A stretch of 38,674 bases of DNA from Peterkaempfera griseoplana (lineage in GTDB: Bacteria; Actinomycetota; Actinomycetes; Streptomycetales; Streptomycetaceae): the NCBI RefSeq assembly GCF_001418575.1, contig NZ_LIQR01000198.1:1-38674 (forward strand), written 5' to 3'. The position numbers were made by a program, and so were the translations under genes. Position 1 is the stretch's first letter; every line of letters begins with the position of its first letter. The notes beneath the pieces were generated by a model that saw nothing but the letters and a program-made list of their open reading frames with translations, was not told the origin of the DNA and did not search any database. This document shows positions 1 through 38,674 of this stretch, piece by piece.

Positions 1-57
1 CGGCCGTAGGGGGCCTCCGGCGCAGTTGCGCCCGGGTGCCGGGTCGGTGCGGGCCGC

Positions 58-1035
58 TCAGCCCGCGGCGGTGACCAGGCCGGTGCTTGCGGCCGGCTCG
101 TCCGCGGCGACGGCCGCCGCCGGGAGCTGCGGGCGGACCCGCAGTGCCAGCGGGACGCGCAGGGCCGCCACCCACACCAGCGAGGCGCCCAGCAGGTGCA
201 GGCCGACCAGGAGTTCGGGCGAGCCGTTGAAGAACTGCACAAAGCCGATCAGCCCCTGCGCCAGCAGGACCACCAGCAGGTCACGGGCGCGGGCCCGGGC
301 CGGGGCGGGCGCCTGCACCGCGCGCAGAGCGAAGATCAGCGCCAGGGTGAGACCGACCGTGACGAAGGCGAAGTCGGCGTGGAACTGGGTCACCCGGTCG
401 TAGTCCAGCGGGATCCGCGGCACATCGCTGGAGTCCCCGGAGTGCTTGCCCGCCCCGGTCACCACGGTGCCGGCGGCCATCAGACAGCCCGTCAGCGCCA
501 CCAGGACGTACGACAGCTGCACCAGGGGACGCGCCACCAGGGTCTGCGGCGGGCCGTCGCCCTCCCTGGACCGCTCCCAGGTGACCAGCGCCACCCAGAT
601 CAGCGCCATGGACGCCAGCAGGTGCACCGCCACCGAGTAGGGGTTCAGCCCGGTGAGCACCGTGATGCCGCCGATCACGGCGTTGCTCATCACGATCCAG
701 AACTGCGCCCAGCCCAGCCGGGTGAGGCTGCGCCGCCACGGGGTGCGGCTGCGGGCGGCGATGATCGCCGCGCCGACCGCCGCGCACAGCACATAGGTGA
801 GCATGCGGTTGGTGAACTCGATGACGCCGTGGATCCCCATGGCGGCGGTCGGGGTCAGGGTGTCGGCGGTGCACTTCGGCCAGGTCGGGCAGCCCAGCCC
901 GGAGGCGGTGAGCCGCACGGCGGCGCCGGTCACCACGACGACCACGCTCATCACCAGTGCGGCGAGACAGGCCACACGCACGGCCCTCGCCGAAGGCTGC
1001 AGCCGCCCGGCGAGATAGGACAAGGGGGTACTCAC
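58..1035 (-). CDS. ctaA: Heme A synthase (CtaA/COX15 family)
   Basis: Integral membrane enzyme that converts heme O to heme A for the aa3-type cytochrome c oxidase. The 325-residue protein has about eight hydrophobic segments. The four family histidines are visible: GIHGVIEF (H69), VAVHLLAS (H138), QFHADFAF (H219) and GLHLLGAS (H280), as is the conserved cysteine pair in CPTWPKC (C49, C55). The C-terminal 25 residues are a short Ala/Pro-rich tail. I chose GTG at 1035 because an AGGA element lies 7 nt upstream; GTG at 1041 is in frame but almost touches that element. Divergent from the LAETG surface protein. In streptomycetes ctaA usually sits near suf and ctaB, which fits this context. Family call firm, start uncertain by two codons. 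Confidence 0.93.
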   Translation of the reverse strand: MSTPLSYLAGRLQPSARAVRVACLAALVMSVVVVVTGAAVRLTASGLGCPTWPKCTADTLTPTAAMGIHGVIEFTNRMLTYVLCAAVGAAIIAARSRTPWRRSLTRLGWAQFWIVMSNAVIGGITVLTGLNPYSVAVHLLASMALIWVALVTWERSREGDGPPQTLVARPLVQLSYVLVALTGCLMAAGTVVTGAGKHSGDSSDVPRIPLDYDRVTQFHADFAFVTVGLTLALIFALRAVQAPAPARARARDLLVVLLAQGLIGFVQFFNGSPELLVGLHLLGASLVWVAALRVPLALRVRPQLPAAAVAADEPAASTGLVTAAG

Positions 1036-1155
1036 CCCCACATCCTAGGTCGCCGCGCACGCCTCCCCGCGCCGGGGTCCGGGAGCGCCGCCGGACGCCC
1101 GGAGCACCGGGCGGCCCACCCCGGGCGGGGACCGTATGTCGCGTACCTGTAAAGT

Positions 1156-1192
1156 CCGCCGGGAATCCCCGGGTGTTCCGCTCACCCGGCGG
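1156..1192 (+). repeat. Inverted repeat in the leader of the LAETG protein gene
   Basis: Perfect 8-bp arms (CCGCCGGG at 1156-1163, CCCGGCGG at 1185-1192) enclose 21 nt, ending 25 nt before the ATG at 1218. A TAAAGT hexamer (1150-1155) just upstream resembles a -10 box, which would put the repeat in the 5' untranslated leader. It could be an mRNA structure or an operator; nothing decides between them. Confidence 0.35.
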
Positions 1193-1217
1193 TGACGACG
1201 GTGGAGGGAGCAGGGCA

Positions 1218-1892
1218 ATGGCACGTCAGGGGTGGGTTCGCGGAGGTATCACCGCCGCAGCCACGGCAACGGCACTTCTCGGGAGCGGTGTGCTGGCGGG
1301 CTCCGCCTCCGCGCACGTCCCGGCGTGGACCATCGACTGCTCGTCGGTCCACATCAACCTGGTGAAGTACAACGCGGACGTGCACAACACCGTCACGGTG
1401 AAGGTCGCCGGCACCACGGTGCTCGGCCCCTCCACCTTCGGTGAGAGCTTCCAGCAGGACCTCAAGCTGCAGGACCACGGCACGCCCCTGGACGTCGAGC
1501 TGATCGTCGAGTCAGGGGACGGCAACGGCGCCCTGGACGAGCACAAGACCGCCGAGGTCTGCCCGGGCCACGAGACGTCGGCACCGCCGGCCACCAGCGC
1601 CGCGCCGTCCAGCCCGGCGGCCTCCAGCCCGGCCCCGTCCAGCGCCGCGCCGTCCACTCCGGCGGCCTCCGGCGCCGCACCCTCCAGCCCGGCGGCCTCC
1701 GGCGCAGCGCCGTCCAGCAGCGCCCCGGTGGCGGCGGTCTCGGCCTCCGCGTCGCCGAGCTCCGGCCCCGGGCTGGCCGAGACCGGCGCCTCCAGCAGCA
1801 CCCCGGTGATCGCCGGCGCGGCCGTGGCCGTGGTGGCTCTCGGCGGTGGCCTGCTGGTGCTGTCGCGCCGCCGCCGCGGTGCCCGCAGCTGA
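1218..1892 (+). CDS. LAETG-motif, sortase-dependent surface protein
   Basis: Secreted protein predicted to be covalently attached to peptidoglycan by a class E sortase, which recognises LAxTG in streptomycetes. The 224 residues comprise a signal peptide (about 1-32, cleavage near SASA-HVP), a small conserved globular domain (33-118) with two cysteines (C41, C115) likely to form a disulfide, a low-complexity Ala/Ser/Pro stalk (119-183) made of imperfect PSSPAAS/GAAPSS-type repeats, the LAETG motif (186-190), a hydrophobic segment (197-215) and an RRRR tail. Start: ATG with GGAGGG about 10 nt upstream. Stand-alone gene closed by a hairpin. No sortase gene lies in the window. The ligand or role of the globular domain is unknown. 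Confidence 0.88.
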   Translation: MARQGWVRGGITAAATATALLGSGVLAGSASAHVPAWTIDCSSVHINLVKYNADVHNTVTVKVAGTTVLGPSTFGESFQQDLKLQDHGTPLDVELIVESGDGNGALDEHKTAEVCPGHETSAPPATSAAPSSPAASSPAPSSAAPSTPAASGAAPSSPAASGAAPSSSAPVAAVSASASPSSGPGLAETGASSSTPVIAGAAVAVVALGGGLLVLSRRRRGARS

Positions 1893-1914
1893 CCGCAGGC
1901 CTCCGCACGGCAGA

Positions 1915-1953
1915 CGGCGGGCCCCGGAACCGCACCGGTTCCGGGGCCTGCCG
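1915..1953. terminator. Bidirectional hairpin terminator between convergent genes
   Basis: A 13-bp perfect stem (GGCCCCGGAACCG at 1920-1932, CGGTTCCGGGGCC at 1936-1948) with a CAC loop extends through a G-T wobble to 4 more pairs. It lies between the ends of the LAETG gene and the ABC permease gene. No U-tract, as usual in streptomycetes. Confidence 0.8.
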
Positions 1954-1969
1954 CCGTCGTGTCAGCGGG

Positions 1970-2749
1970 CTACTCCCAGCGGAAGAAGCGGGCCGCCGCC
2001 GCCAGCCCCAGCACCGCCCAGACCGCGAGCACGCCCAGATCGCCGAGCGGCAGCGAGGATCCGTGCTGCAGGACGGAGCGCAGCCCGTCCGAGAGGGCGC
2101 TGATGGGCAGCAGTTCCAGCGCGGAGCGCACCGCGGCGGGGAACTTCTCCAGCGGAACCACCACACCGCCCGCCAGCAGCAGCAGGACGAAGACCAGATT
2201 GGCCGCGGCCAGCGTCGCCTCCGCCCGCAGGGTGCCCGCCATCAGCAGCCCGAGGCCGGAGAAGGCCGCGGTGCCCAGCACCAGCAGCGCAGCCACCGAG
2301 AACGGGTCGCCGTGCGGCGACCAGCCCAGCGCCAGGGCGATCACCGACAGCAGCGCCACCTGGAGCACCTCGGTCACCAGCACACAGCCGGTCTTGGCGG
2401 TGAGCAGCGCCCAGCGCGGCAGCGGGGAGGCGCCGAGCCGCTTGAGCACCCCGTAGCGGCGCTCGAAGCCGGTGGCGATGGCCTGCCCGGTGAAGGCGGT
2501 CGACAGCACGGCCAGCGCCAGCAGGCCCGGGGCGAGGAAGTCCACCCGCTTGCCCGGACCAGAGGTGTCCACCACGTCCACGGCGCTGAACAGCACCAGC
2601 AGCACGGTGGGGATGACCACGGTCAGCAGCAGCTGCTCGCCGTTGCGCAGCAGCATCCTGGTCTCAAGACCGGTCTGCGCCAGCAGCATCCGGCCGAGCG
2701 GGGCGGCTCCGGGCGCGGGGGAGTAGCGGCCCTGCGAGGTGGTGGTCAT
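1970..2749 (-). CDS. ABC-2 type transporter permease
   Basis: Membrane subunit of an ABC-2 exporter paired with the ATPase immediately upstream. The 259-residue protein has six hydrophobic segments and the usual ABC-2 pattern: an amphipathic N-terminus, a first helix in the QLLLTVVIPTVLL region, and a C-terminal SEW-like ending (FFRWE). Start: the ATG at 2749 overlaps the ATPase stop in an ATGA tetranucleotide, indicating translational coupling. A longer frame upstream of this ATG lies inside the ATPase gene and is not used. The substrate cannot be deduced. Such DrrB-like permeases export antibiotics or lipids in related bacteria. Confidence 0.87.
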   Translation of the reverse strand: MTTTSQGRYSPAPGAAPLGRMLLAQTGLETRMLLRNGEQLLLTVVIPTVLLVLFSAVDVVDTSGPGKRVDFLAPGLLALAVLSTAFTGQAIATGFERRYGVLKRLGASPLPRWALLTAKTGCVLVTEVLQVALLSVIALALGWSPHGDPFSVAALLVLGTAAFSGLGLLMAGTLRAEATLAAANLVFVLLLLAGGVVVPLEKFPAAVRSALELLPISALSDGLRSVLQHGSSLPLGDLGVLAVWAVLGLAAAARFFRWE

Positions 2750-3687
2750 GAACGCAGTTCCCGTCCGGTCAGTTCGAGGAAGACGTCTTCGAGGCTCCGC
2801 CGCTCCACGGTGAGCCGGTCCGGCAGAACGCCCACCTGGGCGCACCAGGCGGCGACGGTGGCCAGCAGCTGGGGGTCCAGGGGTCCGCGGATCCGGTAGC
2901 TGCCGGGGGTCAGCTCGGCTGCGGCGGTGCCGTCCGGCAGCGCCTTGAGCAGCGCGCCCAGGTCGAGTCCGGGCCGGCCGTCGAAGCGCAGCGCCTCCTG
3001 GGTGTCCTCGGCGCCGTCGCCGCTGCGGACCAGCTCGGCGGGGCTGCCCTGGGCGATGACCCGGCCGCCGTCGACGATCGCCACCTGGTCGGCCAGCTGC
3101 TCGGCCTCCTCCATGGCGTGGGTGGTGAGCACCACGGTGACGCCGTCGGCGCGCAGGTCGCGCACCAGGTCCCAGGTGGCGCGGCGGGCCTGGGGGTCCA
3201 GGCCGGCGGTGGGCTCGTCCAGGAAGACCAGCTCGGGCCGTCCCACGACGGCCATGGCCAGCGCCAGCCGCTGCTGCTGGCCCCCGGAGAGCCGGCGGTA
3301 GGCGGTGCGGCCGCAGGAGCCGAGGCCCAGCCGCTCGACCAGGGTGTCCACATCCAGGGGCCGGGCGTGGAGCTTTGCGGTGTGCTGGAGCATCTCCACG
3401 GCGCGCGCACCTGCGTACACGCCCCCGGACTGCAGCATCACACCGACTCTCGGACGCAGCCGGGCGGCGTCGGCGACCGGGTCAAGGCCCAGGACGCGCA
3501 CCGTGCCGGCGTCGGGGCGCCGATAGCCCTCACAGGTCTCGATGGTGGTGGTCTTGCCTGCGCCGTTGGGGCCGAGCACCGCGGTCACCGCGGCGCGGCC
3601 GACGCTGAGGTCCAGCCCGTCCACCGCGGTCTTCCGGCCGTACCGCTTCACCAGGCCGACCACCTCGACCGCGGGTTCTGCTTCCAT
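2746..3687 (-). CDS. ABC transporter ATP-binding protein (DrrA-like)
   Basis: Cytoplasmic ATPase that powers the adjacent ABC-2 permease. The 313 residues carry Walker A GPNGAGKTT (39-47), signature LSGGQQQR (133-140), Walker B LVFLDEP (153-159) and the H-loop TTHAMEEAE. A C-terminal extension of about 90 residues is typical of the DrrA/DUF4162 exporter branch. Start: ATG at 3687, in a region with no competing start. First gene of a two-gene operon with the permease (4-nt overlap). The AraC-type regulator gene lies upstream on the same strand with a 150-nt gap, so it may control this exporter, but nothing in the sequence proves that. Confidence 0.92.
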   Translation of the reverse strand: MEAEPAVEVVGLVKRYGRKTAVDGLDLSVGRAAVTAVLGPNGAGKTTTIETCEGYRRPDAGTVRVLGLDPVADAARLRPRVGVMLQSGGVYAGARAVEMLQHTAKLHARPLDVDTLVERLGLGSCGRTAYRRLSGGQQQRLALAMAVVGRPELVFLDEPTAGLDPQARRATWDLVRDLRADGVTVVLTTHAMEEAEQLADQVAIVDGGRVIAQGSPAELVRSGDGAEDTQEALRFDGRPGLDLGALLKALPDGTAAAELTPGSYRIRGPLDPQLLATVAAWCAQVGVLPDRLTVERRSLEDVFLELTGRELRS

Positions 3688-3837
3688 GCGGTCGAGTCTA
3701 TGGACTGCGCCGCCGTGATCTTCCGGGGGGCACCGGCGGCGGCCATGCCCCCGGCAGCCGCGGCGGCCCCCGGCGGTGCCGGGTGTCGCGCCCGGGCGCC
3801 GGGAGCACGGCGGCCCGTCCCCCGCGCGGGCCCTCCG

Positions 3838-4833
3838 TCATCCTGACGGCCGGCCGCCGTGCCGTCTTGTACGAATGCGAACACCGTCCGGCCCCGGCGC
3901 GTCCACGGGCAGCACCGCGGTGGTGACCCGGTCGTCCAGCCGGTCGGTGGGCGGCGCGGCCGGCCCGGCGGCGGCCCGGTGGCCGAAGAAGCGCCCGGGG
4001 GTGCTGCCGGTCATCGCCCGGAAGGTGCGCACCAGGTGCGCCTGGTCGTGGAAGCCGCACAGCGCGGCGATTCCGGCGCCGCCGAGGCCGGGGTCGGCGT
4101 CGAAGGCGCGCAGGACCCGCCGCAGCCGGACGACCTGGGCCACCTGCTTGGGAGGCAGACCGACCTGGGCGCGGAAGCGGGCCTCCAGCCGCCGGGGGCT
4201 CCAGCCGGTCTCCTCGCTCAGCAGCCGTACGGGTGCGGTGCCGCGGCTGCGGTGCAGCAGCTCCCAGGCGCGGGTGACCTCCGGCGCCCAGACCGGCCCG
4301 GCGGACAGCCTGGTCAGCAGCAGCCGGTCCAGCAGGGCGAACCGGGCCGGCCAGTCGGGGGCGTCCGCCAGCCGGGCCGGCAGGTCTCGTCCGGCGGGGC
4401 CCATGACCTCGGCCAGCCCCGCCCACTCATTGCCCAGGTCGCCGAGGACCGGCCCCAGCACCCGCCAGGCGGCGGCCGGGGTGAGGGCCACGGTCACTCC
4501 GTGCGTCCGGCCGGTGTGCTCCCCGATGGTGGCCGTCCGGCGCAGCCCGCAGACCAGTGACCCGAAGCGCTCCGAACGTTCCGGGCGCACCGCGTCGGTC
4601 AGCCGCAGCGGCTGGTCGAAGCCCACCGCCAGCGTCACCAGTCCGGTCGGCACCTCCAGCCGGCGCCGTGGCACCGCCAGCTCCAGCCGGTGGCCGCGGT
4701 AGTCCAGCACCATGCCGCGCAGCCGTGGGTCGGGCCGGCCGCGGACCAGCTCCCAGCTGCCGACGCCGTCCGCCGAGCCCTGCTGCGTCCGCACTCGCGG
4801 CTCCCTGGAGTCGTCCTCGCCCCGCCTGCCCAT
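3838..4833 (-). CDS. AraC/XylS-family transcriptional regulator
   Basis: DNA-binding regulator of 331 residues. The N-terminal two thirds (about 20-190) are a streptomycete sensor region (GSWELVRGRPDPRLRG) of unknown ligand. The C-terminal 100 residues form the double helix-turn-helix AraC domain: RLLSEETGWSPRRLEARFR for the first unit, then GIAALCGFHDQAHLVRTFRAMTG with the family F-x-D-Q-x-H-x-x-R pattern and a following P-GRFF. The last 40 residues are disordered. Start: ATG at 4833. It is divergent from sufR, and a putative iron box lies 52-70 nt upstream of its start, so iron-dependent control is possible. Targets unknown; the downstream ABC exporter is the obvious candidate. Confidence 0.85.
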   Translation of the reverse strand: MGRRGEDDSREPRVRTQQGSADGVGSWELVRGRPDPRLRGMVLDYRGHRLELAVPRRRLEVPTGLVTLAVGFDQPLRLTDAVRPERSERFGSLVCGLRRTATIGEHTGRTHGVTVALTPAAAWRVLGPVLGDLGNEWAGLAEVMGPAGRDLPARLADAPDWPARFALLDRLLLTRLSAGPVWAPEVTRAWELLHRSRGTAPVRLLSEETGWSPRRLEARFRAQVGLPPKQVAQVVRLRRVLRAFDADPGLGGAGIAALCGFHDQAHLVRTFRAMTGSTPGRFFGHRAAAGPAAPPTDRLDDRVTTAVLPVDAPGPDGVRIRTRRHGGRPSG

Positions 4834-4884
4834 GCTCCCACCGGATCGCCGGCCCGTGGGCGGCCCGGAGCGCTGCCCCGCAGG

Positions 4885-4903
4885 TCAGGTAAGGCACGCC
4901 TGA
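4885..4903. promoter_or_regulatory. Candidate DmdR1/IdeR iron box
   Basis: The 19-mer TCAGGTAAGGCACGCCTGA matches the streptomycete iron-box consensus TTAGGTTAGGCTCACCTAA (as I recall it) at 14 of 19 positions, including both outer AGG/CCT cores. It lies between the divergent AraC-type gene (start 4833) and sufR (start 4976). It could serve either promoter. Confidence 0.5.
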
Positions 4904-4939
4904 GTGATCGAGGACACCGGGCGGCCGGAGGGACCCCGC

Positions 4940-4969
4940 TTGTCGCATCGGAATGAATTACGCAACAAT
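4940..4969 (+). promoter_or_regulatory. Putative suf operon promoter
   Basis: TTGTCG (4940-4945) as -35 and AACAAT (4964-4969) as -10 are separated by 18 bp. The expected start of transcription is at or beside the GTG at 4976, which would make the mRNA leaderless. No Shine-Dalgarno sequence is present upstream of 4976. The -10 lies inside the SufR operator, a good arrangement for repression. Inferred from spacing only. Confidence 0.4.
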
Positions 4970-4976
4970 GGCGTTG
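4963..4976. promoter_or_regulatory. SufR operator, CAAC-N6-GTTG
   Basis: CAACAATGGCGTTG is an exact match to the 14-bp palindrome reported for [4Fe-4S]-SufR at the Streptomyces avermitilis sufR promoter. Its last base is the first base of the proposed GTG start of sufR, so the operator covers the probable -10 region and transcription start. Confidence 0.85.
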
Positions 4977-5812
4977 TGAAAAACATGCGCGAGCACCCGG
5001 ACGAGCAGACGGTCGAGCCGACCGCCGCCGTTCCGCTGCCCGCGCCCGGGGACGGCACCGCGATCCAGGGCGGCCACCAGGCCACCCGCGACCGGGTGGC
5101 GCGCTCCATTCTGGACCACGGCCCCTCCACCGCCGCCGATCTGGCCGAACGGCTGGGGCTGACCTCCGCGGCGGTCCGCCGCCATCTGGACGCACTGGCC
5201 GCCGCCGGTCTGGTCGAGTCCCGCGAGCAGCGGGTCTACGGCCACCGGGGCCGCGGCCGTCCCGCCAAGGTGTTCGCCCTCACCGAGTGCGGCCGGGACG
5301 TCTTCTACCAGGCGTACGACCAGCTGGCAGCAGACGCCCTGCGCTGGATCGCCGAGTCCGCCGGCGGAGGAGAGGCCGGCGCCGAGGCGGTCGCGGCCTT
5401 CGCCCGCGCCCGGCTGGAGCGCGACGCCGAGCGTTACGGCGCCGCCGTGGCGGGGGCCGGCGCCCTGGACCGCACCGAGGCGCTTGCGCGCGCCCTGAGC
5501 GCGGACGGGTACGCTGCCACGGTGCGGCGAGTGCCGTCCGCCGTCAAGGCGCTCGCGGGCGAGCAGCTCTGCCAGCACCACTGCCCGGTGGCGCACATCG
5601 CCGAGCAGTTTCCGCAGCTGTGCGAGGCGGAGACCGAGGTCTTCTCGCGACTGCTGGGCACCCATGTGCAGCGGCTGGCCACCATCGCCCACGGCGACGG
5701 AGTCTGCACCACCCATGTGCCGCCCGGCGACACCGCCAGGGCCGACACCGCAGGACCATCCACCACGACGTCACCGACCACGAAGACTGCCTCCGGGAGG
5801 AACCCCGTATGA
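4976..5812 (+). CDS. sufR: SufR, iron-sulfur-sensing repressor of the suf operon
   Basis: ArsR-like winged-helix repressor that binds DNA when it carries a [4Fe-4S] cluster and so shuts off suf when cluster supply is adequate. From GTG 4976 the protein has 278 residues. The winged helix is at about 37-105 ([31 protein letters not shown], wing HRGRGRPAK). The C-terminal cluster domain has C199, C203, C216 and C244 in [21 protein letters not shown] and GVCTTHV. The 4-13-28 spacing equals that of C178, C182, C195 and C223 in the characterised S. avermitilis protein. An in-frame ATG at 4985 is the alternative start. The stop overlaps sufB by ATGA. First gene of the operon. Confidence 0.93.
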
Positions 5813-7221
5813 CCACGACCGCTCACCCGGAGCTCGAGGGTCTGGGCAACTACGAGTACGGCTGGGCCGACCCCGACGCCGCCGGCGCCGCCGCCAAGCG
5901 CGGCCTGAGCGAAGAGGTCGTCCGCGACATCTCCGCGAAGAAGTCGGAGCCGGAGTGGATGCTCAAGCTGCGGCTCAAGGGCCTGCGGCTGTTCGACCGG
6001 AAGCCGATGCCGACCTGGGGCTCCGACCTCTCCGGGATCGACTTCGACAACATCAAGTACTTCGTCCGCTCCACCGAGAAGCAGGCCGCCTCCTGGGACG
6101 AGCTGCCCGAGGACATCAAGAACACCTACGACAAGCTGGGCATCCCGGAGGCCGAGAAGCAGCGCCTGGTCGCCGGTGTGGCCGCCCAGTACGAGTCCGA
6201 GGTGGTCTACCACCAGATCCGTGAGGACCTGGAGCAGCAGGGCGTCATCTTCCTGGACACCGACACCGCGCTCAAGGAGCACCCGGAGCTCTTCCAGGAG
6301 TACTTCGGCACCGTGATCCCGGCCGGCGACAACAAGTTCGCCGCGCTGAACACCGCGGTCTGGTCCGGCGGCTCCTTCATCTACGTGCCGAAGGGCGTGC
6401 ACGTGGAGATCCCGCTGCAGGCCTACTTCCGGATCAACACCGAGAACATGGGCCAGTTCGAGCGGACCCTGATCATCGTCGACGAGGACGCCTACGTCCA
6501 CTACGTCGAGGGCTGCACCGCGCCGATCTACAAGTCGGACTCGCTGCACTCCGCGGTCGTCGAGATCATCGTCAAGAAGGGCGCCCGCTGCCGTTACACG
6601 ACCATCCAGAACTGGTCGAACAACGTCTACAACCTGGTGACCAAGCGCGCCGTCGCCTACGAGGGCGCCACCATGGAGTGGGTCGACGGCAACATCGGCT
6701 CCAAGGTCACCATGAAGTACCCCGCCGTCTACCTGATGGGCGAGCACGCCAAGGGCGAGACCCTGTCCATCGCCTTCGCCGGCGAGGGGCAGCACCAGGA
6801 CGCCGGCGCCAAGATGGTCCACATGGCTCCCCGCACCTCCTCGTCCATCGTCTCCAAGTCGGTGGCGCGCGGCGGCGGCCGCACCTCCTACCGCGGTCTG
6901 ATCGAGATCGGCGAGGGCGCCGAGGGCTCCAAGTCCAACGTGCTGTGCGACGCCCTGCTGGTGGACACCATCTCCCGCTCGGACACCTACCCCTATGTCG
7001 ACGTCCGCGAGGACGACGTCTCCATGGGCCACGAGGCGACCGTCTCCAAGGTCAGCGAGGACCAGCTCTTCTACCTGATGAGCCGCGGCATGTCGGAGAA
7101 CGAGGCCATGGCGATGATCGTGCGCGGCTTCGTGGAGCCGATCGCGCGTGAGCTGCCGATGGAGTACGCGCTGGAGCTCAACCGGCTGATCGAGCTGCAG
7201 ATGGAAGGCGCGGTCGGCTGA
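5809..7221 (+). CDS. sufB: Fe-S cluster assembly scaffold SufB
   Basis: Scaffold subunit of the SufBC2D complex on which nascent Fe-S clusters are built. The 470-residue protein is full length and very conserved: N-terminal domain ([15 protein letters not shown], 48-62), the [21 protein letters not shown] core (184-204) and the right-handed beta-helix. C380 in [11 protein letters not shown] and E409 in MGHEA have the same 29-residue separation as the essential Cys405/Glu434 pair of E. coli SufB. No intein interrupts it, unlike mycobacterial SufB. Start: ATG 5809, which overlaps the sufR stop (ATGA) and has GGGAGG about 8 nt upstream. Confidence 0.97.
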
Positions 7222-7277
7222 CGCCGGACCCCAGCGAAGACCCACCGGACCACCAGGAAGCGAGAGCAGCCGCAGCC

Positions 7278-8510
7278 ATGGCTGATGTTCAGAACACCAC
7301 CGGCTCGACGACCGCCGGTTCCATCGAGGTCGGCACGGCCGGCGCCGGCGCCCAGCTGGCCGGTCCCGGCACCGGCCGCAGCGCGGTCGCAAGCCAGCCG
7401 GTCGACGCCCGGGTGGAGGCCGTCGCGTCCTACGACGTGGCGGACTTCCCGGTGCCCACCGGCCGCGAGGAGAACTGGCGGTTCACCCCGCTGCACCGGC
7501 TGCGCGGGCTGCACGACGGCACCGCGGAGGCCGACGGCGGCGTCCGGGTGGAGGTCTCCGCTCCCGCCGGGGTCACCCAGGAGACCGTGGACCGCAGCGA
7601 CGCCAGGGTCGGCAGGGCCGGCAAGCCGGTCGACCGGATCGCCGCCCAGGCGTTCTCCGCCTTCGAGAAGGCCTCCGTGGTCTCCGTGCCCAAGGAGACC
7701 GTCCTCAGCGAGCCGATCCGGATCTCGGTGCACGGCGAGGGCGGCACCGCCTACGGCCACCAGGTGATCGAGCTCGGCGCCTTCGCCGAGGCCGTGGTGG
7801 TCATCGAGCACACCGGCGACGCCGTGCTCGGCGCCAACGTGGAGTACCTGGTCGGCGACGGCGCCAAGCTCACCGTGGTCTCCGTGCAGGACTGGGACGC
7901 CACCGCCGTGCACGCCGCCCAGCACACCGCGCTGGTCGGCCGGGACGCCTCCTTCAAGTCGGTGGTGGTCACCTTCGGCGGCGACCTGGTCCGCCTCCAC
8001 CCCCGGGTGGTCTACGGCGCCCCCGGCGGCGAGGCCGAGCTCTACGGCCTGTACTTCGCCGACGCCGGCCAGCACCTGGAGCACCGTCTCTTCATCGACC
8101 ACGACACCCCGCACTGCCGCTCCAACGTCGCCTACAAGGGCGCGCTGCAGGGCGAGGAGTCGCACGCGGTCTGGATCGGCGACGTGCTGATCCGCGCCGA
8201 GGCCGAGGGCACCGACACCTATGAGCTGAACCGCAACCTGGTGCTCACCGACGGCGCCCGGGTCGACTCGGTCCCCAACCTGGAGATCGAGACCGGCGAG
8301 ATCGTCGGCGCCGGACACGCCTCTGCCACCGGCCGCTTCGACGACGAGCAGCTCTTCTACCTGCAGGCCCGCGGCATCCCCGCCGACGAGGCCCGCCGGC
8401 TGGTGGTCCGCGGCTTCTTCGCCGAGCTGGTCCAGCAGATCGGCCTGCCCGACGTGCAGGAGAAGCTGCTGGAGAAGATCGACGCGGAGTTGGAGGCCAC
8501 CCTCGCATGA
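7278..8510 (+). CDS. sufD: Fe-S cluster assembly protein SufD
   Basis: Partner of SufB in the SufBC2D scaffold, needed for iron acquisition and complex stability. The 410 residues have a divergent N-terminus (1-60), the conserved EENWRFTPLHRL entry motif (about 70-80), the beta-helix core, and the C-terminal HASATGRFDDEQLFYLQARGIP region with the conserved histidine thought to act at the SufB-SufD interface. Start: ATG 7278, with a weak AGGAAGCGAG element 5' of it. The 56-nt gap after sufB is the largest within the upstream half of the operon. The stop overlaps the Rieske gene (ATGA). Confidence 0.96.
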   Translation: MADVQNTTGSTTAGSIEVGTAGAGAQLAGPGTGRSAVASQPVDARVEAVASYDVADFPVPTGREENWRFTPLHRLRGLHDGTAEADGGVRVEVSAPAGVTQETVDRSDARVGRAGKPVDRIAAQAFSAFEKASVVSVPKETVLSEPIRISVHGEGGTAYGHQVIELGAFAEAVVVIEHTGDAVLGANVEYLVGDGAKLTVVSVQDWDATAVHAAQHTALVGRDASFKSVVVTFGGDLVRLHPRVVYGAPGGEAELYGLYFADAGQHLEHRLFIDHDTPHCRSNVAYKGALQGEESHAVWIGDVLIRAEAEGTDTYELNRNLVLTDGARVDSVPNLEIETGEIVGAGHASATGRFDDEQLFYLQARGIPADEARRLVVRGFFAELVQQIGLPDVQEKLLEKIDAELEATLA

Positions 8511-8839
8511 CCTCCGCACCCCAGGACTTCGTCCGGGTCTGTGCTCTCACCGACCTCGACGAGGACAGTCCCAAGCGCGTCGAGATCGACGGCGTCCCGG
8601 TGGCCGTCGTGCGCACCGAGGGCGAGGTGTTCGCGATCAACGACATCTGCTCGCACGCCAACGTCTCCCTCTCCGAGGGCGAGGTCGAGGACTGCCGGAT
8701 CGAGTGCTGGCTGCACGGCTCCAGCTTCGACCTGCGCACCGGCAAGCCGTCCGGACTGCCGGCCACCAAGCCTGTTCCCGTGTACCCCGTAAAGACCGAA
8801 GGGGACGAGGTCTTCGTCTCCGTCACCCAGGAGTCCTGA
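8507..8839 (+). CDS. Rieske-type [2Fe-2S] ferredoxin encoded in the suf operon
   Basis: Small 110-residue Rieske protein resembling dioxygenase ferredoxins and NirD. The cluster ligands are visible as C48-S-H50 and C67-W-L-H70, with the usual GSSFDLRTGKPSGLPATKPVPVYPV continuation. It is an electron carrier by family. It overlaps sufD by ATGA and ends 6 nt before sufC, so it is co-translated with the scaffold genes. The same gene is commonly found inside actinobacterial suf operons, often labelled a dioxygenase ferredoxin subunit, but no dioxygenase lies nearby. Electron donation to cluster assembly or acting as a client or cluster sensor are both possible; the role is unproven. Confidence 0.92.
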   Translation: MTSAPQDFVRVCALTDLDEDSPKRVEIDGVPVAVVRTEGEVFAINDICSHANVSLSEGEVEDCRIECWLHGSSFDLRTGKPSGLPATKPVPVYPVKTEGDEVFVSVTQES

Positions 8840-8845
8840 AGCCCC

Positions 8846-9610
8846 ATGGCCACGCTTGAAATCCGCGACCTGCACGTCTCCGTCGAGGCCGAGAAGGGCC
8901 CCCGGGAGATCCTCCGCGGTGTCGACCTCACCGTGAAGCAGGGCGAGACCCACGCCATCATGGGCCCCAACGGCTCCGGCAAGTCCACCCTGGCGTACTC
9001 CCTCGCCGGTCACCCCAAGTACACCGTCACCGGCGGTACCGTGACGCTGGACGGTGAGGACGTCCTCGCCATGTCGGTGGACGAGCGCGCCCGCGCGGGC
9101 GTCTTCCTCGCCATGCAGTACCCGGTCGAGGTCCCCGGCGTCTCCGTCTCCAACTTCCTGCGCACCGCCGCCACCGCCATCCGCGGCGAGGCCCCCAAGC
9201 TGCGCACCTGGGTGAAGGAGGTCAAGGAGGCCATGGCCGCGCTCCAGATGGACCCCGCCTTCGCCGAGCGCAACGTCAACGAGGGCTTCTCCGGCGGCGA
9301 GAAGAAGCGCCACGAGATCCTCCAGCTGGAGCTGCTCAAGCCGCGGATCGCCATCCTGGACGAGACCGACTCCGGCCTGGACGTCGACGCGCTGCGGATC
9401 GTCTCCGAGGGCATCAACCGGGTCCGCGAGGGCGGCGAGGTCGGCACCCTGCTGGTCACCCACTACACGCGCATCCTGCGCTACATCAAGCCCGACTACG
9501 TGCATGTCTTCGCGAACGGCCGCATCGTCGAGTCCGGCGGCGCCGAGCTCGCGGACAAGCTGGAGGACGAGGGCTACGAGGCATATGTGAAGGGGGGCGC
9601 TTCCGAGTGA
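8846..9610 (+). CDS. sufC: Fe-S cluster assembly ATPase SufC
   Basis: ABC-type ATPase without membrane domain that drives conformational change in the SufBC2D complex. The 254 residues include Walker A GPNGSGKST (40-48), the SufC-specific signature FSGGEKKRHEILQ (148-160), Walker B IAILDETDSGLD (168-179) and the H-loop histidine in LLVTHYTRIL (H206). Length equals the family norm. Start: ATG 8846, 6 nt after the Rieske stop. The stop overlaps sufS in GTGA. Confidence 0.97.
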   Translation: MATLEIRDLHVSVEAEKGPREILRGVDLTVKQGETHAIMGPNGSGKSTLAYSLAGHPKYTVTGGTVTLDGEDVLAMSVDERARAGVFLAMQYPVEVPGVSVSNFLRTAATAIRGEAPKLRTWVKEVKEAMAALQMDPAFAERNVNEGFSGGEKKRHEILQLELLKPRIAILDETDSGLDVDALRIVSEGINRVREGGEVGTLLVTHYTRILRYIKPDYVHVFANGRIVESGGAELADKLEDEGYEAYVKGGASE

Positions 9611-10893
9611 CGATCCATCCCGGCTCGGCGCACCGTGAGCTGACCGGTCTGCTGGACACCGACGCCATCCGCAAGGACTTCCCCGTCCTGCAGCGCCTGC
9701 TGCACGACGGGCAGCCCTTGGTGTACCTGGACAACGCGGCGACCTCGCAGAAGCCGCAGCAGGTGCTCGACGCGCTGAACACGTACTACGAGCAGCACAA
9801 CGCCAACGTCCACCGCGGCGTCCATGTCCTGGCCGAGGAGGCCACGGCGCTGTACGAGGGCGCCCGCGACAAGGTCGCGGCGTTCATCAACGCGCCCAGC
9901 CGGGACGAGGTGATCTTCACCAAGAACGCCTCGGAGTCCCTCAACCTGGTCGCCAACATGCTCGGCTGGGCCGACGAGCCCTACCGGGTGGACAGCGACG
10001 CCGAGGTCGTCATCACGGAGATGGAGCACCACTCCAACATCGTCCCGTGGCAGCTGCTGTCGCAGCGCACCGGAGCGAAGCTGAAGTGGTTCGGCCTCAC
10101 CGACGACGGCCGCCTCGACCTGTCGAACATCGAGCAGCTGATCACCGAGAAGACCAAGGTCGTCTCCTTCGTCCTGGTCTCCAACATCCTCGGCACGGTC
10201 AACCCGGTGGAGGCCATCGTCCGCCGTGCCCAGGACGTCGGCGCGCTGGTGGTCATCGACGCCTCGCAGGCCGCCCCGCACATGGTGGTGGACGTGCAGG
10301 CGCTCGGCGCCGACTTCGTCGCCTTCACCGGCCACAAGATGCTCGGCCCGACCGGCATCGGCGTGCTGTGGGGCCGCCACGAGCTGCTGGAGGACCTGCC
10401 GCCCTTCCTCGGCGGCGGCGAGATGATCGAGACCGTCTCGATGTCCTCCTCCACCTATGCGCCCGCGCCGCACAAGTTCGAGGCCGGCACCCCGCCGATC
10501 GCCCAGGCGATCGGCCTCGGTGCCGCCATCGACTACCTGAACGGCATCGGCATGGACGCCGTCGCCGCGCATGAGCACGCCATCACCCGCTACGCCGTGG
10601 AGCGGCTGCTGGAGGTGCCCGACCTGCGGATCATCGGCCCCCGTACGGCCGACGACCGCGGTGCCGCCATCTCCTTCACCCTGGGCGACATCCACCCCCA
10701 CGACGTGGGCCAGGTGCTGGACGAGCAGGGCATCGCGGTCCGGGTCGGCCACCACTGCGCCCGGCCGGTCTGCCTGCGGTACGGAATTCCTGCGACCACG
10801 CGGGCGTCGTTCTACCTGTACTCGACGCCGGCCGAGGTCGACGCCCTCATCGACGGGCTGCACCATGTGCGCAGCTTCTTCGGTGCGGGCTGA
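9607..10893 (+). CDS. sufS: Cysteine desulfurase SufS (group II)
   Basis: PLP enzyme that takes sulfur from L-cysteine as a persulfide and passes it to SufU. The 428-residue protein has the PLP lysine in FTGHKMLGPTG (K244), the histidine stacking on PLP in EMEHHSNIVPW, the DASQAAPH segment with the aspartate that pairs to the PLP ring nitrogen, and the catalytic cysteine in RVGHHCARPVC (C384). The short loop before C384 marks group II enzymes that need an activator such as SufU. Start: GTG 9607 overlapping the sufC stop. Confidence 0.97.
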   Translation: MTIHPGSAHRELTGLLDTDAIRKDFPVLQRLLHDGQPLVYLDNAATSQKPQQVLDALNTYYEQHNANVHRGVHVLAEEATALYEGARDKVAAFINAPSRDEVIFTKNASESLNLVANMLGWADEPYRVDSDAEVVITEMEHHSNIVPWQLLSQRTGAKLKWFGLTDDGRLDLSNIEQLITEKTKVVSFVLVSNILGTVNPVEAIVRRAQDVGALVVIDASQAAPHMVVDVQALGADFVAFTGHKMLGPTGIGVLWGRHELLEDLPPFLGGGEMIETVSMSSSTYAPAPHKFEAGTPPIAQAIGLGAAIDYLNGIGMDAVAAHEHAITRYAVERLLEVPDLRIIGPRTADDRGAAISFTLGDIHPHDVGQVLDEQGIAVRVGHHCARPVCLRYGIPATTRASFYLYSTPAEVDALIDGLHHVRSFFGAG

Positions 10894-10914
10894 CGGGTAG
10901 GAGGACCCGCAGAC

Positions 10915-11358
10915 GTGAAGCTCGATTCCATGTACCAGGAGATCATCCTGGACCACTACCGCAACCCCCACGGCAAGGGGCTGCGGGAGGGCGACGCAGA
11001 GGTCCACCACGTCAATCCGACGTGCGGCGACGAGATCACCCTGCGGGTGAAGCTCGACGGCGCGGTGGTCACCGATGTGTCCTACGAGTCGCAGGGCTGC
11101 TCCATCAGTCAGGCGAGCGCCTCCGTGCTCAACGACTTGGTGGTCGGCAAGAGCGTCGGCGACGCCCAGAAGGTCCAGGAGGCCTTCCTGGAGCTGATGC
11201 AGAGCAAGGGCCAGTCGGAGGGCGACGAGGAGGTGCTGGAGGACGCCGTGGCGTTCTCCGGTGTCTCCAAGTACCCCGCCCGCGTCAAGTGCGCCCTGCT
11301 GAGCTGGATGGCCTGGAAGGACGCCACAGCCCAGGCCCTGGCCCAGCGCCCCGAGTGA
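10915..11358 (+). CDS. sufU: Zinc-dependent sulfurtransferase SufU
   Basis: Sulfur acceptor and activator of SufS. In Gram-positive bacteria SufU is a zinc-dependent sulfurtransferase rather than a scaffold. The 147 residues keep the four zinc ligands of B. subtilis SufU: C37 and D39 in PTCGDEI, C62 in QGCSISQAS and C126 in RVKCALLSW. The insertion between the second and third ligand regions that separates SufU from IscU is present. Start: GTG 10915 with a GGAGG element about 10 nt upstream. It lies 21 nt after sufS. Confidence 0.96.
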   Translation: MKLDSMYQEIILDHYRNPHGKGLREGDAEVHHVNPTCGDEITLRVKLDGAVVTDVSYESQGCSISQASASVLNDLVVGKSVGDAQKVQEAFLELMQSKGQSEGDEEVLEDAVAFSGVSKYPARVKCALLSWMAWKDATAQALAQRPE

Positions 11359-11378
11359 GTCCCGAGGAGGACGCAAGC

Positions 11379-11783
11379 ATGAGCGAGACCGAGAGCGCCG
11401 CCCCGGTGGCGGCCGCCCCGGCGGGCGGGACCGAGGAGACCACCTCCACCGGCATCGTCGGCACCACCGCCGGCACCGTCTCGGTGGAGGACCTGACCGA
11501 GGCCCTGATGGACGTGGTCGACCCCGAGCTGGGCATCGACGTGGTCAACCTGGGCCTGATCTACGGCCTCCACATCGACGAGTCCGATGTGGCCACCGTG
11601 GACATGACCCTGACGTCGGCGGCCTGCCCGCTCACCGACGTCATCGAGGACCAGGCGCGCAGCGCCACCGACGGCCTCGTCCAGGACCTGCGGATCAACT
11701 GGGTCTGGATGCCGCCGTGGGGTCCCGACAAGATCACCGACGACGGCCGGGAGCAGCTCCGCGCGCTCGGCTTCAACGTCTGA
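11379..11783 (+). CDS. sufT: SufT-like metal-sulfur cluster assembly factor (DUF59/MIP18)
   Basis: Small accessory factor of the MIP18/DUF59 family that helps Fe-S cluster maturation or delivery. The 134 residues have a variable Ala/Thr-rich N-terminus (1-34) and the DUF59 core: LTEALMDVVDPELGIDVVNLGLIYG, the conserved cysteine in TSAACPLTD (C83), and WMPPWGPDKITDDGREQLRALGF at the end. Start: ATG 11379 with GAGGAGG about 8 nt upstream. Last gene of the suf operon, followed by a strong terminator. Confidence 0.93.
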   Translation: MSETESAAPVAAAPAGGTEETTSTGIVGTTAGTVSVEDLTEALMDVVDPELGIDVVNLGLIYGLHIDESDVATVDMTLTSAACPLTDVIEDQARSATDGLVQDLRINWVWMPPWGPDKITDDGREQLRALGFNV

Positions 11784-11802
11784 CGGCACCGCCGACGCAA
11801 CA

Positions 11803-11841
11803 CCGCTGCCCCGCGGCCCGCAAGGGCCTGCGGGGCAGCGG
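11803..11841 (+). terminator. suf operon terminator
   Basis: A 12-bp perfect stem (CCGCTGCCCCGC at 11803-11814, GCGGGGCAGCGG at 11830-11841) encloses a second 5-bp stem (GGCCC/GGGCC) capped by a GCAA tetraloop. It begins 20 nt after the sufT stop. No U-tract. Confidence 0.85.
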
Positions 11842-11914
11842 CGCGTCGGGGGAGGGGTCTGCCGCCGCTGGGCGGGCCTGGCTGCTGACCGGTCCTCAGG
11901 AGCATGATGGCGGG

Positions 11915-13018
11915 GTGACTTCACCGCAGGGACGGCGGCGCAGGGCGCGGGAGGAAGCCGTCCTGTTGCAGGGGCAGCTGACGGCCTTCGGCGAGCTGCT
12001 GGCCGCGCATCCGTTCGCCGTGGACCGCCCCGGCACCACGCATCTGATGGCCGTGGACTACGCCCGCGCCCTCGACGCCTATGAGACGGCCGCGCGGGAG
12101 GCCGTCCGCGACCCGGCGCTCGCCAGACGGGAACTGGATGAGGGGCTTGCCGCGCTGAACCGGCTCAACGCCCGTCTGGTCGGAGCCCTGCCGGTCGAAG
12201 GGGCGATGGTCGAAGGGGCGATGGTCGAAGGGGCGGTGACGGAGCAGCCGCGGGACCGGGCGGTTGAGATGCCGACGACAGCGAGGACGCCGACGACACC
12301 CAGGACGCCGAAGCCCGGTGCACCGGTCGGTCGCCAAGGCGGCGCCGGGGGAGGCGCGGAGCGGCGGCCCGGCGAGGCGGTGGCGGACAGGGTTCCCCCG
12401 GCCCGGCGGGGCTCCGGAGCCGCACGGGAGGCCGGCCCGGCCGCGTCCGGGCGCCCCGCAGCGGCGGACGTGCGGACCAGGCCCCGGCTGAGAGAGCGCT
12501 ACACCCCGGCACAGCTGCTGCTGCGGGCGGTTCTCACGGCGCTGACCGTCTACTGCGGGGCGGTGGGCGTCGTGGTCGGTTGGCTGGTGGCGCTGCTGTG
12601 CTTCTTCGGTGCGAGCCTGGGGGCGGGGGTGGCCGGCTGCGGGTACGCCTTCTGCCTGCTGCCGATCGCCCAGACCCGGGGCGCCGTCAAGGGCGGACGG
12701 GTCGAGGCCGTGTACGGCGGCACCAGGGAGTCCTTTGTCCGGGGCAGGCGGTGGGAGCAGCACTATGTCCATGTGGGCGCGGACGGCCGGGAGCTGACCT
12801 ATCGGCGCGGGGTGCCGAGCGCGTCCCTCGTCGCGCTGCCCACCCGCCGGCTGTGGCTGGTGGAGGGGGACGCTCCCCAACTGATCACCTCCCTGGACCT
12901 CTTCCTCACTCCGCTGGCGCTGGTCCTCGGCGTCCCCTTCCTCCTCGGCGGGGCCGCGCTCACCCTGTTCGCCGTTCCCGGTGTGCTGGTCACGGCGCTG
13001 ACCGGGTACCGCTGGTGA
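11915..13018 (+). CDS. Membrane protein of unknown function with a repeat-bearing linker
   Basis: Not assigned to a family. The 367-residue product has three parts. Residues 1-92 form a helical soluble domain (EEAVLLQGQLTAFGELL, DYARALDAYETAAREAV). Residues 93-190 are a disordered Ala/Arg/Pro/Thr linker that includes three VEGAM/V units and RTPTTPRTP. Residues 199-250 contain two close membrane segments, then a soluble YVHVGADGRELTYRRGVPSA beta-like insert, then a last hydrophobic hairpin (328-362). The tail resembles PH-like membrane proteins that sit at the actinobacterial envelope, but this is only an impression. Start: GTG 11915 preceded by AGGAG (11899-11903). Monocistronic, convergent with the response regulator. 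Confidence 0.75.
   Translation: MTSPQGRRRRAREEAVLLQGQLTAFGELLAAHPFAVDRPGTTHLMAVDYARALDAYETAAREAVRDPALARRELDEGLAALNRLNARLVGALPVEGAMVEGAMVEGAVTEQPRDRAVEMPTTARTPTTPRTPKPGAPVGRQGGAGGGAERRPGEAVADRVPPARRGSGAAREAGPAASGRPAAADVRTRPRLRERYTPAQLLLRAVLTALTVYCGAVGVVVGWLVALLCFFGASLGAGVAGCGYAFCLLPIAQTRGAVKGGRVEAVYGGTRESFVRGRRWEQHYVHVGADGRELTYRRGVPSASLVALPTRRLWLVEGDAPQLITSLDLFLTPLALVLGVPFLLGGAALTLFAVPGVLVTALTGYRW
12193..12237 (+). repeat. Three tandem 15-bp repeats inside a coding region
   Basis: GGTCGAAGGGGCGAT occurs twice (12193-12207, 12208-12222) and a third time with one change (12223-12237, GGTCGAAGGGGCGGT). It encodes VEGAM-VEGAM-VEGAV in the linker of the membrane protein, in frame. Likely slippage-generated and variable between strains. 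Confidence 0.9.
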
Positions 13019-13066
13019 CGACCGCGGCAGGGCCGGACGCCACGGCGAGACGGGGGTGACCTACCG

Positions 13067-13729
13067 TCAGGAACCCTGCGGGGAGACCAGGCCGGACTCG
13101 TAGGCGAAGACCACGAGTTGGGCCCGGTCGCGGGCCCGGAGCTTGGTCATGGCCCGGTTGATGTGGGTCTTCGCGGTCAGCGGGCTGATCACCATACGGG
13201 CGGCGATCTGGTCGTTGGACAGACCCCGCGCGACCAGGACGACAGCCTCGCGTTCGCGGCCGGTCAGCTCCTCCGGCCCCCGGCCGGGGACCACGGGGAG
13301 CGGCTGGGTGACGTACCGGTTGATCAGCCTGCGGGTGATCGAGGGCGCGAGCAGGGCGTCGCCGCGCGCGGCGACGCGTACGGCGTGCAGGAAGTCCTCC
13401 GGCACGACGTCCTTGACCAGGGATCCGGCGGCGCCGGCGCGCAGGGCCTCCAGGACGTACTCGTCCAGGCCGTAGTTGGTCAGGACGACGACGTGCACCG
13501 CGTCCAGGGCCGGATCCGCGGCGATGCTCCGGGTCGCCGCGATGCCGTCGACGACCGGCATCCGGATGTCGATGAGCACGACGTCCGGCAGGTGCTCCCT
13601 GGCGAGTTCCAGGCCTTCGCGGCCGTCGGCGGCCTCGGCCACCACCTCGATGTCGTCCTCGAGGTCGAGCAGGGCGCGGAATCCGCGGCGGATCAGGGGC
13701 TGGTCGTCGACCAGCAGGACACGGATCAC
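13067..13729 (-). CDS. NarL/LuxR-family response regulator
   Basis: Response regulator of 220 residues: receiver domain (1-120) with acidic pocket DD (8-9), phospho-acceptor D54 in VLIDIRMP, and the conserved lysine in GSLVKDV, followed by a LuxR-type helix-turn-helix (LTGREREAVVLVARGLSNDQIAARMVISPLTAKTHINRAMTKL). It binds DNA when phosphorylated by the adjacent kinase. Start: GTG 13729, overlapping the kinase stop by GTGA, so the two are translationally coupled. Convergent with the upstream membrane protein gene; I see no clear terminator in the 48-nt gap. A palindrome in the divergent region beyond the kinase is a candidate site. Confidence 0.93.
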   Translation of the reverse strand: MIRVLLVDDQPLIRRGFRALLDLEDDIEVVAEAADGREGLELAREHLPDVVLIDIRMPVVDGIAATRSIAADPALDAVHVVVLTNYGLDEYVLEALRAGAAGSLVKDVVPEDFLHAVRVAARGDALLAPSITRRLINRYVTQPLPVVPGRGPEELTGREREAVVLVARGLSNDQIAARMVISPLTAKTHINRAMTKLRARDRAQLVVFAYESGLVSPQGS

Positions 13730-14853
13730 AGCGTCCGGTCCACGGGGAGTTCGGCCTGGACGGTGAAGCCGCCCCCGTCGCGTGGTTCGGCCCGCAGCCT
13801 GCCGCCGAGGGCGGTGACGCGTTCGCGCATGCCGAGCAGCCCGAGGCCGGGCAGCGGGGCGGCGGCCGGCGTCGCCCTGCCGTCGTCGTCGACGCGTACG
13901 GCGAGGGAGTCCGGAAGGCAGTCGATGCGGACCACCGCGCTGGTGGCGCCGGCGTGCCGGGCGACGTTGGTGAGCGCCTCCTGCACGATGCGGTAGACGG
14001 TACGGTCCACCGCGGCCGGTATGCCGTGCCGCCGCCCGTCGATGGTCAGCGCGGCGTCCAGGCCCAGCGTCCGCGACCGCTCCACCAGCTCCGGAACGTC
14101 GTCGAGCCCGCGCGGCGGGGACGTGTCGTCGTCCCGCAACGCCTCCAGCGTGGCACGCAGTTCCCGGCCGGCCTCACGGCCGGCCTCCTGGATCGCCAGC
14201 ATCGCCTCCGGCACCTGCTCGCCGAGCCTGCGGGCGACATGGACCGCGACATCGGCCTGCACCGTGATGACCGAGATCTGATGAGTGAGCGAGTCGTGCA
14301 GTTCCCGCGCGATGCGCAGCCGCTCCTCGTCGGCGCGCCGCCGCGCGGTCTCCTCCCGGGTCCGCTCGGCCTCCTCCGCCCGGCGCTCGGCCTGCCGCAC
14401 CGCCTCACCCGCGGCGAAGGCGGCGATCAGCCAGGCGATCTCGAGTACGCCGCCGCCCCGCCCGAACGCCCGGCGCACCGGCTCGTCCTGGAGGACCAGC
14501 GCCGTGAGCTGGAGCACGACCAGCGTGGCGAGGGAGACCGCCACGGTGGTGGCGCGGTGCCCGGCCCGCACCGCGCCGTACACCGCGACCAGATAGGAGA
14601 CGGCGAGCACGTCGAACCCGGCGGTCTGACATCCCACCGCGCACAGCCCGGTGACGACCAGGACCACCCGCGGAGCCCGGCGGACGGCTGCCAGCGCCAG
14701 CCCGCCGCCCGCCAGCAGAGCAACGCCGAGCAGGTCGCCGGCCCCCGTGGAGCTCCCACCGGACAGTCCGGTGCCCACCAGCAGCGCCGCCACGCCGACA
14801 GCGACCGCCCAGTCCCGCACCCCGGCCGGGACACCCAGTTGTCCTCTGCCCAT
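13726..14853 (-). CDS. DesK/NarX-type sensor histidine kinase
   Basis: Membrane sensor kinase of 375 residues. The N-terminal half (12-150) has about five hydrophobic segments and no large extracellular domain, which suggests sensing of membrane state or of small lipophilic compounds. A coiled coil (152-180, QAERRAEEAERTREETARRRADEE) leads into the HisKA_3 dimerisation domain with the phospho-histidine in ARELHDSLTHQIS (H186). The HATPase domain shows the N-box region TNVARHAGA and the G-box RVDDDG/GLGLLGMRERV. Start: ATG 14853. Operon with the response regulator downstream. Divergent from the small membrane protein at 15076, which may be a target or accessory. Confidence 0.92.
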   Translation of the reverse strand: MGRGQLGVPAGVRDWAVAVGVAALLVGTGLSGGSSTGAGDLLGVALLAGGGLALAAVRRAPRVVLVVTGLCAVGCQTAGFDVLAVSYLVAVYGAVRAGHRATTVAVSLATLVVLQLTALVLQDEPVRRAFGRGGGVLEIAWLIAAFAAGEAVRQAERRAEEAERTREETARRRADEERLRIARELHDSLTHQISVITVQADVAVHVARRLGEQVPEAMLAIQEAGREAGRELRATLEALRDDDTSPPRGLDDVPELVERSRTLGLDAALTIDGRRHGIPAAVDRTVYRIVQEALTNVARHAGATSAVVRIDCLPDSLAVRVDDDGRATPAAAPLPGLGLLGMRERVTALGGRLRAEPRDGGGFTVQAELPVDRTL

Positions 14854-14912
14854 AGGCGCACCCTAGCCAGACGGCACTGGGGGCGAGTCCCGCTCAGGGA
14901 CGAGCGGCCGAC

Positions 14913-14928
14913 TACCGCGTCCGCGGTA
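14913..14928. promoter_or_regulatory. Palindrome in the kinase/small-membrane-protein divergent region
   Basis: TACCGCG-TC-CGCGGTA has perfect 7-bp arms around 2 nt. It lies 60 nt upstream of the kinase ATG and about 150 nt upstream of the divergent gene. The position and symmetry fit an operator for a dimeric regulator such as the adjacent LuxR-type response regulator. No known consensus was matched. Confidence 0.5.
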
Positions 14929-15075
14929 TCCGCGCGTCCTCTGCCGCGCCCGCAGCAGGCGCATGGCCCACCGGCGGCAGCGCGAACTGTCCACGTCCGC
15001 AGGACGACTGACGGAGGATCCGGCGGACATGCTGGGCCGACATCGCATCGCAGTGAAGCGACAAGGAGGCCTCTC

Positions 15076-15441
15076 ATGGCAGTCCGATCCGTACTCGCCC
15101 TACCGGCGGCCGCGCAGATCGCAGCCCGGTCGGCTGCCACCACCACCGGCCTGACCGCCGCGCGGCTGGAGGGCACCACGGCCGCCGCCCTGACACTGGC
15201 CGGGGTGGTCGTCGGCGGGCTGGCTCTGGGCCGCCGCACCGGCAGCAGGCGCAACAGGGCCGTCATGGCACTGGCGGCGGCGGTGGTCGGCCTGGCCATG
15301 GGCGTGGTGAACCTGGCGGCCGCCGACGGCGGCCCCGGCACCGGCAACGGAGTGATCGGCGGCGGCGCCGCGGTGGTGCTGGGGCTGGTCGGCACGGCCC
15401 TCGGCGGCCTGGCACTGAACCGCGCCCGGCGCACCGGCTGA
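15076..15441 (+). CDS. Small membrane protein (DUF6223-like)
   Basis: A 121-residue protein with three hydrophobic segments (about 36-52, 60-82, 93-113) separated by short basic and glycine-rich loops (GRRTGSRRNR, ADGGPGTGNGVIGGG). The pattern resembles streptomycete proteins labelled DUF6223. That family assignment is from memory and moderate. Function unknown. Start: ATG 15076 with a strong AAGGAGG at 15063-15069. Divergent from the two-component operon, an arrangement suggesting it is controlled by that system. Confidence 0.72.
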   Translation: MAVRSVLALPAAAQIAARSAATTTGLTAARLEGTTAAALTLAGVVVGGLALGRRTGSRRNRAVMALAAAVVGLAMGVVNLAAADGGPGTGNGVIGGGAAVVLGLVGTALGGLALNRARRTG

Positions 15442-15566
15442 CGGTGACGGACACGGACACCGGGCACGCCTTCGCGCCGAAGCGGCGGTGGTGCTGCCGT
15501 GTACGGCCGGCTCAGCAGCGCCCCGCCCGCTGACGGCGCGACCCATGACGGCGCGACCTGGAGACA

Positions 15567-15605
15567 CAACCGCCCGGCCCGGACAGGATCCGGGCCGGGC
15601 GGTTG
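15567..15605. terminator. Long bidirectional hairpin terminator
   Basis: A 17-bp perfect stem (15567-15583 with 15589-15605) and a 5-nt CAGGA loop lie between two convergent genes ending at 15441 and 15615. It is the longest uninterrupted stem in the window. On the minus strand it starts 10 nt beyond the stop. Confidence 0.9.
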
Positions 15606-15614
15606 CGTCACCTG

Positions 15615-16319
15615 CTATGCGGCGGCGGGGGCGTTGTCGTGAACGACGACGAAGAGGCCGCGGGCCTTGGCACCGTCGGGGAGAAGCCACTCGGCGGCGA
15701 CGTAACCCAGGGCCTCCGTCGCGGCGGAGGACTCGTCCGGCTGGGACTCCAGGATGCGGTTCACCCGGAGGGTCAGCTGCCGGTCCGGACCGGTCTCCGG
15801 CCCGGCGTCGGCGACGGTCCGTACGAGGAGATCGGTGCCGCGCGGTCCGTCGGTCACCTCCGCGCGCCGGATCGACGCCCGGTAGCCGGACTCGGCGAAG
15901 TGGCCGGTGACGGTGGCGTCGGCGGCGCCGCTGGTGCTCTGGGCCTGCGGCTCCGCCTCGCCGAGGACCAGGGCAAGCAACTGGGCGGCAAGAACCGGGT
16001 CATGGGTGCCGTCGTAGATCCACCGCCGCCCCAGAACGCCGTGTTCGGACGTCCCGATGAGCGCGTGGTCGGCTCCGTCGAGGGGAGTCCCACGGTAGGT
16101 GAGCGGCACCTGGTAGGTGATCGGCCGGTGCCCGGACTCGTCGGTGACCACCATGAACTCGATCCCCACCTCACCCTGCGGGTCGTCGAGCCGGAACCCG
16201 CCGCCCTTGGTCAGGTGCGGCTCCCGCCCCGCGCCGAGGTACCACGGCTGCGCGGGAAGCCAGGAGGTGAGAAGCTCCAGCTTGCTGGGTTCCATCGTGG
16301 TGTGGTGGATGACGGCCAT
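15615..16319 (-). CDS. Maltokinase N-terminal-cap-like protein
   Basis: A 234-residue soluble protein starting MAVIHHTTMEPSKLELL and continuing LPAQPWYLG, GGFRLDDPQGEVGIEFMVV and YQVPLTYRGTPLDGAD. This matches streptomycete proteins annotated as maltokinase N-terminal cap-like, or misleadingly as 1,4-alpha-glucan branching proteins. The kinase domain itself is absent, so catalysis is not expected. The similarity is to the small cap domain that precedes the kinase fold in Pep2/TreS-Pep2 of the GlgE pathway. Start: ATG 16319 with AGGAAAGG upstream. A DUF397 gene precedes it on the same strand with a 54-nt gap. Role unknown. Confidence 0.72.
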   Translation of the reverse strand: MAVIHHTTMEPSKLELLTSWLPAQPWYLGAGREPHLTKGGGFRLDDPQGEVGIEFMVVTDESGHRPITYQVPLTYRGTPLDGADHALIGTSEHGVLGRRWIYDGTHDPVLAAQLLALVLGEAEPQAQSTSGAADATVTGHFAESGYRASIRRAEVTDGPRGTDLLVRTVADAGPETGPDRQLTLRVNRILESQPDESSAATEALGYVAAEWLLPDGAKARGLFVVVHDNAPAAA

Positions 16320-16373
16320 GCTTGGTGCCTTTCCTGTGGGCTTGTGCTCATCTGGGCTCGAACGCCGGCCGGC

Positions 16374-16577
16374 TCACAGGGCGGGGAAGTCACCGGCCTT
16401 GACCCCGGCCAGGAACGCGGACCAGGCAGCGACCGGAAGAACCAGGGTGGTGCCCTGCGGGTCCTTGCTGTCCCGCACACCGACTATGCCGTGGAGATTG
16501 CGGGCCACCTCCACACACTCGCCCTGCGAGCCGCTGTAACTGCTCCTGCAGAACCTGAACGCCTCACGCGTACTCAA
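16374..16577 (-). CDS. DUF397 domain protein
   Basis: A 67-residue protein with the classical DUF397 pattern: FCRSSYSGSQGECVEVA, then VGVRDSKDPQGTTLVLPVAAWSAFLAGVKAGDF. DUF397 genes usually follow an XRE/DUF5753 (Scr1-like) regulator gene, and some pairs behave as toxin-antitoxin-like modules. Start: TTG 16577, chosen because AAGGAG lies 5 nt upstream and because it overlaps the upstream frame stop in TTGA, the usual coupling for this pair. Here the upstream partner is only a fragment. Confidence 0.85.
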   Translation of the reverse strand: MSTREAFRFCRSSYSGSQGECVEVARNLHGIVGVRDSKDPQGTTLVLPVAAWSAFLAGVKAGDFPAL

Positions 16578-16822
16578 CGGAACTCCTTGGTCAAGCCGTC
16601 TACCAGAGCGCGGGAATCCTCGGGGGACAGAGCTGATCTTCGCACGCTGTCGAACAGGCTTCGGTGCCGGTGTGCATCGTCCTCGCGCTCCAGCCACAGC
16701 GTTGATCCGGCGGTTTCGACGTACACCACGTCGAGGGAGGCCGGCTCCTCGAAGCCCACGATCACGAACGGCCCGCTCCTGCAGGCATGTGCCCCGGCGT
16801 GCCTCGCTGCGATGATGGGTGG
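16574..16822 (-). pseudogene. Truncated XRE/DUF5753 (Scr1-type) regulator, C-terminal remnant
   Basis: The frame gives IIAARHAGAHACRSGPFVIV and then GFEEPASLDVVYVET, LEREDDAHRHRSLFDSVRRSAL and SPEDSRALVDGL. This is the last 80 or so residues of a DUF5753 regulator. Intact members have about 280 residues with an N-terminal XRE helix-turn-helix. The frame is closed upstream by a stop at 16823-16825 and the rest of the gene is absent; a plus-strand gene starts 73 bp away at 16898. A GTG at 16765 could yield a 63-residue peptide. It retains the coupled overlap with the DUF397 gene. No DNA-binding part remains. Confidence 0.8.
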
Positions 16823-16897
16823 TCACCACCCGGCCGGCCGGGCCGAGGTGCGCGGCAGCAGCCGCAGCGTGCGGGGCCGGGCGGGGGAGGGGACAGG

Positions 16898-17377
16898 ATG
16901 AGCGGCAGCGCCGAGCGGCCGGTGGTGGGCAGGCTCAGGGACCGCCTCGCCGGTGCCGTGGACGTCCAGGCCCATCCGCTGGACGTGGAGGAGGCGTGCG
17001 GCCGGTACGCCGGGGACGGGTACGAGGTCACCCCCCGGCTCCGGGAGTTCCTGGCGGAGTACGGCGAACTCACGCTCACCTTCACCGCCCGGCCGTGGAG
17101 GTTCGTCGTCACCACCTCGGTCGCACGGACACTGGAGTCCAACCACGCCACGCCCAGGAGCGTCGGCATCTTCGCCCGGCGTCTCCAACGGCCCGTCCTG
17201 CTGGTCGGCACCGCGTTCGAGACGGAGGAGGCGCTGCTGCTCGCCGGGAACGGCGATGTGCTGCTCTACGGCGACGCCGGATTCCAGCAGGTCGCCAACG
17301 GCTTCGAGAACACGGTCCGGGCGTTCGCCACGGGCGAGTGGGACAGGACCTTCTTCCGCAGCCAGGCCGAGCGCTGA
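16898..17377 (+). CDS. SUKH-3-like immunity family protein
   Basis: A 159-residue cytoplasmic protein. The middle part, VTPRLREFLAEYGELTLTFT, is the usual SUKH entry, and it continues with TSVARTLE, ATPRSVGIFARRLQRPVLLVGT, EEALLLAGNGDVLLYGD and a final VANGFENTVRAFATGEW. This resembles the SUKH-3 branch. SUKH proteins commonly neutralise polymorphic toxins, but many streptomycete copies are orphans. No toxin gene is visible next to it. Start: ATG 16898 preceded by GGAGGGGACAGG. It is divergent from the truncated regulator. Family call is from pattern memory. Confidence 0.6.
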   Translation: MSGSAERPVVGRLRDRLAGAVDVQAHPLDVEEACGRYAGDGYEVTPRLREFLAEYGELTLTFTARPWRFVVTTSVARTLESNHATPRSVGIFARRLQRPVLLVGTAFETEEALLLAGNGDVLLYGDAGFQQVANGFENTVRAFATGEWDRTFFRSQAER

Positions 17378-17382
17378 CCCGG

Positions 17383-17409
17383 CCGCCCTCACCGTGACGG
17401 TGCGGGCGG
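17383..17409 (+). terminator. Hairpin after the SUKH-3-like gene
   Basis: CCGCCC-T-CACCG, loop TGA, CGGTG-C-GGGCGG: 11 pairs with one T/C mismatch, starting 6 nt after the stop at 17377. Confidence 0.7.
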
Positions 17410-17659
17410 CAGAGCGCCGACACCGTTGTCGCGGACATGCCTGCGGGGCTATCCTTCCCGGGTTCGGAGCAGGGCACCGCGCCCGGCCGCGCCCCCGTCC
17501 CACGCGGCGCGCGGCCGAGAGGACCGCGCGCCGGATCGCGCGCGGGAAGCCACCGGTGAGCCGGGTGAATCGCCCGCAGGCCCGCCCGTACGAGGCCCCG
17601 CCGACGGCGGGCGCCGACAGCGCCGGCCACCGTCCCGATCCCGCCCACGGAGGACGCCC

Positions 17660-19303
17660 GTGACCACCCCGCGCACCACCCGACGGCAACTGCTCACCGT
17701 GCTGCCGGCCGTCCTGGCCCTGCTGGCGGCCCTCTGCTCCAGCGTCACCGCAGCCGCGTCGGCCCCCGCCACGGCTGCGCCCGTGTCCGCGGCCGCGCCC
17801 GCCTCCGTCACGGACACCCACACCGGATACGCGACCGCGCTCGACAGCCCGGGGACGCCGCAGGAGGGATGCGGAGTCCCGCAGGCCTACCTCGACGCCC
17901 CCTCCCTCTTCGTCTCCCTCAACGTCTTCGACACACCCGGCGACGGCACCTACGACACCCGCCCCGTGCCGGAGCAGGACGCCGACCGGACGGGCGCCTA
18001 CGACAACGGCCGCAACTGCGGGCGCTGGGTGAGGGTGACGATCGGGGACTACTGCACCGGTACCAACGACGGCGACCTCAGCCTGCCCTTCTGCCGCGAC
18101 GGCTCCTGGGCCGCCGACGACTACAGCGGTGCCACCGCGGACCTGCTGGTCGCGGCCGGCTGCGCCGACGCCACCGCCTGGTGCCGCAACGACCGCAACC
18201 ACCTCGGCCTGTCGACGGCGGCGCTGCGTGACTGGTTCGTCAAGGGCGGCACCCGGGTGACGGACATGTACCCCGACCACTGGAACAACCGGAGGATCAG
18301 CTGGTCGTTCGAGCCCCGGCCCTCCTACACCGGGGACATCTCGATCGGCCTCCTTGCCGGGTCCGCGCCGGAGCGGCCGCGCATCACCGTCACCGCCCTG
18401 CGCAACGGCATCCACGGAGTGGACTACTTCGACGGCAGGACCTGGCAGCCCGCCGAGCGGCAGGCGGACATGGGACAGGCCTTCGCCATCGCGCCGACCG
18501 CCCTGCACGGGACCGACTACCGCATCCGGGTCCGGGACGCCGACGACCAACTGGTCAACGGCGGCGCGGAGTACAGCTTCCCCATGCCCGACGCGTGCGC
18601 GAACGGCTGCCACGACTACACGCAGGTCAGCTATGAGACCGACCACGCCGGCGCGATCGGCACCGGCAGCGTCGAGGGTGGCGTCGGCGGCGCGACGACC
18701 GGCGGGGAGGCCACACCGCCGACCGTACCGGGGCAGTTGGGCGTGACCGGCACCACCGCCACCACGGTCTCGCTCTCCTGGAACGCCTCCAGCGACAACA
18801 CGGCAGTGTCCCGCTACCTCGTCTACCGCGACGGGCAGCCCGTGGGGGCCGCCACCGGCACCACCTGGACGGACACCGGGCTCGCGCCGGGCACCGACTA
18901 CTCGTACACCGTCCAGGCCGAGGACCCCTCGCACAACCGGTCCAACCGCACCGCCTCGGTGCCCGCCACCACCGCGGCGGCCGACGGCACGACCCGCGCC
19001 TGCACCGCCACCTGGCACGTGGAGAGCCGCTGGACGGGAGGCTTCGTCGCCACGGTCACCGTCGCCGACTCCGGCGCCACCGCCATCGGCGGCTGGAAGG
19101 TCCACTGGATCTGGCCCAGGGCCGGCGCCGTGACCACCGGCGAACACTGGAACGCCGACCTCACCGACGACGGCACCACCGCCACCGCCACCGACCTCGG
19201 CTTCAACGGCGCCCTGGTCCCGTCCGGCGCCACCACCTTCGGCATCTGGGCGACCGGCTACGCCCCCACCGTGCCGCCCGCCTTCAGCTGCACCCCCGCC
19301 TGA
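17660..19303 (+). CDS. Secreted expansin-like protein with FnIII and CBM2 domains
   Basis: Extracellular polysaccharide-active or -binding protein of 547 residues. Residues 1-50 are a signal (RR-QLL suggests Tat, then a hydrophobic core) and an Ala-rich spacer. Residues 53-330 form a Cys-rich domain (C71, C120, C132, C145, C168, C175, then C313, C317). NGRNCGRWVRVTIGDYC plus a beta-sandwich-like second half resemble bacterial expansins. Residues 354-440 are a fibronectin type III domain (PTVPGQL, DNTAVSRYLVYRDG). Residues 447-544 are a family 2 carbohydrate-binding module with bracketing C448 and C544 and conserved tryptophans. No glycosidase domain is recognised. Start: GTG 17660 with GGAGGA 7 nt upstream. 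Monocistronic. Confidence 0.78.
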   Translation: MTTPRTTRRQLLTVLPAVLALLAALCSSVTAAASAPATAAPVSAAAPASVTDTHTGYATALDSPGTPQEGCGVPQAYLDAPSLFVSLNVFDTPGDGTYDTRPVPEQDADRTGAYDNGRNCGRWVRVTIGDYCTGTNDGDLSLPFCRDGSWAADDYSGATADLLVAAGCADATAWCRNDRNHLGLSTAALRDWFVKGGTRVTDMYPDHWNNRRISWSFEPRPSYTGDISIGLLAGSAPERPRITVTALRNGIHGVDYFDGRTWQPAERQADMGQAFAIAPTALHGTDYRIRVRDADDQLVNGGAEYSFPMPDACANGCHDYTQVSYETDHAGAIGTGSVEGGVGGATTGGEATPPTVPGQLGVTGTTATTVSLSWNASSDNTAVSRYLVYRDGQPVGAATGTTWTDTGLAPGTDYSYTVQAEDPSHNRSNRTASVPATTAAADGTTRACTATWHVESRWTGGFVATVTVADSGATAIGGWKVHWIWPRAGAVTTGEHWNADLTDDGTTATATDLGFNGALVPSGATTFGIWATGYAPTVPPAFSCTPA

Positions 19304-19341
19304 CCGGACCCCGGTCCCGGGATACGGACCGCCCAGGTCGT

Positions 19342-19373
19342 CTCCGGCCGCGCCCACCCGGGCGCGGCCGGAG
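19342..19373. terminator. Bidirectional hairpin terminator
   Basis: A 14-bp perfect stem (CTCCGGCCGCGCCC at 19342-19355, GGGCGCGGCCGGAG at 19360-19373) with an ACCC loop lies between the convergent CBM2 protein gene and MFS gene. Confidence 0.88.
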
Positions 19374-19384
19374 CGGCCGGCCGC

Positions 19385-20680
19385 TCACCCCCGTCGCAGC
19401 GCCGCCCCGGCCAGGCCCAGGCAGGCGGCGCCCGCCACCGCGGCGAAGCCGCTGAACGCGGGCTGCAGCCCCAGCCGCTGGGCGACCGCGCCCACCGCCA
19501 CGATCGGCAGTGAGCTGCCCAGGTAGACGATCACCCAGAAGGCGCTCAGCTGACTGCCCCGCCGCTGCGGATCCATCGCCGCGCAGGCCGCCGTGAAGAG
19601 GGCGCGGAACGCCAGCCCCTGGCAGGCCCCGCCCAGCAGGCTGCCCGCGACCAGCAGCGCCGGCGCGTGCGCATACCCGGCCGCCACCACCATGCCCAGC
19701 CCCGCCGCCAGCCCCGCCATGCCCAGCACCGGCACCAGCCGCCCGGCCGCGGGCGGCGCCGCCAGCTGGGTCGCGGCGGAGGCCCCCAGCAGCAGCGCCG
19801 CCACCGCCGCCCCGGTCATCCGGGACCCGGTGTGCAGCAGGGCGGCGCTGTAGCCGGGCGCCAGGCTGAGGTAGACACCGAAGACGGCGTAGCTGACGAA
19901 ACCGGTCCCCGCCGCCAGCAGGAACTCCCGGCGCCCCCGGGCCGGCAGCGCCAGCGCCCGCGGCCGCAGCGCCCCGTGGCGCGGCCGCCGTCCCCGGGCG
20001 GCGGCCCGGTCCGGCTGGTGCCCCGGGCTGCGCGGGTGCAGCAGCGCCAGCGGTACGCAGAGCGCCAGCAGCGCCACCGCATGCACCAGGAAGGGGGTGT
20101 GCACCGGGTGGCCGCCCCGGGCCAGCGCCGCGCCCGCCAACGGGCCCGCCGCGACGCCTCCGGCGGAGGAGGCCAGGGTGAGCTTGGCAGCCAGGCCCGG
20201 CCGGTCGGGCAGCAGATCGGTGAGCGCCGCCCCGCCGGCGCCGGTGGCCATGCCCACCGCGATCCCCTGGACGGCGCGGCCCAGCGCCAGCTGCCCCAGG
20301 CTGCCGGCGGTGGCGAAGAGGGCGTCCCCGCAGGCGGAGAGCGCCACGGCGGGCAGCAGCAGCGCCCGGCGGCCGAGGTGGTCGGACCAGTGGCCGACGG
20401 CGGCGAGCACCGGGATCAGCGCGAACACGTACACGGAGAAGAGCACCGTGGTGTCCAGCGCGGTCAGCGAGAGCCGCTGCTGGAGCAGCGGATAGATCGG
20501 CGTGGCCAGGTTGGCGCCGGTGAGCAGGGTCAGCAGTACGGCGGCCGAGAGGCCGACACGGACGCCGCGGGCGGCGTTCCAGCGGCTCAGGGCCGAGAGG
20601 CGCAGCAGCTCGCGCGGGGCGAGCTCGCGGGGCAGCAGGGTGTCGGTCAGCCGGGTGCCGGCCGACCCGAGGTCCACCAC
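19385..20680 (-). CDS. Major facilitator superfamily exporter
   Basis: Twelve-helix drug/metabolite exporter type MFS protein, 431 residues from the chosen start. The first membrane span follows the basic segment SRWNAARGVRVG. Motif A is seen as GHWSDHLGRRALLLP between helices 2 and 3. A cytoplasmic loop rich in Arg and Pro (HPRSPGHQPDRAAARGRRPRH) separates the two six-helix halves. Start: GTG 20680, because AGGAG lies 10 nt upstream; the frame stays open upstream to an ATG at 20782 and further, but that part is low-complexity. Divergent from the phospholipase C gene. Substrate unknown. Confidence 0.85.
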   Translation of the reverse strand: MVDLGSAGTRLTDTLLPRELAPRELLRLSALSRWNAARGVRVGLSAAVLLTLLTGANLATPIYPLLQQRLSLTALDTTVLFSVYVFALIPVLAAVGHWSDHLGRRALLLPAVALSACGDALFATAGSLGQLALGRAVQGIAVGMATGAGGAALTDLLPDRPGLAAKLTLASSAGGVAAGPLAGAALARGGHPVHTPFLVHAVALLALCVPLALLHPRSPGHQPDRAAARGRRPRHGALRPRALALPARGRREFLLAAGTGFVSYAVFGVYLSLAPGYSAALLHTGSRMTGAAVAALLLGASAATQLAAPPAAGRLVPVLGMAGLAAGLGMVVAAGYAHAPALLVAGSLLGGACQGLAFRALFTAACAAMDPQRRGSQLSAFWVIVYLGSSLPIVAVGAVAQRLGLQPAFSGFAAVAGAACLGLAGAALRRG

Positions 20681-21048
20681 GGTCGTGGGTCTCCTGTGGT
20701 ACTGGCTCCCACGGCCGGGTCGGCGGGGTGTGCCGACGCGCCCGGGCGGCGGCGCCGTGGGTGTGGGCCGTCGTACGGGCATCCGGGTGGAGCCGGGTTG
20801 CGGGTTGCGGTGGGGCTCCGTCGCCCCGGGGGCCGGACGCCATGCGCGCCGGACCGGGTCGAAGAATACGTGCTCGGCCGGGTTGGTCCGAAAATCGGCT
20901 GGACGTACCACTCTTCCCCCGAACGGCCCAGCGCCGTTCCCCCGTGCTCCTGAATCACCTGTGCGTCGCCGCCCGGTCGGCCGAATCCGTCGCGAGAGTC
21001 GTGGGGTATCCCCCTCGATCGCCCGCGGCTCGGTGGAAAGGCGGCCCC
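20681..21048. other. Divergent intergenic region, MFS gene / phospholipase C gene
   Basis: About 370 bp without a supportable gene. On the minus strand TATTCT (20863-20868) could be a -10 box for the MFS gene, but the leader to GTG 20680 would be long. I found no clear PHO-box direct repeats (GTTCACC type) before the phospholipase gene, nor a strong palindrome. Confidence 0.5.
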
Positions 21049-22488
21049 ATGACCGGGATGACCCGAAGGAGACTGCTCGGTGCGGCGGCGGCCACGGCGG
21101 CCGGTGCGGCGGCCGCGCTGCTGCCGCCCAGCGTGCGGCAGGCGGTGGCCGAGGGGCCCCGGTCGGGCGGTTCGCTGCGGGATGTGAAGCATGTGGTCCT
21201 GCTGATGCAGGAGAACCGTTCGTTCGACCACTACTTCGGCACCATGGCCGGGGTCAGGGGCTTCGACGACCCGGACGCGCTGCGGCTGCCCGACGGCCGG
21301 GACGTCTTCCACCAGCCCGATCCCGGCAACGACCAGGGCTATCTGCTCCCCTTCCACCTGGACACCCGCCGCACCAGCGCCCAGGCCATCCCCTCCACCA
21401 GCCACGCCTGGGACGTGCAGCACGAGTCGTGGAACTTCGGCCGGATGGACCGCTGGGTGCGCGCCCACCGCAAGGCCGACGGCAATGCCAACGGGCCGTT
21501 CACCATGGGGTACTACACCCGCGAGGACATCCCCTTCCACTACGCCCTCGCCGAGAGCTTCACCGTCTGCGACCACTACTTCTGCTCGGTGATGGGCCCG
21601 ACCTGGCCCAACCGCCTCTACTGGATGACCGGCACCATCGACCCCGGCGGCCGCAGCGGCGGCCCGGTGACCACCAACGCCGCGCCGCACCCCTTCCGCT
21701 GGACCACCTACGCCGAGCGGCTGCAGGCGGCCGGGATCAGCTGGCAGGTGTACCAGGAGGAGGACAACTACGGCTGCAACATGCTGGCCTCCTTCGACGC
21801 CTTCCGCCGCGCCCGGCCCGGGGACCCGCTGCACGAGCGGGGTCTGGCCAGTTACCCGGCCGGCACCTTCGAGGACGACGCCCGCAACGACCGGCTGCCG
21901 ACCGTCTCCTGGATCATCCCCACCAGCTACCAGTGCGAGCACCCCGACTACCTGCCCGCGGTCGGCGCCGACTACATCGCCTCCAAGATCGAGGCCATCG
22001 CCTCCAACCCCCAGGTGTGGGCCAAGACAGTCTTCGTCCTCAGCTACGACGAGAACGACGGGCTCTTCGACCATGTGCGGCCGCCCGTGCCCCGCCCCGG
22101 CACCCCGGGCGAGGTGGTCAAGGGGCTGCCGATCGGAGCCGGGTTCCGGGTGCCGTGCATCATCGTCTCGCCGTGGACGGTCGGCGGCTGGGTGGCCGGC
22201 GAGACCTTCGACCACACCTCCCAGCTGCGCTTCCTGGAACGGGTCACCGGGGTGCGGGAGAAGAACATCACCGCCTGGCGGCGGTCCGCCTTCGGCGATC
22301 TCACCTCGGCCTTCCAGTTCGCCTCCGGCCCGTACCGGCCGCCGCGGCTGCCGGAGACCGAAGCCCGGATGCTGGCCGCCGAGGCCGAGGTGGAGAGCCT
22401 GCCCAGGCCGCTCCCGCCGACCGGCGGCCAGCAGCCGCCGCACCAGGAGCGCGGTCAGGTCAGGCGCCGCACACCGGGCTCGGGCTGA
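21049..22488 (+). CDS. Tat-exported phospholipase C / acid phosphatase-family protein
   Basis: Secreted phosphoesterase of the bacterial phospholipase C family, which cleaves phospholipid or other phosphate esters outside the cell. The 479-residue protein begins with a twin-arginine signal (MTRRRLLGAAAATAAG). The family motif ENRSFDHYFG is at about 52-61, followed by PTWPNRLYWMTGT and the metal-binding region LSYDENDGLFDHV. It ends shortly after the catalytic domain and lacks the two C-terminal DUF756 domains of the approximately 700-residue phosphocholine-specific enzymes, so it belongs with the shorter group. Start: ATG 21049 with GGAAAGG 8 nt upstream; ATG 21058 is the alternative. Monocistronic. 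Confidence 0.9.
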   Translation: MTGMTRRRLLGAAAATAAGAAAALLPPSVRQAVAEGPRSGGSLRDVKHVVLLMQENRSFDHYFGTMAGVRGFDDPDALRLPDGRDVFHQPDPGNDQGYLLPFHLDTRRTSAQAIPSTSHAWDVQHESWNFGRMDRWVRAHRKADGNANGPFTMGYYTREDIPFHYALAESFTVCDHYFCSVMGPTWPNRLYWMTGTIDPGGRSGGPVTTNAAPHPFRWTTYAERLQAAGISWQVYQEEDNYGCNMLASFDAFRRARPGDPLHERGLASYPAGTFEDDARNDRLPTVSWIIPTSYQCEHPDYLPAVGADYIASKIEAIASNPQVWAKTVFVLSYDENDGLFDHVRPPVPRPGTPGEVVKGLPIGAGFRVPCIIVSPWTVGGWVAGETFDHTSQLRFLERVTGVREKNITAWRRSAFGDLTSAFQFASGPYRPPRLPETEARMLAAEAEVESLPRPLPPTGGQQPPHQERGQVRRRTPGSG

Positions 22489-22656
22489 CGGTCCGACGGC
22501 CGTCCGGCACCACACCCCCGGCACGGGCCGCCGTAGGCGTACCGGCGGCCACCGGGCCGATAGGCTGGTGCCGGAACCGGCCGCCGTGCCCCAGCACCCG
22601 AGCCGGCCGCACCCCCACCCGCTCCACCCGTGCCAGTCCGAGGAGAACGTGCCACC

Positions 22657-24321
22657 ATGGCCGGACGAAGCCGCAACACCCCTGACAGCCCGTCGGCCAC
22701 CGGCCCGGGCACGGAGCCGGGCGGCAGGCTCCCCGCCGACCTGGCCGTCGAGGAGCTGTACGGCACCTACCGCACGGGCGGCCTGGACGACGAGACCGAC
22801 CCCGACGACGCCCCGGTGTTCGTCCCGCCGGTACGGCTGCTGCCCGAGGCCGAGCTCGCCGAGGCCGCGCTGCGGGTGCCGCTGCTGGACCGCGCCGTAC
22901 GGCTCGCCCGCTGGATCGCCCCGTACCGGCCGGTGGACCAGTTCGGCGAGCCGGGGACGGAGCTGGAGGCCGAGGCCGCGGCGGCGCTCGGACTGACCGA
23001 CGCCGACCCGGACCCCGAGCACGGCACCGCCGCGATCATGCAGGCCTGGTCGCTGGCGGTGGACCTGGAGCTGATCGAGATCGGCGAGGCCGCCGAGGGG
23101 GAGGACGCGGGCGAGGGCCAGGTGGCCCGGCCCGGAGCCGATCTGGAGGCGGTGGAGTCGGGCGACCCCGAGGCCGTGCTGGAGGCCTGGCTGAGCGCCG
23201 CCGATGTGGTGATCGACACCGCCTCCGAGGCGGACGCGCCCTTCCCGGACCCGGGTGAGCTGGCCGTCGGGGACTCCGACGAGCTGGACGAGGAGAGCGC
23301 CGCAGCGGCGGTGGAGGAGTTCGAGGCGGCCCACGACGAGGCGCAGGAGCTCCTCGACCAGGCCCTCCAGGTGCTCTACGAGTCCACCGCCTTCGCCGAG
23401 CAGGGCGCCGAGACGGTGCCGCTGGGCGTGCTGGCCGCGCTGCTGGTGGTGCCGGACGGGCAGGAGCCCACCGAGGAGATGCTGGGCGACATCACCTCCG
23501 TCATGGTCTCCCTGGACCCGATGCTCTCCGATCTGGCGGAGATCGGACTGGTGGAGTACCACCCCATCGACCCGGACCTCTTCGAGGAGCCGGAGGAGGA
23601 GGGCGAGGCGGAGACCCTGCTGTCCGACGCCCCGGTCGACGACGAGGAGGCGGCCAGGTTCGGCCTGGTCAGGCTGACCCCGCTGGGCCAGTACGGGGTG
23701 CGCCAGTGGCTGTTGGAGGAGGGCTACGACGCCCCGCTGGTGGGCGAGCACGCCAAGGGCGACGCCGCCCGGCTGCTGCGCGGGGTCTCCGAGGCGGTCA
23801 ATGTGCTGCCCGAGGAGGAGATCCGCGAGTGGGTGCGCGGGCGTGAGCCGCTGGCGGCCGCCCGTGAGCTGCTGGCCGCCGCCCGCGGCGGCGACACCCT
23901 CGGCCCGGTCCGCCGGGTGCTGTGCCAGCTCGCCCTCACCGAGCTGGGCGCCGGCGCCGAGCCCGCGCTGCGCGAGGTGCTGGACGACCCCGAGCTGGGC
24001 GGCTTCTGCCGCGCCTGGCTGGTGGAGCGGGGTGCGGCGGACGTTCCCGAGCCCGGGCGCACCATGGCCCTGTGGACCACCGTGGACACCCTGGCGGCCC
24101 AGCTGCTGGACCCGGACGTCGACACCGAGCTGCTCACCGAGCTGGTCGGCGGACTCCCGCTCTCCCCCGACCCGGCGGCCTTCCTGGCCGAGCTGTGGCG
24201 GGTGGACCATGTCTGCACCCCCGAGGTGCTGGACGCCATCGGGGAGTTCCACGGGGACAAGAAGGTCGCCAAGGAGGCCCGCAAGGCCGCCTACAAGGCG
24301 CGCTCCCGCCGGTCCGAGTGA
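22657..24321 (+). CDS. Acidic protein of unknown function
   Basis: A 554-residue, strongly acidic, soluble protein that I do not recognise. No signal peptide or membrane span. The N-terminal 150 residues carry RLLPEAELAEAALRVPLLDRAVRLARWIAPYRPVD in pieces of helical character; the middle (160-320) is Glu/Asp/Ala-rich with runs such as ELDEESAAAAVEEFEAAHDEAQELL; the C-terminal 200 residues look like helical repeats (AARELLAAARGGDTLGPVRR, LCQLALTELGAGAEPALREVL), resembling HEAT-type scaffolds. The tail is basic (KKVAKEARKAAYKARSRR). Start: ATG 22657 with GAGGAG 12 nt upstream. Followed by a strong terminator. Coding is supported by codon bias and by length. Confidence 0.8.
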   Translation: MAGRSRNTPDSPSATGPGTEPGGRLPADLAVEELYGTYRTGGLDDETDPDDAPVFVPPVRLLPEAELAEAALRVPLLDRAVRLARWIAPYRPVDQFGEPGTELEAEAAAALGLTDADPDPEHGTAAIMQAWSLAVDLELIEIGEAAEGEDAGEGQVARPGADLEAVESGDPEAVLEAWLSAADVVIDTASEADAPFPDPGELAVGDSDELDEESAAAAVEEFEAAHDEAQELLDQALQVLYESTAFAEQGAETVPLGVLAALLVVPDGQEPTEEMLGDITSVMVSLDPMLSDLAEIGLVEYHPIDPDLFEEPEEEGEAETLLSDAPVDDEEAARFGLVRLTPLGQYGVRQWLLEEGYDAPLVGEHAKGDAARLLRGVSEAVNVLPEEEIREWVRGREPLAAARELLAAARGGDTLGPVRRVLCQLALTELGAGAEPALREVLDDPELGGFCRAWLVERGAADVPEPGRTMALWTTVDTLAAQLLDPDVDTELLTELVGGLPLSPDPAAFLAELWRVDHVCTPEVLDAIGEFHGDKKVAKEARKAAYKARSRRSE

Positions 24322-24330
24322 CGACCGCGC

Positions 24331-24357
24331 CGGGGGCGCCGCCGCTGGGCGCCCCCG
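24331..24357 (+). terminator. Hairpin terminator
   Basis: CGGGGGCGCC (24331-24340) and GGCGCCCCCG (24348-24357) form a perfect 10-bp stem with a 7-nt loop, 10 nt after the stop at 24321. A second 7-bp hairpin (CCGCACC/GGTGCGG, 24360-24379) follows directly. Confidence 0.85.
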
Positions 24358-24398
24358 GACCGCACCGCCGCCGGTGCGGCGGGCTTCGGCGGACCCCT

Positions 24399-24413
24399 GT
24401 GCAAAAGGTGCAC
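24399..24413. promoter_or_regulatory. Small palindrome upstream of an unknown gene
   Basis: GTGCA-AAAGG-TGCAC lies 73 nt before the GTG at 24486, in a locally AT-richer stretch with a TATCGT hexamer at 24433-24438 that could be a -10 box. It may be an operator. No known consensus was matched. Confidence 0.35.
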
Positions 24414-24485
24414 TTGCGGAGGTGTGCCACCGTATCGTGAGGGCGACGACACGGGGGCCGACCGACCAGGCAGGGGGCGTGGCGG

Positions 24486-25628
24486 GTGCACCACACCGGG
24501 AGCGGAGCGGGGCCGGCCGGCCGGCGGCGGCCCGTCGAGGAGGAGATGGCGGCCGCACTGGAGACCTGGCGGCGCGCCGGGCGGCTGCCGTACGCACCTG
24601 GGGCCGGACTGCCGGGATCCCGCGTGCTGGACAGCTGGCACAGTGTCAACGGCGAGCTGGTCGCCTTCACCCTGCTCGCCGGTGAGCCCCGGGCGCAGGC
24701 CGGGCCCTTCGTCTCGGTACGGACCGCGGTGACCGGCGACGACCTGCACGGCGAGGTGCTGAACGGCCTCGACGAGGTGATCGAGGACGAGCGGGACCGC
24801 CTCTTCGAGCTGACCGGCCTGGACGAGGGCGACGGGCCGCGGGAGACCTGCACCTCCGAACTGACGCTGCTGGTGGACGGTGTGCCGGTGCCCGCGAGGG
24901 TGCGGGTGGAGCAGCCCGGCGCCGACGGCGAGGTGGAGCTCTGGGCGGCGCAGCTGACGCTGCGCCGGTCCGGTCGTCCGATGGAGCTGACGGTGACCGT
25001 CCGGGGGTTGCCGGTGGGTGAGCCGCCGCTGGTCGCGGCCGACGACCTGGGCCCCTATCTGGCCGGACGGGAACGGCTGCTGGCGGAGACCGCGTCCGGC
25101 CGGTCCGCCTCGGCGCCGGCCGGGGAGCCGGTGCCGTCCACCGCCGCGCTGGGCCTGTCGGCGCATCGGCAGCTGGCGCTGGACGGTATGGAGCGGTCCC
25201 GGATCCTGGCGCAGCAGCTGAGTGAGGGCCGTACGCCGCGCACCCCCCGCCGGCTGCGGGTGCGGGAGGGTGGTGAGCTCTGGGAGGAGGCGGTGCGGCA
25301 GCAGATGCGGCTGGCCTCGGAGGACCGCTGGGAGGCGGACGAGTCGGTGACCTCGATGGTCAACCAGCTGGGCTGGCTGGCGGAGCGGGCCGACTGGGCG
25401 GTGGGGACCGAGGACGGGCGTCAGGCGGTGGAGGAGACGATCCGTCACACGGTGTTCGGGAGCGAGGTCCCCAGTCTGCGTGCCCAGCTTGCCTGGCGTG
25501 CGGTGTGGAGCGATCCCCGCCACGGGCGGGAGCCGGGGCTGGCGGAGTGGCTGGCGGCCTGGGAGCGCTGGCGGCGGGACCGCAGGCGGGGGGCTCGAAG
25601 GGATCGGGGAGACATCACCTCGCAGTGA
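24486..25628 (+). CDS. Conserved streptomycete protein of unknown function
   Basis: A 380-residue soluble protein with no signal or membrane span that I cannot name. Recognisable stretches are RRPVEEEMAAALETWRRAGR, VLDSWHSVNGELVAFTLLAGEP, EVLNGLDEVIEDERDRLFEL, a beta-rich LLVDGVPVPARVRVE segment, and a helical C-terminus. A basic tail (RRDRRRGARRDRGD) ends it. Start: GTG 24486 is used because the conserved RRPVEEEM segment needs it; ATG 24546 is a possible shorter start but its purine-rich upstream lies too close. Terminators flank it on both sides, so it is monocistronic. Confidence 0.75.
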   Translation: MHHTGSGAGPAGRRRPVEEEMAAALETWRRAGRLPYAPGAGLPGSRVLDSWHSVNGELVAFTLLAGEPRAQAGPFVSVRTAVTGDDLHGEVLNGLDEVIEDERDRLFELTGLDEGDGPRETCTSELTLLVDGVPVPARVRVEQPGADGEVELWAAQLTLRRSGRPMELTVTVRGLPVGEPPLVAADDLGPYLAGRERLLAETASGRSASAPAGEPVPSTAALGLSAHRQLALDGMERSRILAQQLSEGRTPRTPRRLRVREGGELWEEAVRQQMRLASEDRWEADESVTSMVNQLGWLAERADWAVGTEDGRQAVEETIRHTVFGSEVPSLRAQLAWRAVWSDPRHGREPGLAEWLAAWERWRRDRRRGARRDRGDITSQ

Positions 25629-26001
25629 CCGGGGCGTCGAGGCCGGCGCGTCGTACGACCGCTCCGCCGGCCGGTCGGGTGCCGGGCCGCCGGGGCCGCC
25701 GGGGCCGCCCGGGCACGCGGGGCCGTGGTCGTCGACGGGCACCCGCGGCCATGCCCACCGCTCCGAGGACGCGGCCTGTTCCGACGGCCGCCTCCATCGC
25801 CGGTCCCCGCCGCACGGCTCCGGCCAAGGCGGCGGTCGACGCCGGCACCCCGTTCGCGGGCATCCGGACCCCCGGCATCACACCCGGCCGTCCACCGGCC
25901 GCCGGAACCGGACGTGCCCCCGATAACTGATGACACGTCAAAGGCGTTATGGGCGGCGGATTCCGAAAGGCGGCGTCCGCCGCCCGCTTCTCGGCCGTAT
26001 T
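25629..26001. other. Non-coding stretch upstream of the ArsR gene
   Basis: About 370 bp with no gene I can support. It holds a hairpin near its start, three 9-bp GGGCCGCC(G/C) tandem units (25684-25710), and short open frames on both strands with only mediocre third-position GC. An ATG-started frame at 25751-25930 ends in TPGRPPAAGTGRAPDN but has no ribosome site and no recognised family. Confidence 0.5.
25641..25672 (+). terminator. Hairpin, probable terminator
   Basis: GGCCGGCG (25641-25648) and CGCCGGCC (25665-25672) give an 8-bp stem. The 16-nt interior holds the palindrome GTCGTACGAC. It starts 13 nt after the stop at 25628. Confidence 0.65.
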
Positions 26002-26017
26002 GCAGAGACTTCTCTGC
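26002..26017. promoter_or_regulatory. ArsR operator, copy 1
   Basis: GCAGAGA-CT-TCTCTGC, perfect 7-bp arms with a 2-bp centre. Same core as copy 2, with centres 28 bp apart (close to three helical turns), upstream of the ArsR-family gene. Confidence 0.82.
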
Positions 26018-26026
26018 CGAGACACC

Positions 26027-26055
26027 TATGCAGAGAGTTCTCTGCATCCTAGAGT
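26027..26055 (+). promoter_or_regulatory. Putative leaderless promoter of arsR-MFS
   Basis: TATGCA (26027-26032) and TAGAGT (26050-26055) are spaced by 17 bp. The expected transcription start is at 26062, the A of the ATG, giving a leaderless mRNA. No Shine-Dalgarno precedes 26062. Operator copy 2 fills the spacer. Inference from spacing. Confidence 0.4.
26028..26047. promoter_or_regulatory. ArsR operator, copy 2
   Basis: ATGCAGAGAGTTCTCTGCAT, perfect 9-bp arms with a GT centre. It ends 14 bp before the ATG at 26062 and overlaps the proposed promoter spacer, so bound regulator would block transcription. Confidence 0.85.
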
Positions 26056-26061
26056 GTGTCC

Positions 26062-26700
26062 ATGGCCGACACCCCAGCACCCGCATCCGCCCCGGAACCC
26101 GCAACCGGACCCGTTTTCGCCCCAGGCGACAAGCCGGTCCGCCGGATCGACGCCCGCAGCCTGCGCGGCTTGGCACACCCGCTGCGCATGCAGATCCTCG
26201 AACTGCTGAACCTCGACGGACCCGCCACCGCAACCGGGCTCTCCGAGCGCCTCGGCGAGAAGACCGGCACCGTCAGCTGGCATCTGCGTCACCTCGCCGA
26301 GCACGGCTACATCGAGGAGGAGACCGGCCGCGGCACCAGGCGTGAGCGCTGGTGGCGCGTGGTGCAGAGCACCCGGGTACTCAACACCGGCGACTTCAGG
26401 GACTCCCCGCAGGCCCGGGGCGCACTCTCCGTCTACATGCACGAACTGGTGCAGCAGTACTACAACCGTGTGACCGACTACCTCAACGACGACTGGCCGG
26501 AGGAGTGGCGCAACGTCGGAACCCTCTCGGACTGGAGCGACCTGCGGCTGACGCCCGCACAGCTCGGCGCCCTCAACGCGGAGCTGCGCGAGGTCGTCGC
26601 GCGGCACACCCCGGCGCCGGGCACCGAGCCCGGGCCCGACGCGCTCCCCGTCATCGTGCAGCTCCAGTCGTTCCCCCGCCACCCGCGGGGTGGCGCATGA
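26062..26700 (+). CDS. ArsR-family transcriptional regulator
   Basis: A 212-residue winged-helix regulator. The core (about 30-110) reads RSLRGLAHPLRMQILELLNLDGPATATGLSERLGEKTGTVSWHLRHLAEHGYIEEETGRGTRRERWW, the classic ArsR/HTH_20 pattern. There is no cysteine at all, so it is not a metal-thiolate sensor. The C-terminal 100 residues (SVYMHELVQQYYNRVTDYL) probably bind a small ligand and dimerise. It overlaps the MFS gene by ATGA. The two palindromes in its promoter are likely its own operators. Start: ATG 26062; GTG 26056 is in frame but would precede the inferred transcription start. Confidence 0.9.
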   Translation: MADTPAPASAPEPATGPVFAPGDKPVRRIDARSLRGLAHPLRMQILELLNLDGPATATGLSERLGEKTGTVSWHLRHLAEHGYIEEETGRGTRRERWWRVVQSTRVLNTGDFRDSPQARGALSVYMHELVQQYYNRVTDYLNDDWPEEWRNVGTLSDWSDLRLTPAQLGALNAELREVVARHTPAPGTEPGPDALPVIVQLQSFPRHPRGGA

Positions 26701-27998
26701 GCCGCGGACTGCGCGGCGGACTGCTGCGCCGCCACCGGGACTTCCGCCTGCTCTGGTCCGGGGAGACCACGGGCAAGTTCGGCAGCGCCGTCACCGGTGT
26801 GGCCATGCCGCTGGTCGCCGTCTCCACCCTGCACGCGGGCACCCTGGAGGTCAGCCTGCTGAGCGCCGCCGCCTGGCTGCCCTGGCTGCTGATCGGACTC
26901 CCTGCCGGAGCCTGGGTGGACCGGATGCGCCGCCGGCCGGTCATGCTGGTCGCCGACGCGGTCTCCCTGCTGGTCTTCGCCGCCGTCCCGGTCGCCGCCT
27001 GGTGCGGCGCGCTGAGCATCGCCGGGCTGATCGCCGCCTCCCTGCTGGCCGGTACGGCCGCGGTGTTCTTCCAGACCGCCTACAGCGCCTACCTCCCGGG
27101 CCTGCTCGCCCCCGAGGACCGGCCCGAGGGCAACGCCAAGCTGCACGGCAGCGCCTCCGCCGCGCAGATCGCCGGTCTGGGCGCGGGCGGTCTGCTCGCG
27201 CAGGCCCTGGGGGCGGTCAACGCCCTGTTCGGCGATGCGGCCACCTTTCTGGTGTCGGCGCTCTGCCTGCTGAGGATCCGTCACCGTGAGCCGCGCCTCC
27301 CCGCGGCGGAGCGCCCCCGGAAGGCGCTGGTGAAGGAGGTCGGCGACGGACTGCGGCTGGTGGCGGGTGACCCGTGGATCCGTACCATGACGCTCTTCGG
27401 CGCGGTCTCCAACCTCTGGCTGACCGGCTATCAGTCGATCCAGGTGGTGTTCCTGGTCAGGGAGGTCGGACTGGCCTCCGGAGCAGTCGGCGGCCTGATC
27501 GCCGCGAGCAGCATCGGCGGGGTGGTGGGCGCCCTGGTCGCCCGCCGGGTCGCCGCCAGGGCGGGCACCGCCCGGGCGCTGCTGGGCTTCGAGCTGGGCG
27601 TCCCCGTGCTCGCCCTGCTCATCCCGCTCACCACCGGTGGCGCCGGACTGGCCTGCTATGTGGTCGGCGGTCTCGCGGTCTCCGGCGGGGTGGTCGCCGG
27701 AAACGTCATCAAGTCCAGCTTCCAGCAGAGCTACTGCCCGCCCGCCCTGCTCGGCCGGCTCGCTGCCAGCAGCGCCTTCCTCAACTACGGCACCATCCCG
27801 CTCGGCGCCGTCCTCGCCGGAGTGCTCGGCACCACCCTCGGCATCCGGCCGGCGATGTGGATCACCACGGCGGGAGTGCCGCTGGCCGCCCTGATCCTGT
27901 ACTTCTCGCCGATCCGCCGCTGCCGGGACCTGCCGTCCGGCCCTCCGGAGGAGACACGGACCACCGCGCCGCAGCCCGCGGCAGTCGAGCTGGTCTGA
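26697..27998 (+). CDS. MFS exporter (EntS/MFS_3-like) co-transcribed with the ArsR regulator
   Basis: A 433-residue, twelve-helix exporter. The opening LLRRHRDFRLLWSGETTGKFGSAVTGVAMPLVAV is typical of the EntS/MFS_3 group that exports siderophores, macrolides or other drugs. The loop after helix 2 is GAWVDRMRRRPVML. The C-terminal 40 residues are polar and rich in Pro and Thr. Start: ATG 26697 overlaps the regulator stop (ATGA). An ArsR-MFS pair under a self-operator suggests substrate-induced efflux. Substrate unknown. Ends at a convergent terminator. Confidence 0.9.
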   Translation: MSRGLRGGLLRRHRDFRLLWSGETTGKFGSAVTGVAMPLVAVSTLHAGTLEVSLLSAAAWLPWLLIGLPAGAWVDRMRRRPVMLVADAVSLLVFAAVPVAAWCGALSIAGLIAASLLAGTAAVFFQTAYSAYLPGLLAPEDRPEGNAKLHGSASAAQIAGLGAGGLLAQALGAVNALFGDAATFLVSALCLLRIRHREPRLPAAERPRKALVKEVGDGLRLVAGDPWIRTMTLFGAVSNLWLTGYQSIQVVFLVREVGLASGAVGGLIAASSIGGVVGALVARRVAARAGTARALLGFELGVPVLALLIPLTTGGAGLACYVVGGLAVSGGVVAGNVIKSSFQQSYCPPALLGRLAASSAFLNYGTIPLGAVLAGVLGTTLGIRPAMWITTAGVPLAALILYFSPIRRCRDLPSGPPEETRTTAPQPAAVELV

Positions 27999-28046
27999 CG
28001 TACCGGCAGCCATCATGCGGACACACCCACAGCCGGACGGTCCTCC

Positions 28047-28077
28047 CGCCGCCGGCCGGGGATCTCGACCGGCGGCG
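28047..28077. terminator. Bidirectional hairpin terminator
   Basis: CGCCGCCGG (28047-28055) and CCGGCGGCG (28069-28077): a 9-bp perfect stem with a 13-nt loop, between the MFS gene end and the PucR-type gene end. Confidence 0.8.
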
Positions 28078-28085
28078 CCAAGAGG

Positions 28086-29756
28086 TCAGCGGTGTCCGGC
28101 CGCCGGCCCGGGCGGCGCCCCCGCCAGCCGCAGCTGAAGCATCGCCAGCAGCCGCTGCTCGGGATGGGCGAGGTCCAGGCCGGTGAGCTCCTCGGCGCGG
28201 CGGACCCGGTAGCGCAGCGTGTTGGGGTGGATGTGGAGCCGCTCCGCCGCCGAGCGGACGTCGCCGAAGGCGTCCAGGTATGCCAGGACCGACTCGGCGA
28301 GCCGGGTGCCGTGCCGGGCGTCCCGGTCGGTGAGGGCGGTGAGCGCGGGATCGCGCAGCGCGGGCCGGTCGGCGAGCAGCGCGAGGACCTCGCCGAGGAG
28401 GACCTCGGCCGCCACCTCGTCCAGCGAGGCGACCTCGGCGAGCACCCTACCGCGGTCCATCGCCGCGAGCACCCGGTCGGCCTGCCGCCGGGAGTCGGGT
28501 ACCTCCGCGAGCCGGGGGACGACCGGTCCCACCGCCGCCTGGAGGCGTACGCCCAGGTGACGCCCGGCGGCCTCGGTGATCTCCATGACCCAGCCGCGCA
28601 CGGTGGCCGGCGACAGCCCGGCCGGCAGCTCCGGCAGCAGGACGTACACCCGCGACTCGGCCGGGGAGAGCAGGGCGCTGTGATGCCTCGCCGCGGCGTG
28701 CACCGAGATCAGCGCGGTCAGCTCGCTGCGGGTGAACTCCACGCCCGACGCCTCGGAACCGGCGTCCCGGGTGGCGGGGCGCAGGGCGAAGCCGATCACC
28801 AGGGCGGGGCGGCGGGCGTCCAGCCCCAGATGGGTGGCCAGCGACTGCGGGCCCGTGGAGCCGTCCAGCAGCCCTGCCAGCAGCGACTGGGTGAGCCGCA
28901 GGTCGGCGGAGACCTCGCGGCGCCGCCGTACCAGGTGCAGCGCGGCCACCCGGGCCGCGCCCAGCAGTGCCTGTTCCGAGCGGGGCTCCAGCGGGCGTGA
29001 CCCCTCCTGCACCCAGATGGTGCCCAGCGGCTGCGTACCGGCCCGGATGCCGATCGCCAGGCGGCGGCGGATGCCCAGCTCCGGGTGGTCGTCGATGGCG
29101 ATGACCGCGTCCGAGGTGCGCAGATGCTGGAAGACGCCCCACTCCCGGAGCTTGGAGAGGTAGGGCTCGGGGCCCTGCCAGCCCAGGATGGAGAGCCTGC
29201 GCAGGTCGTCCACCTCGTCGGAGGAACGCGAGTAGGCCAGCACCCGGCTGGAGGTGTCCTCGATGGAGACGATGCCGCCGGTCAGTACGGCCGTGGTCTG
29301 GGCCAGCGAGAACAGGTCCCCGCTGCCCTCCGCGCCGCCCGCGCCGGCCTCCGGGCGGCCGCTGCCGAGGACGGCGCGGGCCAGTGCGTCCAGGTGCTCC
29401 CAGCGGGCCTCCCGGCGCACCGACAGCAGCGCCACCCCGGCCTCCGCCGCGGCCTCGCTGAGCATCGCGGCCTGCCCGGGGGCGTCCAGCTTCACCGCGA
29501 CGGCCGCCGCCCCGGCGGCACCGGCCGCCCGCAGCGCGGGCAGCGCCGCGCGGCCGCGGGCCCCGATGGCCAGCACCAGCTCGCCGGGGAGGGCCTGAGC
29601 CGGGTCCTCGGGGTCGAGGATGGCCACGTCACGTACCTCGACGTCGAGCCCCGCCGGGGCGGCCTGCAGCTCCACCAGCGGTTCGCCCAGCGACATCAGC
29701 AGCTGGCGCAGGCTGATGCCCTCCTCGGCCGTGGACGCCGGCTTCTGCTCGGCCAC
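28086..29756 (-). CDS. PucR/CdaR-type regulator of proline catabolism
   Basis: A 556-residue regulator. The N-terminal region EEGISLRQLLMSLGEPLVELQ and following DVAILDPEDPAQALPGELVLAIG is the PucR-type sensor domain. A GAF-like middle follows (SLAQTTAVLTGGIVSIEDTSSRVLAYSRSSDEVDDLRR). The C-terminal CdaR helix-turn-helix reads LAESVLAYLDAFGDVRSAAERLHIHPNTLRYRVRRAEELTGLDL. It is divergent from P5C dehydrogenase; PucR-type activators of proline catabolism (PruR) are known in mycobacteria, so control of that operon is likely. Start: GTG 29756 by homology to a MAEQKP-type N-terminus; ATG 29822 is a longer option. Confidence 0.88.
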   Translation of the reverse strand: MAEQKPASTAEEGISLRQLLMSLGEPLVELQAAPAGLDVEVRDVAILDPEDPAQALPGELVLAIGARGRAALPALRAAGAAGAAAVAVKLDAPGQAAMLSEAAAEAGVALLSVRREARWEHLDALARAVLGSGRPEAGAGGAEGSGDLFSLAQTTAVLTGGIVSIEDTSSRVLAYSRSSDEVDDLRRLSILGWQGPEPYLSKLREWGVFQHLRTSDAVIAIDDHPELGIRRRLAIGIRAGTQPLGTIWVQEGSRPLEPRSEQALLGAARVAALHLVRRRREVSADLRLTQSLLAGLLDGSTGPQSLATHLGLDARRPALVIGFALRPATRDAGSEASGVEFTRSELTALISVHAAARHHSALLSPAESRVYVLLPELPAGLSPATVRGWVMEITEAAGRHLGVRLQAAVGPVVPRLAEVPDSRRQADRVLAAMDRGRVLAEVASLDEVAAEVLLGEVLALLADRPALRDPALTALTDRDARHGTRLAESVLAYLDAFGDVRSAAERLHIHPNTLRYRVRRAEELTGLDLAHPEQRLLAMLQLRLAGAPPGPAAGHR

Positions 29757-29821
29757 CGCTCGCTCACCCCGCTTTCGTACGGGCGGACAAGCCCCGGCCC
29801 CCGATGTTAGCCGCGACGACA

Positions 29822-29850
29822 ACGGTGGGAGGGATAGCAGCTCCTACCGT
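29822..29850. promoter_or_regulatory. Inverted repeat between the PucR-type gene and P5C dehydrogenase gene
   Basis: ACGGTGGGAG-N9-CTCCTACCGT has 9 of 10 arm pairs matching. It is in the divergent control region 53 bp before the dehydrogenase ATG. A TAACAT box on the minus strand (29802-29807) could be the -10 of the regulator gene. Candidate PucR-regulator site. Confidence 0.55.
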
Positions 29851-29902
29851 GGGCAGTGACGCGAGACCCGCGGCCAGAGGCGATTCAAAGGAGAGCGCGC
29901 GC

Positions 29903-31528
29903 ATGGATGCTGTGACCCAGGTCCCCGCGCCGGTGAACGAGCCGGTCCACAGCTACGCCCCCGGCAGCCCTGAGCGGGCCCGTCTGGAGGCGGAGCTGAA
30001 GCGGCTCGCGGCGGAGCCCACCGAGCTGACCATGACCATCGGGGGTGAGCGCCGCCTCGGCGGTGGCGAGCCGATCGACGTGGTCCAGCCGCACAACCAC
30101 GCGGCGAAGCTCGGCACCATGCGCAACGCCACCCGCGACGACGCCCAGGCGGCGGTCGACGCGGCCCTCGCTGCCGCCCCCGCCTGGCGGGCGCTCTCCT
30201 TCGACGACCGCGCCGCGGTCTTCCTCAAGGCCGCCGACCTGCTGTCCGGCCCCTGGCGGGAGACCGTCGCCGCCGCCACCATGCTGGGTCAGTCCAAGAC
30301 CGCCCAGCAGGCCGAGATCGACTCGTCGTGCGAGCTGGTCGACTTCTGGCGGTTCAACGTCCACTTCGCCCGGCAGATCATGGCGGAGCAGCCGGCCTCC
30401 TCGGCCGGTGTGTGGAACCGCAGCGACCACCGCCCGCTCGAGGGCTTCGTCTATGCGATCACCCCGTTCAACTTCACCGCCATCGCCGGCAACCTGCCCA
30501 CCGCCCCGGCGCTGATGGGCAATGTGGTGGTGTGGAAGCCGTCCCCCACCCAGCAGCTCGCCGCGCACCTGCTGATGCAGCTGCTGGAGGAGGCCGGACT
30601 GCCCAAGGGTGTGATCAACATGGTGACCGGTGACGGCCTGGCCGTCTCCGAGGTCGCCCTCGCCCACCCGGAGCTGGCCGGTATCCACTTCACCGGCTCC
30701 ACGCCGACCTTCCAGCACCTGTGGCGCACCGTGGGCGAGAACATCGCCCGCTACCGCAGCTACCCGCGGCTGGTCGGCGAGACCGGCGGCAAGGACTTCA
30801 TCGTCGCCCACCCCTCGGCCGACCCGGCGGTGCTCAGGACCGCGATGACCCGTGGCGCCTTCGAGTTCCAGGGCCAGAAGTGCTCCGCCGCCTCCCGCGC
30901 CTATGTCCCCGCCTCCGTCTGGGAGCGGATCAAGGACGAGTTCCGCGACGAGGTCGAGGGCCTCACCATGGGCGACGTCACCGACCTCGGCAACTTCATG
31001 GGCGCGGTGATCGACGCCCGCGCCTTCGCCAAGAACAAGGCCGCCATCGACCGGGCCAAGGCAGACCCGTCGGTCGAGGTCTTCGCCGGCGGAGGCTACG
31101 ACGACTCGGTGGGCTACTTCGTCCGGCCGACCGTGCTGCTCTGCTCCGACCCGGACGCCGAGTACTTCCGTGAGGAGTACTTCGGCCCGGTCCTCGCGGT
31201 GCACGTCTACGAGGACGAGCGCTACCAGGAGGTGCTGGAGCAGCTGGAGTCGGTCGCCTCGTACGCGCTGACCGGCGCCGTCATCGCCCAGGACCGCGCG
31301 GCGATCGCGCACGCCATGGAGACGCTGCGGTTCGCCGCCGGCAACTTCTACATCAACGACAAGCCCACCGGTGCGGTCGTCGGGCAGCAGCCCTTCGGCG
31401 GGGGCCGGGCCTCCGGCACCAACGACAAGGCCGGCGCCGCCCAGAACCTGCTGCGCTGGACCTCGACACGGTCCATCAAGGAGACGTTCGTCCCGCCGAC
31501 GGACTACCGCTACCCGCACATGGGCTGA
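29903..31528 (+). CDS. pruA: Delta-1-pyrroline-5-carboxylate dehydrogenase
   Basis: NAD-dependent enzyme that oxidises glutamate-5-semialdehyde (open form of P5C) to glutamate, the second step of proline breakdown. The 541-residue monofunctional protein has the catalytic glutamate in LVGETGGKDF (E293), the nucleophile cysteine in FQGQKCSAAS (C327), the AITPFNFTAIAGNLPTAPALMGN fold region, and the C-terminal PTGAVVGQQPFGGGRASGTNDKAG motif. Start: ATG 29903 with AAAGGAGAG 8 nt upstream. It precedes proline dehydrogenase, from which it is separated by 291 nt with a hairpin. Confidence 0.96.
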   Translation: MDAVTQVPAPVNEPVHSYAPGSPERARLEAELKRLAAEPTELTMTIGGERRLGGGEPIDVVQPHNHAAKLGTMRNATRDDAQAAVDAALAAAPAWRALSFDDRAAVFLKAADLLSGPWRETVAAATMLGQSKTAQQAEIDSSCELVDFWRFNVHFARQIMAEQPASSAGVWNRSDHRPLEGFVYAITPFNFTAIAGNLPTAPALMGNVVVWKPSPTQQLAAHLLMQLLEEAGLPKGVINMVTGDGLAVSEVALAHPELAGIHFTGSTPTFQHLWRTVGENIARYRSYPRLVGETGGKDFIVAHPSADPAVLRTAMTRGAFEFQGQKCSAASRAYVPASVWERIKDEFRDEVEGLTMGDVTDLGNFMGAVIDARAFAKNKAAIDRAKADPSVEVFAGGGYDDSVGYFVRPTVLLCSDPDAEYFREEYFGPVLAVHVYEDERYQEVLEQLESVASYALTGAVIAQDRAAIAHAMETLRFAAGNFYINDKPTGAVVGQQPFGGGRASGTNDKAGAAQNLLRWTSTRSIKETFVPPTDYRYPHMG

Positions 31529-31542
31529 CGGTCCGTGAGGCT

Positions 31543-31574
31543 ACCCGCCGGTCCTGGGTTTGGGTCCGGCGGGT
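31543..31574 (+). terminator. Hairpin between P5C dehydrogenase and proline dehydrogenase genes
   Basis: ACCCGCCGG (31543-31551) and CCGGCGGGT (31566-31574) form a 9-bp perfect stem with a 14-nt G/T-rich loop, 14 nt after the pruA stop. It may terminate or attenuate read-through to the downstream gene. Confidence 0.7.
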
Positions 31575-31637
31575 GCGGGCAGACGCCGTACGGGTCACCC
31601 CGTCGGGCCGTCGCCCCGGTCCGACCCCGAACGTGTC

Positions 31638-31696
31638 GCGCATCCCCCCGCGCGGCACCGGGCGCACTCCAGCGCGGCCGGCGCATCCCCCCGCGC
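31638..31696. repeat. 16-bp direct repeat in the pruA-prodH gap
   Basis: GCGCATCCCCCCGCGC is present exactly twice, at 31638-31653 and 31681-31696, 43 bp apart. The surroundings are C-rich and carry no gene. It could be a binding site, a leader structure, or a relic of duplication. Confidence 0.75.
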
Positions 31697-31819
31697 CAGG
31701 CCCTGGAACGCGTCCGGCGGGCGCGCCGCACCCCCCCTTGCGGCGTGCCCGCCCATCTCCTGCCACTCCCCATCGCCGCCCCCGGCCCTCCGGCGCGGCC
31801 CGTGAACTCTGGAGTTGCC

Positions 31820-32749
31820 GTGCTCCGTTCCGCGATCCTCGCCGCATCCCGCTCCGCGCAGGTCCGCACCGTCGTGGAGAAGTTGCCGCCGACCCGCGCC
31901 ATCGTGGACCGCTTCGTCGCCGGTGAGCCGCTGGACGCCGCCCTCGCCGCCACCGACGAGCTGGCCGCCACCGGCCGCCGGGTCACCCTGGACCACCTGG
32001 GCGAGGACACCCGCGACGCGGCCCAGGCGGCGGGCACCGCCGCCGCGTACGAGAAGCTGCTGGCGGCGCTGAAGGACACCGGTCTGGCGGAGCACGCCGA
32101 GGTCTCGGTGAAGCTCTCCGCGGTCGGCCAGTTCCTGCCGCAGGACGGCGAGAAGGTGGCCCTGGAGAACGCCCGCCGGATCTGCGAGGCGGCGGCGGAC
32201 GCCGGTACCACGGTCACCCTGGACATGGAGGACCACACCACCACCGATTCCACCCTGGGCATCGCCCGTGAGCTGCGCGCCGACTTCCCCTGGGTCGGTG
32301 TGGTGCTCCAGGCCTACCTGCGGCGCACCGAGGCCGACTGCCGGGACTTCTCCGGCGCCGGCTCCCGGGTGCGGCTGTGCAAGGGCGCCTACCAGGAGCC
32401 GGCCTCGGTGGCGCTGCAGAAGAAGGCGGAGGTGGACCGCAACTACGTCCGCTGCCTCAAGACGCTGATGGCGGGGGAGGGCTACCCCATGGTCGCCTCC
32501 CACGACCCGCGGATGGTGAAGATCGCCGGGCAGCTGGCCGAGTGGCACGGGCGCAAGGCCGACTCCTTCGAGTACCAGATGCTCTACGGGATCCGCCCGG
32601 AGGAGCAGCTGCGGCTGGCGCGCGAGGGCGCGACCATGCGGGTCTACCTGCCGTACGGCCAGGAGTGGTACGGGTACTTCATGCGGCGGCTGGCGGAGCG
32701 CCCGGCCAACCTGACGTTCTTCCTGCGCGCCATGGCCACCCGCGGCTGA
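31820..32749 (+). CDS. Proline dehydrogenase (monofunctional)
   Basis: FAD-dependent enzyme that oxidises L-proline to P5C and passes electrons to the quinone pool. The 309-residue TIM-barrel protein has the family motifs SVKLSAVG, VTLDMEDH, RVRLCKGAYQEP, EYQMLYGIRPEEQ and the C-terminal RVYLPYGQEWYGYFMRRLAERPAN (helix 8 arginines). Length is typical of the bacterial monofunctional class (PruB/PutB). Start: GTG 31820 with GGAG 5 nt upstream; in-frame sequence further up is C-rich noncoding. It follows pruA in the same direction. Confidence 0.95.
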   Translation: MLRSAILAASRSAQVRTVVEKLPPTRAIVDRFVAGEPLDAALAATDELAATGRRVTLDHLGEDTRDAAQAAGTAAAYEKLLAALKDTGLAEHAEVSVKLSAVGQFLPQDGEKVALENARRICEAAADAGTTVTLDMEDHTTTDSTLGIARELRADFPWVGVVLQAYLRRTEADCRDFSGAGSRVRLCKGAYQEPASVALQKKAEVDRNYVRCLKTLMAGEGYPMVASHDPRMVKIAGQLAEWHGRKADSFEYQMLYGIRPEEQLRLAREGATMRVYLPYGQEWYGYFMRRLAERPANLTFFLRAMATRG

Positions 32750-32963
32750 CCGCCGCCGGTCTCCACGGCCCTTCGCCGCATCCTTGGTTCCACCGCGGCG
32801 GGGGGCCGTTCGGCATGGGCGGGGAATGGCCGGTTACCGCCGGTCCGCGGTTCTGCGCGCGAGGGCGCACGGCGGGGGATTCTCGCTAGCATGCACTTGT
32901 TCTGCACAGGTCATCCCACCCCGTGCACCCGCGCGGGACCCCTTCGCCACCCCGGAGGCAGAC

Positions 32964-33458
32964 ATGCGCAGCAGTGGATTCCGTACCCCCGCCGCCCTCG
33001 GCGTACTGGCGGTGCTCGCCGGAACGGCGCTCGCGCCGCCGGCCGCCGCCGCGGTGATCGATCCGGCCCCGATCGGCCCCAGGCAGACCTTCGTCGGCGA
33101 GGTCAACGGGACCTCCAAGGGCGCCACCGTCCAGATGGGCTGCTTCGGCCCGATCGTCCCCGGTGCGACCGGACACCCGCTGGCCGGGCAGTCCGTGGAC
33201 GTGCTGCCCGCGTCCCTCTCCACCACCGCGGACGTCGGCTACACCGGCTCGGCCGGCACCCAGGTGAACGTCTCCTTCGGCGAGGCGGTCTCCGTCAGCC
33301 TCCCGGTGGTGCTGCGTGCCTACGCGGTGAAGGCCGAGATCCCCACCTCCCTGGTGCTGCCCTGCTACGGCTCCGGCAAGGTGGTGTTCACCCCCCAGCC
33401 CACCAGCGCCGACGCCCGCTCCTCCACGGTGGTCGTCGACTACGTCGGCCAGCCCTGA
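32964..33458 (+). CDS. Small secreted protein of unknown function
   Basis: A 164-residue exported protein. Signal peptide at about 1-31 (RSSGFRTPAALGVLAVLAG, cleavage near AAAA-VID). The mature part is a beta-rich domain with exactly two cysteines (MGCFGP and LPCYGS), likely joined in a disulfide, of the immunoglobulin-like fold seen in small streptomycete secreted proteins. No catalytic motif. Start: ATG 32964 with CGGAGG 6 nt upstream. Monocistronic. Convergent with the response regulator gene. Confidence 0.82.
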   Translation: MRSSGFRTPAALGVLAVLAGTALAPPAAAAVIDPAPIGPRQTFVGEVNGTSKGATVQMGCFGPIVPGATGHPLAGQSVDVLPASLSTTADVGYTGSAGTQVNVSFGEAVSVSLPVVLRAYAVKAEIPTSLVLPCYGSGKVVFTPQPTSADARSSTVVVDYVGQP

Positions 33459-33481
33459 CCCGGCAGCCCGCGCACCGCAGC

Positions 33482-33504
33482 CCCGGGGTCGAATCGCCCC
33501 CGGG
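33482..33504. terminator. Short hairpin between convergent genes
   Basis: CCCGGGG (33482-33488) and CCCCGGG (33498-33504): 7-bp stem with a 9-nt loop, in the 64-nt gap between the secreted protein and response regulator genes. Confidence 0.6.
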
Positions 33505-33522
33505 CCCCGTGCGCCCGGCCGC

Positions 33523-34161
33523 TCAGCCGAGCAGCCCCCGCTTGTAGCCCTCGCTCACCGCCGCCGCCCGGTCCCGGACCCCCAACTTGTCGTACAGGTG
33601 CAGCAGATGGGTCTTGACGGTGGCCTCGCTGATGAACAGCTGCCGGGCCGCCTCCCGGTTGGTGGTGCCGTCCGCGACCAGCCGCAGCACCTCCAGCTCC
33701 CGGTCGGTCAGCGAACCCGCGGCCGGGGCCCGCATCCGCCCCAGCACCTTCTCGGCCGCGGACGGCGCCAGCACCGTCTGCCCCCGGTGCGCGGCCCGCA
33801 CCGCGCGGATCAGCTCCTCCCGGGGCGCGTCCTTCAGCAGATAGCCGGTGGCGCCCGCCTCCACCGCGGGCAGCACATCGGCGTCGGTGTCATAGGTGGT
33901 CAGCACCAGCACCCGCACCCGAGGAGCCCGGTCCCGGAGCAGCCGGATCGCCTCCACCCCGCCCATCCCCGGCATCCGCAGGTCCATCAGCACCACATCC
34001 ACGGCACCGTCCGAGGCGCGGGCCACCCCCTCGGCGCCGTCGGCCGCCTCGCCGACCACCTCGACGTCCGGGTCGCCGCTGAAGATGCCCCGCAGGCCGT
34101 CCCGGACGATGGGGTGGTCGTCGACGATCAGCAGCCGGATCGGCGGCTCCGGCCGGGTCAC
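33523..34161 (-). CDS. NarL/LuxR-family response regulator
   Basis: A 212-residue response regulator. Receiver domain with DD at 14-15, phospho-acceptor D60 in VVLMDLRMPGMGG, and lysine in TGYLLKDAP; LuxR helix-turn-helix SLTDRELEVLRLVADGTTNREAARQLFISEATVKTHLLHLYDKL. Start: GTG 34161 overlaps the kinase stop (GTGA). Last gene of the ABC-two-component operon. Its likely target is the operon promoter, where a palindrome is seen at 37222-37231. Confidence 0.94.
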   Translation of the reverse strand: MTRPEPPIRLLIVDDHPIVRDGLRGIFSGDPDVEVVGEAADGAEGVARASDGAVDVVLMDLRMPGMGGVEAIRLLRDRAPRVRVLVLTTYDTDADVLPAVEAGATGYLLKDAPREELIRAVRAAHRGQTVLAPSAAEKVLGRMRAPAAGSLTDRELEVLRLVADGTTNREAARQLFISEATVKTHLLHLYDKLGVRDRAAAVSEGYKRGLLG

Positions 34162-35423
34162 GCCACGACCTCCAGCACCGGCACACGCGCGCTGACCGCG
34201 GTGCCCTCCCCGGGCATGGACTCGACCTCCAGGGTGCCGCCCGCCTGGCGCAGGCGCCGGCGCATGGCGGTCATCCCGTAGCCGCCGTCCGCGCCGGACG
34301 GCCGGGGCTGCCCGGCGTCCGCGGCGGCGAAGCCGGTCCCGTCGTCGCGGACGTCCAGCACCACCACATCGGGGGTGTACGAGAGCGTCACCCCGGCCCG
34401 GGACGCCCGGGCGTGCTTGGCCACATTGGCGAGCGCCTCCTGCGCCGCCCGGAAGAGTGCCACCTCCAGCCCGGCGGGCAGCGGCACCGGCTCCCCGGTG
34501 ACCTCCACCCGGACCGCCACCCCCGAGGTCTCCGCCCAGCCGTGCGCCAGGTCCCGGACCGCCTGCGGCAGATGCGGCGCGGCGGCCAGCGGACCGGGAC
34601 GCAGTGCCTGCACCGAGCGCCGGGCCTCGGCCAGGCTGTCACGGGCCAGCCGGCGGGCCAGCTCCAGATGGCGGCGGTGCTGCTCCGGCCGGCCGGTGCT
34701 GCGGTCGGCGGCCTCCAGTTGGGTGAGGATGCCGATCAGCCCCTGCGCCAGGGTGTCGTGGATCTCGCCCGCCATCCGCCGCCGCTCGTCCAGCACCCCC
34801 GCCTCCCGTGCCTGGACCACCAGTTGGGCGTGCAACCCGGCGTTCTCCTCCAGGGTGGCCTCCAGGCGGCGGTTGGCCTCGGCGAGCTCCTCGACCATGT
34901 GGCCGCGCTGCGTACTGCGCCGCTCGGACAGCAGGCCCGCGTACATCACGCTGCCGCCGATCACCAGGTTGACCAGGATGAACACCGCGTACAGCGTCAC
35001 CATCGCGCCACTGGTGATCGCCCGGAAGCCGCCGACCTGGGTGGAGGCCATGAGCGGCACGGTGGCCGCGACACCGGCGACCTTCCAGCGGCCCGGCAGC
35101 AGATCGGCGTGCAGATAGCCGGTGAAACCGAAGAACCCGAACAGCGGACTGCGTGCCACCAGCACACCCACGACGACGATCAGCCCCGTGTAGTACAGCG
35201 CCATCACCCCGGGCCGCTCCCGCCACCCGGGGTGCAGGGTGACCAGCCACAGGATCCAGCCGCCCGCGGCCCCGGCGATCAGCGCCGTCTGCACGGTGGC
35301 CGGCGGGCCGGGGCTGTCGAAGAGGGCGGTCAGCACCACGGAGACCACAAGTCCGAAGTACGGCACGGTGTCCAGCAGCAGCGCGACGCGGCGTTCATGA
35401 CCGTTCGCGGTGGCGGTGTCCAT
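34158..35423 (-). CDS. Sensor histidine kinase of the NarL-type pair
   Basis: A 421-residue membrane kinase. About six hydrophobic segments occupy residues 15-165 without a sizeable outside domain. A coiled coil (176-212) leads to HisKA_3 with the phospho-histidine in MAGEIHDTLAQGLIG (H222). The HATPase domain shows ALANVAKHARAS (N-box) and VRDDGTGF with GYGMTAMRRRL (G-box). It sits between the ABC permease (24-nt gap) and its response regulator (4-nt overlap). ABC exporters coupled to such kinases often respond to peptide antibiotics or envelope stress. Start: ATG 35423. Confidence 0.93.
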   Translation of the reverse strand: MDTATANGHERRVALLLDTVPYFGLVVSVVLTALFDSPGPPATVQTALIAGAAGGWILWLVTLHPGWRERPGVMALYYTGLIVVVGVLVARSPLFGFFGFTGYLHADLLPGRWKVAGVAATVPLMASTQVGGFRAITSGAMVTLYAVFILVNLVIGGSVMYAGLLSERRSTQRGHMVEELAEANRRLEATLEENAGLHAQLVVQAREAGVLDERRRMAGEIHDTLAQGLIGILTQLEAADRSTGRPEQHRRHLELARRLARDSLAEARRSVQALRPGPLAAAPHLPQAVRDLAHGWAETSGVAVRVEVTGEPVPLPAGLEVALFRAAQEALANVAKHARASRAGVTLSYTPDVVVLDVRDDGTGFAAADAGQPRPSGADGGYGMTAMRRRLRQAGGTLEVESMPGEGTAVSARVPVLEVVA

Positions 35424-35447
35424 CAGGCCCCCCGATGCCCTCGCTGA

Positions 35448-36182
35448 TCACTCCCACCGGAAGAATCGCACGGCCGCCGCACCCGCCGCCAGCGCCCAGC
35501 AGGCGAGCACCGCCAGATGCTCCACCGCCGGGCCCCGGCCGGAGGCGGTGGCCGTCATCGCGCCGAGCGGTACGAACTCCCCGATCCGCACCAGGGTGTG
35601 CGGCAGCGACTGCATCGGCACATAGAGACCGGCGAAGAAGAAGTTCAGGATCATCAGCGGCACGCCCGCCGCCGAGGCGGCGCCCGCGGAGGGGGCCACC
35701 GCCGCGACCACCAGTCCCACTCCCAGCAGCGCCGCGGAGCCCAGCACCAGCGCCGCCACCGCGGCCACCGGGTGCTCCGGGGCCCTGGCGCCGAAGGCCA
35801 GGCCGCCGATCGCGACCACGCCGCCGCTGGTGACCGCCACCGACACGCAGATGACGGCCAGTTGGGCACCCAGCAGCCCGGCGACCGGCACCGGGCTCGC
35901 CGACAGCCGCCGCAGCACGCCCTTCTCCCGGAAGGTGGCGAGCGAGACCGGCAGCGCGGTCAGCGCCAGGATCGCCGGTGCGAGGACGGCCAGGGTGGGA
36001 ACGTAGACGTCGATCAGGCGCAGGCCGCCGAGGTCCTTCTGGTGCTCGCGGAAGGAGGGCAGCAGGCCGAAGAGCGTCACCAGGGCGATCGGCAGGGCCG
36101 TACCGAAGAGGATCACCGCCGGCTCGCGCAGCTGGAGCCGGAACTGGACGGCGGTGAGACGGCGCAGTGCTGTGCTGTTCAT
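35448..36182 (-). CDS. ABC-2 type transporter permease
   Basis: A 244-residue membrane protein with six segments and the ABC-2 signature FRLQLREPAVILFGTALPIALVTLFG at the N-terminus, a central long loop (LRLIDVYVPTL), and the ending AVRFFRWE. It forms the exporter with the ATPase upstream (24-nt gap). Start: ATG 36182. The gene order ATPase-permease-kinase-regulator suggests the exporter and sensor act together; substrate unknown. Confidence 0.9.
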   Translation of the reverse strand: MNSTALRRLTAVQFRLQLREPAVILFGTALPIALVTLFGLLPSFREHQKDLGGLRLIDVYVPTLAVLAPAILALTALPVSLATFREKGVLRRLSASPVPVAGLLGAQLAVICVSVAVTSGGVVAIGGLAFGARAPEHPVAAVAALVLGSAALLGVGLVVAAVAPSAGAASAAGVPLMILNFFFAGLYVPMQSLPHTLVRIGEFVPLGAMTATASGRGPAVEHLAVLACWALAAGAAAVRFFRWE

Positions 36183-36206
36183 GGTCGCTCCGGAGGTGGG
36201 TGCGGG

Positions 36207-37115
36207 TCAGCGGTCGAGGGGGCGGCCGGTCAGGGCCACGAAGGCGTCGTCCAGGGTGGCCTGCTCCACCCGCAGGCCATGGGCGATCACCTGGTGGCGG
36301 GCCAGCAGGGCGGTGACGGCGTGCACCAGGTTCCCGGTGCCGGTGACCTCCAGCTGCGTCCCGTGGTGCACCACCTGGTCCACCTCGGGCAGGTCCAGCA
36401 GCAGCCGGTCGTCCAGCGGCTCGGAGGGCCGGAACCGCAGCCGCCGGTCGGTGGAGGCCTTGGAGGTCAGACCCTCCGGGGTGTCCAGGGCCACCAGGCG
36501 GCCGGCGTCGATCACCGCGATCCGGTCGCAGAGATGCTCCGCCTCCTCCATGACATGGGTGACCAGCAGCACGGTCGTCCCCGCGTCGCGGATCCGCTCC
36601 ACCATGGCCCAGGCGTTCCGCCGGGCGTGCGGGTCCAGGCCGGTGGTGAGTTCGTCCAGCACCACCACCCGGGGGTCGCCCACCACGGCCAGTGCGAGCG
36701 CCAGCCGCTGCTGCTGCCCACCGGAGAGCCTGCCGTAGCGCCGGTCGGCGCATTCGGTCAGGCCCCACTGCTCCAGCAGCGGCGGCACCTCGACGGGCCG
36801 GGTGTAGAAGCAGGCGTAGAGCTCCGCGATCTCACGGACCGTCAGTTTCTCGGGCAGCTCGCTCTCCTGCAGCTGCACCCCCAGGACCTGCCGGACGGCG
36901 TCCCGCTCCCGGCCGGGGTTCAGGTCCAGCACGGTGACTCTGCCCCGGTCGGGGGTGCGCAGCCCGGCGACGCACTCCACCAGGGTGGTCTTGCCCGCAC
37001 CGTTGGGGCCGAGGATCCCGAAGATCTCTCCCTCGGCGACCTCGAAGGACACCTCGTCCAGCACGGCGCGACCGCCGTAGCTCTTGCCCACTGCGTCGAC
37101 CCGCACCACTGCCAT
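36207..37115 (-). CDS. ABC transporter ATP-binding protein
   Basis: A 302-residue exporter ATPase. Walker A GPNGAGKTT (36-44), signature LSGGQQQR (130-137), Walker B VVVLDEL (150-156) with leucine in place of the usual proline after DE, and the H-loop LLVTHVMEEAE. The C-terminal 80 residues are a DUF4162-type tail. First gene of the four-gene operon. Start: ATG 37115 with GGAG upstream. Confidence 0.93.
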   Translation of the reverse strand: MAVVRVDAVGKSYGGRAVLDEVSFEVAEGEIFGILGPNGAGKTTLVECVAGLRTPDRGRVTVLDLNPGRERDAVRQVLGVQLQESELPEKLTVREIAELYACFYTRPVEVPPLLEQWGLTECADRRYGRLSGGQQQRLALALAVVGDPRVVVLDELTTGLDPHARRNAWAMVERIRDAGTTVLLVTHVMEEAEHLCDRIAVIDAGRLVALDTPEGLTSKASTDRRLRFRPSEPLDDRLLLDLPEVDQVVHHGTQLEVTGTGNLVHAVTALLARHQVIAHGLRVEQATLDDAFVALTGRPLDR

Positions 37116-37221
37116 CTCCGCGACTCCTCACTGGGGGAGTCCCACGGTCCCGTACGGCGGGCACCGGCCGGATCGCCCGACCGGCCCCGTCCGGGCGGCG
37201 CTGCGGTGGAGGCAGGCATCA

Positions 37222-37231
37222 ACCGATCGGT
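37222..37231. promoter_or_regulatory. Palindrome with flanking direct repeat upstream of the ABC-two-component operon
   Basis: ACCGATCGGT is a perfect 10-bp palindrome 107 bp upstream of the ATPase ATG. CGGTGGAGG occurs at 37204-37212 and again at 37228-37236. Candidate regulator site; no known consensus matched. Confidence 0.35.
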
Positions 37232-37356
37232 GGAGGGGGGATGGGTCCGCCGACGGAGTGCGAGGCAAGGCGCTTCGTGTCTGCGGGCCTGTTCGCCCCG
37301 CCGCACCCCCTGCCGGAAGGCGGTGGGCCGCAGGGAGCACGGCGGTTGCTGCGTCG

Positions 37357-37932
37357 TCAGAAGTCGGCGGTGTCCAGCGCGAACGCGAACGGCCCGGGGA
37401 GGTCGATCGGCTTGCCGAAGGGGGCCAGGTGCACCTCGGTGTACTCGTCGCCCTCCGGCAGGCCGAAGAGGGAGACCCGGGACTCCTCGCGGTCGATGAG
37501 GAGGTAGAGGGGGATGCCGGCGCGGGCGTAGCAGTGGCGCTTGGCGATGCGGTCGCGCTCCGGCCGGGTGGAGGTGACCTCGACGACCATGGCGACGCCC
37601 TCGGGATTCATCCAGGGCGGGGCGCCGCGGAAGACGTCCAGATCCGCCGGGGCGAAGGTGGCGTCCGGGATCGCGTGGTCCCGGGGACAGAGACCGCCAC
37701 GGGAGAGCCGTAGCCCCTTGTTGCCGGCGAACCTCATGCGTGTGGCCGATCCCAGGGTGACCTGCTCGACCACCCTGCCGATGTAGTCCTCATGGTCCCC
37801 GTCCGGCGGCGGTGTCACGACGATCTCCCCCTCGATCAGCTCGGCTCGAAAGCCCTCGGGGGTCTGCAGGTCCAGGAAGCTCTCCAGGAGGATGTCCTCC
37901 TGCGTCCGCGGCTCATGTGCCATGGCGCTCAC
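37357..37932 (-). CDS. Uma2-family (DUF820) putative nuclease-fold protein
   Basis: A 191-residue protein of the Uma2/DUF820 family, with a PD-(D/E)XK restriction-endonuclease-like fold. Family patterns: RAELIEGEIVVTPPP, the acidic PDATFAPADLDV, and EVTSTRPERDRIAKRHCYARAGIPLYLLIDREE with the conserved E-x-x-S and K. These are abundant in streptomycetes and no biological role is established. Start: GTG 37932 because AAAGGGG lies 6 nt upstream; ATG 37923 (MAHEPRTQ) is the common annotated alternative. Monocistronic between the TerD gene and the ABC operon. Confidence 0.85.
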   Translation of the reverse strand: MSAMAHEPRTQEDILLESFLDLQTPEGFRAELIEGEIVVTPPPDGDHEDYIGRVVEQVTLGSATRMRFAGNKGLRLSRGGLCPRDHAIPDATFAPADLDVFRGAPPWMNPEGVAMVVEVTSTRPERDRIAKRHCYARAGIPLYLLIDREESRVSLFGLPEGDEYTEVHLAPFGKPIDLPGPFAFALDTADF

Positions 37933-37977
37933 CCCGCACCCCTTTCTCTGCTCGCGATCAAGGTAGGAGACCGGCCC

Positions 37978-38005
37978 GGCCGCTCGGCGGGAAGTCCGAG
38001 CGGCC
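37978..38005 (-). terminator. Hairpin terminator of the TerD-family gene
   Basis: GGCCGCTCGG (37978-37987) and CCGAGCGGCC (37996-38005): a perfect 10-bp stem with an 8-nt loop, about 40 nt beyond the TerD stop on the minus strand. Confidence 0.8.
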
Positions 38006-38045
38006 TCACCCGATCGTGGCACGCCGGGGCGGTCCGCGCAGGGGG

Positions 38046-38674
38046 TCAGAGCGCGGCGGCGGCGGGTTCGACCATCTTGCGGGCGGTCTTGGCGTCGGCG
38101 AAGTCGCCGAGGGCGGTCATCACCCACTCCCCGGAGAACTGCCGTACCAGCTTGCACATCAGGGCGCCGGTGGCGGCCTCGGCACCGGTGAGGTCGTAGC
38201 GGACGAGTTCCTCGCCGGTGGTGGCGTCGACCAGCCGGCAGTAGGCGTTGGCGACGTCGGTGAACTTCTGGCCGGAGAAGGAGTTGACCGTGAAGACCAG
38301 ACCGGTGACCTCGGGCGGCAGGCCCTCCAGGTGGACGGTGATCTGCTCGTCGTCGCCCGCGCCGGCGCCGGTGAGGTTGTCGCCGGAGTGCTGAATGGCG
38401 CCGTTGAAGACGGACAGCTTCATGAACCAGGCGGTCTCGATCTTCTTGCGCTGGGCGTCGAAGGCGATGCAGGAGGCGTCGAGGTCGATGTTGCGCCCGC
38501 GTCGGGCGGGCTCCCAGCCGAGGCCCATGCGGACGGCGGACAGGAACGGCCGGCCGTTCTTCACCAGGGAGACCGAGCCGCCCTTGGTCAGGCTGACCCG
38601 GCCCTTGTCCAGGGTCACCTTCGGCGGCGCGGCCGCTTCGGGAGCCGGGGCTGCGGCGGGCGGAGCCGGGGGAG
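38046..38674 (-). CDS. TerD-family protein, N-terminus outside the window
   Basis: Partial gene. The visible C-terminal domain from VTLDKGRVSLTKGGSVSLVK to DFADAKTARKMVEPAAAAL is a complete TerD domain (calcium-binding stress/tellurite-resistance family), with NIDLDASCIAFDAQ, HSGDNLTGAGAGDDEQI (acidic Ca-binding loop) and NSFSGQKFTDVANAYCRL. The frame remains open upstream of GTG 38618 through a Pro/Ala-rich segment (PAPEAAAPPK) to the window edge, so the domain most likely follows a linker or another domain. A start at GTG 38618 is not excluded. Confidence 0.88.
   Translation of the reverse strand, partial: PPAPPAAAPAPEAAAPPKVTLDKGRVSLTKGGSVSLVKNGRPFLSAVRMGLGWEPARRGRNIDLDASCIAFDAQRKKIETAWFMKLSVFNGAIQHSGDNLTGAGAGDDEQITVHLEGLPPEVTGLVFTVNSFSGQKFTDVANAYCRLVDATTGEELVRYDLTGAEAATGALMCKLVRQFSGEWVMTALGDFADAKTARKMVEPAAAAL

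Follow-up and report, generated by a model that had tools for sequence, protein, structure and literature searches.

The window, a stretch of 38,674 nucleotides from Peterkaempfera griseoplana, contains a pair of genes on the forward strand that overlap by ATGA. The first (26062..26700) encodes an HTH_20/ArsR-like regulator of 212 amino acids without cysteine, recognized by its translation, profile searches and a structural model, and the second (26697..27998) encodes an MFS transporter of 433 amino acids. The regulator scored above the Pfam cut-offs for HTH_20 (PF12840, 41.1 bits, cut-off 27) and HTH_5 (PF01022, 29.9 bits, cut-off 22), and the transporter above those for MFS_1 (88.7 bits, cut-off 33.4) and MFS_3 (81.5 bits, cut-off 27). 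The closest NCBIfam profile of the transporter was TIGR00900 (2A0121, H+ antiporter), which matched over the full length at 176.5 bits, with a cut-off of 319.6. Further downstream lie a divergent PucR-type regulator and aldehyde dehydrogenase (28086-29822, reverse strand, and 29804-31528, forward strand), whose listed 5' ends overlap; this pair resembles a proline-use regulator pair.

Upstream of the regulator gene, a motif scan found two exact copies of the palindrome GCAGAGA-N2-TCTCTGC, with centres 28 bp apart. The first (predicted operator site 1, 26002-26017) covers positions -60 to -45 from the predicted transcript start, and the second (site 3, 26030-26045) covers -32 to -17, with arms that extend to 9 bp over 26028-26047. 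A degenerate copy with three mismatches (site 2, 26016-26031, -46 to -31) lies between them in a 14-bp register, giving an array of three at spacings of 14 and 14 bp, in which neighbouring 16-bp sites overlap by two bases each. An independent repeat search also returned three copies, 14 and 14 bp from start to start. The original prediction had described twin operators; the two exact palindromes, their distance and the 9-bp arms are all present, but the array is a triple one with a degenerate middle copy. A GC-rich inverted repeat with 15-nt arms, 87% complementary and 5 nt apart, lies upstream of the array (25951-25985), and is perhaps a terminator-like hairpin; a terminator scan found none at this position.

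A genome-wide search for the motif, which had been proposed together with the original prediction, covered 8,242,899 bases in 802 contigs and found these two exact copies only, with no further exact target; the next best sites had two mismatches. The motif in its loose form (up to three mismatches) is not rare in the window, where it occurred 4 times against a mean of 1.87 in shuffled sequence (13 of 100 shuffles reached 4). The two exact copies are rare.

Relatives of the regulator were collected for comparison. A first set of 36 relatives from named genomes, reduced to 35 by dropping L040 (a 48-residue match), came mainly from Streptomyces, Kitasatospora and Kribbella, and also from Actinacidiphila, Streptacidiphilus, Microbispora and Microtetraspora. 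Loci L042-L044, beside the window's own L041, and L046-L073 were added (L045 was dropped), together with 100 more taken among the matches listed, mostly by rank. Removal of duplicates left 156 distinct loci, which are related by descent, so that the counts given here are not of independent events.

At least one site with up to three mismatches was present upstream of the regulator in 35/35 relatives of the first set. A simple word count divided the 155 loci with a usable start into a GCAGAG class (98 loci), a GCAAAG sister class (48 loci) and 9 loci in neither class; among the latter, L101 and L122 carry the array before the MFS gene. Sites within four mismatches numbered 2.74 per locus on average, compared with 0.08 in shuffled sequence. 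The distance between consecutive sites was 14 bp in 172 of 180 cases for the GCAGAG class and in 80 of 84 for the sister class. By eye, the period in some GCAAAG loci (for example L148, L152, L156 and L139) is nearer 13 bp than 14, and in many loci of this class TTGCAAAGAA is repeated directly, with a single inverted half-site at the end. An irregular lattice was seen in L109 and L117, from two genomes of one genus (g5), where exact palindromes are 37 bp apart, which is no multiple of 14.

The 98 GCAGAG loci were sorted into 83 of a Streptomyces type, 14 of a Kribbella type and 1 odd locus (L057). In the 83 Streptomyces-type loci, 16-18 nt lie between the end of the array and the start codon. 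The last site had up to three mismatches in all 83 and was exact in 31; the corresponding counts were 62 and 21 for the first site, and 76 and 2 for the middle site. The order perfect, degenerate, perfect found in the window is thus typical. An alternative is that dimers bind sites 1 and 3 only, the middle copy being a relic or a reflection of the -35 element. This reading draws on the two exact outer sites and the three mismatches of site 2 in the window, and on the scarcity of exact middle sites among the relatives. Against it, a recognizable middle site (up to three mismatches) is commoner than a recognizable first site, and Kribbella-type loci keep two adjoining sites 14 bp apart, not 28. 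We regard two-site binding as unlikely, though a good deal less so than the other alternatives considered below, and favor an array of three. The right half of the middle site often reads CTATGC or CTTTGC in relatives, a form that may be compatible both with the outer W-T of the site that follows and with a -35 element W-T-G at a spacer of 16-18 bp.

A candidate -10 box, TAGAGT (26050..26055, -12 to -7), is followed by 6 nt and then by the ATG at 26062, which places the predicted transcript start on the A of the ATG (26062). The candidate -35 element, ATGCAG (26028..26033), is weak and lies within the operator, at a spacer of 16 bp from the -10 box; most relatives have W-T-G at 16-18 bp. A scan of the window with a plain sigma-70 consensus detected no promoter. 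The original prediction had the second palindrome fill the promoter spacer, and site 3 indeed lies between the -35 and -10 elements, with the reservation that the -35 itself is weak. A GTG at 26056 was considered as the start codon and dropped, as it abuts the -10 box and relatives start at the position of the ATG.

Among the 156 distinct loci, 151 had TANNNT 6 or 7 nt before an in-frame start (ATG in 131, GTG in 20), a count in which the starts had been picked with the box in mind. In a recount that took the nearest ATG and ignored the box, the gap was 6-7 nt in 128 of 139 loci, and no other gap between 0 and 59 had more than 2 loci. The box was absent at this distance in 5 loci (L055, L011, L012, L021 and L157). 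Shine-Dalgarno tetramers occurred in 0/151 TANNNT loci, compared with 9.1% in shuffles. A leaderless start of the regulator gene, on the A of the ATG as originally predicted, is strongly supported by this comparison, since the TANNNT box keeps a fixed distance to the start in 151 of the 156 loci and Shine-Dalgarno tetramers are missing from all 151.

The Kribbella-type loci separate the box from the array. In 13 of them (L022-L036) 3-4 nt separate the end of the array from the start codon, and the protein begins approximately 25 residues later in the alignment. TANNNT lies within the last operator in these loci, at a distance from the start of 6 nt in 12 loci and of 7 nt in one, and arises mostly by a T-to-A change inside the operator. 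The spacing to the start codon is therefore constant for the box and variable for the array. These observations bear on a reading in which transcription starts from an upstream promoter, giving a leader in which the palindromes function as RNA. Inverted repeats could fold, and the -35 element is weak; but the fixed position of TANNNT where the array moves, and the missing Shine-Dalgarno tetramers, make such a leader very improbable, and the RNA hairpin was set aside. We retain the leaderless start.

We next considered which protein binds the array. Relatives of the regulator (E-value 1e-25 or better) are very common in the family, being found in 232 of 297 genomes. Exact sites were found in 49 of the 297 family genomes, and a control with the reversed pattern gave 0 in every genome. 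By hand tally, the exact sites lie just upstream of a relative of the regulator in 41 of these 49 genomes. The other eight include three (G268, G219 and G220) in which the sites precede more distant HTH_20 regulators, by eye with TANNNT six bases before the ATG, one (G012) in which the array precedes the MFS gene beside the regulator, and four (G085, G260, G053 and G041) in which no match to the regulator or the MFS protein was found near the exact copies. In G268 (locus L174, 1018-1061) the array, with exact sites 28 bp apart, separates the gene of an HTH_20 regulator from the divergent gene of an ABC-transporter ATPase, which indicates that the operator block is not limited to MFS pairs.

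The operator class was compared with the predicted recognition helix. All 98 GCAGAG loci encode T70 and W73, and all 48 GCAAAG loci encode A or S at position 70 and Y73. The operator class thus changes together with the recognition helix in the sequences compared, with the two classes corresponding to two clades, so that the association is confounded by descent. The distant proteins of G268 and G219 combine the helix T-G-T-L-S-Y with GCAGAG, which may point to residues 68-70 rather than 73 as those that matter, a lead only. A 44%-identical relative in G170 (L121 and L213) has an altered recognition helix, which aligns as S-G-N-M-S-W. Neither class word occurs at L121; by eye, a different inverted repeat, CGAAG-N4-CTTCG, is present, with TANNNT still six bases before the ATG. 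Judged from these sequences, this is a single natural example in which the operator has changed along with the helix. No MFS match was found downstream of L121 and L213.

Binding by a protein other than the adjacent regulator would be in keeping with the sites that precede MFS genes and the three more distant HTH_20 regulators. We consider it improbable, as 41 of the 49 genomes with exact sites have them at a relative of this regulator, the recognition helix covaries with the operator class, and the genome contains no further exact target. The adjacent regulator is the preferred binder. A design common to all HTH_20 proteins was also examined within the genome, which has 43 PF12840 matches. 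Seventeen others were taken, of which 15 were readable (without L184 and L198). TANNNT was found near the start only in L185 and L195, and the array was upstream of neither, so a common design was not supported among the 15 loci read.

All 55 loci examined have an MFS gene downstream of the regulator gene. L043 and L044, which are among them, belong to the GCAAAG class, with MFS proteins 34% and 28% identical to that of the window; an MFS gap of -618 recorded for L024 looks like an artefact of the gap formula. In two genomes the array lies directly before the MFS gene and not before the regulator, and TANNNT precedes the MFS ATG by 6 or 7 nt. In G012 this MFS gene adjoins the regulator, and in G292 a two-site version, 26 bp apart and with one mismatch in each site, precedes the MFS gene. 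Where the array is displaced from the regulator it sits before the exporter, which points to the exporter as the decisive target.

In some ArsR proteins, CzrA for example, the metal is coordinated by His/Asp residues of helix alpha-5. The original prediction had concluded from the lack of cysteine that the regulator senses an organic ligand. The translation confirms the lack of cysteine, which extends to 93 of the 98 GCAGAG-class relatives, but this argument is insufficient alone, given the His/Asp used by CzrA-like ArsR proteins. The metal ligands expected of ArsR/SmtB metalloregulators, cysteines in alpha-3 or conserved His/Asp in alpha-5, were not found: the protein has no Cys, and His is conserved (at least 90% of the 98 relatives) at residues 39, 74 and 81 only, and at no position in the predicted helix 116-142. 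The absence of conserved His in this helix and the drug-exporter-like MFS partner favor an organic ligand, which is plausible but weakly founded. Sensing of a metal ion, as in classic ArsR/SmtB proteins, would agree with the ArsR fold and with a weak match to the NCBIfam metalloregulator model HTH_metalloreg (NF033788). The score of 39.9 bits is below the cut-off of 55, cysteine and a conserved His in helix 116-142 are missing, and the partner is a drug-exporter-like MFS protein; metal sensing is accordingly improbable, and an organic ligand is preferred.

The AlphaFold model of the regulator is of only moderate quality (mean pLDDT 72.3, pTM 0.60), in which the winged helix is predicted with confidence and the C-terminal part less surely. 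Its best fold matches were Kfla_6221 of Kribbella flavida, of unknown function (PDB 4g6q; Foldseek E-value 1.3e-6; Z 10.6 over 115 residues at 4.3 A), and PH1932 (1uly, 2cwe; Foldseek E-value 3.7e-5; Z 9.5 over 85 residues at 2.1 A), both at 17-26% identity. ArsR folds are among the best structural matches, and the metalloregulators CzrA and CadC have Z scores within 1 of the best, so the structural ranking does not separate the candidates.

Several copies of the site overlap the predicted promoter of the regulator's own gene, a layout that fits an autorepressor with multiple operators. Based on these comparisons, we propose that the array at 26002-26045 very probably mediates cooperative autorepression, relieved by a ligand, of the single leaderless promoter of the regulator-MFS pair. 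Regulator dimers would bind up to three overlapping palindromes 14 bp apart. At this spacing adjacent dimers would be rotated by approximately 120 degrees, which could leave room for them next to each other around the helix. Site 3 would fill the space between the -35 and -10 elements, site 2 would cover the edge of the -35, and site 1, just upstream, probably adds cooperative binding. Together the occupied sites would block RNA polymerase, most likely by occlusion, at the lone promoter of the pair. The transcript would begin on the A of the regulator ATG, so that ribosomes would translate the first gene without a leader and start on the MFS gene at the ATGA overlap. Release of the regulator by a ligand, probably the substrate of the exporter or a related small molecule, would induce both genes, and newly made regulator would reset the switch.

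The reading of the locus as an induction switch, made in the original prediction, is strongly supported by the relatives, which share the array, its 14-bp register, the fixed distance between -10 box and start, the constant MFS pairing and the near-exclusive association with one type of locus. We infer from this arrangement that the regulator is the binder, that binding is cooperative, that it represses rather than activates, and that a ligand relieves it. The poor -35 element, with no promoter detected by the consensus scan, the degenerate middle site in the window, the confounding of helix and operator class by descent, the moderate structural model and the five loci that lack TANNNT at 6-7 nt count against this explanation.

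A broader interpretation, which we put forward tentatively at somewhat below even chances, is that the array represents a family-wide operator lattice, with dimers every 14 bp and an evolving number of units, that is tied to the leaderless start and movable as a whole. As 14 bp is approximately 1.33 helical turns, neighbouring dimers would be approximately 120 degrees apart, and a fourth position would return to the first face after 42 bp, so that the promoter would be sheathed all round. An operator half-site would also serve as the -35, and the Kribbella operator would contain the -10. The lattice would have two to four or more units, a number tuned in evolution. The start codon would form one block of approximately 60 bp with the operator and promoter, and this block could also be transferred to the exporter gene by itself or to a regulator opposite an ABC transporter.

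The grammar of such an operator would be TTGCARAGA every 14 bp, TANNNT, 6-7 nt and ATG. If readable, it would allow the start codon, the operator and a near single-target regulon to be called from sequence alone. The block would offer a compact inducible leaderless control element, and inducers, if found, would provide a route to the compounds handled by these exporters.

An overlapping 14-bp lattice with a leaderless start was not found in the open-access literature, an absence that is weak evidence; in one open-access Streptomyces paper that contains TGCAGAGA, it is part of a primer. Several known systems share parts of the design. CmtR of Mycobacterium tuberculosis, of the ArsR/SmtB family, is said, in a title cited by PMC3338718, to bind several operators cooperatively and to repress its own gene. 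It would thus resemble the present regulator, a predicted ArsR-fold autorepressor with several operators; CmtR senses Cd/Pb, whereas the regulator here lacks cysteine and scores 19.7 bits against the CmtR model, with a cut-off of 150. The ArsR-like Rv2034 of M. tuberculosis is an autorepressor with a palindrome footprinted from -30 to +3 (PMC3338718). It has a single palindrome with 8-bp arms and a 4-bp spacer, compared with the 7-2-7 sites every 14 bp, with shared end bases, in the window.

In Streptomyces bottropensis, RslR4 represses its own gene and that of the MFS exporter RslT4, and is released by products and intermediates of the pathway (PMC7917814). RslR4 belongs to the MarR family and binds between the two genes, with no overlapping array evident in the sections consulted. 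Leaderless transcripts are common in S. coelicolor, where approximately 21% of primary starts are of this type, many of them for regulators, TetR above all (PMC4895711); a further study counted 264 leaderless mRNAs, among which no functionally linked group stood out (PMC4681348). The S. coelicolor figure is a genome statistic, whereas here the predicted start keeps a fixed position across the family along with the operator lattice. The general type of switch, an autorepressor paired with an exporter, is already known; the layout of the operator here is unusual and strongly conserved.
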